Translations under genes and position numbers: made by a program
From: Erythrobacteraceae bacterium
GTDB taxonomy: Bacteria; Pseudomonadota; Alphaproteobacteria; Sphingomonadales; Sphingomonadaceae
Direction: 5' to 3'
Length of the DNA: 64,000 nucleotides
Assembly: GCA_002706445.1 (NCBI GenBank)
Contig: PALE01000042.1
Span: 1-64,000 of the forward strand
Shown here: piece after piece, positions 1-64,000 of the stretch
How the letters are laid out: every line of letters begins with the position of its first letter
Position numbering within the stretch: the first letter of the stretch is position 1
Notes under the pieces: model-generated
What the model was told of the DNA's origin: nothing
The model's database searches: none
What the model saw: the letters and a program-made list of their open reading frames with translations, nothing else

Positions 1-250
1 CCAGCAGCCTGAGATGTTCGGCGGGCATGGGCCTGCGCCGGATCAGTCGCTCGGCCTCGGCCAGCGCGTATTGCGGATTGTCGCTGCTCAACGCACCCGC
101 TGCAACGGGCAGTTGCGCCGATGAGCGGACGATCTCGGGCACACTCTGCGCCATAGCCGGTGTCTTGCGCGCCTGCCGGTCAAGCTGGAGCCCTGCCGTC
201 ACAATCGCGATGCCTGCCAGCACTGCTAGCCAAAGAATACGGGCAATCAT
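1..250 (-). CDS. Partial small membrane-anchored protein (N-terminal ~83 aa; runs off the window start)
   Basis: Open minus-strand frame from ATG at 250 (MIARILWLAVLAGIAIVTAGLQLDRQARKTPAMAQ...); not in the ORF track because the stop is outside the window; overlaps the stop of the next gene upstream by 4 nt (ATGA). Confidence 0.6.
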   Translation of the reverse strand, partial: MIARILWLAVLAGIAIVTAGLQLDRQARKTPAMAQSVPEIVRSSAQLPVAAGALSSDNPQYALAEAERLIRRRPMPAEHLRLL

Positions 251-1587
251 GGCCTGTCCTCCCGAGCACTCGATCCGAACCGGACGAGGATCAACAAAGC
301 GAAGCCGGCAAAGCCCAGCAAGGAAAGGTTGCGTAGCGGATAGTCGGTGATCGATTGCAAAGCGATGGCGAGCAGGGCAGCGCCTCCGCTCCACGCCACC
401 CACCGATCGCTCGACCGCCGCGCTCGCCATGCCAGCCAGCCCAGCAAGAGGATCCATGCAGCGACAAGCGTGAGGCCGGGAATGCCCGCTTCAATCGCGA
501 CTTCGAGATAGTCATTGTGCGCGCGTCCGGCGCGGCGAAGCGTCAGATTTTCAAGTGATTCATCGAGCTGGAACACGTCGTCGAAGGTCCCCGTGCCTGA
601 CCCGAGCGGCCAGAAGCGATCGACCGAATAGACTGCATCTTCCCAGATGTAGGCCCTCGCGTCAGTGTCGGCGTCGTCGAAGCGTTCGAGCACTGCGCCC
701 ACCCGGCCCGGCGCGGCGACAGCAACAATGGCTCCGGTACCCGCAATCAAGGCTATGCCGCCCAAAGCGACCCACAGACCGCTCTTCCCCTGTGTGGTGC
801 GGGCAAGGAGCACACGCAGACCCACGAGGCCAAGCGGCAGCATCGCCAGCACCAGCGCGGTCCGTGAACGGGTCAGCATGATCGCGACAAGCAACAAAGT
901 GCAGGCACCCGCTCGCACCAGCAGCTCTTGCCTCCGGAATTGCGGAAGCGCCGGAAGTAGAGCGGCAAGGGCAAGAGTGCCGACCAGAAAGAGGCCGGTC
1001 GAATTGCGGTTGGCGAAGGTCCCGAACAGAACGCCGGGCATGGGATTTTCGGGATAAAGCACCCCGACTTCGCTATTCGTCAGGACTTGCGGAATGCCGA
1101 TCAGCATATTGACCAGCCCCAGCGCCACGGCGATCCAGCCGACCTGCACCAGCCGCTCGCGCGAAGCGCTCCATCCAATGGTGAGAAGAGCGAGCGGGAC
1201 GATCAGTGCGGTCAGCGCGAGAAGGGTTCGCACAGGTTCGACACTGGCGCTTGCCCAACCTTCGCGGCCGACCAGTTCATAGGATTTGGCCATCAAGTCG
1301 CGCCCGGGCAAGGTGCTCCAGACGCTTTGGGGCAGGGGGACGAGGTAAAGAGCCGGAAGCAGGATCGAAAGACCGGTCAGCGCTTTCAACGCGAAGGGTG
1401 CCGATTTCCAGAACTCGAAAAAGGCCTCACGGTTGAATGCCAAGGCTGCAAGCGCTGCAAGCTGCACCAGCATATTGGCCATTCCGTATTTTGATCCGCC
1501 ACCGCCGAACGCGATGGCAAATACCAGCACTGCGGCAAGCGCCCAAAGCTGGCTTTTCGAACTGTTAGACTTTGCGTTCATCCCCAA
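247..1587 (-). CDS. O-antigen ligase/polymerase (Wzy/WaaL-like) multi-pass membrane protein
   Basis: 446 aa, many TM segments, 'RAHNDYLEVAIEAGIPG' motif typical of O-antigen ligase family. Confidence 0.8.
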   Translation of the reverse strand: MGMNAKSNSSKSQLWALAAVLVFAIAFGGGGSKYGMANMLVQLAALAALAFNREAFFEFWKSAPFALKALTGLSILLPALYLVPLPQSVWSTLPGRDLMAKSYELVGREGWASASVEPVRTLLALTALIVPLALLTIGWSASRERLVQVGWIAVALGLVNMLIGIPQVLTNSEVGVLYPENPMPGVLFGTFANRNSTGLFLVGTLALAALLPALPQFRRQELLVRAGACTLLLVAIMLTRSRTALVLAMLPLGLVGLRVLLARTTQGKSGLWVALGGIALIAGTGAIVAVAAPGRVGAVLERFDDADTDARAYIWEDAVYSVDRFWPLGSGTGTFDDVFQLDESLENLTLRRAGRAHNDYLEVAIEAGIPGLTLVAAWILLLGWLAWRARRSSDRWVAWSGGAALLAIALQSITDYPLRNLSLLGFAGFALLILVRFGSSAREDRP

Positions 1588-1663
1588 CCACCAAGCAAGT
1601 GTTCCCCCTCATTCGGCCTTGGCCGAAACCTGTGCTCGCACAGCCAGCGGATTCTAGGCAAAG

Positions 1664-1691
1664 AAAAAGCGCCCGGCATTGCCGCGCGCTT
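1664..1691 (-). terminator. Intrinsic terminator of the small gene 1734-2003
   Basis: On minus strand GCGCGCGGC-AAT-GCCGGGCGC (one mismatch) followed by TTTTT. Confidence 0.6.
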
Positions 1692-1733
1692 ATTCTTTTC
1701 AATCCAACCAATGCTGGCTGAAAGTGATCAGGC

Positions 1734-2003
1734 TCAGGTGCCCGGCGACTGGCCGTCGTCGCTGTCAGCAACCACGATGATGCCGCCGATTGCAGCAGCA
1801 ACCGCGAAGATCGCGAGGAGGATGCCGCCGTTGCCAGCAACCTTTTCACCTTCTGCATCGCGGGCGAGGCCCGGCTGTGAGGAGTTGGTGGTGTAAACCG
1901 GGGTGTTGTCGCCGGCGCGGGTGTTCGCCTGAACAGCGATCGGCGCAAGGGCCATGCTAGCTGCAGCGGCGGTCACCAGAGCGCGAGATACAGTTTTCAT
2001 CAT
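1734..2003 (-). CDS. Small secreted/membrane protein of unknown function
   Basis: 89 aa with signal peptide (MMKTVSRALVTAAAASMALAPIAVQA) and a C-terminal hydrophobic helix; ends at a terminator-like hairpin. Confidence 0.6.
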   Translation of the reverse strand: MMKTVSRALVTAAAASMALAPIAVQANTRAGDNTPVYTTNSSQPGLARDAEGEKVAGNGGILLAIFAVAAAIGGIIVVADSDDGQSPGT

Positions 2004-2165
2004 TGATTAGCCCTCTTTAGAATCTGTTACGGGTATATCCCTAGTGCAGTGCAGCAAGTTTGACAACAGTTGGTTACTAAAAAACAGCAATTGCCGAGTG
2101 TTGCGGGGCATCCGCAAGGGTCGCTTTAGCCCGAAAATGGTTAATATTGTCGCCCATTGCCCCGC

Positions 2166-2648
2166 CTAGTCCCGCGAATCGCCCGTTTCGCGCGTATCTC
2201 CCAGAAGCAGCTGATATCGCTCGATATCTCCTCCGGTAATCACCTCTCCATCATAGAGAAGCCAGGCATGCGCACCGAATGCTCCGCCCTCCGGATGCTC
2301 GACGCCAATCTGGATTTCGCCAGCCGCCCCGAGAGATGACAGCCAATTCTGCGCTGCGATGGCCTGAATCAGGCAATCGCTTCGCCACGGCAGGCGATCC
2401 GATAGCCGCGGCACGACATAAGCGATCCGATCGAGTTTGGCCGATTCGATACGAGCCGCACTATCGGCGTTCTGCTTTGCGGTCCGATTGCGTTCAGGGA
2501 TCTCGCGTGCAGCAAGCCTTGCGAAAATCACACGTGCCCGCACCAGTTCCCAGAAAGCGCGCAGCGCATAGGGTGCCAGCCAGGGCAGGTCGGACCAGCC
2601 CGGTTTCGTGCCCTCTGCAGGAATGTGCGGTGATTGCGCGGATTTCAT
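2166..2648 (-). CDS. Lasso peptide biosynthesis B2 protein (transglutaminase-like leader peptidase)
   Basis: 160 aa with Cys in 'LPWRSDCLIQAIAAQNWL' and His in 'GAFGAHAWLLYDGEVITGG', the B2 catalytic pattern; divergent from the cyclase gene. Confidence 0.85.
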   Translation of the reverse strand: MKSAQSPHIPAEGTKPGWSDLPWLAPYALRAFWELVRARVIFARLAAREIPERNRTAKQNADSAARIESAKLDRIAYVVPRLSDRLPWRSDCLIQAIAAQNWLSSLGAAGEIQIGVEHPEGGAFGAHAWLLYDGEVITGGDIERYQLLLGDTRETGDSRD

Positions 2649-2716
2649 GATGTGCCTATGACCAGCGTCCTATTGGCACAGCGGCCTCGGTCCTGCCAAG
2701 CGCTGCACCCGCGCGC

Positions 2717-4606
2717 GTGTCGTTTTGGACAGTTGAAGGACGAAAATCCCACAAGGTGTCTGGTATCGGAGCCATTTTTGCGTTGGAGGGTGTGCGAGCC
2801 GATGCGCTCGAAACGATGGCCGCATCGCTTGCCGAAACGCAACACGATGACGCCGGACTCTGGCGACAGGGCACGATGGGGCTGGCTGCCACCACGCTCC
2901 ACACGACCGTCGAATCGCGCGAGCAGGTTCAGCCGCATGTTAGCAACGACGGGAAAGTCGCGGCGGTTTTTGCAGGCTTTCTCCTCAATCCCGACGAATT
3001 GATAACCGACCTGACGGCCAAAGGCGCTCCGCCAGCCAACCGCTCGGACGTCGCGATTGCGCTCGCCGCCTATGAGGCATGGGGCGATGGTTGTGCTGAG
3101 CGGATGCTCGGCGAGTTTTCGCTGATCGTCGCCGACGGCCGGCAGGGGCGCCTGTTTGTGGCGCGCGACCATCTGGGCTTTGTGCCGCTGTTCTATATGC
3201 AGGACGGGCAGCGCTTGATCATCGCGAGCGATTTCAGGACGATGGCTGCGCTCAGCGACAGGCCGCTCGAGCCGGATCACCTTTATCTGGCGCAGGCGAT
3301 CGCCAATCGCTGGTATACCCGCGATGCGACGCCGTGGCGGCAAGTGAAGCGCGTCTTGCGTGCCAATGTGATGAGCTTCGACGGCAAGCGGTTGGAGAGC
3401 CAGAGGTATTGGGAGCCGCCGACCGAAATCTCCATCCGCTACAAACGCGACGAAGACTATGTCGAACATTACCGCGAGATGCTGCTCGACTGTCTGAGGC
3501 GTGTCTCGCGTTCGGATCGCATGGTCGGCGTCGCTGTGAGCGGGGGGCTCGATTCGTCCTCCTTGTTCTGTCTGGCCGACCGGCTGGAGAAGAACGGCCA
3601 ATGGCAAGCGCCGGGTTTCGCCGGATATTCGCTGGCCGCGGGAGAAGACGGAAACGCCTACGAGCTGCCCTATGCCAGGGCGGCGGCGCGGCAAATCGGG
3701 CGATCACTCACCGAAGTGCCTTTGTTCGACCCGGATATCGATTGGTACACAAGGGACGCAGAGTGGCACCGAGACCTGGCAATACCGTCCAACGGCGCGA
3801 TGATGCTCGATCTGGAGCGGCAGGTGGTCGACGACGGCGCGCGTGTGCTCATCAACGGCAGCGGCGGCGACGAATGGCTGCAGGGCAATGCACAATATTA
3901 CCGCGAGTTTGCAAACAGTGCCGATCTGGCGGGCTTCTGGAAAGCGCTGCAACGCGACAGCGCGGCCTTTGGCTGGAGCAACGCGATCAAGCGCGCTTCG
4001 CGGCAGACTGTCGCCGAGCTCACCCCCGGACCGTTGCGCAGGGCCATCCGCCGGCGGCTGCGCGAGAACCGGCGGCGCGGCGAGCGCGAGGCAGTATGGC
4101 TCGTGCCGGAACTGCGCGCTGCTTTGGCGGAGGCAGAGGAGGCGTATGACGCGCAAATGCCCGAGAACGCGGTGCATTGGGCCAAGCATAATCTTGTGAA
4201 AGCACCGTTTTCCGACCTCACCCATACGATGATGCGGCGTCAGCGGGCGCGGATCGGTCTCGAATCGCGCCACCCGATGCTGAGTCGCGCTTTCATCGAA
4301 TTTTCCCTGCAGACGCCTGCCTACATCAAGCGGCAGGGGGCCACGACGAAAGTTGTCCACCGTCAGGCAATGGCCGGAGTCTTGCCACAGGAAATTCTGG
4401 ACAGAACCACCAAGGCTAACTTCACTAACGTCAAGATCGACGTGCAGTTTGCCGATTATGTCCGCGCGCACGGGCGCGAGCGGCTTGCGGGGATTTGCGA
4501 CCCTGAAGGATTGGAACGGGTTCTCGCGGTGGATTTCGCTTCACCGGAAGGAGATTATTGGGCTTGGGAAATTTGGGGCCTTTACGCAGGCGCAGCATTT
4601 TTGTAG
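2717..4606 (+). CDS. Asparagine synthase-like lasso cyclase (C protein)
   Basis: 629 aa, GTG start; glutaminase-like N-domain and PP-loop 'VGVAVSGGLDSSSLFCLA'; adjacent to B2 and the precursor. Confidence 0.88.
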   Translation: MSFWTVEGRKSHKVSGIGAIFALEGVRADALETMAASLAETQHDDAGLWRQGTMGLAATTLHTTVESREQVQPHVSNDGKVAAVFAGFLLNPDELITDLTAKGAPPANRSDVAIALAAYEAWGDGCAERMLGEFSLIVADGRQGRLFVARDHLGFVPLFYMQDGQRLIIASDFRTMAALSDRPLEPDHLYLAQAIANRWYTRDATPWRQVKRVLRANVMSFDGKRLESQRYWEPPTEISIRYKRDEDYVEHYREMLLDCLRRVSRSDRMVGVAVSGGLDSSSLFCLADRLEKNGQWQAPGFAGYSLAAGEDGNAYELPYARAAARQIGRSLTEVPLFDPDIDWYTRDAEWHRDLAIPSNGAMMLDLERQVVDDGARVLINGSGGDEWLQGNAQYYREFANSADLAGFWKALQRDSAAFGWSNAIKRASRQTVAELTPGPLRRAIRRRLRENRRRGEREAVWLVPELRAALAEAEEAYDAQMPENAVHWAKHNLVKAPFSDLTHTMMRRQRARIGLESRHPMLSRAFIEFSLQTPAYIKRQGATTKVVHRQAMAGVLPQEILDRTTKANFTNVKIDVQFADYVRAHGRERLAGICDPEGLERVLAVDFASPEGDYWAWEIWGLYAGAAFL

Positions 4607-4668
4607 TAGGGTCATTACTTAATAGGGATTAACCCTGCCACTGGGGTGCAACAGGACAGGAATTGAAT

Positions 4669-4797
4669 ATGACCAAGACCACTGAGAAAGCGAAATACGA
4701 AGCGCCGAAGCTGACTGTATTTGGCAGCGTTCGCAACCTCACCGGCGGCAGCGGCACCAGCTTCCGTGACGGCGCGGTGACTAACGTCCGCTTCTGA
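4669..4797 (+). CDS. Lasso peptide precursor (A), 42 aa: MTKTTEKAKYEAPKLTVFGSVRNLTG|GSGTSFRDGAVTNVRF
   Basis: Hand translated, absent from the ORF track. Leader motif Y-x2-P-x-L-x3-G-x5-T; Thr at -2 of the predicted cleavage; core Gly1 with Asp at position 8; purine-rich RBS-like 'aggacagga' upstream. Confidence 0.88.
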   Translation: MTKTTEKAKYEAPKLTVFGSVRNLTGGSGTSFRDGAVTNVRF

Positions 4798-4840
4798 TTT
4801 TTGCTTCGCGCATTGCGCGAGGTCTTTGGAACATTTGCTT

Positions 4841-4866
4841 GGGGCGCTCCGTTCGGGGCGCCCTTT
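4841..4866 (+). terminator. GC-rich stem-loop after the lasso precursor
   Basis: GGGCGCTCC-GTTC-GGGGCGCCC (9 bp with one U-G pair) then TTT; a smaller hairpin TCGCGC-ATT-GCGCGA lies just upstream. Confidence 0.55.
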
Positions 4867-5265
4867 GCATATGTGCGGGAAGCGCGGAAAACTGCGGTTT
4901 AGCGCCGTATTTGACGAGCAAAAGGCCAGCCGCGCGCTGAGCTTGGCATAATCGCACAGCCTCGTTTTCGTCTCGTGCAGTCACCGCAGGATCCAGCTTC
5001 GGCGTTGGCTTACGCGGCTACCCAAGGCAGCAAGAGGCTGTGCTGAGCGGTCCGCAAACAAGCTGATCGGTCTTTGTCACTGCCGGATGCGCGCGGCTTG
5101 CGAATCGCTTTGCTCCGAATCGGATCGGTGGCCGGCCAAGTGATTCGCGTGATGAAACAGATTTTTAAGCACTTCTGTTGGCCACTTCGCTCGAAATTGA
5201 ACGATTCGCGCTTTCCTTGTGCACTCGCCCTTGAGCCACAACCGTATTGGTCATAGCGCAACACA

Positions 5266-6138
5266 ATGGCACCCAACTGGACCCCAGAGCCCGCACGCCC
5301 GCAGCAGGAGCTGACGAGCGAGGCTTACGACCGCTGGATATCGCCCGGCGGGTTCTGTCAGGCAGAATTTCACCGGCACGCCGAGGGTTTCCTGATCCGT
5401 TTCCCTGGCCAGGCCGATTTCGTAGTCGACACCCGGCATTGCGAAAATGCGGCGCCTGCGATCACTGGCTGGCCCGTGCCCGAATGTGACGCCAAGACGG
5501 TCATCAATCTTTATCACAATGCGATCCAGCCGATCCTCGGCAATTATTCGGGCGGACTGTTCCTGCACGGGAGCGCGGTTCAGATTGCAGAAGGGGATGA
5601 AGGCGGCGCGGTCGCTTTTCTGGGCCTTTCGCGCGGCGGCAAGACAACTCTTGCAGGATCATTTGCGGCTCGCGGCTTCCCGTTTCTGACCGAGGATGTG
5701 ATCGACCTCGATCATTCGCACGGACGCTATTGGCTCCAGCCCAAACGATCGAAATTGCGGCTGTTCGTCGACAGCGCGCGGCACCTGTTGGGTGCCGAGA
5801 CGGCTTTCGATGACGAGGATCGCAAACAGGATGTGGAGGCAGGCGATGCGCTTCTTTTTGCCAGCGACCCTGCACCGCTGCGGCAAATCTATGTGCTGGG
5901 CACTGACCACGAAGCAGAGCTTTCCATCCGGCGGCTCAACCTTGCCGAAGCCCTGAGCGCGCTCATGCCGCACGCCTTCATCCTCGATGTCGAGGACAAG
6001 AAGCGGTTGCAGGCCCATTTTGCGCGTATGGCCGACCTGTCGCAGGACATCGGCTGCTATGCCCTTGACTATCGCCGCGACTATGCAGAATTGCCGCGCG
6101 TTCAGGACGCCATTCTGGACAATTTCCGCAAGGCCTAG
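5266..6138 (+). CDS. HPr kinase/phosphorylase-like lasso tailoring kinase
   Basis: P-loop 'GLSRGGKTTLAGSFA' and 'FLTEDVIDLD' motif as in HPrK-like proteins of lasso clusters. Confidence 0.78.
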   Translation: MAPNWTPEPARPQQELTSEAYDRWISPGGFCQAEFHRHAEGFLIRFPGQADFVVDTRHCENAAPAITGWPVPECDAKTVINLYHNAIQPILGNYSGGLFLHGSAVQIAEGDEGGAVAFLGLSRGGKTTLAGSFAARGFPFLTEDVIDLDHSHGRYWLQPKRSKLRLFVDSARHLLGAETAFDDEDRKQDVEAGDALLFASDPAPLRQIYVLGTDHEAELSIRRLNLAEALSALMPHAFILDVEDKKRLQAHFARMADLSQDIGCYALDYRRDYAELPRVQDAILDNFRKA

Positions 6139-6172
6139 CCTGCGCGGCATCAGGGGGAATATTTTTCAGATC

Positions 6173-6454
6173 ATGCAGTTGAGCGATAAATTCACGGTGT
6201 CCGGCGAAGTTGTCGCGCGCGAAATGGGCGGCGAAATGGTTCTGCTCGACCTTGCGAGCGGGCAGTATTTCGGTCTCGACCCGGTCGGCATGCGGGTCTG
6301 GGAATTGCTGTCCGAAAGCCCGCAAACGCTGGCCCAATTGTGCGATGTGATCGAAGCAGAGTTCGAGGCTCCGCGCGGCCAGATTGAGGCTGACCTGCTC
6401 GAACTGGCAAGCGAGCTGAACAAGCAGGGACTGATCGTCGCCCAAACCGCCTGA
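6173..6454 (+). CDS. PqqD-family RRE protein (lasso B1/E)
   Basis: 'GEVVAREMGGEMVLLDLASGQYFGLDPVGMRVWELLSE...TLAQLCDVIEAEFE' is a typical PqqD-like fold sequence. Confidence 0.88.
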   Translation: MQLSDKFTVSGEVVAREMGGEMVLLDLASGQYFGLDPVGMRVWELLSESPQTLAQLCDVIEAEFEAPRGQIEADLLELASELNKQGLIVAQTA

Positions 6455-6465
6455 CGGTTTAGCAC

Positions 6466-8127
6466 TCAGCTTCCCACGATGCCTCCGGGCGCAATCCGAA
6501 CCACGCGATCGGCCAAGGCGAGGCTTGCCGGGCGGTGGGTGATGATGATCACCGTATGCCCCTTGAGCGACTGAACGCAGTCTTCGACAAAGGCTGCCTC
6601 GCTTTCGAGGTCGTACATGCTGGTTGCCTCGTCGAGGATGTAGATCGGCGGGTCGCGATAGAGCGCGCGGGCGAGCGCGATGCGTTGGCGCTGGCCGCCC
6701 GACAGGCGAATGCCGTGGTCGCCGATCTCGGTGTCGAGGCCGTCGGGCAAGCTGGCGATGAAGCTGTCTGCCTGGGCCAGGCGCACCGCCGTCTTCAACC
6801 GCTCCGGATCGCCGGCGTCCGATTGGCCGAAAGCAATGTTTGCAGCGATCGTGCCGTTGAACAGCAGGGCGCGCTGCGGAACATAGCCGAATTGCCGCCG
6901 CAGGTCCTGCAATTGGTATTGCGCGATATCCGTCGCATCGAGCAGGATCGCTCCGCTGTCAGGGCGGTAGAACCCGAGCAGCAGCCGCACCAAGGTCGAT
7001 TTTCCGACTCCGTTCTCTCCGGTCAGCGCAACGATCTCGCCGGGCTTGATATCGAGATCGAGGCTCGTGAAGAGCGGCGGCCTGCCGGGATAGCCAAAGG
7101 CGACCCGGTCGAAAGTAATCGCCCCCTCGGCGCGCTCAAGCGCTTTGCCTTGCGCGTAACCCGGCTCCGGCTCCAGTTCGAGCACCGCCTCGAGCCGGGC
7201 GAGCGTGCCGCGCGCCATTTGATAGGCGCCGTACATATTGGCGAGGCTGCCGACGGGGCGGGTCAGCAGCGCGGCGTAGAGCAGGAAGGCGAACAGATCG
7301 CTTGGGCTGCTTTCGCCGCCTGCCAATTGGTCGCTCGCCAGAACCAGCACCGCAATCGCCGCGAGCGCCGCCGTCAGCGCCACCAGCGGACCGATCAGGG
7401 CATTGAGCCGCGCCTGCCCGACTGCCAGCCGACGCGAATTCTCGGCCGCGGCGCTGAATTCCGCGCGGTGTTGCTCCTCCACCGCAAAAGACTTGATCGC
7501 CGGCAGCATATCGAGATCGCGCTCGGCAATAGAGATCAGTTCGACTTCGGCGGCGCGGACTCTGGCCGAGATGCTGCGCAGGCGGCGGCCTGCAAGTTTG
7601 GTCAGGATGTAGAACACCGGGACGAGCAGCGGCACGATCATCGCCATCGCGGGATCGAGCCAAAACAGCACGATCACCGCGCCCAGAGCGGTCAGGATCA
7701 TGGCCGGGGCATTGGCGAGCGTTTCGGCCAGAAAATCGCTCAGATTCCCGACTTCGTAGGATGTCAGCGCGAGCACGTCGCCGCCGCGCGCTTCGTCGTG
7801 GAACGACAGCGGCATCATCTGGACATGGGCGTAGATCTGCTTGCGCAGATCGGTGAGAATGCGCGTCGAGGCGGTCTGCGAGACCATTGTCGCGGCGATG
7901 TTGAGCGCGGTCATGAGCACCAGCGCCGCGATCAGGGCGGTGAGGGTGAAGCCGAGGTCGATCTCTATCGGAGCGCCCGCTTCGCCGCTAACTACGCCGC
8001 CCAGCAACTGCGCCGCGAGCCAGGGGACTGCGAGCGTGGCAAGCGAGCTCAGAAGCGTCAGCCCGCTGATCAGCGCCAGCTGCCAGCGGAAGGCGCGCGC
8101 CCATTTGAGCCAGAAGCCCACGCTCAT
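6466..8127 (-). CDS. ABC transporter, fused TM+ATPase (lasso D-type exporter)
   Basis: Walker A 'GENGVGKST', signature 'LSGGQRQRIALARAL', Walker B 'IYILDEAT'; convergent with the RRE gene. Confidence 0.85.
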   Translation of the reverse strand: MSVGFWLKWARAFRWQLALISGLTLLSSLATLAVPWLAAQLLGGVVSGEAGAPIEIDLGFTLTALIAALVLMTALNIAATMVSQTASTRILTDLRKQIYAHVQMMPLSFHDEARGGDVLALTSYEVGNLSDFLAETLANAPAMILTALGAVIVLFWLDPAMAMIVPLLVPVFYILTKLAGRRLRSISARVRAAEVELISIAERDLDMLPAIKSFAVEEQHRAEFSAAAENSRRLAVGQARLNALIGPLVALTAALAAIAVLVLASDQLAGGESSPSDLFAFLLYAALLTRPVGSLANMYGAYQMARGTLARLEAVLELEPEPGYAQGKALERAEGAITFDRVAFGYPGRPPLFTSLDLDIKPGEIVALTGENGVGKSTLVRLLLGFYRPDSGAILLDATDIAQYQLQDLRRQFGYVPQRALLFNGTIAANIAFGQSDAGDPERLKTAVRLAQADSFIASLPDGLDTEIGDHGIRLSGGQRQRIALARALYRDPPIYILDEATSMYDLESEAAFVEDCVQSLKGHTVIIITHRPASLALADRVVRIAPGGIVGS

Positions 8128-8140
8128 TGTCTGTCCCCTG

Positions 8141-9352
8141 TCACCGCAGTACCCGTTTCAGCGCGCGTCCCGCTGTCCCTACCAGCGAACGGGCCTGCAG
8201 CAAGGGTGTGGGCCAATGCGCGTGATCGGGATATTTTGCGAGCAGGTGGCTGCGCGGGGGAAAGCTGCGGTCGAGCACAAGTGTCGCACGGTCGCGCCAG
8301 CTGCGGGCGCCGCGCAGATTGTGCCAGAACTCGCCGAAATCATCGCTCGCCTCGAAATAGGCCGCGACCGCCGGATCGAGCGGCTGGGCTTCGAGCTCTG
8401 CCAGCACGGCTTCGGGAAGGGGTGCGGAAAGATCGCTCGCGGCCCCGCGCAAGGCTTCGGCCACCAGCTGGCCGATCTTGCGGCTCTCGCAGAAGGTGCA
8501 AACCCTGTCCCAGTCTGCAGGTGCGAGCGCTTGTGCGATCAGGGTAAAGTCGAGCGACCAGATCAGCCGACGCGAGCCGATGACCTTGCCCTGTTCGGCA
8601 TAATAGCCGTGAACATGGTGCCATTTCTGGTTGAGCGTTTCGTGCACCAGGCTGAGCGCATGGTCGGCGCGCATGGCATTTTCGGCCAGTCGCGGAAGGG
8701 GCTGCGGGTCGGCGAAGAAATCGTCGCAAGTCAGCAGGCGCTGCAAAACCGGACGATCCGACGGCTCCCAGTGCAGGTCGAGGAAATGGGTGAAATGTCC
8801 CGCTACATCGCATCGCCAGCCTTCCTGGAAGGTGACGCCGACAGGGTCATCATTGCGATACCAGCCGCTCGAAGACAGCAGTTCCCGCGCGCGCTCGAGA
8901 TCACGGGGGCGGACGAGCAGATCGCTGTCGCCGCGGCGGCGGGCAGCAGGCTCTTCATAAAGCGAATAGGCGACTGCCGTCCCTTTCATCAGAACGGTTT
9001 CGATGCCTGCCTGGGCAAATCCGTCGATCAGCTTTGAAAGGGCATTGTGGTGGGTCGCTTCCCACAGGCCGATCAGCCGGGCCTCCTCCGCAATGCGGGC
9101 GAGCATTTTCTCCGGCCAGTTTGCAAGGCGTGCCGCATGGTGGTGCAGCAGGACGGATATGCCGTGGAACTCGATCCGCTCCCAGACTGCCGTCAGCTCC
9201 TCACGCGATGTCCATGCGCTGTCGGGAGCGGGCGGCCACGGAGCGCTCTCGCCAGCCCGAACCGCCCGCAGCGTGTCGCCAAGAAATGCGTCTATCGCGG
9301 TGGTTTCGACCATGAAGCTCTTGTGATGATGCCCGTTTCCCTGATCGTCCAT
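8141..9352 (-). CDS. Nucleotidyltransferase family protein (NTP_transf_5-like) of the lasso cluster
   Basis: 'VLMKGTAVAYSLYEEPAARRRGDSDLLVRPRDLERA' motif; immediately upstream of the exporter in the same orientation. Confidence 0.78.
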   Translation of the reverse strand: MDDQGNGHHHKSFMVETTAIDAFLGDTLRAVRAGESAPWPPAPDSAWTSREELTAVWERIEFHGISVLLHHHAARLANWPEKMLARIAEEARLIGLWEATHHNALSKLIDGFAQAGIETVLMKGTAVAYSLYEEPAARRRGDSDLLVRPRDLERARELLSSSGWYRNDDPVGVTFQEGWRCDVAGHFTHFLDLHWEPSDRPVLQRLLTCDDFFADPQPLPRLAENAMRADHALSLVHETLNQKWHHVHGYYAEQGKVIGSRRLIWSLDFTLIAQALAPADWDRVCTFCESRKIGQLVAEALRGAASDLSAPLPEAVLAELEAQPLDPAVAAYFEASDDFGEFWHNLRGARSWRDRATLVLDRSFPPRSHLLAKYPDHAHWPTPLLQARSLVGTAGRALKRVLR

Positions 9353-9523
9353 GGGCCAATTGCCCGTGTTTTACCAGTGCGCTGCTCGTTCGGCGCGGGC
9401 AGGCAAGACGGGCCGTGTTCCTGCGATGGTGCACTGCGACATTAGGCATTGACCCTTAGGGACCAGACTGCGATGCGCAGGGCTCATCTGAACGAAAGTC
9501 GGTTGTCCGGGGGTATCTCAAGA

Positions 9524-10414
9524 GTGTCGAAGCCACGCAAAGGCATTATCCTTGCCGGAGGTTCTGGGACGCGGCTCTATCCGCTGACGCGCGGCGTTTC
9601 GAAGCAGCTGATGCCGATCTTCGACAAGCCGATGATCTATTACCCGTTGAGCACACTGATGCTGGCGGGGATTCAGGACATCCTTGTCATCACCACTCCC
9701 GAAGATGCCGAGCAATTCCAGCGCGTTCTGGGTGACGGCAGCGATTTCGGAGTGAACCTCAACTATGCGGTGCAGCCGAACCCCGATGGACTGGCGCAGG
9801 CGTTCCATATCGGCGCGGATTTCGTGCGTGGCGGGCCGAGCGCGCTGATCCTTGGCGATAATATCTTTTACGGACACGGGCTGCCCGATCTGCTGACGAG
9901 CGCCAATGCGCGCCATACCGGGGCGAGCGTCTTCGCCTATCGGGTGAACAATCCCGAGGCCTTTGGCGTAGTCGAATTCGACGCCAGCGGAAAGGCGATT
10001 TCGATCGAGGAAAAGCCCGCTAGCCCCAAGTCGAACTATGCCGTGACCGGCCTCTATTTCTACGACGAGACGGTGGTGGATCGTGCCCGCGACCTTGCGC
10101 CGTCTGCGCGCGGCGAGCTGGAGATTACCGATCTCAACCGCCTCTATCTCGACGAAGGGACGATGTCGGTCGAGATCATGGGGCGCGGTTTTGCGTGGCT
10201 CGACACCGGCACCCATTCATCCCTGCTCGATGCGGCGACCTATGTGCGCATCACCGAGGAACGGCAGGGACTGAAGATTGCCTGCCCCGAAGAAATCGCA
10301 TGGCGGCAGGGCTTTATTTCCGACGAGCAGCTCGAGCGCATTGCCGAGCCGCTGCGCAAGTCGGGCTATGGCGAATATCTGCTGCGGCTGCTCGAAAGGC
10401 CTATCCTGCCGTGA
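9524..10414 (+). CDS. rfbA: Glucose-1-phosphate thymidylyltransferase
   Basis: '[38 protein letters not shown]'; GTG start preferred over the ORF start at 9449. Confidence 0.93.
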
Positions 10415-10424
10415 GTTTTCTGGC

Positions 10425-10970
10425 GTGAATATCATTGAAACCGCAATCCCCGGCCCGCTTATCATCGAGCCGCGCGTGTTCGGCGATCAGCGCGGCTTCT
10501 TCATGGAGACGTGGAACGAAGCGGGCTTCAAGGAGGCCGGGCTCGACCTCGCATGGGTTCAGGATAACCACAGTCGCTCGCAAAAGGGTGTGCTGCGCGG
10601 GCTGCATTTCCAGAACCCGGGGCCGCAGGGCAAGCTGGTGCGCGTGACCAATGGCGCGGTCTTCGATGTCGCGGTCGATCTGCGCCGCACCTCGCCTAAT
10701 TTCGGCAAGTGGGTCGGAGTGGAGCTTTCGGCAGAAAACAAGCGGATGTTCTGGGTGCCAGAAGGTTTTGCGCATGGCTTCCTCACGCTCGAGGATGACA
10801 CCGACTTTCTCTATAAATGCACCGCGCCCTATGCTCCGCAGAGCGAGCACACGCTGGCGTGGGACGATCCTGCGGTCGGGATCGAATGGCCCGTAAGCGA
10901 CCTTGATCCGATCATTTCCGAAAAGGACGCCGAGGGGCAATCGCTCGCCGAAGTGATGGCATTCGCATGA
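10425..10970 (+). CDS. rfbC: dTDP-4-dehydrorhamnose 3,5-epimerase
   Basis: 'IETAIPGPLIIEPRVFGDQRGFFMETWN...WVQDNHSRSQKGVLRGLHFQ'; GTG start inferred. Confidence 0.92.
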   Translation: MNIIETAIPGPLIIEPRVFGDQRGFFMETWNEAGFKEAGLDLAWVQDNHSRSQKGVLRGLHFQNPGPQGKLVRVTNGAVFDVAVDLRRTSPNFGKWVGVELSAENKRMFWVPEGFAHGFLTLEDDTDFLYKCTAPYAPQSEHTLAWDDPAVGIEWPVSDLDPIISEKDAEGQSLAEVMAFA

Positions 10971-11812
10971 AGGTCCTGATCACCGGAGCGGGAGGACAAT
11001 TGGGCGGTGCCTTGCAGCGCACCGCGCCTGCGCATGCGCAAATCACCGCGATCGACGTTGCGGATGTCGACCTCACCGATGCAGAAATGTTGCGGGCGAA
11101 ACTGGCACAGGTCGCGCCCGATCTGATCCTCAACGCTGCCGCTTACACTGCGGTGGACACGGCGGAAGGTGATGAAGACCTCGCCCGCGCGATCAATGCC
11201 GATGCGGTTGCGATTATGGCGGAAAGCGCCGCGAAGCTCGTGCATGTCTCGACCGATTTCGTGTTCGACGGCCAATCCTCGCGCGCTTATCGGCCTGACG
11301 ATGCCCGCGCTCCGATCAGCGCCTATGGCCGCACCAAGGCGGCGGGCGAGGACAATCTGCGCGACACCGACCTGCTGATCCGCACGGCATGGGTCTACGA
11401 GGCAGGCGGCGCGAATTTCGTGCGCACGATGATCCGGCTGATGAACGAGCGCGAGGAATTGGGCGTGGTGGCAGACCAGATCGGCGCTCCGACCTGGGCG
11501 ACGGGCTTGGCGCGCACGATCTGGGGGCTGGTCGACAAGGGCGCGTCAGGCACTTTCCACCACAGCGATTCCGGGGTCGCCAGCTGGTACGATTTTGCTG
11601 TGGCGATTGCCGAAGAGGCGCATGCGCTGGACCTGATTGCGCGGATTCCGGCGATCAGACCGATTGCGACCAGCGATTACCCGACCCCTGCCAGCCGTCC
11701 GGCTTTCTCGCTGCTCGATTGCAGCGCGACCCGCGCGGCGCTCGGTCAAGAGGCCGTCCACTGGCGCACCAATCTGCGCCTGATGCTCAAAGAGGAAGCT
11801 CAGCTTGGCTAA
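10967..11812 (+). CDS. rfbD: dTDP-4-dehydrorhamnose reductase
   Basis: 'MKVLITGAGGQLGGAL', 'LILNAAAYTAVDTAE', 'VSTDFVFDG'. Confidence 0.92.
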   Translation: MKVLITGAGGQLGGALQRTAPAHAQITAIDVADVDLTDAEMLRAKLAQVAPDLILNAAAYTAVDTAEGDEDLARAINADAVAIMAESAAKLVHVSTDFVFDGQSSRAYRPDDARAPISAYGRTKAAGEDNLRDTDLLIRTAWVYEAGGANFVRTMIRLMNEREELGVVADQIGAPTWATGLARTIWGLVDKGASGTFHHSDSGVASWYDFAVAIAEEAHALDLIARIPAIRPIATSDYPTPASRPAFSLLDCSATRAALGQEAVHWRTNLRLMLKEEAQLG

Positions 11813-12860
11813 TATTCTCGTCACCGGCGGCGCCGGCTTCATCGGCGGCAATTTCGTCCACTATTGGAATGCGCAGCATCCCGATGATGATGTGGTGGTG
11901 CTGGATGCGCTCACTTATGCGGGCAACCGTTCGACCATCGCCGATGCCCCGCGCGCCGAACTGATCGAAGGCGATATCCGCGATCAGGAGCTCGTGGAAA
12001 AGCTGCTGCGCGAGCGCGATATCGCCACCATCGTGCACTTCGCGGCGGAAAGCCACGTCGACCGTTCGATTACCGGCCCCGACGCCTTCATCGACACCAA
12101 TATCCTTGGCACCAATGCGCTTTTGAAGGCCGCCCGCGCCGTCTGGCTCGCGGGCGACGGGATGGAGCACCGCTTTCACCATATCTCGACCGATGAAGTC
12201 TTCGGCTCGCTCGGCGCGGAGGATCCGGCCTTCAGCGAAACCACGCCCTATGCGCCCAATTCGCCCTATTCGGCATCGAAGGCCGCGTCCGATCACCTCG
12301 TGCGCGCCTACCACCACACCTACGGGCTGGACGTGACGACCAGCAATTGTTCGAACAATTACGGGCCCTACCAATATCCCGAAAAACTGATCCCGCTGTT
12401 CCTGCTCAACGCGCTTTCGGGCAAGTCGCTGCCGATTTACGGTGACGGCATGAACGTGCGCGACTGGCTGCATGTCGAGGACCATTGCCGCGGGATCGAG
12501 GCGTGCCTTGAGCGCGGCGTGCCGGGCGAAACCTACAATATCGGCGGCGGGGCGGAATTGCCCAATCTGACCGTGATCGATCGCGTCTGTGCAGAAGTCG
12601 ATCTCGCCTTTGAAGAGATTGACGGCCTTGCAGACCGCTATCCCGATGCGCCCGCGGCGAAGGGCGGCAAATCCGAAAGCCTCAAGACCTTCGTCACCGA
12701 CCGCGCCGGACACGACCGCCGCTATGCGATCGACGAGACAAAAGCGCGCGGCGAACTCGGCTATGCGGCGCAGCATTCCTTCGAGGACGGCCTGCGCCAG
12801 ACTTTGCGCTGGTATCTCGGCCATGAGGATTGGTGGCGTCCGCTGCTGGAAAGAGCCTGA
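11805..12860 (+). CDS. rfbB: dTDP-glucose 4,6-dehydratase
   Basis: '[18 protein letters not shown]', 'FAAESHVDRSI', 'HISTDEVFGSLG'. Confidence 0.93.
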   Translation: MANILVTGGAGFIGGNFVHYWNAQHPDDDVVVLDALTYAGNRSTIADAPRAELIEGDIRDQELVEKLLRERDIATIVHFAAESHVDRSITGPDAFIDTNILGTNALLKAARAVWLAGDGMEHRFHHISTDEVFGSLGAEDPAFSETTPYAPNSPYSASKAASDHLVRAYHHTYGLDVTTSNCSNNYGPYQYPEKLIPLFLLNALSGKSLPIYGDGMNVRDWLHVEDHCRGIEACLERGVPGETYNIGGGAELPNLTVIDRVCAEVDLAFEEIDGLADRYPDAPAAKGGKSESLKTFVTDRAGHDRRYAIDETKARGELGYAAQHSFEDGLRQTLRWYLGHEDWWRPLLERA

Positions 12861-12921
12861 CGAAACTTGACAAATACCCGGCGAAACGTGATCGCCGCTG
12901 CACTGCAACAAAGGATACGTA

Positions 12922-13164
12922 ATGACCCGTAGCGATATCGCCTCCAAGGTCGTGGAGATCATGGAAGACGTCTTCGATGAAGACGACATTGCCTATGACG
13001 ACGCGATGACTGCTGCCGATATCGAGGAGTGGGACAGCCTTTCGAACATCCGCTTCGTCGTGGCGATCGAAAAGGAATTCGACATCCGTTTCTCGAACAG
13101 CGAAATCGCCGATCTCGAGAATGTCGGCCAGATGGTCGATCTGATCGCATCGAAACAGGGATAA
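12922..13164 (+). CDS. Acyl carrier protein
   Basis: 80 aa with the phosphopantetheine site 'EEWDSLSNIRFVVAIEKEF'. Confidence 0.88.
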   Translation: MTRSDIASKVVEIMEDVFDEDDIAYDDAMTAADIEEWDSLSNIRFVVAIEKEFDIRFSNSEIADLENVGQMVDLIASKQG

Positions 13165-13202
13165 CGCGCGCCAGTGCGGGTCAACGGCTTGGGGTTTGAG
13201 GC

Positions 13203-15128
13203 ATGAGCCGATCAGTGATCGAACCCTTTGCGCTACCCTGGCTGCTCGATCCGCCCGAGGATTTGCGTTCGCAGCTGAAGGTGCTGCGCAAGGATGCTGA
13301 AAGCGATGCGGGCGATCTTCGCCGGCTTGCCGGATATGCGCTCGACCTCAACCAGCTGGGCCAGATGGGCAAGGCGGTCGCCGCGCGCCGCGATGATCTT
13401 GCAGCGAGCGGATTGCGTCCGCTGCGCCTTGCGATTGCAGCAACGCACACGGCCGATTTTCTGGTCGAAGCCCTGCCTGCAACCGCGCTGCGCCACGGGC
13501 TGCTGATCGACAGCTATCAGGCCGATTACGGGCAGACCGCGCAGGCGGTGCTCGATCCTTCCTCGGCGCTGTTTGCTTTCAAGCCCGATCTCGTTGCGCT
13601 CGCTTTCGATCCGCTCGCTCTCGGGCTGGCTTCCCCGCGTCTTGATGAAGGCGGCGGCGAAGAGGCGGTGCAATCGGCGCTCGATTACGTCACCTCGCTG
13701 CGCGATGCGGTGCACGCCAATGCGGGCGTAGGCGTGGTGCTCCAGACGCTACCGATGCCGCAGACCGCGCTGTTCGGCAGTTTCGATGCAGGCCAGCCGG
13801 GCTCGGTGCGCTGGATGGTGAGCCGCTTCAATGCGCGCCTTGCTGCCGAAGCCCTCGGGCCGGGCGATCTGCTGCTCGACCTTGCGGCGCTGGCCGAAAC
13901 TGTCGGCCTTGCGCAGTGGCATGATGCGGCGCGCTGGCACGATGCCAAGGTCCCCTATGCGCTCGACGCGGTGCCGCTCGCGGCGGATCATCTCTGCCGC
14001 CTGCTCGCCGCTGCGCGCGGGCTGTCGCGCAAATGCCTCGTGCTCGACCTCGACAACACGCTGTGGGGCGGGGTCATTGGCGACGACGGCGTCGATGGCA
14101 TCGCTCTGGGGCAGGGAAGCGGGACGGGAGAGGCCTTCACCGCCATCCAGTCGCTTGCCCGCGACCTGCGCACACGCGGGATCATCCTTGCCGTGTGCTC
14201 GAAAAACGAGGAATCGAACGCGCTGATTCCTTTCCGCGAGCATGATGAAATGGTGCTCAAGGAAGAGGATATCGCCGTCTTCGTCGCAAATTGGACCGAC
14301 AAGGCGAGCAACCTCCAGCACATCGCCAAGGTGCTCAACATCGGCGTCGATGCGCTGGTCTTCCTCGACGACAACCCTGCCGAGCGCGAGCGCGTGCGGC
14401 AGGAATTGCCGCAGGTCGCCGTGCCCGAAGTCGGTGCGGACCCTGCGCAATATCCGCTGATCCTTTCGGCTGCAGGCTATTTCGAAGCAGTCAGTTTCGG
14501 CGACGAGGACCGCAAGCGCGCCGATATGTATGCCGCCAATGCTGCGCGTTCGAGCGCGATGCAGAAGATCGGCAATATGGACGACTATCTGCGCTCGCTC
14601 GACATGGTGTGTAGTCTGCGCCCCTTCGATGCGCTGGGCCGCGCGCGCACCGCGCAGCTGGTCAACAAATCCAACCAGTTCAACCTCACCACCCGCCGCT
14701 ATACCGAGGCGGAAGTCGAAGCCTTCGAGGCCGATCCGGCGAAGTTCACCTTGCAGGTCCGGCTGGAGGACCGCTTCGGCGACAACGGCATGATCTCGGT
14801 CGTGATCTTCGATTGCGGCGAGGAGGAATGGGTCTGCGACACATGGCTGATGAGCTGCCGCGTGCTCGGCCGAAGGGTTGAAGAAGCGGTGCTCGCCGTG
14901 GTTGCCGATGCAGCGCGCAAGGCCGGCGCACAGCGGCTGGTCGGCGAATGGCTGCCCACACCCAAAAACGGCCTTGTCGAAAAGCATTTCGAAAAGCTCG
15001 GCTTCACTTTCGCAGGCGATCTTGCCGACGGCGGCACGCGCTGGGTGCTCGACCTTGCTAATTATCAGGCGCCCGATCTGCCGATGGTGATCGAGCGTGC
15101 CGATGAACTTGCCGGGGCAGACGCGTGA
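13203..15128 (+). CDS. FkbH-like HAD-IIIC family protein
   Basis: 'KCLVLDLDNTLWGGVIGDDG', 'LAVCSKNEESNA', 'VFLDDNPAERERVRQELP' plus GNAT-like C-terminal domain. Confidence 0.9.
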   Translation: MSRSVIEPFALPWLLDPPEDLRSQLKVLRKDAESDAGDLRRLAGYALDLNQLGQMGKAVAARRDDLAASGLRPLRLAIAATHTADFLVEALPATALRHGLLIDSYQADYGQTAQAVLDPSSALFAFKPDLVALAFDPLALGLASPRLDEGGGEEAVQSALDYVTSLRDAVHANAGVGVVLQTLPMPQTALFGSFDAGQPGSVRWMVSRFNARLAAEALGPGDLLLDLAALAETVGLAQWHDAARWHDAKVPYALDAVPLAADHLCRLLAAARGLSRKCLVLDLDNTLWGGVIGDDGVDGIALGQGSGTGEAFTAIQSLARDLRTRGIILAVCSKNEESNALIPFREHDEMVLKEEDIAVFVANWTDKASNLQHIAKVLNIGVDALVFLDDNPAERERVRQELPQVAVPEVGADPAQYPLILSAAGYFEAVSFGDEDRKRADMYAANAARSSAMQKIGNMDDYLRSLDMVCSLRPFDALGRARTAQLVNKSNQFNLTTRRYTEAEVEAFEADPAKFTLQVRLEDRFGDNGMISVVIFDCGEEEWVCDTWLMSCRVLGRRVEEAVLAVVADAARKAGAQRLVGEWLPTPKNGLVEKHFEKLGFTFAGDLADGGTRWVLDLANYQAPDLPMVIERADELAGADA

Positions 15129-15144
15129 ACGGGAAAACCAACTG

Positions 15145-16077
15145 ATGTCCACTCTCGAAGAAATGCTCGCCGGGCGCCCTCATCTTGCAAAGCTGACGCA
15201 TCTGGTGACCGAGGCGTGGCCCGAACACGCGGATTATCTCGAAAAAAGCTTCGATGTGCGCACGCCCGCGCTGCTCGATACCAGCGATTCCGTTGCCGAA
15301 GTGGTGTTGCGGCTGGCGGGCGATCACGCCGGGCAAACCGCGCAGGATTATCGCTGGTTGTGCGATGTCATCCGCGAGGAAGAACTGAACTTCGCGCGCA
15401 CCGATGCCTATCGCTACTCGACCTTCGCCGAGACCAACGCGCACGTCTATTCGGACGACGAATTCATGCAGCGCTACATGCACGGCCTGCTGCTGAGCCA
15501 TGTGCTGTGGTACATGCACGCCTCAAGCCTGCATTTCTTCCTCGGACGGCTTGCTGCGCGGGTGAAGCCGGGCGGCAAGATGATGGAAGTCGGGTCCGGT
15601 CACGGCCTGCTGATCTATCTCGCGCTGACGCGGCTGGGGCTCGAAGAAGCGGTTGCATGGGACATCAGCCCCGTCTCGCTCGACCAGACCCGCGCCGCGC
15701 TCGACCAGCTCGGCATGGGTGAACGCGCGCGCTATGCGATCCAGGATATGCACCAGATCGAAGCGGGGAGCGAGCAGTTCGACCTGATTATCCTGTCGCA
15801 TCTGCTCGAACATCTCGAAGCGCCGGTCGATGCCTTGCAGAAAATCCGCCATGCGGTCGCAAAAGGCGGCTATCTGTTCGTCAACGTGCCGCTGAATGCA
15901 CCGATGCCCGATCACATCCAGTTGTTGAGCGACCCCGATGACGCGGTGAAAATGCTCGAAGACGGCGGCTTCCGCGTGCTCGAGATCGCCTCGCACACGA
16001 CCCAGGCGGCAAGCCTTCCGCGCGCGCTCAAGCGCAAGATCGCAGTGACCTGCTCGATCATTGCCGAGCCGCGATAG
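15145..16077 (+). CDS. SAM-dependent methyltransferase
   Basis: 'MMEVGSGHGLLIYLAL', 'FDLIILSHLLEHLEAP'. Confidence 0.85.
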   Translation: MSTLEEMLAGRPHLAKLTHLVTEAWPEHADYLEKSFDVRTPALLDTSDSVAEVVLRLAGDHAGQTAQDYRWLCDVIREEELNFARTDAYRYSTFAETNAHVYSDDEFMQRYMHGLLLSHVLWYMHASSLHFFLGRLAARVKPGGKMMEVGSGHGLLIYLALTRLGLEEAVAWDISPVSLDQTRAALDQLGMGERARYAIQDMHQIEAGSEQFDLIILSHLLEHLEAPVDALQKIRHAVAKGGYLFVNVPLNAPMPDHIQLLSDPDDAVKMLEDGGFRVLEIASHTTQAASLPRALKRKIAVTCSIIAEPR

Positions 16078-16094
16078 AGAGCCGCTGACGCGCC

Positions 16095-17654
16095 ATGCTC
16101 TTCAACTCGGTCAATTTCATATTTGCTTTCCTGCCGATTGTGGTGGCGGGATATTACGTGCTGTCATTGAGCCCGCTGGCCTTCCTGCGGCGCCCGTTTC
16201 TGATCCTTGCAACGCTCGCTTTCTACGGGCTGGCCGGCGCGCAGTTCCTGCCGCTGCTGCTGGCATCGGTGGTGCTGAATTTCATCGCGGGGCAAGTGAT
16301 CGGGCGATTGGGAGCGCGTGCCGGAGCAAAAGCCGGAGTGATCGCTCTGGCGGTGGTCGCAAACCTGCTGGTGTTGGGATATTTCAAATATTTCAATTTC
16401 CTGCTGACCGCGATCAATGACGCTTTCGGAGCGGGTTTTGCGATTGAATCCATCCTCCTTCCGCTCGGCATATCCTTTTTTACCTTCCAGCAGATCGGCT
16501 ATCTGGTCGATGTCAGCCGCGGCAAGATCAAGCCCGCAGGCGCGCTCGACTACGGCAGCTTCGTGCTGTTCTTCCCGCAATTGCTGGCAGGGCCAATCGT
16601 TCAATATGCCGAGGTCATCGACCAGCATCGCCGAAAGCCGCAATGGGGTGAGGTCGGGCGCAACATCCTGATAGGCCTCGCGATTTTTGCCATCGGCCTG
16701 TTCAAGAAAACCGTCATTGCCGACACGCTCGCGCTCTACGCGTCCCCGATTTTTGTCGGAGTGGGCGAGGGCAATGCCATCGGCATGTTGGACGCATGGA
16801 TCGCTGCCTTCGCTTATACTGCGCAGGTCTATTTCGACTTTTCGGGCTATTCCGACATGGCGATCGGCACTGCGCGGATGCTCGGCATCGTGCTGCCGCT
16901 CAACTTCCTGTCGCCGTTGCGCTCGCAGAGTGTCGTTGAAATCTGGCGGCGCTGGCATGCGACGCTGGGGCGCTGGGTGCAGCTCTATATCTTCCAGCCG
17001 GTCGCCGTCCCTTGCGCTCGTTTTGCAGCGATGCGCGGTCTCGGCAAATGGGGCACGCTTGGCGTTGCGGTGGTCGTGCCGACGATGATCTCGATGCTGG
17101 TCATCGGCGTGTGGCACGGGGCAGGCTGGACCTTCGTGATCTTTGGCCTGATGCAAGGCATTTACATGTCGGTGAACGAAGCGTGGGCCGCCTATCGCAA
17201 GCCTGCCCGCAAGGCGCGCAAGAAGGCTGGGCAGAGTGCGCCTGCATGGCACAGCCCTGTTGCACGTGCGGCGACCTTGCTGGCCTTCGTGGCGGCAATC
17301 ATCCCCTTCGGAGCGCGCAACGAGATCGAGATGCTTGCGATTTTCGCAGCCGCAGCGGGCGGAACAGAATTTCTGGTGGTCCAGCCGGACTGGCCGCTCG
17401 GCCTCGCGGCGGCCGTTCTCTTCACGCTCGCCGCCTATGCGATCATTTATCTGCTGCCCAATTCGCACGAAATCATGGGTCGGTTCGAGCCGGTGATCGA
17501 CTGGAGCGCCGACTGGGCCAAGCGCGCGCCAAGCCCGGTGCAGATCGAATGGCGGATGTCGCTAGGCTGGGCGCTGCTGACTGCGCTCACCCTGTTCCTC
17601 GCGGTCGCGTTCATCATGCGCGGCACGACCGAATTCATCTACTTCAATTTCTGA
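16095..17654 (+). CDS. MBOAT family O-acyltransferase (AlgI-like)
   Basis: Multi-TM, 'MLFNSVNFIFAFLPIVVAGYY', 'DFSGYSDMAIGTARMLGI', 'GVWHGAGWTFVIFGLMQGIY'. Confidence 0.92.
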   Translation: MLFNSVNFIFAFLPIVVAGYYVLSLSPLAFLRRPFLILATLAFYGLAGAQFLPLLLASVVLNFIAGQVIGRLGARAGAKAGVIALAVVANLLVLGYFKYFNFLLTAINDAFGAGFAIESILLPLGISFFTFQQIGYLVDVSRGKIKPAGALDYGSFVLFFPQLLAGPIVQYAEVIDQHRRKPQWGEVGRNILIGLAIFAIGLFKKTVIADTLALYASPIFVGVGEGNAIGMLDAWIAAFAYTAQVYFDFSGYSDMAIGTARMLGIVLPLNFLSPLRSQSVVEIWRRWHATLGRWVQLYIFQPVAVPCARFAAMRGLGKWGTLGVAVVVPTMISMLVIGVWHGAGWTFVIFGLMQGIYMSVNEAWAAYRKPARKARKKAGQSAPAWHSPVARAATLLAFVAAIIPFGARNEIEMLAIFAAAAGGTEFLVVQPDWPLGLAAAVLFTLAAYAIIYLLPNSHEIMGRFEPVIDWSADWAKRAPSPVQIEWRMSLGWALLTALTLFLAVAFIMRGTTEFIYFNF

Positions 17655-17669
17655 TAGAGGGGAGAGCGC

Positions 17670-18740
17670 ATGGAGCAGGCAGACACGCACACCCCGAAAG
17701 AGCGCCCCTGGCTTTTGCTGGCTGCGGTGCTTGCCGGTTTCTTTGCGCTCGGCGGTCTCACCATGCTGCTGCCGCATGATCCATACGCCCGCTATCAGCA
17801 GCTCGACGGGACGCTGCACTTCCGCTCGGTCTGGTCCTATGAACGCGTGGCGTTCGACGAAACGCCGATCGACATTGCCATTATCGGCAATTCGCGCCTG
17901 CAATCGGCTGTCGCTGCGCCGGTGGTGCAAGAAGAGCTGAGCAAACAGCTTGGCCGCGAGGTTCGCGTTGCCAATCTCAGCCTCCCGCAAGAAGGCCGCA
18001 ACGCTCATTACGCTATGGCGCGCCAATTGTTCGAGCATCATCCCGAAGTCGAACTCGTGATCCTTTCGGCAATCGAAGCCATGCCGCGCGACGGACATCC
18101 TGCCTTCCGCAATATTGCCGATCCGGGCGATGTGATCGGAGCGCCCGCGCTGATCAACCGCGACTATGGCGAGGACCTTGCCTTCATTCCGTTCCGGCAG
18201 ATGTCGCTCGCACTGCAGTCCTGGTTCCCGGAGCTGTTCGGTATCCGCAGCTTCGATGAGGCGAGCTATTGGGGCAGCGATTACGACACCACGCTCAGCT
18301 ACGAATCCCCGACGGGCGGCTCGATCGACAAGGACAGCATCTATTCGGCCGAATTGCTGCGCCCCTATGCCGAAGAACGCATCCGCTCGATCACGCCGCC
18401 GGTGCTTCCGGCCGGTTTTGCCGATCAGGAATTTGCGATCGAGCGTTATTACACGCAGGCGATCGCCAATCTGGCGCATGACAATGGGGCACAGGTCGCA
18501 TTCCTCTATATGCCGGTGTTCGAGCACCCCGTCCCGCTGCGCGAGGGCGAGTTCTATCGCAATCTTGGCCGCGTGCTGACGGCCGATTGCATCGCCGCGG
18601 ATGCCAGCAAATATTCGGACTACGGCCACCTCAACACGCCCGGTGCGCATAAGGTCAGCCGTATGCTCGGCGATACGCTGGCGCGGATCGGCTGGGACAG
18701 TGCGCATGCCGGTGAAGACGAGGTGAGCCTGTGTCCGTGA
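17670..18740 (+). CDS. Membrane-anchored SGNH/AlgX-like protein partner of MBOAT (hypothetical)
   Basis: N-terminal TM; 'IDIAIIGNSRLQSAV' block and C-terminal 'YGHLNTPGAHKVSRML' (D/H-type box); follows MBOAT. Confidence 0.55.
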   Translation: MEQADTHTPKERPWLLLAAVLAGFFALGGLTMLLPHDPYARYQQLDGTLHFRSVWSYERVAFDETPIDIAIIGNSRLQSAVAAPVVQEELSKQLGREVRVANLSLPQEGRNAHYAMARQLFEHHPEVELVILSAIEAMPRDGHPAFRNIADPGDVIGAPALINRDYGEDLAFIPFRQMSLALQSWFPELFGIRSFDEASYWGSDYDTTLSYESPTGGSIDKDSIYSAELLRPYAEERIRSITPPVLPAGFADQEFAIERYYTQAIANLAHDNGAQVAFLYMPVFEHPVPLREGEFYRNLGRVLTADCIAADASKYSDYGHLNTPGAHKVSRMLGDTLARIGWDSAHAGEDEVSLCP

Positions 18741-19897
18741 GTTCCTCAACTGCTGCGCCGGTGAGCGCCACCATACCGTTGCCCGCGGTCATCCATTCGC
18801 TCACCAGCCTGCGTTTTCTCGCGGCGGCCTGGGTCGTGTTCTTCCACTTCAAGGAATTCTTCCCCGACACCGCGCTGCAGGAATCGCGGCTCGCTGGCTA
18901 CGGCTTCCTCGGAGTGGATTTCTTCTTCGTTCTGTCGGGCTTTGTGCTCGCGCATGTCTATCTGCCCAAGGTGCGCGAACAGCGCTTCGATTATTGGAGC
19001 TTTCTCGTCCGCCGCATCGGACGGATTTATCCGCTTCACGTGCTAACGCTCGCCGTGACAATCGGGCTCTCGCTCGTCGGCGGTGCGCTCGGCTGGCAGT
19101 TCACCATTTGGGAGCTGGTCGAATGGGGCGAGTTCGACAAGGGGCAGATCCTGCGCGGCTTGTTCGCCAATCTGACGCTGATCCACGCATGGGGGGCGAC
19201 GCCCGACCTGATGTTCAACCTGCCATCGTGGTCGATCAGCGCGGAATGGTTCGCCTATCTGCTGTTCCCTGTTTTCGTGCTCAGCTTTTCGCGGCTGATG
19301 CGCTGGCCGTTGCTGCTGGCGTTGCTGTGCATTGGCGCTCTGGTGGTGCTCGATCTGGTGAACACTGTTGCAACGGGCAATTCGCTGCTGCAGGCGACGT
19401 GGAACATCGGCGCGATCCGTATCGTCCCGACCTTTGCGCTCGGCATTGCGCTCTACCGGCTTGCCGAAGCCCGAACGCTCGGTGCGCGCGGCGCGCTGAT
19501 TGCGCTGCTGCTGGTGCTGGCGGGATTGATCGCTGCGATCCTGCTCGCGGCGCCGTATGTGGTGGTTGTTCTCGGCCTTGCCGGGATCGTAGTGCTCGCC
19601 GCCGATACCGAGCGGCATGGCGGACTGAAGCCCCTGCAGCGCGCCTTCCCCGTGCTGCTCGGCGAGATTTCCTATTCGGTTTACCTGTGGCATTTCCCGA
19701 TCGGGGTCGTCGCCTTCGACGTGGTTCTGGCGGGGCGCGGCGAGGTCGGATCGCTCGGCGGGATCGCGATGATCTGCGGCGTGATCGGTGCCGTCACCTT
19801 GCTGTCCTACGTAAGCTACAAGCTCATCGAAGTGCCGGCGCGGGCGGCCATCATCGCGGCCTCAAGCGGGCTGGTGCGGCGCGAGACGAAGGCTTAG
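18731..19897 (+). CDS. OafA/NodX-type acyltransferase 3 family protein
   Basis: 'IHSLTSLRFLAAAWVVFFHFKEFFP', 'GVDFFFVLSGFVLAHVY', 'ISYSVYLWHFPIG'. Confidence 0.9.
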   Translation: MSVSSSTAAPVSATIPLPAVIHSLTSLRFLAAAWVVFFHFKEFFPDTALQESRLAGYGFLGVDFFFVLSGFVLAHVYLPKVREQRFDYWSFLVRRIGRIYPLHVLTLAVTIGLSLVGGALGWQFTIWELVEWGEFDKGQILRGLFANLTLIHAWGATPDLMFNLPSWSISAEWFAYLLFPVFVLSFSRLMRWPLLLALLCIGALVVLDLVNTVATGNSLLQATWNIGAIRIVPTFALGIALYRLAEARTLGARGALIALLLVLAGLIAAILLAAPYVVVVLGLAGIVVLAADTERHGGLKPLQRAFPVLLGEISYSVYLWHFPIGVVAFDVVLAGRGEVGSLGGIAMICGVIGAVTLLSYVSYKLIEVPARAAIIAASSGLVRRETKA

Positions 19898-19907
19898 GAC
19901 AAGGCTC

Positions 19908-20306
19908 ATGTTTGCAAATTATCGCCTTCACCACGTCGGGATCGTGCTTCCCTCCATCGAAGATGCCGAGCGGCATATGGAGACCTTTGGGCTCACCGAA
20001 GATTATCGCGGTTATGTCGATCCGTGGCATTGCTGGTGCATCTTCACCCAGCCGCAAGCGGGTGCCGCAATCGAATTGGTGGTTGCCGATGAAGGCCCGC
20101 TAACGCGCTTCAACAAGGGTGTGGGCGGGGTCCACCACTTCGCTTACCAGATCGACGATTTTGCCGCCGCACAGGCCTGGTGCGCGGCCAATGACCTGCA
20201 GATGGTAGAGCCGGAACCGATCAAGGGCGCGGGCAACTTCCTGTGCAATTTCATTCACCCGGTGGCGACGCGCGGGATCCAGATCGAGCTGGTGCAGGAA
20301 CTCTAG
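19908..20306 (+). CDS. VOC family protein (methylmalonyl-CoA epimerase-like)
   Basis: 'YRLHHVGIVLPSIEDAERHMETFGL', 'GGVHHFAYQIDDF'. Confidence 0.85.
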   Translation: MFANYRLHHVGIVLPSIEDAERHMETFGLTEDYRGYVDPWHCWCIFTQPQAGAAIELVVADEGPLTRFNKGVGGVHHFAYQIDDFAAAQAWCAANDLQMVEPEPIKGAGNFLCNFIHPVATRGIQIELVQEL

Positions 20307-21595
20307 GCTTCGGCGGTTCCAACCGATCCGGCCGTGTCGGGATGCCAGAAGTTGAGCGCAATCCGCGAGGCGGTGTTGCGCAACACGGTCGCGCTCGCAA
20401 ATCCGATCGCCGCGCCGACCATGCCCAGCTGCGGTATCAGGACCAGCGCCAGCAGCACCGCAATCGAGCTTGCAACGATCTCGATAGCCAGCACCTGCCG
20501 CTCGCGCCCGACCATGATCAGCGCGGTCCCGACAGGTCCGAACACGACATTGACCGTCTGCGCCGCAGCGAGCAGTTGAAGCGTCAACGCACCGGCAACA
20601 AACTCCTCGCCAAACAGGCCGAGCAGAAAGCCCGGCACGATCAGGCATAGCGCGGCGAGCGGCGCTACGAGCACGAGGCCGATCAATCCAACCTTCCACG
20701 TGATTCCCATCACGCCCGCGCGATCATTGACGGCGCTTGCCTTGGCGATATGCGGCCCTGCCATCGTTGCAAAGGACGCGTTGACCAGCTGGAACAGCAT
20801 GCAGATCATGAAGGCGGTGCGATAGACGCCCGCCTCTGACAGACCGGCAAGAGCGCCTAGCGCCAAGAGGGTCAGCCATTCTCCGCTCATCATCAGGATC
20901 GGCGCGCCCGTCACGCGCAGGCCGGTGGCGAGGTCGAGCTTCGCCTTTTGTCGCGGCGAATTGCCGGTCCAGCGCGAGGCGAGTTTTTGCGAAGCGATGA
21001 GGCTGATCGCGAGTGCCAGCGCCAATCCGACGAGATAGGCCAGCGGTAGTGTGATCGGCGCGACCGTGCTGCCTGCGAGCCACAAAGCTGCGACAATTGC
21101 CGCGGCAACGCTGGTGTAAAGCACGCCTTCGAGCGATTGCGAGATCAGCACACTGCCTTGGCTGCGCAGCAACGCATTGCTGTGCCGCAGAACGGCGAGC
21201 ATCATCACAGCCGGGAAGAAGGCGAGTACGATCACGCTCCATTCGCCGCTCTGGCCCATGACATCTGCCGCGACATAGGCGCCCGCGAGCATGACCAGCG
21301 CGCCGACGGCTCCCGCGCCCAGTGCCCAAAGCCGACCGGCAAAATAGGTCGCACGCAGATCTGCCAGAGAGCCCTTGTGAATAATTTGCGGGGCCTGGCG
21401 GATGATCAGAATGTCCTGCCCGGCAAGCGCGATCACAGCGAGAACCGTCGCCGTTGTCAGGCCCAGCTGATAGGCGCCGACCGCTTGTGCGCCGTTGGTT
21501 TGCGCGATCAGCCACAGCAGCACAAAGCCCGAAACCGCGCCCAGTCCCCTGAGGCCAAGCCCGATGGCAAGGTCGATCCCGATTCTGCCCTTCAT
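20303..21595 (-). CDS. Polysaccharide flippase (Wzx-like)
   Basis: Multi-TM 'GLGLRGLGAVSGFVLLWLIAQTNGAQAVGAYQLGLT', typical of PST/Wzx family. Confidence 0.85.
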   Translation of the reverse strand: MKGRIGIDLAIGLGLRGLGAVSGFVLLWLIAQTNGAQAVGAYQLGLTTATVLAVIALAGQDILIIRQAPQIIHKGSLADLRATYFAGRLWALGAGAVGALVMLAGAYVAADVMGQSGEWSVIVLAFFPAVMMLAVLRHSNALLRSQGSVLISQSLEGVLYTSVAAAIVAALWLAGSTVAPITLPLAYLVGLALALAISLIASQKLASRWTGNSPRQKAKLDLATGLRVTGAPILMMSGEWLTLLALGALAGLSEAGVYRTAFMICMLFQLVNASFATMAGPHIAKASAVNDRAGVMGITWKVGLIGLVLVAPLAALCLIVPGFLLGLFGEEFVAGALTLQLLAAAQTVNVVFGPVGTALIMVGRERQVLAIEIVASSIAVLLALVLIPQLGMVGAAIGFASATVLRNTASRIALNFWHPDTAGSVGTAEA

Positions 21596-21702
21596 GCGCA
21601 GGCGTGCTTTCCCTTTGTGCCGAGCGTTACCCGAGGGTCTTAGACGCTTGGACGGGGCAATCAATGTTGCACTGCGAAACGGCTTGCGCCACAGCTTTGT
21701 CC

Positions 21703-22323
21703 ATGAAGATTTTTTGCATTGGCTTTCAGAAGACTGGCACATCCTCTTTGCGCGATGCCTTGAGCGAGATCGGCTACAGCGTCACCGGCGTTTTCGGCCG
21801 CGACGTGCCGCTCGACGAATTGCGCCGGACTTATGTCGAGCGCGGGCTGGAGATTGCGCAGCGGTTTGACTCGGTCGAGGATATGCCATGGCCGCTGATG
21901 TTTAGAGAGCTTGATGCAGCGTTCCCCGGGGCCAAATTCATTCTCACGATGCGCGACACCGATCGCTGGTATCACTCGATTGCGAGCCACTTCGGCGCAG
22001 AACCCTACCATATCCAGCAGCTGACCTATGGCGAGGATGCAGGCGCCCCCGTCGGGCATGAGGCGCGCTACCGCGAGGTCTATGACGCGCACAATGCCGC
22101 CGTGCGCGAATACTTCGCCGACCGCCCCGATGACCTGCTCGAGTTCTGGCTCGAGCGCGGTCATGGCTGGAACGAATTGAGTGCCTTTCTGGGCCGCGAC
22201 GATTGCCCGTCAGGGGCCTTTGTGCACACCAATTCGCGATCCCAGCGCATGGGGCTGTACAACCGCGTGCGGCGCAAGCTCAGCAAGATGGGCGTGCTGC
22301 CCTATGCCGGGATGGACGGCTAG
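21703..22323 (+). CDS. Sulfotransferase family protein
   Basis: PAPS-binding-like 'IFCIGFQKTGTSSLRDALSEIGY' and 'KFILTMRDTDRWYHSI'. Confidence 0.85.
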   Translation: MKIFCIGFQKTGTSSLRDALSEIGYSVTGVFGRDVPLDELRRTYVERGLEIAQRFDSVEDMPWPLMFRELDAAFPGAKFILTMRDTDRWYHSIASHFGAEPYHIQQLTYGEDAGAPVGHEARYREVYDAHNAAVREYFADRPDDLLEFWLERGHGWNELSAFLGRDDCPSGAFVHTNSRSQRMGLYNRVRRKLSKMGVLPYAGMDG

Positions 22324-24410
22324 ATCGCGCCCGCAGGCGCAACGGGCAAACGCTGCACGCCCGCTTGATTGCGCGTCACCACCGGAACCTTGAGGTTGCT
22401 CAGCAACGCACCTGCAGGCAGGAAATCGCCGATGGTAAAGTCTGCAAACAGGTCCGTCGCAGAGCCTCCTGTAGTGGTCGCCACTGCTTCGGCCAGCGGG
22501 TTTGATCCGGCGAGCAGGTGGTTGCCGGTGATCTTTGCGTCGATTGGCGCGGTGCCGTTCTTTACCAGTCCGCGCAGCGCATTGTTGGCGACCAGGCAGT
22601 AGCTGTCGAAAGTCGAGGGCACCCCGTCGTTGCGGAACGACAGCGTCTGGTTCGGCATCGAACAATGCGCGATCACGACATGCGAGATTGTCGTCGCGGT
22701 CCCCGATCGTCCGATCTGGCTGAACACCGAAGTTTCGCTGAAATAATCCGAACCGACCGGATCATTGCCGAGCGCATTGTTGAAGAACACGAAGTCCTTC
22801 GCATCCGAAGTGCTGGAAATGAAGATGTTCTGCGACTGCATGTCGTAGGCGACGTTGTCATAGGCGATGACGTTCTCGCTGATCGTGTTGAACCGCTGTT
22901 GATACCAGTCGCCATGCGCATCGAAGCTTGAGACGATATCGAGCGGAGCCGACTTGCAATTGGTGTCGCCGAAACCCTGCGCTTTCAGCCCTGCGAGCGA
23001 GCCCGACGATGCGCGCCGCCCTTGCGTATCGTTGAGTGTCGCGCTCCATCCGCTGTCCTGGCTGGCCAGAACCGTGTTGATGAAGTCGACCACCTCGGCA
23101 AACAGATAGCCGTCGGCATCGGTTCCGGCATAGTCGGCGGGTTGCTTGCCGACCGTAAAACTTGCCGAATTGCCGCCCCATTTGAACGTATAGGTGGCGT
23201 TGTTCGGATCGACCGTGCCGCTGCGCGCGATGGTCGCGGTCGATTGCGTGCCGGTGTAGTGGACCGTGAAAGCGGGAGCGTCGTCATTGAAGGGCGTGTC
23301 ATCGTGGGTTTCCACCCGCGTGCCCACCAGACAGCGCACATCGGCGAAGATATCGCGGCTCAAATTGGCAAAGACGCCGCCGCGCACGAGGCTCGCCGCG
23401 ACCGCGATATTCTCCAGATTGGAGGCCGATACTTCGAGGAAATAGGGCGAATTGCGGACCCGTGAACCTGTCCAATAGGGGCCGCCGCGCCACAGCGCGT
23501 TGGGCCCGCGCGAATTGGTCATGGTGATACCGTCGAGGACGAATTCCTTGCCGCCTTCGCTGTAGAGATTGTCGACATAAGCATAATCGACGGTGATGTT
23601 CCCGCCCTTGAGCCACAATCCGTTGAGCCGCGGGCGCAAATTGCTGTCGCTGTCCACGCTGGCCGTTGTCGTGAGAGCGGTCCGCCCGAAAGTCACCGGC
23701 GCCTTCGCTTCGACGGTGACATAGCCCGACGGGGTGAAGGTCGGCGGGATGAAGCTCATTGCGACATTGTTCATCGCTTTCTTAAAAGTGACGCGCGGAT
23801 TGGCCGCTGCATCGCTCTTCACCTGTGCCAGCGCATCGTCGAAGCTATGGAAGTTGGTCGAGGACACAGCATCGTCGGGATCGACGGTGTATTCTGCATC
23901 GTGCAGCTTTTTCGCCGGGAAGAAGCTGTAGGGACCGATGACGCGGGCCTGCATGGTGGCATCGGCCGGTACCACTTCGGCATAGAGCTGCGCTTCGCCA
24001 ACTGTTCCGGGCAGCTTGGAAAGCGTCACCCAATAGCCCCAATAGGTCACCTCATTGCCGTTGCTGTCGGGAAAGGTGAAGGCGCTCGGTTCGAGGACAT
24101 CCACCGTTGCGCCTTCATAGCGGAATCGCACGCGGTCGATCCCGCCGATCAGCGTGCCGCCGTCATTCGCCGCAGCGGCGACCCCGACGTTGAGCTTCTT
24201 CTTGTAGAACTGCCCGGGCGGAACGAGCAGGCGCGCGGCGGGCTTTGCGGTGGTTCGCTCGGGATCGCTCGGCGAGCTGGAAAAACCGCTCGCCGCTTCT
24301 CCGGTCCACGCAGGAGAGGGCGCGAGGAGCGGGCCGGCGACAGGGAAGGGCGGTGCAAAATGCACCTCCGTTCCGCGCCGCGAAGCCGGAATTTGTCCGA
24401 AACCCGGCAT
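22320..24410 (-). CDS. Beta-helix-like spike/fiber protein, candidate GTA head spike fiber (GhsB-like)
   Basis: 696 aa, Gly/Asn/Thr-rich with parallel beta-helix character; translationally coupled (ATGA) to the spike-base-like gene upstream. Confidence 0.5.
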   Translation of the reverse strand: MPGFGQIPASRRGTEVHFAPPFPVAGPLLAPSPAWTGEAASGFSSSPSDPERTTAKPAARLLVPPGQFYKKKLNVGVAAAANDGGTLIGGIDRVRFRYEGATVDVLEPSAFTFPDSNGNEVTYWGYWVTLSKLPGTVGEAQLYAEVVPADATMQARVIGPYSFFPAKKLHDAEYTVDPDDAVSSTNFHSFDDALAQVKSDAAANPRVTFKKAMNNVAMSFIPPTFTPSGYVTVEAKAPVTFGRTALTTTASVDSDSNLRPRLNGLWLKGGNITVDYAYVDNLYSEGGKEFVLDGITMTNSRGPNALWRGGPYWTGSRVRNSPYFLEVSASNLENIAVAASLVRGGVFANLSRDIFADVRCLVGTRVETHDDTPFNDDAPAFTVHYTGTQSTATIARSGTVDPNNATYTFKWGGNSASFTVGKQPADYAGTDADGYLFAEVVDFINTVLASQDSGWSATLNDTQGRRASSGSLAGLKAQGFGDTNCKSAPLDIVSSFDAHGDWYQQRFNTISENVIAYDNVAYDMQSQNIFISSTSDAKDFVFFNNALGNDPVGSDYFSETSVFSQIGRSGTATTISHVVIAHCSMPNQTLSFRNDGVPSTFDSYCLVANNALRGLVKNGTAPIDAKITGNHLLAGSNPLAEAVATTTGGSATDLFADFTIGDFLPAGALLSNLKVPVVTRNQAGVQRLPVAPAGAI

Positions 24411-24676
24411 CAGGCCAGCCCCACCAGCGAACCGGCGGTCGTGCCGGTATCCCTCACCGCAAGAACGCGAACATCGAGAATATAGCCCTCCGGAACATTG
24501 CGGAACGTGACATCGGCGTCGCCTTCGGCCGAGCGCAGGACGACGTCGCCTGCTTCACCGACATAGATCGCCTTGGTGATCAGTGCGAGTTCGGCGCCAT
24601 CGTCGGGGGTGATTTCGAAACATTTGAGCGCAGGAGCGGTCGGCGTGTCGGAGAATTGTGCAAAAGGATCGGTCAT
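24410..24676 (-). CDS. Spike base protein similar to Rhodobacter capsulatus rcc01079 (GhsA) family
   Basis: 88 aa: MTDPFAQFSDTPTAPALKCFEITPDDGAELALITKAIYVGEAGDVVLRSAEGDADVTFRNVPEGYILDVRVLAVRDTGTTAGSLVGLA; matches the remembered family pattern. Confidence 0.65.
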   Translation of the reverse strand: MTDPFAQFSDTPTAPALKCFEITPDDGAELALITKAIYVGEAGDVVLRSAEGDADVTFRNVPEGYILDVRVLAVRDTGTTAGSLVGLA

Positions 24677-24821
24677 GGGAATCGCCTCCATCGGAACAAA
24701 AGACGAACAAAGCCTGTCAGATGAACTCCGTGTAGGAAAATGTTTTCTGAAAACCGCCAATTACCTGTTGCCGCAGCGCAGACCCACCGCGTAGAGATAA
24801 TGGTCGGTTTCGGACTGATTT

Positions 24822-26219
24822 ATGGCGACCACAAACACCCCCGGATCGGCCCCGCAGCGGCCACGGCAAGCAGCGCTTGCATCGCCGCGCCCGCGTCAGG
24901 CGCCGCGCCGGATGCTTCGCCCGCAGCGAAGCCAATGGGCACCCTTCCTGCGCATTTTTCCGATGATCATTCTGCTCATCGGGCTCCTGCTGCCGGTAGA
25001 GGTGCGTTTCAACCTCGCTGGCCAAACATTATACGCTTACCGTATGGCTTGGATACTGGTGGCGCCCTGGGTGCTCATGCAAGTGTTCTCAGGTCGTCTC
25101 CGGTTGCGTTTCAACGATGTGCTCGTTGTGCTTACCGTTGTCTGGATCACGCTATCATTCGTGATCGTATATGGCTTTGAGCGCGGCGGGCCCGCTGGTG
25201 TTGCGCTTGCACTCGATATTCTCATTCCATACCTCGCAGCGCGGCTCGCTATTCGGTCATTCGACGATTTTCGAATCTTCCTGATCGCCGTCGCACCGTT
25301 CGCGCTCGGCATTTCGGCACTGATGGTGATCGAAGCGGTCACTCATACGCGAATAATCCGAGGCGCTGGCCAAGCAGTCTTCGGCTCGATTGGTGCGGCG
25401 GAATATGGGGTGGACCTCGGGCAAGCGAAGCTTTCGGATACGCGTATGGGCCTTTTGCGCGCGACGGGCCCATTCTCGCACCCAATCCTCGCGGGACTGT
25501 TTTTCACTAGCTTGCTGCCACTTTATTGGTTCTCGATGTTGAGGCGCTGGCCGTTTCTTGCGGGTTTGTCCGCGGCTGCGGGTGCCATTTTTTCTCTCAG
25601 CTCTGCCGCGTTCATCGGCATTTTCATGTTTGTGGTCCTGGCCACCTATGACCGGCTCAGGAAGATGGTGACGTTCCTGAATTGGCCGATATTCATCTTC
25701 GTTGCTTTGGCTTTTCTCGCCACGATCCATCTGGTTTCCGAAGGCGGCCTAATATCGATCATCATCCGTTCCACGCTCAACCCTGCCAGCGGTTACTATC
25801 GGCTGCTGATTTGGGAGTACGGTTCGGCATCCGTGCTCAACTACCCGTGGTTCGGTATCGGCTATGAGCAGTTCAAGGGACTCCCGTGGATGCTCCCTAG
25901 CGTCGACTCATTCTGGCTCGCGACAGCCATTCGTAATGGTTTGCCGCCAGCATTGTTGTGCGCTCTTGCGACGATCCTGAGCATTGCGGGCTTGGCTATG
26001 AATGCCTCGCGTCAATCGGGCGTGAATGCGACTTTGCTCATCGGGATCGCTATCACGATGACGATGTTCTTCGTGCTGGGCTTCACCGTTTCGTTTTTCG
26101 GAAACTTTCTGATCTGGTTCGCCATGATACTCGGAGTGGCGACCACTTTCGGAGCGATTGTTCCAACCAAGCATGCTGTAAAGCGCCGTCAGGTTCGTCG
26201 ACCAATCAGTCAGCGATGA
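24822..26219 (+). CDS. O-antigen polymerase/ligase-like membrane protein (Wzy candidate)
   Basis: Multi-TM; 'RATGPFSHPILAGLFFTSLLPLYW' and 'NPASGYYRLLIWEYGSASVLNYPWFGIGYE'. Confidence 0.75.
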   Translation: MATTNTPGSAPQRPRQAALASPRPRQAPRRMLRPQRSQWAPFLRIFPMIILLIGLLLPVEVRFNLAGQTLYAYRMAWILVAPWVLMQVFSGRLRLRFNDVLVVLTVVWITLSFVIVYGFERGGPAGVALALDILIPYLAARLAIRSFDDFRIFLIAVAPFALGISALMVIEAVTHTRIIRGAGQAVFGSIGAAEYGVDLGQAKLSDTRMGLLRATGPFSHPILAGLFFTSLLPLYWFSMLRRWPFLAGLSAAAGAIFSLSSAAFIGIFMFVVLATYDRLRKMVTFLNWPIFIFVALAFLATIHLVSEGGLISIIIRSTLNPASGYYRLLIWEYGSASVLNYPWFGIGYEQFKGLPWMLPSVDSFWLATAIRNGLPPALLCALATILSIAGLAMNASRQSGVNATLLIGIAITMTMFFVLGFTVSFFGNFLIWFAMILGVATTFGAIVPTKHAVKRRQVRRPISQR

Positions 26220-26312
26220 GTCAAGTTTTGAATCGAACTGCACGCGCGCCAGTATTGCTCAGTCTCTGTTACCAACCGACAAAGATAGAAGGCGGGCTTT
26301 CGCTCAATTGGC

Positions 26313-27287
26313 ATGATGAAATCCTTTGAAGAAGCGGCGGACCGGCCCCTTGTGTCCATTATGCTGGTTAATTGGAACACGCGCGAGTTGACGCTCGAAT
26401 GTCTGCGTTCGGTCTATCAGCAAACGCAGAACATTTCGTTCGAAGTGATCGTGGTCGACAACGGTTCGGAAGACGGATCGGCGGAAGCCATAGCGCGCGA
26501 ATTTCCGCAGGTTGTTCTGATGGCGGAGACCGATAATCACGGCTTTGCCAAGGCGACCAATATATCGGTTGAGCGCGCACGGGGCGAATATGTGCTCCTG
26601 CTCAACACCGATACAGTGGTGCTAGACCGTGCGATCGAGAAAATCGTCGCTTTCGCGCAGGCCAAACCCGCATCGAAGCTGTGGGGTGGGCGGACAGTGT
26701 TCGAGGACGGAACGCTCAACCCAGATAGTTGCTGGGGGCGGATTACACCGTGGAGCGCGTTTTGCATGGCGACGGGCCTATCGCGGATCTTCCGCAATTC
26801 CGAGCTGTTCAATCCCGAAGGCTACGGCGGCTGGAAGCGCGACCATGAACGCCAGATCGATATCGTGCAGGGTTCCTTCCTGCTGATCAAACGCGATTTC
26901 TGGAACGAGTTGGGCGGCTTCGATCTCGACTTCTTCATGTTTGGCGAAGAAGCCGATCTTGCGGCGCGGGCGAGAAAGGCTGGCGCCAAGCCGGTTATGA
27001 CACCCGAAGCTACGATCATTCACTACGGTGGTCGGAGCACCAAGACCAAGTCTTCTCGCACGATCTACGTTACCGGTGGCCGGATCGGTTTGATCAAGCG
27101 ACACTTCAGTTCGTTCTGGCGGCCTATCGGCGTTGCTCTCATGGTCTTTTGGGTGTGGTGGCGCGCATTCGGGTATCGCGTCGCATCTCTCGTGTTTCCG
27201 AGATACAAGGACGTTGCAGAACAATACGCGATTGTTTGGAAGCAGCGCGAACTTTGGATCAACGGACCGCCCAAGACGCGGATTTGA
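26313..27287 (+). CDS. Glycosyltransferase family 2 (rhamnosyltransferase-like)
   Basis: 'VSIMLVNWNTRELTLECLRSVYQQT', 'VIVVDNGSEDGSAEAIAREFP'. Confidence 0.88.
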   Translation: MMKSFEEAADRPLVSIMLVNWNTRELTLECLRSVYQQTQNISFEVIVVDNGSEDGSAEAIAREFPQVVLMAETDNHGFAKATNISVERARGEYVLLLNTDTVVLDRAIEKIVAFAQAKPASKLWGGRTVFEDGTLNPDSCWGRITPWSAFCMATGLSRIFRNSELFNPEGYGGWKRDHERQIDIVQGSFLLIKRDFWNELGGFDLDFFMFGEEADLAARARKAGAKPVMTPEATIIHYGGRSTKTKSSRTIYVTGGRIGLIKRHFSSFWRPIGVALMVFWVWWRAFGYRVASLVFPRYKDVAEQYAIVWKQRELWINGPPKTRI

Positions 27288-27298
27288 TCGGAGCGGCT

Positions 27299-28180
27299 TC
27301 AGGCCGTCTTGCGAGCGCCCATGTCGCGCACCCAGACCGGCGTCTTTCCGCGCGCCTTGTTCCAGCGGAATTGCAAAAGCGCAGCGGTTTTCATTGCGAG
27401 GTAGATCGCCACGTCGAGCACGCTTGCCCCGTTCTTCAGCGCGGTGCCGAGATTGCCGGGGCGGTTGATCTTGGTGTTGTGCGGGCTGGGGTAGAGCGCC
27501 AGCACCTGCTCGCTGCCGATCCGGCGACGGGCCTCAATCTTGATCTGGTCGCGCAAGGTGCGCGGGGGCGAGACAGTGAAGTGCACCGGATTGCCGTCAG
27601 CATCCTTGGCGACATTGCGGCGCTCGTCGTAGGAAAAGCGTGTGCGCACCCATGTGTCATCGGCAAAGGTCGGGGGGATTTCGCCAATCCGTTCAAGGCC
27701 TACTGCCGACAGGCCGAAGACGCCCGAACCCACCAGCCGGTCAGTCACATAGGGCTGCGTCATCCACACCCGATAATAGGCGCGCACCCAGAAATCCGAA
27801 CGCGAAACATCCATGTCGAGCGCGGGCGATGCGGCCATGACGCCGGGTTGCCTCAAAGCGTCAGAAGTCGCCTTGAGCGCGGCATAAGAGCACTGAAGAT
27901 CGGCATCGAGGAAGAAACGCGGCGCATGTCTGGCAACCTTGTTCGCCTCGTTCATGGCGATCACCTTCGAGCCGGCGGGCAGATCGAGGATTGTCGCAAA
28001 AGGCGCCAGTTCGCGTGCGATTTCGACCGTGCGATCCTTGCAGCCGTTTCCGGCGATGATGATCTCGGGCGGATTGTCCTTGGGCGCGTCGGCCAGCAGG
28101 GTTTCGAGGCAGCGCCCGATCACCGCCTCTTCATTGTGCGCCGGTATGACGACCGAAAATTCGGGAACGGGAGCAGCCAC
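27299..28180 (-). CDS. Glycosyltransferase family 2
   Basis: 'FSVVIPAHNEEAVIGRCLETLLAD', 'IIIAGNGCKDRTVEIAREL'. Confidence 0.87.
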   Translation of the reverse strand: MAAPVPEFSVVIPAHNEEAVIGRCLETLLADAPKDNPPEIIIAGNGCKDRTVEIARELAPFATILDLPAGSKVIAMNEANKVARHAPRFFLDADLQCSYAALKATSDALRQPGVMAASPALDMDVSRSDFWVRAYYRVWMTQPYVTDRLVGSGVFGLSAVGLERIGEIPPTFADDTWVRTRFSYDERRNVAKDADGNPVHFTVSPPRTLRDQIKIEARRRIGSEQVLALYPSPHNTKINRPGNLGTALKNGASVLDVAIYLAMKTAALLQFRWNKARGKTPVWVRDMGARKTA

Positions 28181-28184
28181 AGGC

Positions 28185-29165
28185 CTATCCTTTGGATTTA
28201 AGCAGTCCGTCGAAATATTCGATCGTCTTGGTCAGACCTTCACGCAGCGGGGTGCGGGGGGCCCAATCCTCGAGCTTTTCCTGCGCCAGCGAGATGTCGG
28301 GGCGGCGCTGCTTGGGATCGTCCTGCGGCAGATCGTGGAAGGCGATCTGCGACTTGGAACCAATGATATCGAGCACGTTCTCGGCCAGTTCGAGCATCGA
28401 AAACTCGCCCGGATTGCCGAGGTTCATCGGGCCGGTGAAGCCCTTTTCGGTGTTCATGAATTTGACGAAGCCGTCGATCAGATCGTCGACATAGCAGAAG
28501 CTGCGCGTCTGCTTGCCGTCGCCGAAAATCGTGATGTCTTCGCCGCGCAGCGCCTGCATGATGAAGTTCGACACCACGCGCCCGTCCTGCGGATGCATGC
28601 GCGGGCCGTAAGTGTTGAAGATGCGCACGACCTTGATGTCGAGGTCATGCTGGCGGTGATAGTCGAAGAACAGCGTCTCCGCGCAGCGCTTGCCCTCGTC
28701 ATAGCACGAACGCGGGCCGATCGGATTGACGTTGCCCCAATAACTTTCGGGCTGCGGATGTACGTCGGGATCGCCGTAGACTTCGCTGGTCGAGGCCTGG
28801 AGGATGCGAGCGCCGACGCGCTTTGCCAGCCCCAGCATGTTAATCGCGCCGTGGACGCTGGTCTTGGTCGTCTGGACCGGGTCGCGCTGGTAGTGGATCG
28901 GCGAGGCCGGACAGGCGAGGTTGTAGATCTCGCCCACTTCCACATAGAGCGGGAAGGTCACATCGTGCCGCATCAGCTCGAACTGCGGATGGCCGACCAG
29001 ATGAACAATATTGTCACGCGCGCCGGTGTAAAAATTGTCCACGCACAGCACGTTGGCGCCCTGGGCGATCAGTCGGTCACACAGATGTGAGCCCAAAAAG
29101 CCGGCACCGCCGGTGACAAGCACGGTCTTGCGTCCATACATCGTCCGCGTCTCCTTCATTTGCAA
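28185..29165 (-). CDS. UDP-glucuronate decarboxylase (UDP-xylose synthase) family SDR
   Basis: '[19 protein letters not shown]', '[37 protein letters not shown]', '[20 protein letters not shown]'. Confidence 0.9.
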
Positions 29166-29222
29166 ATTAGCCGTTTGCGTGCGGCGTATGGCAAGGGTGT
29201 CGGGTCAGGTCGACTTCGGAAC

Positions 29223-31433
29223 CTACTTATCATTCCCGTACTGGTAGTACTGGTATTGATAGGCGTAGTCCGAACCCGCTTCGAGTGCCCGATATTTGGT
29301 GAGCACCGCGCCGATGACGTTGGCGCCGACATGGGTCAGGCGCTTCACAGCGGTACGGGCCTGCGCAAAGCTGGTGCGGTTGGCCTCGATCACGAAGATG
29401 GTCGCATCGACCGTCTGGGCGATCTCGGGAGCATCGGCTAGGCCGAGGACCGGCGGGGAGTCGATCAGGATGATCGAGAATTCCTTGCGCTGCTCCTCGA
29501 TGAAGTCCTTGAACCTGCGCGAGCAAAGCAGCTCGATCGGGTTCGGCGGAATTCCGGCAACCGAGAGGATCTTGAGGTTTTCGTGAACCCCTTCGATCAT
29601 CGCTTCGTCGATCGTGGCGTGGTTGAGCAGCACTTCGGTGATGCCAACGTCGCGGCGGTCGATGTCGAGCAGCTTGACGATCGACGGCTTGCGCAAGTCG
29701 GCGTCAATCAGCAGCGTCTTGCGGCCCAGACGGGCGAACAGCTCGGCAAGGATCAGCGCGGTCGTCGATTTGCCTTCCGACGCCTGGCTCGACGTCAGCT
29801 GCACCACCGCGCCGTCACGCGGAACCGCGAAGTCGATGGTCGAGCGGATCGAGGCATAAGCCTCCATCAGAGAGCTGAACTGGTTGGCTTCCTGACGGTC
29901 GATATCGTCCGACTTCACATGCGGAGTGAGGCCGAGCACCGGCAAGCCGAGACGTTCGTCGACGTCTTCGGTGCGACGGAACTGATCGACGAAGATTTCG
30001 CGAACCAGTGCAAGACCGCCGGCCATTGCCACAGAGAGCACCAACGCGATGATCATGTTGCGCGCAATGTTGGGCGAGACCGGCGAACGCGGCACCACGG
30101 CATTGTCGAGGATGGTGATCGCGCCGCTCTGCACATTGGCAGCGGTGCTGATCTGGTTGAAGCGATCGAGCAGGCTGGATAGCTGTCCGCGCAGACCTTC
30201 GGCCTCGCGCTCGAGGTTGGCGTATTCGACCTTCTGGTCCTGCTCTACCAGCGCGTCACCCGTGACATTGCTCAGTTCCCCGGCAAGCGCGGCTTCCTGA
30301 TTGCGGGCGATGATGTATTCGCTGCGGATGCTCGCCTTGATGTTCTCGCCGGTCTGGTCGATCTGACGGTCGAGCAGCTCGATACGGGCCAGCGTGTCCT
30401 GAATTTCAGGGAACTGGTCGTTATAGCGCTGGCGCAGATTGGTCAGCTGACCGGTCAGCGTTGCGCGCTGCTGGATCAGGCCCTGAATGACGGGGCTGTT
30501 CTGAACTTCGGGCAGCTGCGAGGCAGGAATGCCCGAAACCGCGCGCCACTTCTGTTCCGCCGCAATGCGGGCGGCACGCGCCTGCGCCACGGTCGAGTTG
30601 ATGTTCGAAAGGTTCGCACCGGTGATCGTCTGGCCGGTCATTCCGTCCGCGCCGGTGGTGTCGGGCGTGACGATGCCGGCGCTGCGGGCATAATCATTGG
30701 CCGCACGCTCAGCCGTGTCCAGACGGTCGCGGACCTGCTGGATCTGCTCGGTCAGATATTCGCGTGCATAGGTGTTGCTTTCAACATTGCGACGCGTGTC
30801 GGACTGCTGGAAGGCTTCGGCATAGGCGTTGACGATTTCCGCCGCGAGCGCGGGGTCTTCCGACATGAAGTTGATTGCGATGATCTGGCTATTGACCGGC
30901 ACATCGGCGCTCACGCCTGCCTGCAAAGCGGTGACTGCCATGCGGCGCTTGTCGTCTTCCCACTCTTCATCGCTGCGCTGCGGCGGGCGATTGTCATCGA
31001 CCGTCGGGCCGAGCAGCGCATTGCGCGTGCCCGGGCTCAGATTGCCTGCCACGACCTCTGCGAGATTGCGGCTTTCGATGACAGTGCCCTGCGTTTCCAT
31101 GAACAGGTCGATTTCATTCGAGGAGCCGATCGTTGTTGCGACGTCCTGCCCTTCGACGATGAAATTGCCCCACGGCTGGATTCGCACCGTAGCGGTCGCC
31201 TGATAGATCGGCGTGGTCAGCAAAGTGATGACAAGGCCGATCAACAGCCCTGCAAGAACGGTCGCTCCGATCAGCCAGCGTTGCCGGAACAGCGCACCGC
31301 GCAGCCAGGCCGTATCGATCTGAAAGCCGCCGCCTTGTTGCGGCGCTTCGATCATTTCTGCGGGCAGATAGCGGTCAGCCCACACGTCTCGCCCAGAAGG
31401 ATCGGGCGTCTGGATAATGGAACGGTCGTTCAT
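29223..31433 (-). CDS. Wzc-like polysaccharide co-polymerase / BY-kinase
   Basis: Wzz domain plus 'SSQASEGKSTTALILAELFARLGRKTLLIDADLRKP'; C-terminal Tyr cluster 'DYAYQYQYYQYGNDK'. Confidence 0.92.
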   Translation of the reverse strand: MNDRSIIQTPDPSGRDVWADRYLPAEMIEAPQQGGGFQIDTAWLRGALFRQRWLIGATVLAGLLIGLVITLLTTPIYQATATVRIQPWGNFIVEGQDVATTIGSSNEIDLFMETQGTVIESRNLAEVVAGNLSPGTRNALLGPTVDDNRPPQRSDEEWEDDKRRMAVTALQAGVSADVPVNSQIIAINFMSEDPALAAEIVNAYAEAFQQSDTRRNVESNTYAREYLTEQIQQVRDRLDTAERAANDYARSAGIVTPDTTGADGMTGQTITGANLSNINSTVAQARAARIAAEQKWRAVSGIPASQLPEVQNSPVIQGLIQQRATLTGQLTNLRQRYNDQFPEIQDTLARIELLDRQIDQTGENIKASIRSEYIIARNQEAALAGELSNVTGDALVEQDQKVEYANLEREAEGLRGQLSSLLDRFNQISTAANVQSGAITILDNAVVPRSPVSPNIARNMIIALVLSVAMAGGLALVREIFVDQFRRTEDVDERLGLPVLGLTPHVKSDDIDRQEANQFSSLMEAYASIRSTIDFAVPRDGAVVQLTSSQASEGKSTTALILAELFARLGRKTLLIDADLRKPSIVKLLDIDRRDVGITEVLLNHATIDEAMIEGVHENLKILSVAGIPPNPIELLCSRRFKDFIEEQRKEFSIILIDSPPVLGLADAPEIAQTVDATIFVIEANRTSFAQARTAVKRLTHVGANVIGAVLTKYRALEAGSDYAYQYQYYQYGNDK

Positions 31434-31440
31434 TTCTCGA

Positions 31441-32193
31441 TCAGTTGTTGCTGTCCAGTGCGTTCACCCCGACGCTGGCGAAGACGCCGAATGCGGGCAG
31501 CGCGGTCAGGAGATCCTGCCAGAATACCGACATGCCGTCAGTGCCGACGACAACGCGGTCATTGGGTTCGAGGATCGGGTCGAGCATGGTGCCCTGACTG
31601 ACCTGACCGTAATCGAACTTGGCGATCATGATGCCGTCGGGGCCTTCGCGGAACACGGCAACCTGCTCGCTCTTGGCAGTGCGCGACAGACCGCCTGCCA
31701 TGGCGACGGCAGACGACAGGCGCGAGCCCGGCTGGAATGCGAACACGCCCGACTGGTCAACCGCACCTTCGACGGTGACGAGATGCGAGGCGTATTCGTT
31801 GATGTTCACCGAAACTTGCGGCGTGCGCAGACCGGCGGTCGCGAGACGCTGCGTGATTGCCTGTTCGAACTGGGCGGCGGTCATTCCGGCCGCAGGGATC
31901 GAACCGAGCATCGGCATCGAGACATTGCCTTCGACCCCGATGCGCACGTTCTCCATAGAGAAGTCCGGCTCGCGGAAGACGTTGATCGAAATCTGGTCCG
32001 AGGGACGCAGCAGATAGGTCTTCGACCGCATCTGCGAGTAACCTTGCTGGCCGAGATCGGCACGCGGCGTGCTCGAAGCCATTCCGATCACGGGTTCAGG
32101 GCTCGAAGCACATGCGCTCAGCGCAAGGATCGAAGCAGCGCTCAGGCCCGCTTTGAGGCTACCGAATTTGGGTAAGGTCACACATCCCTCCAT
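31441..32193 (-). CDS. Wza-like polysaccharide export outer-membrane lipoprotein
   Basis: Lipobox 'ILALSACASS'; 'YLLRPSDQISINVFREPDFSMENVRIGVEGNVSMPMLG'. Confidence 0.9.
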   Translation of the reverse strand: MEGCVTLPKFGSLKAGLSAASILALSACASSPEPVIGMASSTPRADLGQQGYSQMRSKTYLLRPSDQISINVFREPDFSMENVRIGVEGNVSMPMLGSIPAAGMTAAQFEQAITQRLATAGLRTPQVSVNINEYASHLVTVEGAVDQSGVFAFQPGSRLSSAVAMAGGLSRTAKSEQVAVFREGPDGIMIAKFDYGQVSQGTMLDPILEPNDRVVVGTDGMSVFWQDLLTALPAFGVFASVGVNALDSNN

Positions 32194-32480
32194 TGTTACG
32201 GGAAAGTGCTTAGACCGTCCCCTTTCGCAGCGCAACATGCTTGGGCCGCCTAATTGCCGCACGCCCTATTGCGCGTGGGGCGTGCCCCGATGGACAAGCT
32301 CTCATGCGAAACAACGCCTTACCGCATGCAAGCAACGGTGCGGCGAGAGTTTTCAACCGGGCTTGCCAGCTTGCCGCTTGCAGGCTTCGGGGGACCTCTT
32401 ATCGTGCTGTCCCGTGTTGGAACATTTTTGTCCGGCACAGGGCAGACAGGCTTTGCACAACTGCCTAGTGGGGGGATCTT

Positions 32481-33026
32481 ATGGCTGGCAGCATCACCTA
32501 TCTCTCGCTCGCTGCGATCGTGCTTTACGCGCTGGTTTCGCTTGGCTGCATGGCGGCCTGCGGGACCGCGGCGAAGCTTGGTCAGGCCACCTGGAACCGC
32601 AATGCATGGCTGGGCCTCGCGGCGCTGTTCATGGTGCTGATCGCGCTGCGCGGGTTTGGTGTCGAAGACATTGTCCGCGACGCGATGCGAACCGAGCTGC
32701 GCGGCGACGGCAGCTACGACACACGGCGTTTCGGCCAAGGCATTGTGGTGTCGATCGTCCTCGTCGTGGTGAGCGCGGCAGCCATGTTCTGGGGCTATCG
32801 CCTTTCGCGCCGGTCACGCGGACGCCGCAATCAGGCGACACTGGCTGCGCTCGCGGCGGGCGGCGTAATGCTCTTCCTCGTCATTCTGCGCGTCATTTCG
32901 CTGCACATGATCGACCGGCTGCTGTTCGGCCCGCTCAAGCTCAATTGGATCGGCGATATCGGCGCCAGCCTCGTCGTGCTGGGCGCAGCGATCTATTACA
33001 TGAAACTGGTTCGCGAACGCCCTTAA
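32481..33026 (+). CDS. Hypothetical multi-pass membrane protein
   Basis: 181 aa, four to five hydrophobic helices, no recognised motif. Confidence 0.6.
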   Translation: MAGSITYLSLAAIVLYALVSLGCMAACGTAAKLGQATWNRNAWLGLAALFMVLIALRGFGVEDIVRDAMRTELRGDGSYDTRRFGQGIVVSIVLVVVSAAAMFWGYRLSRRSRGRRNQATLAALAAGGVMLFLVILRVISLHMIDRLLFGPLKLNWIGDIGASLVVLGAAIYYMKLVRERP

Positions 33027-34147
33027 TGCGCTGCAGCGATGAGCCGGGCGATGCGCTCGCTCGCCTGCCCGTCGCCATAGGGATTGTGCGCTTTTGCCAT
33101 GGCTTCATAGGCGGCAGGCTGATCGAGCAGGCGCTCTACCTCGCAAACAATACGCGCCGTGTCGGCACCGACCAGCTTTGCGGTTCCGGCTGAAACCCCT
33201 TCCGGCCTCTCGGTCGTATCGCGCATCACCAGTACCGGCTTGCCGAGACTGGGGGCTTCCTCCTGAATGCCGCCCGAATCGGTCAGCACCAGTGTCGATG
33301 CCTCCATCATGGCGACGAAGTTCAAGTAATCGAGCGGCTCTATCAGCGCGATATTGGCATGATCGCCCAGCGCCGGACGCATGACTTCGACCACATTGGG
33401 ATTGGGATGCATCGGGTAGATGATCGCGGTGTCCTCGCGGCTGGCAAGCTGCTGAAGCGCGGCGGCGATCCGGTGCATTCCCTCGCCGAAATTTTCGCGG
33501 CGATGGGCGGTCACGGCGATGATGCGCTTGCCTGCGAACCGCTCCTTGAGCGGCGCGATGGCAGGGGCAAGGCCGGGGTCGGCCTCCAGCTTTGCACGCG
33601 CGGCGAGCAGCGCGTCGATCACGGTGTTGCCGGTGACGTGGATCGCGCTTTCAGCGACATTCTCTGCACGCAGGGCAGCCGCCGCGTTCTCGGTCGGGGC
33701 GAAGTGCAGATCGGCCACCGCGCCCGTCACCTTGCGGTTCACTTCCTCGGGCCACGGCGCGTAGATGTCTCCGCTGCGCAAGCCAGCCTCGACATGCCCC
33801 ACCGGAATTCGGCGGAAATAACAGGCGAGCGTCGCCATCATCGTTGTCAGCGTGTCACCGTGAACCAGCACGCGGTCGGGCTTTTCAGCGTCGAGCGCTT
33901 CACCAAAGCGGGTGATGATCCGCGCGGAAAGCGCATCGAGGCTTTGGCCTGCCTGCATCAGATCGAGGTCGATATCAGGCTCGATCCCGGCAAGTTCCAA
34001 AACCTGATCGAGCATTTCGCGGTGCTGTGCGGTGACGACGACACGCGTGTCGAACCCGCCGTGTGCGCGCAGGGCGGCGACCACAGGGAACATCTTGATC
34101 GCCTCGGGACGCGTCCCGAATGTCACCATGATTCGGGGTTTGCTCAC
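33023..34147 (-). CDS. wecB: UDP-N-acetylglucosamine 2-epimerase (non-hydrolysing)
   Basis: 'IMVTFGTRPEAIKMFPVVAAL', 'VLTDSGGIQEEAPSLGKPVLVMRDTTERPEG'. Confidence 0.93.
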   Translation of the reverse strand: MSKPRIMVTFGTRPEAIKMFPVVAALRAHGGFDTRVVVTAQHREMLDQVLELAGIEPDIDLDLMQAGQSLDALSARIITRFGEALDAEKPDRVLVHGDTLTTMMATLACYFRRIPVGHVEAGLRSGDIYAPWPEEVNRKVTGAVADLHFAPTENAAAALRAENVAESAIHVTGNTVIDALLAARAKLEADPGLAPAIAPLKERFAGKRIIAVTAHRRENFGEGMHRIAAALQQLASREDTAIIYPMHPNPNVVEVMRPALGDHANIALIEPLDYLNFVAMMEASTLVLTDSGGIQEEAPSLGKPVLVMRDTTERPEGVSAGTAKLVGADTARIVCEVERLLDQPAAYEAMAKAHNPYGDGQASERIARLIAAAH

Positions 34148-35445
34148 CGTTTCAACATGCCGCGCGTGTCATACACCAGCTTGCCCGCGAAATCGGCAGG
34201 TGTGAGGTGTTTGAAAGCGGTGTGATCGACCAGCACGACGACCACTTCGGCGGTTGCAAGCGCGTGGTCAAGGCTGACGAGTTCGGCGCCGGTTCCCGCA
34301 AAGCCCTTTGGCAGTTCCTTGGCAAAGGGTTCGACCACCATGATCCGCTGACCGCGCGTGCGGGCGAGGTCGAGCGCTATTTCGAGCGCGGGGCTCTCGC
34401 GGAAGTCGTCAATGTCGGGCTTGAAGGCAAGGCCGAGCAGCGCAACCTTGCCGGGCATGGCATCGACGAGGCCACGGATGCGGCGTTCGGTATAGGTTGC
34501 CTTGAAATCGTTCACTTCGCGCGCGGTGCGGATAAGGCGCGCGACCTTGGGGGCGCTGGCGACGAGGAACCACGGATCGACCGCGATGCAATGCCCGCCG
34601 ACACCGGGGCCGGGCTGTAGGATGTTGACCCGCGGGTGACGGTTCGCGAGCTTGATTACGTCCCACACATCCACGCCGAGATCGTCGGCGATGACGCTGA
34701 GTTCATTGGCAAAGGCGATATTCACGTCGCGGAAGCTGTTCTCGGTCAGCTTGACCGTTTCAGCAACGCGGCAATTGGTGGTGAGGCAGTCGCCCTCGAC
34801 AAAGCTCTTGTAGAGCGCTGCGGCGCGGGTCGCGCAGGCTGGCGTGACGCCGCCGATCACGCGGTCGTTCTGGACCAGTTCGCGCACGATCTTTCCGGGC
34901 AGGACGCGCTCGGGACAATAGGCGAGTGCAATGTCGCCGGCTTGCTGCGAGCCATAGACCGGAACCTTCAGGTCGGGGCGCATTTCGGCGATGATCTGAC
35001 CCACTCTTTCGGTCGTGCCGACGGGCGAGGTGCTTTCGACGATGATGCAGGCGCCGGGCAGGATCTTGGGTGCAATGGCGCGCGCGGCGCTCTCTACATA
35101 GCTGATATCGGGCGTGTTTTCGCTTGTAAGCGGGGTCGGTACCGCGATCATGTAGAAATGCGCGGTCGGCACTTCGAGCGAGGCGGTCAGTTTCTCGCTC
35201 TCGATCGCTTCATGCACCAGCCGGTCGAGGTCTTTCTCCTCGATATGCACGCCGCCCGCATTGACGGTTTCGACAACCTTTTCAGAGACATCGATGCCGC
35301 ACACGTTCCAGCCATAGCTTGCCAGCACGGCGGCGGTGGGAAGGCCGATATAGCCGAGGCCGATCACCGCGACCTGATGGTCTGGCGCAGGCTGCACCGT
35401 CGCATCGGGGCCGATGGCGCTGGCGGTATCGAATGGAGCGTTCAT
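34144..35445 (-). CDS. wecC: UDP-N-acetyl-D-mannosamine dehydrogenase
   Basis: 'VAVIGLGYIGLPTAAVLASYGWNVCGIDV', 'KLTENSFRDVNIAFANELSVI'; coupled to wecB. Confidence 0.9.
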   Translation of the reverse strand: MNAPFDTASAIGPDATVQPAPDHQVAVIGLGYIGLPTAAVLASYGWNVCGIDVSEKVVETVNAGGVHIEEKDLDRLVHEAIESEKLTASLEVPTAHFYMIAVPTPLTSENTPDISYVESAARAIAPKILPGACIIVESTSPVGTTERVGQIIAEMRPDLKVPVYGSQQAGDIALAYCPERVLPGKIVRELVQNDRVIGGVTPACATRAAALYKSFVEGDCLTTNCRVAETVKLTENSFRDVNIAFANELSVIADDLGVDVWDVIKLANRHPRVNILQPGPGVGGHCIAVDPWFLVASAPKVARLIRTAREVNDFKATYTERRIRGLVDAMPGKVALLGLAFKPDIDDFRESPALEIALDLARTRGQRIMVVEPFAKELPKGFAGTGAELVSLDHALATAEVVVVLVDHTAFKHLTPADFAGKLVYDTRGMLKR

Positions 35446-35553
35446 GGGTCTGCAATTCCTCGCGTTTTCGCGGCGAGGTCATGCACCCGAATGGGTAAAT
35501 ATCGCGTTAGGCACGCGGCGATTTATGGGTGCAGAGACGCACCCCAGCGGCAC

Positions 35554-36795
35554 CTAGAGGTCGAGAGCCTGCTTGTAAGCGGCCAGCAGCGGGTCGATCT
35601 GGTGCTGCCAGTTCAATTCCTTCACCACCCGCTCGCGGCCATATTTGCCCATCGCCGCGCGGCGCGCCGGATCGTCGACCAGCTCGCAAATCTTCTCCGC
35701 CATATCGACCGCGTCATTGGGCGCGGCGTAGAGCGAGGCTTCGCGGGCGGAGAATTTGCCTTCGGTCACGTCGAACTGAACCATCGCTTTTTCGAGGCTC
35801 ATATATTCCATGATTTTGTTCATGGTCGACTTGTCGTTCATCGCGTTGACGCGGTCGGGATTGACCCCGAGGTCCATCGTCGAGAGCACTTCGAACAATT
35901 CCTGATCGGGTGCGCGGCCGGTGAAGGTGATGAAGTCGGCGAGACCCTTGTCGGCGGTCATCTGCTTTAGATCGTCCAGCGCAGGCCCGCCGCCGACCAG
36001 TACGAACTGGATGTCCTCGCGCCCCTGCTTGCGCACGATGTGATCCACCGCGTCGATCAGAAGGTCGATGCCCTCCTGTTCGCCCATCACGCCGACATAG
36101 CCGACCATGTGGGCGCGGCCATTCTTCCAGGCCTCGACCGGTTCGACCCGCTTCAATCGCGAAAGATCGGGGCCGGAGCGTACGACATGCACCCGCTCGG
36201 GTTTCATCCCGCCGCGTTCGACCGCGATTTTCTTGTAGCTTTCGTTGGTCGCGATCGAGACGTTTGCGACCCCGAAGGTCAGCTTCTCGAACAGCACCAT
36301 CAGCCGCCAGAAAAACCCGCGCTTGTCGAACTTTGCTTCGTAGAGTTCGGGATTGATGTCGTGGTGATCGAAAATGTATTTCACGCCGAACAACTTGAAC
36401 GGCAGCGCGACGAGGAAGATCAGATCGGGCGGGTTGCAGCCCTGAATCGTGTCGAACCGGCGCTTGAAGAAAATACGCCACGCCAGCCACGTTTCCCAGA
36501 ACAGTGCCGCGCCATATTCCAGCAGAAAGCCGAGCGCGCCCTTGGCTTCGAGCGGCAGCGGGTGGCGATAGATATCAACCCCCTCGATCTGCTCGAAGCG
36601 TTTTTCGTGACCCTTGCCGGTCGGGCAGATGATCGAGACATGCGCGCCCGCCGCCTTGAGCGTGCGCGCCTCCTGCCACACGCGCCGGTCGAACGGCAGC
36701 GGCAGATTCTCGACCACGATCAGCGCATGCTTGCCCTTGAGCGGCTCGCCTTCGATGACCGCAGGGATTCCTTCTTCGGCGGCGAGATCGCTCAC
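35554..36795 (-). CDS. Glycosyltransferase family 4
   Basis: 'ALIVVENLPLPFDRRVWQEARTLKAAGAHVSIICP', 'GYVGVMGEQEGIDLLIDAV'. Confidence 0.9.
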   Translation of the reverse strand: MSDLAAEEGIPAVIEGEPLKGKHALIVVENLPLPFDRRVWQEARTLKAAGAHVSIICPTGKGHEKRFEQIEGVDIYRHPLPLEAKGALGFLLEYGAALFWETWLAWRIFFKRRFDTIQGCNPPDLIFLVALPFKLFGVKYIFDHHDINPELYEAKFDKRGFFWRLMVLFEKLTFGVANVSIATNESYKKIAVERGGMKPERVHVVRSGPDLSRLKRVEPVEAWKNGRAHMVGYVGVMGEQEGIDLLIDAVDHIVRKQGREDIQFVLVGGGPALDDLKQMTADKGLADFITFTGRAPDQELFEVLSTMDLGVNPDRVNAMNDKSTMNKIMEYMSLEKAMVQFDVTEGKFSAREASLYAAPNDAVDMAEKICELVDDPARRAAMGKYGRERVVKELNWQHQIDPLLAAYKQALDL

Positions 36796-38057
36796 GGAAT
36801 GCTGCTCACATCGACAACATTCGCGCCGTCCAGCGACAGCGTATCGACGAGACGGTTGGTCGCGATCACCAGCGCGTAGTCGCCGCTTTCAGCCGCTTCC
36901 TTCGACACCAGCAGATCGTCGATCTTCGGCAGCCATGCATAGGCATAGCCGAGGTTCTGCCCGACGAGGTTTTCCGGCTCGATCTGCGGATCGTAAATGT
37001 CGAGATCGAAGCCGCCTTCAAGCAGCTTGCGCGCCATATCGACCGCAGGGCTTTCGCGCAGGTCGTCGGTCTCCAGCTTGAACGCGAGGCCGACCAGCAG
37101 CACCTTCGCACCGCGCGGCAGACCCGAAGTGGCTTTGAGGAACTGGTGGTGCTTGTGCGCCTCGTTCGAACGGATCAGCGAATCCACCAGATGCGTCGCA
37201 GAGCCGGTGTCGGCAGCGATATACTGGAGTGCGCGCACGTCCTTGGGCAGACACGATCCGCCGAACGCGCCGCCGGGGCGGGTGTAATAGGCCGACAGGT
37301 TGAGCTTGGTGTCGCTCTTGAAGATTTCGTGCACCGCCTTCGCCGAGATATCGAGGTTCTGGCACACGCGCCCAATCTCATTGGCAAAGGCGACTTTCAC
37401 CGCGTGCCATGAATTGTCGACGAATTTGGTGATTTCGGCTTCGCGCAGGCCGACTTCGAAAATGGGCGCCTCGATGCCTTCGTGCAGCGCGTGCATATTG
37501 GCAGAGGGCTGCCCGCCCAGCGTGCCGATCACGATCTTGGGCGGGTTGAAATAATCGGCAATGGCCGAGGCTTCGCGCAGGAATTCGGGGTTGTAGACCA
37601 GCTCGACGGCATCGGTCGCCTTGTCGCCCAGCGCGCCTTCGATGATCGGCCAGATGATGTTCTCGCAAGAGCCGGGGCGCATAGTCGAACGGTAGGCGAG
37701 CGTCAGCGGCTTTTCGCGGTCCGGCTTCAGCGCCGCTGCGATGTTCTGCGTGACCTGCGCGATATAGGTCATGTTGTGCGCGCCATCGACTCCGCTCGGC
37801 GTGCCGACGCACACGATGGCGATATCGGCATCGTCGAGCTGGTCGGTCAGCTCTGTCGTTGCGCTGATGCGGCCTTCGGCATGCGCCTTTGCGATCAATT
37901 CATCGAGGCCGGGTTCATAAACCGGTGCGCGTGCCGAGTTGAGCGCGTCGACTTTGGCCGCGCTGACATCGACGCCGACCACCGTGTGGCCTTCGCTGGC
38001 GATGCACCCGGCAGCGGTAGAACCGACATAACCGAGACCGAAAATAGCGATTTTCAA
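36792..38057 (-). CDS. UDP-glucose/GDP-mannose 6-dehydrogenase family protein
   Basis: TTG start inferred: 'LKIAIFGLGYVGSTAAGCIASEGHTVVGVDV', 'GGAFGGSCLPKDVRAL' resembling AlgD-type GDP-mannose dehydrogenases. Confidence 0.87.
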   Translation of the reverse strand: MKIAIFGLGYVGSTAAGCIASEGHTVVGVDVSAAKVDALNSARAPVYEPGLDELIAKAHAEGRISATTELTDQLDDADIAIVCVGTPSGVDGAHNMTYIAQVTQNIAAALKPDREKPLTLAYRSTMRPGSCENIIWPIIEGALGDKATDAVELVYNPEFLREASAIADYFNPPKIVIGTLGGQPSANMHALHEGIEAPIFEVGLREAEITKFVDNSWHAVKVAFANEIGRVCQNLDISAKAVHEIFKSDTKLNLSAYYTRPGGAFGGSCLPKDVRALQYIAADTGSATHLVDSLIRSNEAHKHHQFLKATSGLPRGAKVLLVGLAFKLETDDLRESPAVDMARKLLEGGFDLDIYDPQIEPENLVGQNLGYAYAWLPKIDDLLVSKEAAESGDYALVIATNRLVDTLSLDGANVVDVSSIP

Positions 38058-38230
38058 AATGCGGCTCCAGAAATTGTGCCGTTGGAAGATAGGGCCGTGA
38101 AACTTAGGGGGTTTCGCGTAGCAAGGGGGGCTTTGTGGTGCAACGCACAATCCGGAAACGGTCCCACATGGGCACTTGCATGCACAATCTGTCCGCGCCA
38201 GAAAGCCCCGCGAATAGGGAGAGAGAGTTT

Positions 38231-39310
38231 ATGAGCAAGGCCGCTGGACCGCTTGCGGGGCTTAAAGTCATCGAATTTGCAGGGATCGGACCGGGGCCGC
38301 ATGTTGCCATGCTGCTCGCCGATCTGGGCGCGGAAGTGGTGCGGATCGACCGTCCCGGGGGCGGGGTGATGAACCCGATTGTCGAGCGTGCGCGCAACCG
38401 TGTGACGGTCGATATGAAGTCCGAGGAAGGCAAGGCGTTCTGCCTCGATGCGGCGAGCAAGGCCGATGTGCTGATCGAAGGCCTTCGTCCCGGCGTGATG
38501 GAGCGGCTGGGCATGGGGCCCGACGAATTGCTCGCTGCCAATCCGCGGCTTGTTTACGCGCGCATGACCGGTTGGGGGCAGGACGGCCCGCTCGCAAAAG
38601 CTGCCGGACACGACATCAACTATATCGCAATCACCGGCGCGCTCGACGCAATCGGCAAGCCGGGCGAGCCCGCGATCCCGCCGCAAAATCTCGTCGGCGA
38701 TTTCGGCGGCGGGTCGATGTATTGCGCTTTCGGCATCATGGCCGCGCTTTATGAGCGGGAGCGTTCGGGCAAGGGGCAGGTGGTCGATGCGGCGATTGTC
38801 GATGGCGTTACCAGCCTGATGAGCTTTTTCTTCGGCCAGCAGCATGGAGCAATCCGCACTACGAAGCGTGGCGAGGGCCTGCTCGGCGGCGGCGCGCATT
38901 TCTACCAGTGCTATGAAACGGCCGACGGCAAGGAAATCTCGCTGGGGTCGATCGAGCCGCAGTTCTACGCCGAGCTGGTTGCGCGTGCGGGCCTGCCCGA
39001 AGACGTCGCGACGACGCAGATGGACCCGTCCAAATGGGCCGAGAACAAGGAAAAGCTCGCCGCACTGTTCAAGACCAAGACGCAGGCCGAATGGAACGAA
39101 CTGCTCGAAGGCACAGACGTTTGCTACGGCCCTGTCGTCCCGCTCGACGAGGTGCACGAGCATCCGCATATGAAAGCGCGCGGCACCTATGTGGAGCATG
39201 AGGGCAAGCTTCACCCCGCTCCCGCGCCGCGCTTCAGCCGGACACCGGGCGAGGTGCGCTCGAGCGCCGATGACGGTGCTGCCGTGGTGGCCGGCTGGTC
39301 GAAGGAATAG
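38231..39310 (+). CDS. CaiB/BaiF CoA-transferase family (alpha-methylacyl-CoA racemase-like)
   Basis: 'GPLAGLKVIEFAGIGPGPHVAMLLADLGAEVVRIDRPGGG'. Confidence 0.92.
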   Translation: MSKAAGPLAGLKVIEFAGIGPGPHVAMLLADLGAEVVRIDRPGGGVMNPIVERARNRVTVDMKSEEGKAFCLDAASKADVLIEGLRPGVMERLGMGPDELLAANPRLVYARMTGWGQDGPLAKAAGHDINYIAITGALDAIGKPGEPAIPPQNLVGDFGGGSMYCAFGIMAALYERERSGKGQVVDAAIVDGVTSLMSFFFGQQHGAIRTTKRGEGLLGGGAHFYQCYETADGKEISLGSIEPQFYAELVARAGLPEDVATTQMDPSKWAENKEKLAALFKTKTQAEWNELLEGTDVCYGPVVPLDEVHEHPHMKARGTYVEHEGKLHPAPAPRFSRTPGEVRSSADDGAAVVAGWSKE

Positions 39311-39316
39311 GCGCAC

Positions 39317-39769
39317 ATGGCAGGCAAATTCTTCGACGAATGGACGGTGGGCGAGCGCATCACCCACGAAATCCGCCGCACGGTGACAGAGACCGACAAT
39401 CTGCTGTTCTCGACCATGACCCACAATCCGCAGCCCTTGCACCTCGATATCGAGGCAGCGAAGGCGAGCGGGTTCGGGCAGATTCTGGTCAATTCGACCT
39501 TCACCTTCAGCCTGCTGGTCGGACTGTCGGTGGGGGACACGACGCTCGGCACGCTGGTCGCCAATCTGGGGTTCAACAATGTGGTGACCCCGAACCCGGT
39601 CTTTATCGGCGACACGCTGCGCGCAGAGACCGAGATCAAGGAATTGCGCGAAAGCAAATCGCGCCCTCAGGCCGGCATCGTCACCTTCACCCATGAGCTG
39701 TTCAACCAGCGCGATGAAGTCGTCTGCCGCTGCGAACGCTCGGCGCTGCTCAACCGCAAGCCTGCTTGA
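39317..39769 (+). CDS. MaoC family dehydratase
   Basis: '[40 protein letters not shown]'. Confidence 0.9.
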
Positions 39770-39822
39770 CGGCCCCTCGCTTCCGGGCGCATTACCGTTC
39801 GGTAGAGAGAGGGAGGGAACCT

Positions 39823-41742
39823 ATGCGCAAGTCATGGATTGCGTTTGCGACCGGCAGCGTATTGGCGCTGGCCGCGTGCAACAGCGAGCCGGAAGCAACG
39901 CCCGAGCAGGCGGGCAATGGCGAAGACACGATCGAACTCGCCGAGTTTCCCGACCGGCCCTATTGGGGCGACACCCATCTCCACACCGACAATTCGGTCG
40001 ATGCCTTCGGCTTTGGCGTAAGGCTCGGGCCCGAAGATGCGCTGCGGTTCGCGCGCGGCGAGACGGTGACGGCCACCACCGGCTCCGAGGCAAAGCTGTC
40101 GCGGCCGCTCGATTTCCTCGTGATCGCCGACCACTCCGACGCGCTGGGCGCGACCCGGCGGCTGTATGATGCGCCGCGCTGGTATGTCGACTGGGTTATC
40201 AATGATCCGACCGTGCTCCGCTGGTACGACATGATGCACGAAAGCCCCGAGCAATCGACGCTCGCGATTGCCGAACTGATCACGGCAGCCGCGGACGGGA
40301 CCGTGCCGGAAGCTCTCGCCGACCCCGAGAAAGCACAGGAGGGGACCGAGGACATCTGGACCACGCACCTCGGCCTGATCGACCGCTATAACGAGCCGGG
40401 CGTGTTTACCGCGCTGGGCGGGTTCGAATGGACCGCCATGCCCGACGGTAACAATCTGCACCGCGTGGTGATGTTCCGCGACGGCAGTGCGCGGACCCTG
40501 GAAGTTCTCCCCTTCCCCGGCATCAACAGCACGGTCGAGCAATTGTGGGATTACATGGACGCCTATCGCACGGCGACCGGCGGCGAAGTGCTGGCGATCC
40601 CGCACAATTCGAACCTGTCGAACGGACTGATGTTCGAAATGACGCTCGCCGACGGTTCGCCCATGACCGCCGAATATGCCGCGCGCCGTGCGGCAAACGA
40701 GCCGGTGGTCGAGGTAACCCAGATCAAGGGCGACAGCGAAACCCACCCCTTCCTTTCTCCCAATGACGAGATGGCAGGGTTCGGCGTGAAGGGCTGGGAG
40801 CTGGGCAATCTCCCGCTCACCCACCGCGCCACGCCCGATATGTATGCAGGCTCTTACGTGCGCTCGGCGCTGCTGCGGGGTCTCAGCCTCGAAGCGCAGC
40901 TTGGCGTGAACCCGTATGCTTTCGGCATGGTCGGTTCGACCGATAGCCACACCGCGCTTGCGACCGGCGACGAGGACAATTTCTACGGCAAGCACACGGG
41001 TAACGAGCCGTCTTACAAGGACCGCGCCAACCATTCGCAGAACCTAGGCACGCGCGAAGGGCGTTTCGGTTGGCACTATCTCGCAGGCGGTTATGCGGCC
41101 GCCTGGGCGCGGGGCAACACGCGGGCGGAAATCTTCGACGCGTTCAAGCGGCGTGAAGTCTATGCGACCACCGGCCCGCGCATGACGGTGCGCGTCTTCG
41201 GCGGGTTCGACTTCACGGCACAGGATTGGGACGGCGACTGGGTGCGCGCAGGCTATACCCGCGGCGTACCGATGGGCGGCGAGTTGCAGGAAAGTGGCAA
41301 TGCGCCTTCCTTCCTCATCAGCGCACTGAAAGACCCCGACGGGGCGAACCTGGACCGTGTGCAGGTGGTGAAGGGCTGGCTCGATGCCTCGGGCGAGGCG
41401 CAGGAGCGCGTCTATGATGTTGTGTGGAGCGACATGGACAGCCGCGCCCGTAGCGGTGGCTCAGTTCCGGCGGTGGGCGACACGGTGAACCGCGAGGATG
41501 CGACCTACACCAACACCATCGGCGCGGCGGAACTGCGCACGACATGGATCGATCCCGATTACACACCGGGCAGCAGCGCGTTCTACTATGTCCGTGTGCT
41601 GGAGATACCGACCCCGCGCTGGACGTTGTTCGACGCGGTGCGTTTCGGGATCACTTTGTCCGAGGATGCGATGGCGGATGCCGTTGCGCAGGAGCGCGCC
41701 TATACCTCGCCGATCTGGCTCAAGACCAAGCCCGCCGGATGA
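39823..41742 (+). CDS. DUF3604 family lipoprotein
   Basis: Lipobox 'LALAACNSE'; 'PYWGDTHLHTDNSVDAFGFG', 'RPLDFLVIADHSDALG'. Confidence 0.88.
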   Translation: MRKSWIAFATGSVLALAACNSEPEATPEQAGNGEDTIELAEFPDRPYWGDTHLHTDNSVDAFGFGVRLGPEDALRFARGETVTATTGSEAKLSRPLDFLVIADHSDALGATRRLYDAPRWYVDWVINDPTVLRWYDMMHESPEQSTLAIAELITAAADGTVPEALADPEKAQEGTEDIWTTHLGLIDRYNEPGVFTALGGFEWTAMPDGNNLHRVVMFRDGSARTLEVLPFPGINSTVEQLWDYMDAYRTATGGEVLAIPHNSNLSNGLMFEMTLADGSPMTAEYAARRAANEPVVEVTQIKGDSETHPFLSPNDEMAGFGVKGWELGNLPLTHRATPDMYAGSYVRSALLRGLSLEAQLGVNPYAFGMVGSTDSHTALATGDEDNFYGKHTGNEPSYKDRANHSQNLGTREGRFGWHYLAGGYAAAWARGNTRAEIFDAFKRREVYATTGPRMTVRVFGGFDFTAQDWDGDWVRAGYTRGVPMGGELQESGNAPSFLISALKDPDGANLDRVQVVKGWLDASGEAQERVYDVVWSDMDSRARSGGSVPAVGDTVNREDATYTNTIGAAELRTTWIDPDYTPGSSAFYYVRVLEIPTPRWTLFDAVRFGITLSEDAMADAVAQERAYTSPIWLKTKPAG

Positions 41743-42527
41743 CTTTGCCCGGCTGGACGCGCGAACCGCTGGTCCATTTTCTTGTCGCAGGCGCGGCGCT
41801 CTATATCGCGCTGACATGGGGCGGCACGCCGGTCGATCCGGCCTCGCGGGTGATCGATGTCGGCGCAGAGGAGCAGGCGCAGATCGCGCTGACTTTCGAG
41901 CGCACGATGGGCCGTGCACCGACCGATGCCGAACTCGATGCAGCGATTGACCGCTATGTCCGCGACGAAGTGCTTTACCGCGAGGCGCTGCGACTGGGGC
42001 TCGATCAGGGCGATGCGGTGGTGCGTCAGCGCATGGTGTCGAAGATGGATATGTCGGCAGGTCTCGCTGCCGAGGCCGCCGACCCGGACGAGGCCACGCT
42101 GCGCGCCTATTTCGACGCCAATGCCTCGCGCTATTCGGGCGGATCGGTGGTGACGTTCGAGCAGGCCTTTTTCGAAAGCCAACTGGCGGCACGTTCGGCG
42201 CGTGCTTCGGGTGCGGTGTCGGGAGAGGCGATCAGCCTGCCCGCTTCGCTGATCGACGTGCCCGAACGTGAGGTGCAGAGCCGCTTTGGCGAGCAGTTTT
42301 CGCGTGAATTGGCAGCGCTTCAGCCGGACGATGGCTGGCAGGGGCCGGTGCAATCGGGTTTCGGATGGCATCTCGTCAAACTGAAGGATCGCACGGCGCT
42401 TCCCGGCGATTTCGAAGCGGTGCGAGATCGCGTTCAGAACGACTGGCGCACCGATGAAATGGCGGCCCGAAAAGCGCGAGCCTTCGAAATTCTGCGCAGC
42501 GCCTACAGGGTCGAAATCGACCGATGA
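41739..42527 (+). CDS. Peptidyl-prolyl cis-trans isomerase (parvulin/SurA-like, membrane anchored)
   Basis: 'QPDDGWQGPVQSGFGWHLVKLKDRT' parvulin signature; ATGA overlap with DUF3604 gene. Confidence 0.85.
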   Translation: MTLPGWTREPLVHFLVAGAALYIALTWGGTPVDPASRVIDVGAEEQAQIALTFERTMGRAPTDAELDAAIDRYVRDEVLYREALRLGLDQGDAVVRQRMVSKMDMSAGLAAEAADPDEATLRAYFDANASRYSGGSVVTFEQAFFESQLAARSARASGAVSGEAISLPASLIDVPEREVQSRFGEQFSRELAALQPDDGWQGPVQSGFGWHLVKLKDRTALPGDFEAVRDRVQNDWRTDEMAARKARAFEILRSAYRVEIDR

Positions 42528-43516
42528 TCCGCTGGCTTGTCGCCGCTATTCTGGCGCTCGCCGCAGCGCCGCTCGCCGCCGACGAATTGCGCCCGTCGGT
42601 GATCGAGATGACCGAGCGGACGCAGGGCGAATGGGTGCTCGACTGGAAGCTGCCCGTCGCCGCATCGCGCGCACAGACCGCTGCACCGTTTGCGCAGCCC
42701 GTCATCCCTGAAAGCTGCACGCTCAAGGGCGAGCCTGTGCAACGCGCCGAGGCACTGGCTCTAGTGGGCCGCGCCGATCTCTCCTGCGAAGGCGGGCTTG
42801 CAGGCGAGAGTTTCGGCCTCAGCGAACTCATCGGCAATGCCGACGCCATTGCGCGCTTCGTGCCGCTGGAGCGTCCGGTGCAAAGCTTCCGCCTCACCGC
42901 CGAAACGCCAGCCGCAACGATCCTCGCAGAGCCGGATCGCTGGCAGGTTCTGCGCGACTATCTGGTGATCGGGGCAGAGCATATCTTGTTCGGCTGGGAC
43001 CACTTGCTGTTCGTCATCGCGCTGGTGCTGCTGGTGCGGGGGCCGTGGCCAGTGGTGAAAGCGGCAACGGCGTTTACCGTGGCGCATTCCATTACGCTGG
43101 TGGCGACCACGCTCGGCTACACCGGCCTGCCGGGCCGCCCGGTCGAGGCGCTGATCGCGCTCTCCATCGTGTTCCTCGCGGTCGAGGTCGCACTGGTGCT
43201 GCGCGAACCCGAAAGGCGGACTTTCACGCGGCGTTTCCCGTGGGTGGTCGCCTTCGGTTTCGGTCTGGTCCACGGTTTCGGCTTTGCAGGAGCGCTCGCC
43301 GATATCGGCTTGCCGCAAGGCGAGATTGCAAGCGCGCTGCTGGCGTTCAATCTCGGGGTGGAGGCAGGGCAATTGCTGGTGATCGCAGCATTGGTGGCTC
43401 TGCTCGCCGTGCTCACCCGCACCGCGCCCAAGGTCGAGGCTCCCGCGCTCCGGTTTGCCACCTATGGCATCGGCATCACGGGCAGCTTCTGGCTGATCGA
43501 GCGCGTGGTCGGTTAA
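42524..43516 (+). CDS. HupE/UreJ family membrane protein
   Basis: 'YLVIGAEHILFGWDHLLFVIALVLLV', 'AFTVAHSITLVATTLGY', 'FGFGLVHGFGFAGAL'. Confidence 0.88.
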   Translation: MIRWLVAAILALAAAPLAADELRPSVIEMTERTQGEWVLDWKLPVAASRAQTAAPFAQPVIPESCTLKGEPVQRAEALALVGRADLSCEGGLAGESFGLSELIGNADAIARFVPLERPVQSFRLTAETPAATILAEPDRWQVLRDYLVIGAEHILFGWDHLLFVIALVLLVRGPWPVVKAATAFTVAHSITLVATTLGYTGLPGRPVEALIALSIVFLAVEVALVLREPERRTFTRRFPWVVAFGFGLVHGFGFAGALADIGLPQGEIASALLAFNLGVEAGQLLVIAALVALLAVLTRTAPKVEAPALRFATYGIGITGSFWLIERVVG

Positions 43517-44919
43517 TCCGCCACGAAATCTCCGCCGAGCGCTTGCCACAGGACAATCCGCGCGCGTTGCGCCCGGCCCAGAGCCGCAGCCGCACGCTCT
43601 CCGCTCGCATCGGCAGCGCGGCGCGCTTCGAGCACTTCGAGGAAGCTGGCGAGCCCTGCGCGATAGCGATCGTTGGCGAGGCTTGCAGCGCGTTGAAGCT
43701 GCTCGTGTTCATCCTGCGCCAGCGCGGCTTCGGCGTCGGCGGCGTCGATCAGGCCATAGGCCGCTTCGGCGTCGCCCAGCGCCTGATAAACCGCACCGCG
43801 ATAGGCCTGAAAGGCCGCGCGCTTGTTCGCAGCCGCGCCGTCGATCCCGGCTTCGATCCGCCCGAAGTCGAGCAGCGGGGCGGCCACGCCTGCCGCCAGG
43901 GAACCGACCAGAGAATCTTCGTCGAACAGGTCGCCCGGATTGAAGGCTAGCAGGCCGAGCACCGCCGAAAGCGTCAGCTTGGGGAAGCGCGCGCGTGCGG
44001 CGGCGGCGAGCTCGGCATCGGTTGCGGCCAGCTCCGCAGCGGCGGCGGCGACATCGGGGCGGTTGGCGAGCAATTGCGAGGGTAGCGCCGCGGGCGCAGC
44101 CTGCTGGCGCAGCGCCGGACCTGCTTGCGCCAACGCAGCGTTCACTTCCGCGCCCGTCTTTCCGGTCAAGGTGATCAGCCGCCCGACAATCCGCACCCGC
44201 TCGCTTTGCAGCGCGGCAAGGCGCGAGCGCGAGGCGCTAGCGGCGGCTTCGGCACGGACACGGTCGAAACCGGGAGCGATTCCCGCTTCCTCGCGCGTGC
44301 GGGCGAGGCCTGCGAGCCTTTGCGCGGCTTCGACATCGCTGGTGATCGCTGCGCTGCGCGCTTCGATCACGCGCCAGTCGGAAACGCTCGCGGCGATCTC
44401 GCCCAGCAGAGCGAGCCGCACCGCAGCCGCCGATGCGCTCGCCGCGTCGATCCGCGCAATCGCGGCGCGTTCCTGTGCGCGCAACTGGCCGAAGATGTCG
44501 GCATCCCAGCGCGCGGTGAGGTTTGTGCCATAGGACACGCGCTCGGTGTCGATGAATTGCGCGAATTGCGCGCTCGAGCCGAACTGGTCGGGGTTGGTGC
44601 GCGTTCCGGTGACGTTTGCGTCGACGCCGATATTGGGCAGCCGCTCGGACCCTGCTCGCCGCGCTCCGGCGCGTGCCGCATCGACACGGGCGAGCGCTTC
44701 GGCAAGGCTCGGCGCGCCTTCGAGCGCCGCTTGCGAGAGCGTGCGATAGGCCGCATCGTTCACCGGCATCAGCGCATCGAGCGCCGCCTCGCTGGTGCTG
44801 TCTGGCGCGTAGAAGAAGTCTTGCGGAAGCTCCGGCGCGGGGGTCGCGATTTCGGGCGCTGGCCCGGCAGCACAAGCGGCGAGGCTTGCGCTCATTGTGA
44901 GGACGATCAGGCGGCGCAT
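43513..44919 (-). CDS. NodT-type outer membrane efflux lipoprotein
   Basis: Lipobox 'SASLAACAAGP'; two OEP repeats, 'LLANRPDVAAAAAELAATDAELAAARARFPKLTL'. Confidence 0.9.
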   Translation of the reverse strand: MRRLIVLTMSASLAACAAGPAPEIATPAPELPQDFFYAPDSTSEAALDALMPVNDAAYRTLSQAALEGAPSLAEALARVDAARAGARRAGSERLPNIGVDANVTGTRTNPDQFGSSAQFAQFIDTERVSYGTNLTARWDADIFGQLRAQERAAIARIDAASASAAAVRLALLGEIAASVSDWRVIEARSAAITSDVEAAQRLAGLARTREEAGIAPGFDRVRAEAAASASRSRLAALQSERVRIVGRLITLTGKTGAEVNAALAQAGPALRQQAAPAALPSQLLANRPDVAAAAAELAATDAELAAAARARFPKLTLSAVLGLLAFNPGDLFDEDSLVGSLAAGVAAPLLDFGRIEAGIDGAAANKRAAFQAYRGAVYQALGDAEAAYGLIDAADAEAALAQDEHEQLQRAASLANDRYRAGLASFLEVLEARRAADASGERAAAALGRAQRARIVLWQALGGDFVAD

Positions 44920-44923
44920 TGGA

Positions 44924-45922
44924 CTATTCCTCCCCGCTCGCCGCGCTTTCCTTCGCGGGGATAAAGGCGTCGATTTGCTGGCCGACACGGAAAGCGTCCG
45001 TCTGTGCGCTTTGCGGTAGAGCGTAGATCAGCTGCAGCACGCGCACATCCACGCGTTCCGCCGCGCTGTTGGTAAGCGAGCGCTTGGGGACGACCTGAGG
45101 CTCGGCGCGCACGAAAGTGGCCTCGACCTGTATTTCCGCCGCACCGCGCGGGGAAACGATGGCGGGCGCGCCAAGTTTGACGCGGGCGGCTTCGTTCTCG
45201 TCGATATCGACGCGGATATGCAGCGGGTTGGTCTCGCCCATCTGGATGAAGGGCGCGCTGTTGCCGCCCTGTGTTGCGACATATTCGCCGGGCCGGATGT
45301 TCACGGCCAGAATTTCACCCGCAATCGGCGCGCGCACGGTCAGCCGGCCCAGCTCGGTTCGGGCCGAGGCGGCCTGCGCCTGCGCAGCGTTGAGACGCGC
45401 GCGGGCGAGAGTAAGCCGGCTCGCCGCTGCGCTGGCTTCGCCTTCTGCACGGATGACTTCGGCGCGGCTGACAGCGGCCGGATCGTCGAGGCTCTTGTAG
45501 AGCGCGAGCTGCTGCTGCGCGGTGTTTTGCGCCGCCTGCGCTTCGCCAATGGCGGCACGCGCCTCTCCGATTGCGGCATTGGCTTCGGAGAGCCGCGCGC
45601 GGGTGGCGCGGTCATCGACGAGGAACAGCGGCTGACCCTTCTCGACGCGGTCGCCCGGCATCACCCGAAGGTCCGTCACCAGTCCCGACAGGGCCGAGCC
45701 GATATCGATGATCTCGCTTGCAGGCTCGACGATGCCGGAGCCTGCCACCCGCTCGCTGTTCGCCAGTTCGCCGGTCGCTTTGGGAGGCTCGTTGACAGGC
45801 TCGGCGGTCTCGCGGTCTGGCAGGTTGGCGACCAGATAGATCACCGCGATGATCAGTCCGACACCGGCAATCACCGGCAGGATCTGGCGCGAGAAGCTGA
45901 TGTTCGAAGGAAGGAGAGCCAT
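44924..45922 (-). CDS. HlyD-family periplasmic adaptor
   Basis: 'GSGIVEPASEIIDIGSALSGLVTDLRVMPGDRVEKGQPLFLVDD'. Confidence 0.9.
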   Translation of the reverse strand: MALLPSNISFSRQILPVIAGVGLIIAVIYLVANLPDRETAEPVNEPPKATGELANSERVAGSGIVEPASEIIDIGSALSGLVTDLRVMPGDRVEKGQPLFLVDDRATRARLSEANAAIGEARAAIGEAQAAQNTAQQQLALYKSLDDPAAVSRAEVIRAEGEASAAASRLTLARARLNAAQAQAASARTELGRLTVRAPIAGEILAVNIRPGEYVATQGGNSAPFIQMGETNPLHIRVDIDENEAARVKLGAPAIVSPRGAAEIQVEATFVRAEPQVVPKRSLTNSAAERVDVRVLQLIYALPQSAQTDAFRVGQQIDAFIPAKESAASGEE

Positions 45923-45935
45923 AGGTCAGGGTCCG

Positions 45936-46660
<725 letters not shown>

Positions 46661-46664
<4 letters not shown>

Positions 46665-47797
46665 CTGAACACCGAGGCCGGTTCGGTGTTGAGCACGCTG
46701 CGCAGCGCCAGCCAGCCCGTGAGGGCGAGAATCAGGACCACCGCGACAAGGCTCACCAGGGGGATTTGCCATGGGATGTAGAACCCCTTGAACTGCGGCA
46801 CCGCGCTGAATGCGTACATGAAGCCCGCCGTGCCCAGCACGCCCAGCGCATAGCCGACCGACCCCACCAGCAGCGCCTGCGCGCCCACCATGCGGACGAT
46901 CTTGCTATTGGTTACGCCAATGGCTTTGAGCGCGCCGAACTGCTTGATGTTGTCGCGGATGAAGAGGCTGAAAGTAAGGCCGACAATCGCGACCCCGACG
47001 ATAAAGCCCAGTGCCACGGTGATACCGAAATTGGTCGGGATGCCGGTGTTCTGGATGATGAAGTCGATGCCCGCCTGCGCGAACTCGTCCCGTGTCTCGG
47101 CTTTCAGCCCGGTCTGCTCCTCGATCCGCGCTGCGACCGTTGCCGCGTCCTGCCCTTCGCTCACGCCCGCGAGCACGAAGGAGAGGCGGTTGCGCGAGCC
47201 CGGCACGTAATTCAGCGCATTGGTGTATTTGGTGTAGAGCACGACCTGGCTGGTGAAGGCGGGGATCGAATCCGCCACGCCGCGGATCACCGCGCGCTGG
47301 TCGTTGAGTTCGAGCCGCTGGCCGATCGGGTCGGTTCCGTCGGCGAACATATTGGTGACGCCGACATCGTCGATGATCACCGAATCGGGCCGCGACAGGA
47401 CGTTCTTGTCCCCTTCGAGCATGTTACGCGGCAGGCCGATCAAAGTGGCATCGTCCACCCCGATAATCGCCACGCCTTCCAGATCGCCCGTGCTGGTGCG
47501 GACCGACGCGGCGGCGCGCAGATGCGGCACCGCCCATTCAACCCCGCGCACCGAGCGCACTTCGTCGAGCGCGGTGGAGGGCATTTCATATTTCACATCG
47601 GTGGTGCGGCTGACCGGGTCCATCACCCAGATTTCCGCCTCCGGCGCGTTGAACACGCCGCTCGCCCCGCGCTCGATCAGATTGACGAAGATCGTCAGCT
47701 GCTGGGTGATGAGCAGGGTCGAGAATGCGATACCGAACAGCAGACCGTAGAATTTCTGCGCGTCGCCGGTGAGCATTCGGATCGCGATCCAGAGCAT
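46661..47797 (-). CDS. FtsX-like ABC transporter permease (DevC-like)
   Basis: 'MLWIAIRMLTGDAQKFYGLLFGIAFSTLLITQQ', C-terminal FtsX domain 'IRDNIKQFGALKAIGVTNSKI'. Confidence 0.9.
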
Positions 47798-47854
47798 CGG
47801 GCAGGCCTTTGGAGTTGGAGAGGGACTTGCGGAAAGGACGGGAATCGACAATAT

Positions 47855-47888
47855 TGAACGTTGCCGTTTAATTGAACGCTATCGTTCA
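47855..47888. promoter_or_regulatory. Two tandem operator-like inverted repeats between the exporter operon and the tetR gene
   Basis: TGAACG-ttgc-CGTTTA (47855-47870) and TGAACG-ctat-CGTTCA (47873-47888), 18 bp apart. Confidence 0.65.
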
Positions 47889-47890
47889 TT

Positions 47891-48574
47891 ATGTCAATCA
47901 CCCAAATCCGCCGATCCTACCAATCGCGAAACAGGAAGCTTCTCGTGGCCTCAGCGTCCGACAAGAAAAAGCCGGGCCGCCCGTCCGATACCGCCAAGCG
48001 CGAGGCGATCATCGCGGCTGCCGGACGCCGCTTTTTCGAGGAAGGCTTTGCTGGCACCGCGATCGAACAGGTCGCTGCCGATGCCGGTGTGTCGAAGGTC
48101 ACGATCTACAACCAGTTCGGTGACAAGCGCGCGCTGTTCACTGCTGCCGTGACCAGCGAATGCGAGAAAATGCGCGGTCACTTCAGTCTCGATAGCGCGC
48201 CCCAGGGAACCATGCGTGAACGCCTGATCGACATTGCCAAAGCGATGTTCGCATTCCTGTCGCGCCCCGAAATGATCCAGTTCGAGCGGCGTATTGCAGC
48301 AGAGACAGAACACGATCCGGCCGTCGGTCAGGCTTTCCTCGAAGCGGGGCCGTGGCAGATGAAGGCGGCCTTCGGTGCGTGGCTCGCGCAGGCGGATGCC
48401 AAGGGCGAGCTTGCCATTGCCGACCCGATGCTGGCCGCGGAACAGTTTGTTTCCATGACAAAAGGCATGGGCGATCTGGAGCGCCGGTTCGGCAAAGTTC
48501 CCAGCATCGAAGCCACCGAAAAGCGCATCACTTGCGCGGTCGATGCCTTCCTGCGGGCCTACGCACCGGCATAG
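47891..48574 (+). CDS. TetR/AcrR family regulator
   Basis: 'AKREAIIAAAGRRFFEEGFAGTAIEQVAADAGVSKVTIYNQFGDKRALFTAAV'. Confidence 0.93.
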   Translation: MSITQIRRSYQSRNRKLLVASASDKKKPGRPSDTAKREAIIAAAGRRFFEEGFAGTAIEQVAADAGVSKVTIYNQFGDKRALFTAAVTSECEKMRGHFSLDSAPQGTMRERLIDIAKAMFAFLSRPEMIQFERRIAAETEHDPAVGQAFLEAGPWQMKAAFGAWLAQADAKGELAIADPMLAAEQFVSMTKGMGDLERRFGKVPSIEATEKRITCAVDAFLRAYAPA

Positions 48575-48690
48575 GGCGGCACGCGCCCGCTCGAATTGCG
48601 ACACATCGGTGGCTTCGCAGGAACACGCATTAGCTTGCCATTCATTGACCGCGTCCTACATAATTCTCTCGAGAAAGGACTCCGAATATC

Positions 48691-50652
<1,962 letters not shown>

Positions 50653-50721
50653 GACTTCCCATCATGAAATCGCCAGCGGGCGCTCCGGCTATGGTCGGGG
50701 CGCCCGCTTCGTATCTGCGCC

Positions 50722-51849
50722 TCAGAACGCTCCTAGCGCGAGCAGAATTTGCAGAAACAGCAGCAGCACGATCCAGATGCACATGCTCAGGAACATGAGC
50801 CGCCAGAAGGCCGAGAAGCGCCCGATTTCATAAGCACCGCGCAGCTGCTTGTAGAGGTGGATCGGCGGGATCAGCACCATCGAGAAGAACAGGATCGCCT
50901 CGTGCGCGCCGATGGCGCTGAGCACGGATACGGCGATGAACAGCAGCGTCACGAAGCTGAGCGAGTACGTCACGAAGATCGCGTGGTCATAGGCGCGGAA
51001 CCGCCTGCGCCACAGGAATGTCAGCCACACGAAGGGGATCGATAGCGGGATCAGCAGCCAGCTGAATTTATAGCCATTGGTTTGCAGCTTGTAGAGCATC
51101 AGTTCGGGCTGTTCGCGCCATTTCTTGATGAATGCGGTGTCTCCTAGGTCGAAGCCGGAAACGGTGGCAGTCACGTCCTCGCTTTCTGCGGTATCCGGTT
51201 GTTCGTCGGCTGCGGCCTCGCCCGGGGGACTGTCTTCCGCTTCGACAAAGGGCAGGTCACCGGCGGCGGTGAGCCCCTCTTTCTGGTCCAGCAACTCCTT
51301 GCGCTGCGCTTCAAATCGGGCGCGGTCCGCCGCGGTCAGGCCCGGCGAGTCGAGCTCGGCGTCGAGTTCCTCGATCTCGCGATCAACACGTTCTGCCTGT
51401 TCGTCGATCACATTTGCGAATTCGTCCGGATTGACCCTGCTGAGGTCGGTCGGGACGGTCAGCCCCACCATCTGGAAGACCGCGAACATCGCAAAGACGC
51501 TGAACAGGAACATCGCCATCGGGCTGACGAATTTGGCGCGCTCTCCATCGATATATCGGCGCGTGAGCTTGCCCGGTTTGAACACCAGCAGCGGCAGAGT
51601 CGCCCAGAGCTTTCCGTCGAGATGCAGGACGCCGTGAAGCAGATCGTGGCCAATCGCGGAAAGCGTGCGGTGGACGTGGACCTGCTGTCCGCAATTCTGG
51701 CAATAGCTGCCAAGCGGCTGTGCCCCGCAATTGAGGCATGGCCCGCCATGCGCGTCACCGTGCCCTGCTTCGCCATGCTTCGGCTCGACCGCACGCCCGG
51801 CCAGGCCGCCTTCGACTGCTCCACCCAGTCCTTCGACAATATCGCTCAT
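50722..51849 (-). CDS. DUF3667 zinc-ribbon membrane protein
   Basis: 'GPCLNCGAQPLGSYCQNCGQQVHVHRTLSAIGHDLLHGVLHLDGKLW'. Confidence 0.85.
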   Translation of the reverse strand: MSDIVEGLGGAVEGGLAGRAVEPKHGEAGHGDAHGGPCLNCGAQPLGSYCQNCGQQVHVHRTLSAIGHDLLHGVLHLDGKLWATLPLLVFKPGKLTRRYIDGERAKFVSPMAMFLFSVFAMFAVFQMVGLTVPTDLSRVNPDEFANVIDEQAERVDREIEELDAELDSPGLTAADRARFEAQRKELLDQKEGLTAAGDLPFVEAEDSPPGEAAADEQPDTAESEDVTATVSGFDLGDTAFIKKWREQPELMLYKLQTNGYKFSWLLIPLSIPFVWLTFLWRRRFRAYDHAIFVTYSLSFVTLLFIAVSVLSAIGAHEAILFFSMVLIPPIHLYKQLRGAYEIGRFSAFWRLMFLSMCIWIVLLLFLQILLALGAF

Positions 51850-51909
51850 CGCAGCCGCACCCCCTTTGTGCTGCGCTGCACTATAGCCGCCCGTCCCCGA
51901 TTGCCAACA

Positions 51910-52641
51910 TCAGCCCTTGGCGAGTTTGCGCTCGATTGCGGTCCAAAGCTGGGCAAATGCGCGCGCCGCGGGTGAGCGCGGGGCAAAGGCGCCGACCGGG
52001 CGGCGTTCGACAGCGCATTGCTCGATCGCGCTGGCCAGCGGAACCACGGGCCATTTGGGATTGGCCTCGCGCGCCTGCTTGTGCAGCGTGCGGCGCATGT
52101 CGACCATGGAAAGCACCGGCAGGATCGGCGGGTGCTTCTTCCCGCTCCCGCGCACCTCTTCGACCACCTGTTCGAACGCGCGGGTCGAGAGCGGCGAGGG
52201 CGGCAGCGGCACGATAACCAGATCGGCTGCCCGCATCACCTGCGCGCTCACTTCATTGAGCACAGGCGGACAATCGAAGATCACCCGCTCGTAATCCTTG
52301 GAGAGCTTGGTGACGATCGAGGCCAGTCGCTTTTTCTTGCCGATACGGTGAAACTGGCGGTCGAGCGTGCGGATGCTTTCATCGGCGGGCAGCAGGTGGA
52401 GATTGTCGTAATCGGTTTTCTGCACCAGCTTGCGCGGATCGTTGTCGAGATCGAACACGCTCTGGGCGCTGCGTTTCTTCTTGGGATCGACCCCGAGCAG
52501 AAACCCCGATCCGTTCGAGGCATCAAGGTCCCACAACAGCGTTTCGCGCCGCGAGATGCTGGCCGAACACCATGCCAGATTGACCGAGAAGGTCGTTTTG
52601 CCGACTCCGCCTTTCACGCTGTAGATGGCAATCGATGGCAT
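51910..52641 (-). CDS. ParA-family ATPase
   Basis: 'IAIYSVKGGVGKTTFSVNLAWC', 'YERVIFDCPPVL'. Confidence 0.9.
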   Translation of the reverse strand: MPSIAIYSVKGGVGKTTFSVNLAWCSASISRRETLLWDLDASNGSGFLLGVDPKKKRSAQSVFDLDNDPRKLVQKTDYDNLHLLPADESIRTLDRQFHRIGKKKRLASIVTKLSKDYERVIFDCPPVLNEVSAQVMRAADLVIVPLPPSPLSTRAFEQVVEEVRGSGKKHPPILPVLSMVDMRRTLHKQAREANPKWPVVPLASAIEQCAVERRPVGAFAPRSPAARAFAQLWTAIERKLAKG

Positions 52642-52815
52642 GACGTTCGCGTTGCTCGCTTACCGGACCGTCCCCGAACGGGCGGCCCATTGTGACAATC
52701 AGGTGACGAGAGCGCTTCCTTGCAAGTGGGTCTGCCAATGGCAAGGAGGACCTGCGCGCGTTAGAAAGGTGTCACTTTCGCCGCCAGTTGTCGGCAATCT
52801 ACACGAGACGTACGA

Positions 52816-52842
52816 AAAAGGCCGCCAATCTGGCGGCCTTTT
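52816..52842. terminator. Bidirectional intrinsic terminator
   Basis: AAAA-GGCCGCC-AATCT-GGCGGCC-TTTT; lies downstream of rpoZ (minus strand). Confidence 0.8.
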
Positions 52843-52880
52843 CATTTCGGGACAGATCGCCCCGCAAGGTGTTGCGGCGT

Positions 52881-53225
52881 TTAGCCGTCGTAATCGGCAC
52901 CGATCGAGGTCGAGCGGGTCGGAGCGCTTGCGGTGATCCGCAGGGCTTCGGCCGACTGGCTCAGCGAGCCGATTTCATCCGCATCGTCTTCATCGTCGGG
53001 CAGGATCTTCTGCAGGCCGGTGACGAGCGATTCTTTCAGTTCCTTGGGCTTGATCGTCTGTTCGGCGATCTCGCGCAGGGCAACAACCGGGTTCTTGTCA
53101 CGGTCGCGGTCGATGGTCAGCTCGCTGCCGCCCGAGATTTCGCGCGCGCGCTGTGCGGCGAGCAGGACGAGGTCGAAGCGGTTGGGAACCTTATCGACGC
53201 AATCTTCAACGGTAACGCGTGCCAT
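52881..53225 (-). CDS. rpoZ: DNA-directed RNA polymerase omega subunit
   Basis: '[33 protein letters not shown]'. Confidence 0.95.
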
Positions 53226-53333
53226 TCTACGGGCCCTTTGGAATCGGTGTGTTCGGAAAGACAGCGCAGCTAAGGACGCACGGCGCAAAAGTCAAGGATT
53301 TGCAACCGTGCGCTGCACCTGCGAAGAGGGCGT

Positions 53334-54575
53334 GTGAATGCGCCTCTTCAAGCTTCGCGCGATTCGGCGCAAACCACCGACTATCGCGATCCCGAACCTT
53401 TCGAGGTCGAGGCGCATGGTCACCACTTCACCTTCTACCCCTGCGGCAAGGACCGGATCGAAGCGCTGATCGAGGTGATCGAATCGGCGCAGGAAACGCT
53501 CAACTGTTTCTATTTCCAATATGCCGAGGACGATGCCGGTACGCGGGTGCGCGATGCCTTGAGCGAGGCCGCGAAACGCGGCGTGGAGGTCAAGCTCTAC
53601 ATCGATGCCTTCGGCAGCAGCGCAGAGCCGCCGTTTTTCGAGCCTTTCTGCGATGCGGGAGGGACCTTCTCGCGCTTCGAGGCGCAGTTTTCCAAGCGGG
53701 CGCTGATCCGCAACCACCAGAAAATGTGCATCGCCGATAACGAGCGGGTGATGGCGGGCGGGTTCAACATCACCGACGATTATTTCGCGCCGCCTTCACA
53801 AGACGGATGGAACGATCTGGGCGTGAAGATCACCGGGCCGCTGGTGCAACGCTACACCGACTGGTTCGCCTGTATCGACGAATGGATTCAGACGGACGGT
53901 TCGGAGTTTCGCCGCGTCCGCGAGATGGTGCGCGACTGGGAGCCGGGCGACGGGCCGGTACAGCTGATCATGGGCGGGCCGACCTCTGTAACCAGCGAAT
54001 GGGCCCGCGCTTTCAAACACGACATCACGCACGCCAAGAAAATCGACGTGGTGACCGCCTATTTCGCTCCGCCGCGCAGTATGCGGCAGGTTCTGCGCCG
54101 TGCGGGGAAGCTCAAGAAGCTGCGCATGATCCTTGCCAGCAAATCGGACCTTGCGATCACCGTGCTGGCCGCGCGGCTGCACTACAAGCGGCTGGTGAGA
54201 TCGGGGGCCAAGGTGTTCGAATACCAGCCGTCAAAGCTCCACATGAAGCTGCTGGTGCTCGATGATGTCTGCCATTTCGGCAGCGGCAATCTCGACATGC
54301 GTTCGGTTCGGCTGAACCTTGAAATCATGGTGCGCGTCGAAGATGCCCAAATGGCCGAAAAACTGCGCGGTCTGATCGATCACATGCAAGAGGCAAGCCG
54401 CCCGGTCGATAAAAGCTGGTTCCGCCAATATGCCGGCTTCACCGACAAATTGCGCTGGTACGTCAGCTCCTTCATGCTGCGGTTCGTCGACTACAATCTC
54501 AGCCGCAAACTGGGAATCGGCCCGAGCCGGCTCAAGAACGCGAGCCCCCGCCACAAGGGGCCGGCGGACGAATAG
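53334..54575 (+). CDS. Phospholipase D-like / cardiolipin synthase family protein
   Basis: Two HKD-like motifs 'RNHQKMCIADNERVMAGGFN' and 'KLHMKLLVLDDVCHFGSGNLD'; GTG start. Confidence 0.88.
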   Translation: MNAPLQASRDSAQTTDYRDPEPFEVEAHGHHFTFYPCGKDRIEALIEVIESAQETLNCFYFQYAEDDAGTRVRDALSEAAKRGVEVKLYIDAFGSSAEPPFFEPFCDAGGTFSRFEAQFSKRALIRNHQKMCIADNERVMAGGFNITDDYFAPPSQDGWNDLGVKITGPLVQRYTDWFACIDEWIQTDGSEFRRVREMVRDWEPGDGPVQLIMGGPTSVTSEWARAFKHDITHAKKIDVVTAYFAPPRSMRQVLRRAGKLKKLRMILASKSDLAITVLAARLHYKRLVRSGAKVFEYQPSKLHMKLLVLDDVCHFGSGNLDMRSVRLNLEIMVRVEDAQMAEKLRGLIDHMQEASRPVDKSWFRQYAGFTDKLRWYVSSFMLRFVDYNLSRKLGIGPSRLKNASPRHKGPADE

Positions 54576-54596
54576 CGGCGTTCGGGCCGGTCCGGC

Positions 54597-56108
54597 CTAC
54601 TCCTCGATTCCCCAGCTCGAATAGTCGCGCATATTGGGCGAGGTGAACTTGGTGATCTCGCTCTGGAAGTGGAGCGGCACATTGCCCGTCGAACCGTGGC
54701 GTTGCTTGGCAACGATCAGCGTCGCCTTTCCGACCAGCTGGTCGTAGGTTTCCTCCCACGCGCGATATTTCTCGACGATGTCGGGTGCGGAGCTGCCGTC
54801 GGGCGTGTCGGGTTTGACCAGCAGGTGGTAATAGTCCGAACGATAGATGAACCACACCATGTCGGCGTCCTGCTCGATCGAGCCGGATTCGCGCAGGTCC
54901 GACAGCATCGGGCGCTTGTCCTCGCGCTGTTCGACCGCACGGCTTAGCTGCGAAAGCGCGATCACGGGGACCGACAGCTCTTTTGCCAGCGTCTTCAATC
55001 CGCGGCTGATTTCGGAGATTTCGTTGACGCGGTTGTCGTTGGCGCGGCCCGATCCTTGCAGCAGTTGCAGATAGTCGATCACGATCAGGCCGATGTCGTG
55101 CCGCCGTTTCATCCGCCGTGCGCGGGTGCGCAGCGCGCCAATGGTTAGCGCGGGCGTATCGTCGATATAGAGCGGCAGTTCGGCCAGCCGCTGGCTTGCG
55201 AAAGACAGCTTCTGGAAATCGTCGCGGGTCAATTGACCGCTGCGCAGCGCCTCGGACGAGACCTCGGACTGTTCGGCCAGAATACGTGTCGCCAGCTGGT
55301 CGGAACTCATTTCGAGGCTGAAGAAAGCGGTCGGCGCGCCGTAATTGTGCTCGCCCCCGTCGCGCTGCCATTTGAGGTGTTCCTCGGCGCAATTGAACGC
55401 GATGTTGGTGGCGAGCGAGGTTTTGCCCATGCCCGGACGCCCGGCGAGGATGATAAGGTCGCTTTCGTGAAGCCCGGCGGTTTTCTGGTCGATCGTTTCG
55501 AGCCCGGTGGTCTTACCCGACAGGCCGCCGCCCGAATTCATCGCCGCCTCGACCATGCGGATCGCGGTGAGCGATGCCTCGCGGAAAGTCGCCGCTTCCT
55601 TGCCCGTCGAAGCGCCTTCGGCCACACGGTAGAGGTCCGCTTCGGCCTGCGAGATGCGATCGACAGGGCTGGTTTCTTCCGAGGTGTCGAGCGCGCCTTC
55701 GACGAGGCCGCGGCCCACGCTCACCAATTCGCGCAACAGCGCGAGGTCGTAGATCTGCTGCGCGAGTTCACGCGGGGCGAGCAGACCTGCGCCATTGGCG
55801 GTCAGCTGCGCGAGATATTTCGGTCCGCCCAGTTCTTTCAAGGCCTCGTCCGCTTCGAAATGCGGGCGCAGCGTCACCGGCGAGGCGGTCGCATTGCGCT
55901 CGATCATGCGCAGGATTCGCTCGTAGATCCGCTCGTGCAGCGGCTCGAAGAAATGGTCGGGGCGAATCGGGGTCTGCAATTCCTCGATCACGCGGTTGTC
56001 GATCAGCACGGCGCCAAGAAACGCCGCCTCGGCCTCGAGATTGGAGGGAAGCTTGCGCGCGCTTTCGGATTCCGATTCGACGATCATCAACGGTTTGGGG
56101 TCAGGCAT
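54597..56108 (-). CDS. dnaB: Replicative DNA helicase
   Basis: 'LIILAGRPGMGKTSLATNIA', 'LIVIDYLQLLQG', 'SQLSRAVEQREDKRPMLSDLRESGSIEQDADMVWFIYR'. Confidence 0.95.
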   Translation of the reverse strand: MPDPKPLMIVESESESARKLPSNLEAEAAFLGAVLIDNRVIEELQTPIRPDHFFEPLHERIYERILRMIERNATASPVTLRPHFEADEALKELGGPKYLAQLTANGAGLLAPRELAQQIYDLALLRELVSVGRGLVEGALDTSEETSPVDRISQAEADLYRVAEGASTGKEAATFREASLTAIRMVEAAMNSGGGLSGKTTGLETIDQKTAGLHESDLIILAGRPGMGKTSLATNIAFNCAEEHLKWQRDGGEHNYGAPTAFFSLEMSSDQLATRILAEQSEVSSEALRSGQLTRDDFQKLSFASQRLAELPLYIDDTPALTIGALRTRARRMKRRHDIGLIVIDYLQLLQGSGRANDNRVNEISEISRGLKTLAKELSVPVIALSQLSRAVEQREDKRPMLSDLRESGSIEQDADMVWFIYRSDYYHLLVKPDTPDGSSAPDIVEKYRAWEETYDQLVGKATLIVAKQRHGSTGNVPLHFQSEITKFTSPNMRDYSSWGIEE

Positions 56109-56256
56109 GCAGCCCTGATGCGCTCACACCTGCCTGCTATCAACCGCTACATGCGACAAATTTGAACCACACGGCTGTGGATTGCGGGGATTGCGCGCGG
56201 AGCGTGTTCGGAAGTGCTTGAAACGTGGGTGCTGCATCTGCGAAAGCGGGTTCACG

Positions 56257-56772
56257 ATGACCGGCCTCACTTCCGATTCCAGCCCGCCTGTGGGCAATCA
56301 TCGCATTGCGCACATATCGCTCGATGAAGAGACGATCCTGTGGCGCAATGCCGATGTCGAACAGGAGCGCCGCGTCGCGATCTATGATCTGATCGAGGAA
56401 AACACCTTCAAACCCGTGCGTTCTGCCGAGCGCGGGGCGAAGGGGCCCTATCGCCTTGCGCTGTCGGTGATCGACGGGCGGCTGGCGATGGAAATCTCCG
56501 ACGAGAAAGAGCAGCTGCTCGAAACGCTGCTGATTGGCTTGGCGCGCTTTCGCCGTCCGATCCGCGAATATTTCGCGATTTGTGACAGCTACTATCAGGC
56601 CATCCGCAAGGCGACCCCGGCTGAGATCGAGACGATCGACATGGCCCGCCGCGGGATCCACAACAATGCCGCCGAACTGCTGGTCGAGCGGCTGGAGGGC
56701 AAGGTCGAGACCGATTTTGCCACCGCGCGGCGGCTGTTCACGCTTATCTGCGTGCTTCACATCAAGGGTTGA
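56257..56772 (+). CDS. UPF0262 family protein
   Basis: '[46 protein letters not shown]'-type conserved core. Confidence 0.85.
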   Translation: [171 protein letters not shown]

Positions 56773-56778
56773 GGGCAC

Positions 56779-57504
56779 ATGGCTCGCAAGGCAACGCGCC
56801 GCCGCAAGCAGGGGAGTCTTCGCACGCGCTGGGCGCTGCGGCTTGTCGCGCTGGCGGTGCTGGTCGCGATCGTCTTCGTCGCGTGGTTCTGGTGGGACAT
56901 GCGCAGCTGGCGGCCCGATAGCGAGCACTATCCCGAACAAGGCGCGGTGATCGCCAGCGGAGCAGCCGATGTCCGTTTCGAAACGCTCAAGGCAATCGGC
57001 GCGGATTTCGTCTATCTCGAACTCGCCGGCACCAATGCCGCGCCCGATCCGGGCTTTGCCGCAAGGCTCAAGGCAGCGCAGGACGCGGGGCTGAAAGTCG
57101 GAGTGGTCGAACCGTTCGATCCTTGCCTGCGCGCCGATGAACAATCCGCGCGCTTCACCCGCATGGTCCCGCGCGATACCGATTTGCTGCCGCCTGCCAT
57201 CGGGCTCACCTATACGGCGGCGGGATGCGAGCCTGCGGTCAGCGATGCAGCGGTCGAGAGCGAGCTGACCACGCTGGTCAACCAGATCGAAATGCACGCA
57301 GGCAAGCCGGTGATCCTGAAACTGGGCCGCGAATTCGAAGCGCGCCATCACACCGCCACCAGCACGGCGCGCGACCTGTGGCTGATGCGCGACCGCGCAC
57401 GGCCCGATTACGCCGGACGCCCGTGGCTGCTATGGAGCGCCAACAGCCAGCTGGTGAGCGAGGCGGCGGAAGGACCGATTGAATGGGTAGTGGTGCAGAG
57501 ATGA
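56779..57504 (+). CDS. Glycoside hydrolase family 25-like membrane-anchored lysozyme
   Basis: 'ASGAADVRFETLKAIGADFVYLELA', 'VGVVEPFDPC', 'KPVILKLGREFE'. Confidence 0.7.
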   Translation: MARKATRRRKQGSLRTRWALRLVALAVLVAIVFVAWFWWDMRSWRPDSEHYPEQGAVIASGAADVRFETLKAIGADFVYLELAGTNAAPDPGFAARLKAAQDAGLKVGVVEPFDPCLRADEQSARFTRMVPRDTDLLPPAIGLTYTAAGCEPAVSDAAVESELTTLVNQIEMHAGKPVILKLGREFEARHHTATSTARDLWLMRDRARPDYAGRPWLLWSANSQLVSEAAEGPIEWVVVQR

Positions 57505-57917
57505 ATGAGCAGGAACTGATCGAGGCGGCAAAGCTGGCGGCAAAAGCGGCCTATGCGCCCTATTCCGACTATCAGGTCGGCGCGGCGCTGCTGTTCGATG
57601 ACGGCGCGGTTATCACCGGCACCAATGTCGAAAACGCCAGCTACGGCCTTGCGCTGTGCGCCGAAACGGTCGCGATCGCCAAGGCACTGGGCGAGGGGCG
57701 ACGCGGCGGCTTGCAGATGGTCGCGGTGACAGGGCCTGAGGACAAGGGCGATGGATCGCCGATCACGCCATGCGGGCGGTGTCGCCAGGTTCTCAACGAA
57801 ATGGCGCAGCTGGGCGGAACCGATCCGCAAGTGCTGTGCGTGGGCAAGGACGAGGTGCGAAGGGTGCAGCTGTCCGCGCTGCTTCCGCATGCTTTCGGCC
57901 CTGCCAACCTCGCCTAA
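57501..57917 (+). CDS. cdd: Cytidine deaminase
   Basis: 'AAYAPYSDYQVGAALLFDDGAVITGTNVENASYGLALCAETVAI', 'TPCGRCRQVLNE'. Confidence 0.95.
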   Translation: MNEQELIEAAKLAAKAAYAPYSDYQVGAALLFDDGAVITGTNVENASYGLALCAETVAIAKALGEGRRGGLQMVAVTGPEDKGDGSPITPCGRCRQVLNEMAQLGGTDPQVLCVGKDEVRRVQLSALLPHAFGPANLA

Positions 57918-58588
57918 TTGCCGAGCAGGCGCCCCAGCGGATTGCGGCGGAAGTCGCGTTCTTCATTGCCGATATAGGCGAAAATCCCGTCGAGGCCCTG
58001 ATCGGTCACCGAGCGATTGATGCGTTCACGGCTTAGTCCTGCCTCGCGGATAAAGCTGTGTTCGTCGGCCAGCTTTTCGAACTGGCCGTACACACCGGCC
58101 TCCTCCAGCGCGCCGTCGATCAGCGGTTCGAGCCGTGAGTGCAGCTGGTCGTTCGAGGAACTGCGCAGATAGCGCGTGCCGCCATCGCTTTCGCGGATGA
58201 TGCCGGGGGCATCGCTGAAGGAAAGATCGTCGATTGCCTCGCGGAAGATCGGCTTGGCCTCGCCCGCTGCTACACCTGCGGCATCGTTGATCGTGCGGGT
58301 GATCCCGCCCAGCACGCCGAGCCGGTTGCCTGCATTCATCAACGCGCCCATCAATCCGCCGCTGCGTCCGCCAAGCCCGCCGACAATCGGGAGGCCGATG
58401 CGGATGCTCTCGTCATTGTAGAAGGCACCGGGCTGCGCGAGTTTGTCCAGCGCATTGTCAGTCGCGCGGCCAAGGATCGAGGACAGATCGAGACCCTGCG
58501 CGCGTAAGGGGGAGGGAAGCAAGGCGAGCGCGATAAGTCCGCCACTGGCCCCGATCAAGGCGCGGCGATTAAATGGTTGTTTCATCAT
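57914..58588 (-). CDS. DUF4197 family exported protein
   Basis: Signal peptide then 'LSSILGRATDNALDKLAQPGAFYNDESIRIGLP'. Confidence 0.8.
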   Translation of the reverse strand: MMKQPFNRRALIGASGGLIALALLPSPLRAQGLDLSSILGRATDNALDKLAQPGAFYNDESIRIGLPIVGGLGGRSGGLMGALMNAGNRLGVLGGITRTINDAAGVAAGEAKPIFREAIDDLSFSDAPGIIRESDGGTRYLRSSSNDQLHSRLEPLIDGALEEAGVYGQFEKLADEHSFIREAGLSRERINRSVTDQGLDGIFAYIGNEERDFRRNPLGRLLGN

Positions 58589-58693
58589 GCTTCCCCTTTC
58601 TTCCCCGAAGGCCTTTCTCCCCGAAGGATAGCACGCCCGGGCTGGCTTGGCATGGCACAAATGGTAGAGCGGGCGTGCAACAGGGAGACGACG

Positions 58694-59212
58694 ATGTTTT
58701 TGGAACAGCCTACGCTTGACGCATTGGTGCGCGGTGGAATTCTCGCGGTGCTGGCGCTGGTCTGGATGGTCGCGCTGATCCGCATCAACGGCTTGCAGAC
58801 GCTTTCGAAAATGACGAACTTCGATTTCGTCACAACAGTTGCCTTCGGCTCGCTGATTGCGGGCGCGGCGCAAGCGAGCGAGTGGACCGGCTTTCTTCAG
58901 GCGCTCGCTGCAATCCTCGGCCTGTTGCTGGCCCAGGCCTTCCTCACCTTTATGCGCAAGCGGGCCGAGGTCGTAACCGATACGCTCGAGAATCAGCCGT
59001 GCCTGATCATGCGCAATGGCGAATTCGACCATGAGGCGCTTAAGGCGAAGGATGTCAGGCAGGACGATGTGATCGCCAAGCTGCGCGAGGCGAATGTGCT
59101 GCAATTGTCGCAAGTCCGCGCCGCCGTGCTCGAGGCAACCGGCGACGTTTCCGTGCTTCACGGCACGGCGGAACTTGACGAAATCCTGCTTAGGGACGTG
59201 CGCGGAGCCTGA
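58694..59212 (+). CDS. DUF421/YetF-like membrane protein
   Basis: 'RINGLQTLSKMTNFDFVTTVAFGSLIAGA'. Confidence 0.85.
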   Translation: MFLEQPTLDALVRGGILAVLALVWMVALIRINGLQTLSKMTNFDFVTTVAFGSLIAGAAQASEWTGFLQALAAILGLLLAQAFLTFMRKRAEVVTDTLENQPCLIMRNGEFDHEALKAKDVRQDDVIAKLREANVLQLSQVRAAVLEATGDVSVLHGTAELDEILLRDVRGA

Positions 59213-59216
59213 CGGC

Positions 59217-60356
59217 TCAGTCCTCGGCCGTCTCCAGCCATTCGAGCAGCGCCGCAAGGCAATCGCGCGCGAGCAGCTTGCAGCGTTCGGGCGACCAGCC
59301 CTGTTCGGGCTCGGGGAAGTCCGCGAGGTCCTTATACGGCATTTCCAGCGTCATCGCGCAGGCGCCGAAACGCTCTGCAACCTGATTGGTCGAGATCGCG
59401 AGATTGGCCTTGCCTTCAGGTGTCACCGGATAGCCAAGCTTGGTCTGGAAATCGGGCGTGCGGCGATCGAGGATGCGCTGGTAGCGATAATATTGCTCGC
59501 CATGCGCCTCGGTCCAGCTGGGAATGCCCTCATAGCCTGCGAGGAACACCGCAGGGATCGCTTCGTCACCGTGGACGTCCATCGCATAATCGACGCCGGT
59601 TTCGTCCATGCGCGCACGAATTGCGAGCACTTCGGGTGATTTCTCGGCGCTCGGCTCGGCCCATTCGCGGTTGAGATTGGTGCCGACAGCGTTGGTGCGC
59701 AGATGTCCGCGGCGAGAGCCGTCGGGGTTGCAATTGGGCACGATGTGCAGGCGGCAAAGTTTGCGCAGCCCGCGTGCGACAGGGTCGGTGGGATCGGTCA
59801 GGCATTCGAGCGCGCCTTCCATCCACCATTCGGCCTGCGTCTCACCGGGGTGCTGGCGGGCATAGAGCCACACCTTGGTTTCGCCTTCGCCCATTTCCAG
59901 CATATCGAGCGGCTGCCCGTCGAGCGTGGTGGTAAGGCGGATCAGATCGACGCCCTCGCACGATGCCGCCTCGGCGACGAGATCGTGGTGACGCTCCATC
60001 GAATAGGGCGCGAAATAGGCAAACCAGCAGGTGTTCGATGCCGGCGTGTAGCGGATTGTCAGCGTGCCGTTCTCTTCGCTCTTGTCGAAGCTGCTTGCCG
60101 CCCGCGCCCAATATTCGCGGTCTTCCGAAACGCAGGAATCATAGTCAGGCCAGCCGCCGGGATAGGCGCTGTCGTTGAGGCCGGTGATCTTGAGCGTCAC
60201 CTCCTCGCCTTGCGCGCCGGTGACGCGGAAGTGATACCACTGGGCGAATTCGCTCATGTGGTCCTTGGGTACAGCGAGCCGCGCGGTCGTGCCGTCGATC
60301 GACAACACTTCGATATTGCCGCTGTCGAAAGCGGCGTCGATCGCGATTTGGGTCAT
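59217..60356 (-). CDS. M14-type cytosolic carboxypeptidase-like zinc peptidase
   Basis: '[22 protein letters not shown]', '[29 protein letters not shown]'. Confidence 0.88.
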
Positions 60357-60373
60357 GGAAGTCCTTTTGAATT

Positions 60374-60991
60374 CTATTCGGTCAGTTCATCGACATCGAT
60401 GGTAATGGTTTCGCCATTGCCATTGGGGAAGTCGCGGAACAAGGCCGCAGCCAGAGCGCGCGCGCTGGCGTCCACATCGGCGTAGGGCGATTTGAGCGAG
60501 ACAGGCTGCTGCGCGCGGCCTTCCCAACGCACGCGGCCCTGCGTGTCGGTGATGCGCACCGACAGCTCGCTCATCACGCGCGGGCCGTTGTCACCCCCGC
60601 CGAGGTTGATACCGATGCCGACTCCGAGGCCGCTGCCATAGGAGCCGGTGCTGCCGCCCACGCCAACGTTGACGGGGCCACGGCTACTGCCTTGCGAAAG
60701 CGCGCTGCGGCTGGTGCGGATGGTGGCGATCTGCGTGTCGGCGGCTGCCTCCATCGCAATCTCGTAGCCTTGATTGCGCAGTTCCTCTGCCACCGCCTGC
60801 TCGAAAGCGAAGCGGGCGCGCTGGTTCGACATTTCCTCGGGAAATTCGAGCGCAATCGGACCGGGGGTGACGGCATCGCGCGTGTCGGCGGCAAAGCTCG
60901 TAACCTCGACCGGGCCGGTGTAGGTCGTGGTGCAGGCAGCAAGCGCGGCGGCGCAAGCCGAGATCAGGGCAATGCGGGGGAAATGCGACAT
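60374..60991 (-). CDS. DUF4136-like lipoprotein
   Basis: Lipobox '[10 protein letters not shown]'; '[20 protein letters not shown]'. Confidence 0.7.
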
Positions 60992-61116
60992 GATTTCAAT
61001 CCTCTTCAGGCCCGATATAGGAACGCGGGAGCCGTGATGCAAAAACTGCGCAAAAGCGGTGCTGCAAAATGCCGGCCTTCACGCTTTTTCAGGACTAAGC
61101 TGTTATATGCGCTCGC

Positions 61117-62130
61117 ATGACTGAGACGTTAAGACCTTCCGTCCTCGTAACCGGTGGTGCCGGCTATATCGGTAGCCATGCCGTGCTCGCGCTCAAGGAT
61201 GCGGGCTGGCCGGTGGCGGTGATCGACAATCTGTCGACCGGTTTCCGCTTCGCCGTGCCCGACGGTGTGCCGCTTTACGAAGGCGATATCGAGGATGCGG
61301 ACCTGCTGGCGCTCATCTTTGCCGAACAGGGGACACAGGCGATCATGCATTTCGCAGGCTCGATCGTGGTTCCCGAAAGCGTCTCCGACCCGCTCAAATA
61401 TTATCACAACAACACGGTGAAGAGCCGCGCGGTGCTCGCGTCAGCCGTCGCGGCGGGAGTGCCGCATTTCATCTTCTCCTCGACTGCTGCAATCTACGGC
61501 GCGCCCGATGTCGATGCCGTGACCGAGACGACGCCGCCTGCGCCGATCAACCCCTATGGCTGGTCGAAGCTGATGACCGAGCAGATGCTGGGTGATGTTG
61601 CCGCCGCACATCCGATCAATTTTTGCGCGCTGCGTTATTTCAACGTCGCCGGCGCCGATCCGCAGGCGCGCACGGGACAATCGACCGCAGGGGCAACGCA
61701 TCTGATCAAGGTCGCGGTCGAAGCCGCGCTGGGCAAGCGCGACTTTGTCAGCGTTTACGGCACCGATTACGACACGCCCGATGGAACAGGGGTGCGCGAC
61801 TATATCCATGTCAGCGATCTAGCCGCCGCGCATGTGCTCGCGCTGGAGGCGTTGATCGACCAGCCCGAACGTTCGCTGACCATGAATTGCGGCTATGGCC
61901 GCGGGTTTTCGGTGCTCGAGGTACTTGATGCCGTGGACCGCGTTACCAATATAAAGGTCGAACGCAGGATCGAAGGGCGGCGCGCAGGGGATTCTGGCGC
62001 GCTGATCTCCGATCCGTCGCTTATCCGGTCAACGCTTCCTTGGCAGCCGCAGCACGCCGATCTCGACACGATCATCGCGCATGCTGTGCAGTGGGAGCGC
62101 AAACTCTCCGACCTGCGCGGAAACAGTTGA
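61117..62130 (+). CDS. galE: UDP-glucose 4-epimerase
   Basis: '[34 protein letters not shown]', 'NPYGWSKLMTEQML', 'LRYFNVAGADP'. Confidence 0.93.
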   Translation: MTETLRPSVLVTGGAGYIGSHAVLALKDAGWPVAVIDNLSTGFRFAVPDGVPLYEGDIEDADLLALIFAEQGTQAIMHFAGSIVVPESVSDPLKYYHNNTVKSRAVLASAVAAGVPHFIFSSTAAIYGAPDVDAVTETTPPAPINPYGWSKLMTEQMLGDVAAAHPINFCALRYFNVAGADPQARTGQSTAGATHLIKVAVEAALGKRDFVSVYGTDYDTPDGTGVRDYIHVSDLAAAHVLALEALIDQPERSLTMNCGYGRGFSVLEVLDAVDRVTNIKVERRIEGRRAGDSGALISDPSLIRSTLPWQPQHADLDTIIAHAVQWERKLSDLRGNS

Positions 62131-62218
62131 CCAGAATCGCTTGGGGCGTTAATGGCCGCCCTCGAAATTCGAGAGCGCCGGGCTTCGGCTTGGCGCCTTT
62201 TTGTTTGAGAGACACAAG

Positions 62219-62344
62219 ATGAAGATCCGCAACAGCCTCAAGAGCCTCAAGGGCCGCCACCGCGACAACCGCGTGATTCGTCGTCGCGGGCGCACCTATG
62301 TCATCAACAAGACCAACCGTCGCTTCAAAGCCCGTCAGGGCTAA
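62219..62344 (+). CDS. rpmJ: 50S ribosomal protein L36 (41 aa)
   Basis: Hand translated: [41 protein letters not shown]; not in the ORF track because of its length. Confidence 0.95.
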
Positions 62345-62385
62345 GCAGCCGATTGGCCGGTCGTTTTGCGCGACCGATGAATGCA

Positions 62386-62416
62386 GCGGCCCGCCTCCGT
62401 CCGGAGTGCGGGCCGC
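62386..62416 (+). terminator. Strong stem-loop after rpmJ
   Basis: GCGGCCCGC ... GCGGGCCGC 9-bp perfect stem with inner CTCC/GGAG; no clear U tract. Confidence 0.5.
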
Positions 62417-62438
62417 AGGCGTTTGAGGAGCGGGGCTT

Positions 62439-63044
62439 TTGAAAAAGGCAGTTGTGTTCGATGTCGGCCGCGTGCTGTTCCAATGGCAGCTGCGCGCCTT
62501 GTTCGAGAAGCTGATCGCGGACGAGCGCGAGCTTGACTGGTTTCTCGACACCGTCGTCACCGAGGAATGGCATTTCGAACATGACCGTGGCCGCCCGCTC
62601 GGTGACATGGTTCCCGAACGCATCGCAATGTTCCCCGAATACGAGGCGCATATCCGCGCCTATGCGACCCGCTTCAACGAGACGGTGCCGGGGCCGGTCG
62701 AGGGCACCCATGACATCGTGCGGGGGCTCCATTCAGCGGGTGTGCCGCTGTTCTGCCTGACCAATTTCGGGCACGAGTTCTGGGGCCAGTTCCGCCCGAC
62801 ACAGCCGATTTTCGACCTGTTCGACGATATCGTGGTGTCGGGAACCGAAGAGGTCGCCAAGCCCGAACCCCGCATTTACGAGATTACCGAGGTGCGCAGC
62901 GGGCGCAGCGGCAGCGACCTGTTCTTCACCGACGACAATCCCGCCAATATCGCAGCAGCCCGCGCGCGCGGCTGGGATGCGCATCTCTTCACCGATGCAG
63001 CATCGCTCGAACAGCAGCTCCGGCGCTCCGGCTTCCTCTCATAA
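62439..63044 (+). CDS. HAD family hydrolase
   Basis: 'KKAVVFDVGRVLFQWQLRALF', 'FCLTNFGHEFW', 'FFTDDNPANIAAARARGWDAHLF'; TTG start. Confidence 0.9.
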   Translation: MKKAVVFDVGRVLFQWQLRALFEKLIADERELDWFLDTVVTEEWHFEHDRGRPLGDMVPERIAMFPEYEAHIRAYATRFNETVPGPVEGTHDIVRGLHSAGVPLFCLTNFGHEFWGQFRPTQPIFDLFDDIVVSGTEEVAKPEPRIYEITEVRSGRSGSDLFFTDDNPANIAAARARGWDAHLFTDAASLEQQLRRSGFLS

Positions 63045-63050
63045 AAAAAT

Positions 63051-63086
63051 CCCCCGGTGCGCCGTTGGGGATGCGCGCACCGGGGG
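63051..63086. terminator. Intrinsic terminator between convergent HAD and small-protein genes
   Basis: CCCCCGGTGCGC...GCGCACCGGGGG 12-bp stem preceded by AAAAAAAT (poly-U on minus strand). Confidence 0.85.
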
Positions 63087-63182
63087 TGTTTCAGTCTTAC
63101 CCGAGTGGAGATCGGGCTGGATGTTCGCAGGGCCGCGAGAAGAGGAAATGCGGCCAGCCGATTTGCGTTGGCGTTGACGGCC

Positions 63183-63518
63183 TTAGCCGTTGCAGCGCGC
63201 CAGATCTTTTTCCTCGAGCGCTTCGCCGTCGGCGGTGAAGGCGGTGATTTCACCGAACTCGCGGGCGAGACCGCGGCACACGCGCGAAGGGCGCGAGGTA
63301 CCCTTGTTGGCAACGCAGGTGTTGCCTTCGCAGGCCCACACAACGCCGCCAGCAATTGCGCGGCTTTCGTCGGCCGGCTGGGCAAGGGTTGCGGTGTAGT
63401 AGGGGCCGCCCTGTGCCGAAAGCGGGGTCGAAGTGGTCACACCGAAGCTGAGGCCGGTGTAGAGGAGGGCGAGGACGAAGACCGTTGCACGGCCCACGGT
63501 GGGGATGGAGAGGTTCAT
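63183..63518 (-). CDS. Small secreted protein (cysteine-containing, unknown function)
   Basis: 111 aa with signal peptide and 'WACEGNTCVANKGTSRPSRVCRGLAREFGEITAFTADGEAL...ARCNG'. Confidence 0.75.
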   Translation of the reverse strand: MNLSIPTVGRATVFVLALLYTGLSFGVTTSTPLSAQGGPYYTATLAQPADESRAIAGGVVWACEGNTCVANKGTSRPSRVCRGLAREFGEITAFTADGEALEEKDLARCNG

Positions 63519-63752
63519 TGGAGAGGGTCCTTGTTTTGTAGGTATCGAATTCAATCGCAAAATTGTGCCTGCAACGTTTCGAATTATTATCAGTTGCGAA
63601 TCACTACCTATTTCATTAGGTTTTAGGTTGCAACTGAAAACTGAAATTTTTTTGAGGCGGATCAAAAAGCGGGGCCTGTGGACCCGATTTCAGAAGCAAT
63701 TTTGCGATTGGCGCTCATGGCGCTAAATAGGTTGCAGGAAAAGGACTGAAGT

Positions 63753-64000
63753 ATGGGCGATGTCAGAGAACCACTGCGCGAGCTGATCGAATGCGGCCTG
63801 CCGCAAGCGCTTGAAGTTATGGGTGAACGCTGGTCATTCATGATCCTTCGCGCGAGTTTCAACGGCCTCAAGCACTTCGAAGAATTCCTCAGCGAACTGG
63901 GGATTGCGCGAAATATTCTCTCCAATCGCCTCGCGAAGCTGGTTGAGAATGGCATCCTCAAGCGCGAACCGTGCGCTGATGATCGCCGCAAGATCGAATA
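63753..64000 (+). CDS. HxlR-family transcriptional regulator (partial, runs off the window end)
   Basis: MGDVREPLRELIECGLPQALEVMGERWSFMILRASFNGLKHFEEFLSELGIARNILSNRLAKLVENGILKREPCADDRRKIE. Confidence 0.88.
   Translation, partial: MGDVREPLRELIECGLPQALEVMGERWSFMILRASFNGLKHFEEFLSELGIARNILSNRLAKLVENGILKREPCADDRRKIE

Follow-up and report, generated by a model that had tools for sequence, protein, structure and literature searches.

The window (the whole 64,000-nucleotide stretch of Erythrobacteraceae DNA that was analysed) carries the following genes and features around a short open reading frame at 4669–4797.

247 to 1587: O-antigen-ligase-like gene, flanking the cluster on the B2 side
1734 to 2003, minus strand: secreted-looking protein of 89 aa with a signal-peptide-like start, found beside B2 in nearly all relatives
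2166 to 2648, minus strand: B2 leader peptidase, transglutaminase-like (PF13471 and NF033537 above cutoff; Cys, His and Asp residues present)
2717 to 4606, plus strand: lasso cyclase C, asparagine-synthetase-like (PF00733; SGGLDS ATP site)
4628 to 4661, plus strand: conserved untranslated element of 34 bases, ATTAACCCTGCCACTGGGGTGCAACAGGACAGGA, ending in the ribosome site of precursor A
4669 to 4797, plus strand: predicted lasso precursor A of 42 aa, MTKTTEKAKYEAPKLTVFGSVRNLTGGSGTSFRDGAVTNVRF; leader 1–26 (4669–4746) and core 27–42, GSGTSFRDGAVTNVRF (4747–4794)
5266 to 6138, plus strand: HprK/PEPCK-fold peptide kinase (conserved catalytic set, structure model, fold matches)
6173 to 6454, plus strand: B1, a stand-alone RRE of the PqqD family (PF05402; TbiB1 and TfuB1 structures; BsfB1, 27%)
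6466 to 8127, minus strand: ABC exporter D (PF00664 and PF00005)
8141 to 9352, minus strand: nucleotidyltransferase N (PF14907; motif KGT..RRRGDSDLLV intact)
9449 onwards: opposite flank, with dTDP-sugar genes from an RmlA-type nucleotidyl transferase, an acyl carrier protein and an FkbH-like gene

The frame at 4669–4797 had been described in an earlier note as an unannotated lasso precursor of 42 aa, and its coordinates, length and sequence were all reproduced. "Unannotated" may have been correct for the open reading frame track used at that time, but the NCBIfam model NF033521 (lasso_leader_L3) recognised the peptide above its cutoff (26.7 bits against 19); NF033528 (lasso_cyano) scored below its own (27.4 against 33 bits). 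An in-frame TTG also occurs six bases 5′ of the ATG at 4669. The ATG was preferred as the start because of the AGGA(A) ribosome site at 4658–4662, ~7 nt upstream of it, and because of the alignment of relatives.

Copies of the precursor were found at the equivalent locus in other genomes, with 83–93% identity for the closest orthologues (58–69% for the cyclase). Analysis of 15 orthologues gave dS ~1.20 and dN ~0.12 (ratio 0.098), indicating purifying selection, with ratios of 0.07 for the leader, 0.07 for the ring codons and 0.26 for the tail codons. Conservation in place, together with a dN/dS of ~0.10, showed that the frame is not a chance open reading frame. Decay does happen in the genus: in genome G103 (L086) the precursor (7621–7755, minus strand) has a stop codon at the conserved leader Tyr, and the kinase (6348–7202, minus strand) has one too. 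That cluster is decaying, and joint breakage of the two genes is as expected if both work together. The window copy, however, is intact, its conserved positions are invariant in a 29-sequence alignment, and co-occurrence with B1 is near-complete. Among 89 genomes of the genus, a strong B1 match was present in 29 of the 30 with a strong precursor match and in none of the other 59 (Fisher 1e-22); the exception, G039, has a precursor without B1 or B2. That the window frame is a chance frame or decayed relic was thus given almost no weight.

The 34-base element at 4628–4661 was identical in four relatives and near-identical in four more, as determined by blastn, despite near-saturated synonymous sites. 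A search of 4400–5300 against Rfam gave no credible match, one being sub-threshold and implausible, and a promoter and terminator scan found nothing exceeding shuffled expectation. A GGGG-GCA-like stretch was also seen 5′ of several of the extra precursors described below.

B1, B2, C, the kinase, the ABC protein and the nucleotidyltransferase all adjoin precursor A and make up a complete lasso cluster. For cyclase C the best NCBIfam model was NF033535, but under its cutoff (249.6 against 525). Alignment suggested a true start near 2756, at which MCGI, with Cys2, is replaced by VSGI; C has the SGGxDS ATP-binding site and, with that start, no N-terminal glutaminase Cys, as in lasso cyclases, though it scores below the NF033535 cutoff. 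B1 matched solved lasso RREs (TbiB1, E 4e-12), and its Tyr32 sits where contact with leader residue −2 is implicated. The catalytic motifs of B2, C and the nucleotidyltransferase were conserved, as was the B1 Tyr, so that both the RRE and the Cys protease retain the residues characteristic of the pathway.

The leader motif Y-x2-P-x-L-x3-G-x5-T, claimed earlier, is present as Y10, P13, L15, G19 and T25. Across 29 relatives, alignment showed Y10, P13, G19, V21, R22, L24, T25, G26, G27, S28 and D34 to be invariant. Beyond Gly35 the cores of the relatives differ in length and sequence, while the Thr-to-Asp spacing is constant; the C-terminal Arg-Phe of the core is kept in near relatives. Such conservation carries no information on the role as plugs that the earlier note suggested for Arg15 and Phe16. 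Asp34 is the sole acidic residue C-terminal to Thr25. Cleavage after Thr25 itself, giving a core from Gly26 in the same peptide and a 9-residue Gly1–Asp9 ring, was considered. Rings of nine residues are frequent among lasso peptides, and Gly26 is likewise invariant in the GGS family. In this register, however, Thr would fall at −1 and Tyr at −16, whereas characterised precursors have them at −2 and −17 (PMC10368454). Moreover, residue 26 is Ala in the more distant precursors L024, L025, L027 and L028, with the acidic residue still nine after Thr. We consider the Gly26 core improbable.

The characterised precursor BsfA has Tyr, Pro and Leu at −17, −14 and −12, its cleavage was shown by mass spectrometry, and its ring was assigned as Gly1–Asp8 (PMC10368454). 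Gly27 was taken as core residue 1 of precursor A because the same count, with Tyr at −17, Pro at −14 and Leu at −12, matches that of cleaved BsfA (PMC10368454). Thr25 then falls at −2 and Asp34 at 8, so that the Y-x2-P-x-L leader is combined with Thr at −2, and a small first core residue with an acidic residue within positions 7–9, as found in lasso pathways. The spacing of eight proposed in the earlier note, with Asp34 as the only acidic core residue, agrees with both the relatives and BsfA, and the Gly27–Asp34 register is well supported by these sequence comparisons. The four more distant precursors represent a second type in the genus, in which Glu8 replaces Asp8 and core residue 3 is Ser or Thr, as in BsfA.

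With the NF033521 score, the invariant leader and core residues and the full adjacent enzyme set, the lasso assignment has held up well. We conclude that 4669–4797 very probably encodes a class II (cysteine-free) lasso peptide precursor with a Gly1–Asp8 ring, processed by the adjacent enzymes. The product would be a new lasso peptide of a kind already known, with an unusual tailoring set, and as such is a sound prediction.

The unusual part of the set is the kinase and its possible target. Residues H101, G120, G125, K126, T127, E143 and D144 were invariant in 21 orthologues, and include the His, P-loop Gly/Lys/Ser-Thr and acidic pair of HprK-like kinases, with Glu for the first Asp; BsfK has Asp186 at this place. 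Matches to HprK profile models were weak. A phmmer search of the PDB gave no meaningful match for the kinase, which was therefore compared by fold; the structure model (pLDDT 90) yielded PEPCK/HprK fold matches. Detectable likeness to BsfK was confined to the region of the catalytic core (43% over 54 aa).

The bsf cluster of Bradymonas sediminis (BsfA/K/B1/B2/C/D/N; PMC10368454) has a similar gene set, including kinase, ABC protein and nucleotidyltransferase. BsfA and the window precursor also share the Y-x2-P-x-L at −17 to −12, the predicted Gly1–Asp8 ring and the lack of a C-terminal Ser. Paeninodin, SyanA and pseudomycoidin (PMC9266682) share the HprK-like kinase with B1, B2 and C, and pseudomycoidin additionally has the nucleotidyltransferase homologue PsmN. 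Paeninodin-type lasso kinases, including those of these three systems, modify a C-terminal Ser (PMC9266682). That rule is inapplicable here because the window core ends in Arg-Phe; none of the 29 aligned relatives ends in Ser. The Bsf and window kinases must act elsewhere, as neither core has a C-terminal Ser. BsfK phosphorylates a ring Ser, core Ser3 of BsfA (PMC10368454), whereas the window peptide and most relatives have Gly as core residue 3; BsfA further differs in having Ile rather than Thr at −2. No hydroxyl residue other than core Ser2 (Ser28 of the precursor) is conserved throughout the 29 cores, which makes Ser2 the most likely site of phosphorylation, though contacts with the leader or the protease could just as well explain its conservation. 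The focal peptide is thus a test case for a lasso kinase unable to use a C-terminal Ser. PsmN puts a hexose on the phospho-Ser of pseudomycoidin (PMC9266682). By analogy, the window peptide could plausibly bear a sugar on a phospho-Ser, the more so given the polysaccharide locus; the peptide is likewise a test case for the role of PF14907 nucleotidyltransferases. The bsf cluster, the closest characterised, gave no detectable mature lasso peptide in heterologous hosts (PMC10368454).

Throughout the genus, the lasso cluster occupies a constant position inside an exopolysaccharide locus. The order Wzy, 89-aa protein, B2, C, A, kinase, B1, ABC, nucleotidyltransferase, rmlA was kept in 11 relatives, some of whose compared stretches end inside the cluster and so drop single edge genes, and in most of a further set. 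The relatives carry names such as Erythrobacter, Porphyrobacter, Qipengyuania, Aurantiacibacter and Alteraurantiacibacter. This fixed tie points to a cell-surface role. It would also suit a product that is no secreted lasso antibiotic, namely an unthreaded macrolactam peptide, phosphorylated or glycosylated, acting within the exopolysaccharide pathway, for instance in regulation or bound to the polymer. Besides the site between the O-antigen-ligase-like and dTDP-sugar genes in nearly all relatives, the kinase and nucleotidyltransferase conserved alongside and the weakly constrained tail residues are consistent with such a role. However, the full B1, B2 and C set and the core register are as in lasso pathways, and a dedicated ABC exporter is present. 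We regard an unthreaded product as unlikely, and favour a lasso peptide.

For the lasso peptide, we infer the following course of cleavage, modification and export. B1 would bind the leader at YEAPKLTVFG, and the kinase would phosphorylate a core hydroxyl, most likely that of Ser2, with the leader still attached. Decoration of that phosphate by the nucleotidyltransferase may follow, with PsmN of pseudomycoidin as the precedent. B2 would cut after Gly26, one residue past Thr25, and C would activate Asp8 and join it to the Gly1 amine, closing an 8-residue ring through which the tail GAVTNVRF would thread. The ABC protein would export the product.

Precursors also occur at a distance from the enzymes. 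In ten genomes (G021, G024, G030, G038, G047, G060, G108, G113, G134 and G136) there are one or two extra precursors at least 0.17 Mb away or on another contig, and G056, with a weaker second precursor match, is an eleventh candidate. All eleven have one B1, one B2 and one lasso-type cyclase; their remaining cyclase matches, at 26–29% identity, resemble general asparagine-synthetase relatives. No B1, B2, C or kinase was found within 4–5 kb of the extra precursors. In those extracted as L031–L037 and L071–L074 (each near position 5000), the leader, Ser2 and Asp8 are intact. Eight extra precursors occupy one site: each directly follows a sodium:solute symporter gene and is faced by a TauD-type dioxygenase gene. 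In G020, G130 and G140 the site is empty: dioxygenase-like sequence lies close behind the symporter gene, and no precursor separates the two. For the symporter-site precursors, pS was several-fold greater than pN over the aligned part. The window genome is ~70% complete, and the symporter gene was not found in its assembly. In G051 the cluster is split: two precursors map together with the cyclase at 2.48 Mb, and B1, B2, kinase, ABC protein and nucleotidyltransferase at 0.07 Mb, the loci (L077 and L078) being separated by 0.8 Mb or more.

Six precursors continue into a C-terminal Peptidase_S74 domain, which is absent from the window precursor. Three of these (L038, L139, which is the same gene as L039, and L080) are at the symporter site; the others (L140–L142) are in a sister genus, inside the cluster beside C and the kinase. 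The domain was assigned by Pfam in the first three (26–34 bits against a cutoff of 22) and by alignment in L140–L142. A Ser, with a Lys five residues on, was invariant in all six (S52 and K57 in L139), matching the cleavage dyad of MyRF and endosialidases (S587 and K592 in MyRF, whose cleavage needs trimers; PMC8326128). Known S74 proteins trimerise beta-helical fibres, whereas in these fusions a lasso core of ~16–25 residues precedes the domain. A cut before the S74 Ser would leave cores of that length, in line with the 16 residues of the window core. A PDB search with an S74-fused precursor gave no match, and an AlphaFold model of one such precursor from its single sequence was discarded (pLDDT 43). 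In the literature searched, S74 as a built-in follower domain had no report for lasso precursors; if true, these fusions would represent a novel means of fixing the C-terminal end of a lasso peptide.

The simplest reading of the scattered precursors is that the one set of enzymes present matures them in trans. We lean towards a distributed lasso system in the Erythrobacteraceae, in which the enzymes of the exopolysaccharide locus, a single set, would mature precursors scattered over the chromosome and sharing the GSVRNLTGGS junction but with different tails, and in which some lineages would use a C-terminal self-cleaving S74 domain to release a core-sized N-terminal fragment. Orphan, trans-acting or S74-fused lasso precursors had no relevant report in the open-access literature searched, which is no proof of novelty. 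Standard mining seeks precursors only beside enzymes, so that, if maturation in trans is true, lasso repertoires per genome would be undercounted and one enzyme set could be a natural combinatorial platform. The extra precursor L037 lies near a serine-recombinase-like gene, as judged by eye from the sequence, which suggests that mobile elements can transport precursors.

In G038 and G134 an extra precursor adjoins a PRMT/PrmA-like methyltransferase of ~375 aa (L034, 5317–6435, and L071). In ten other clusters (L048–L050, L075, L077, L081, L085, L087, L089 and L090), homologues of this enzyme are placed upstream of the kinase, with C or A on their other side. The clade of the window is without the methyltransferase, and a gap of ~470 bases remains in the window cluster.
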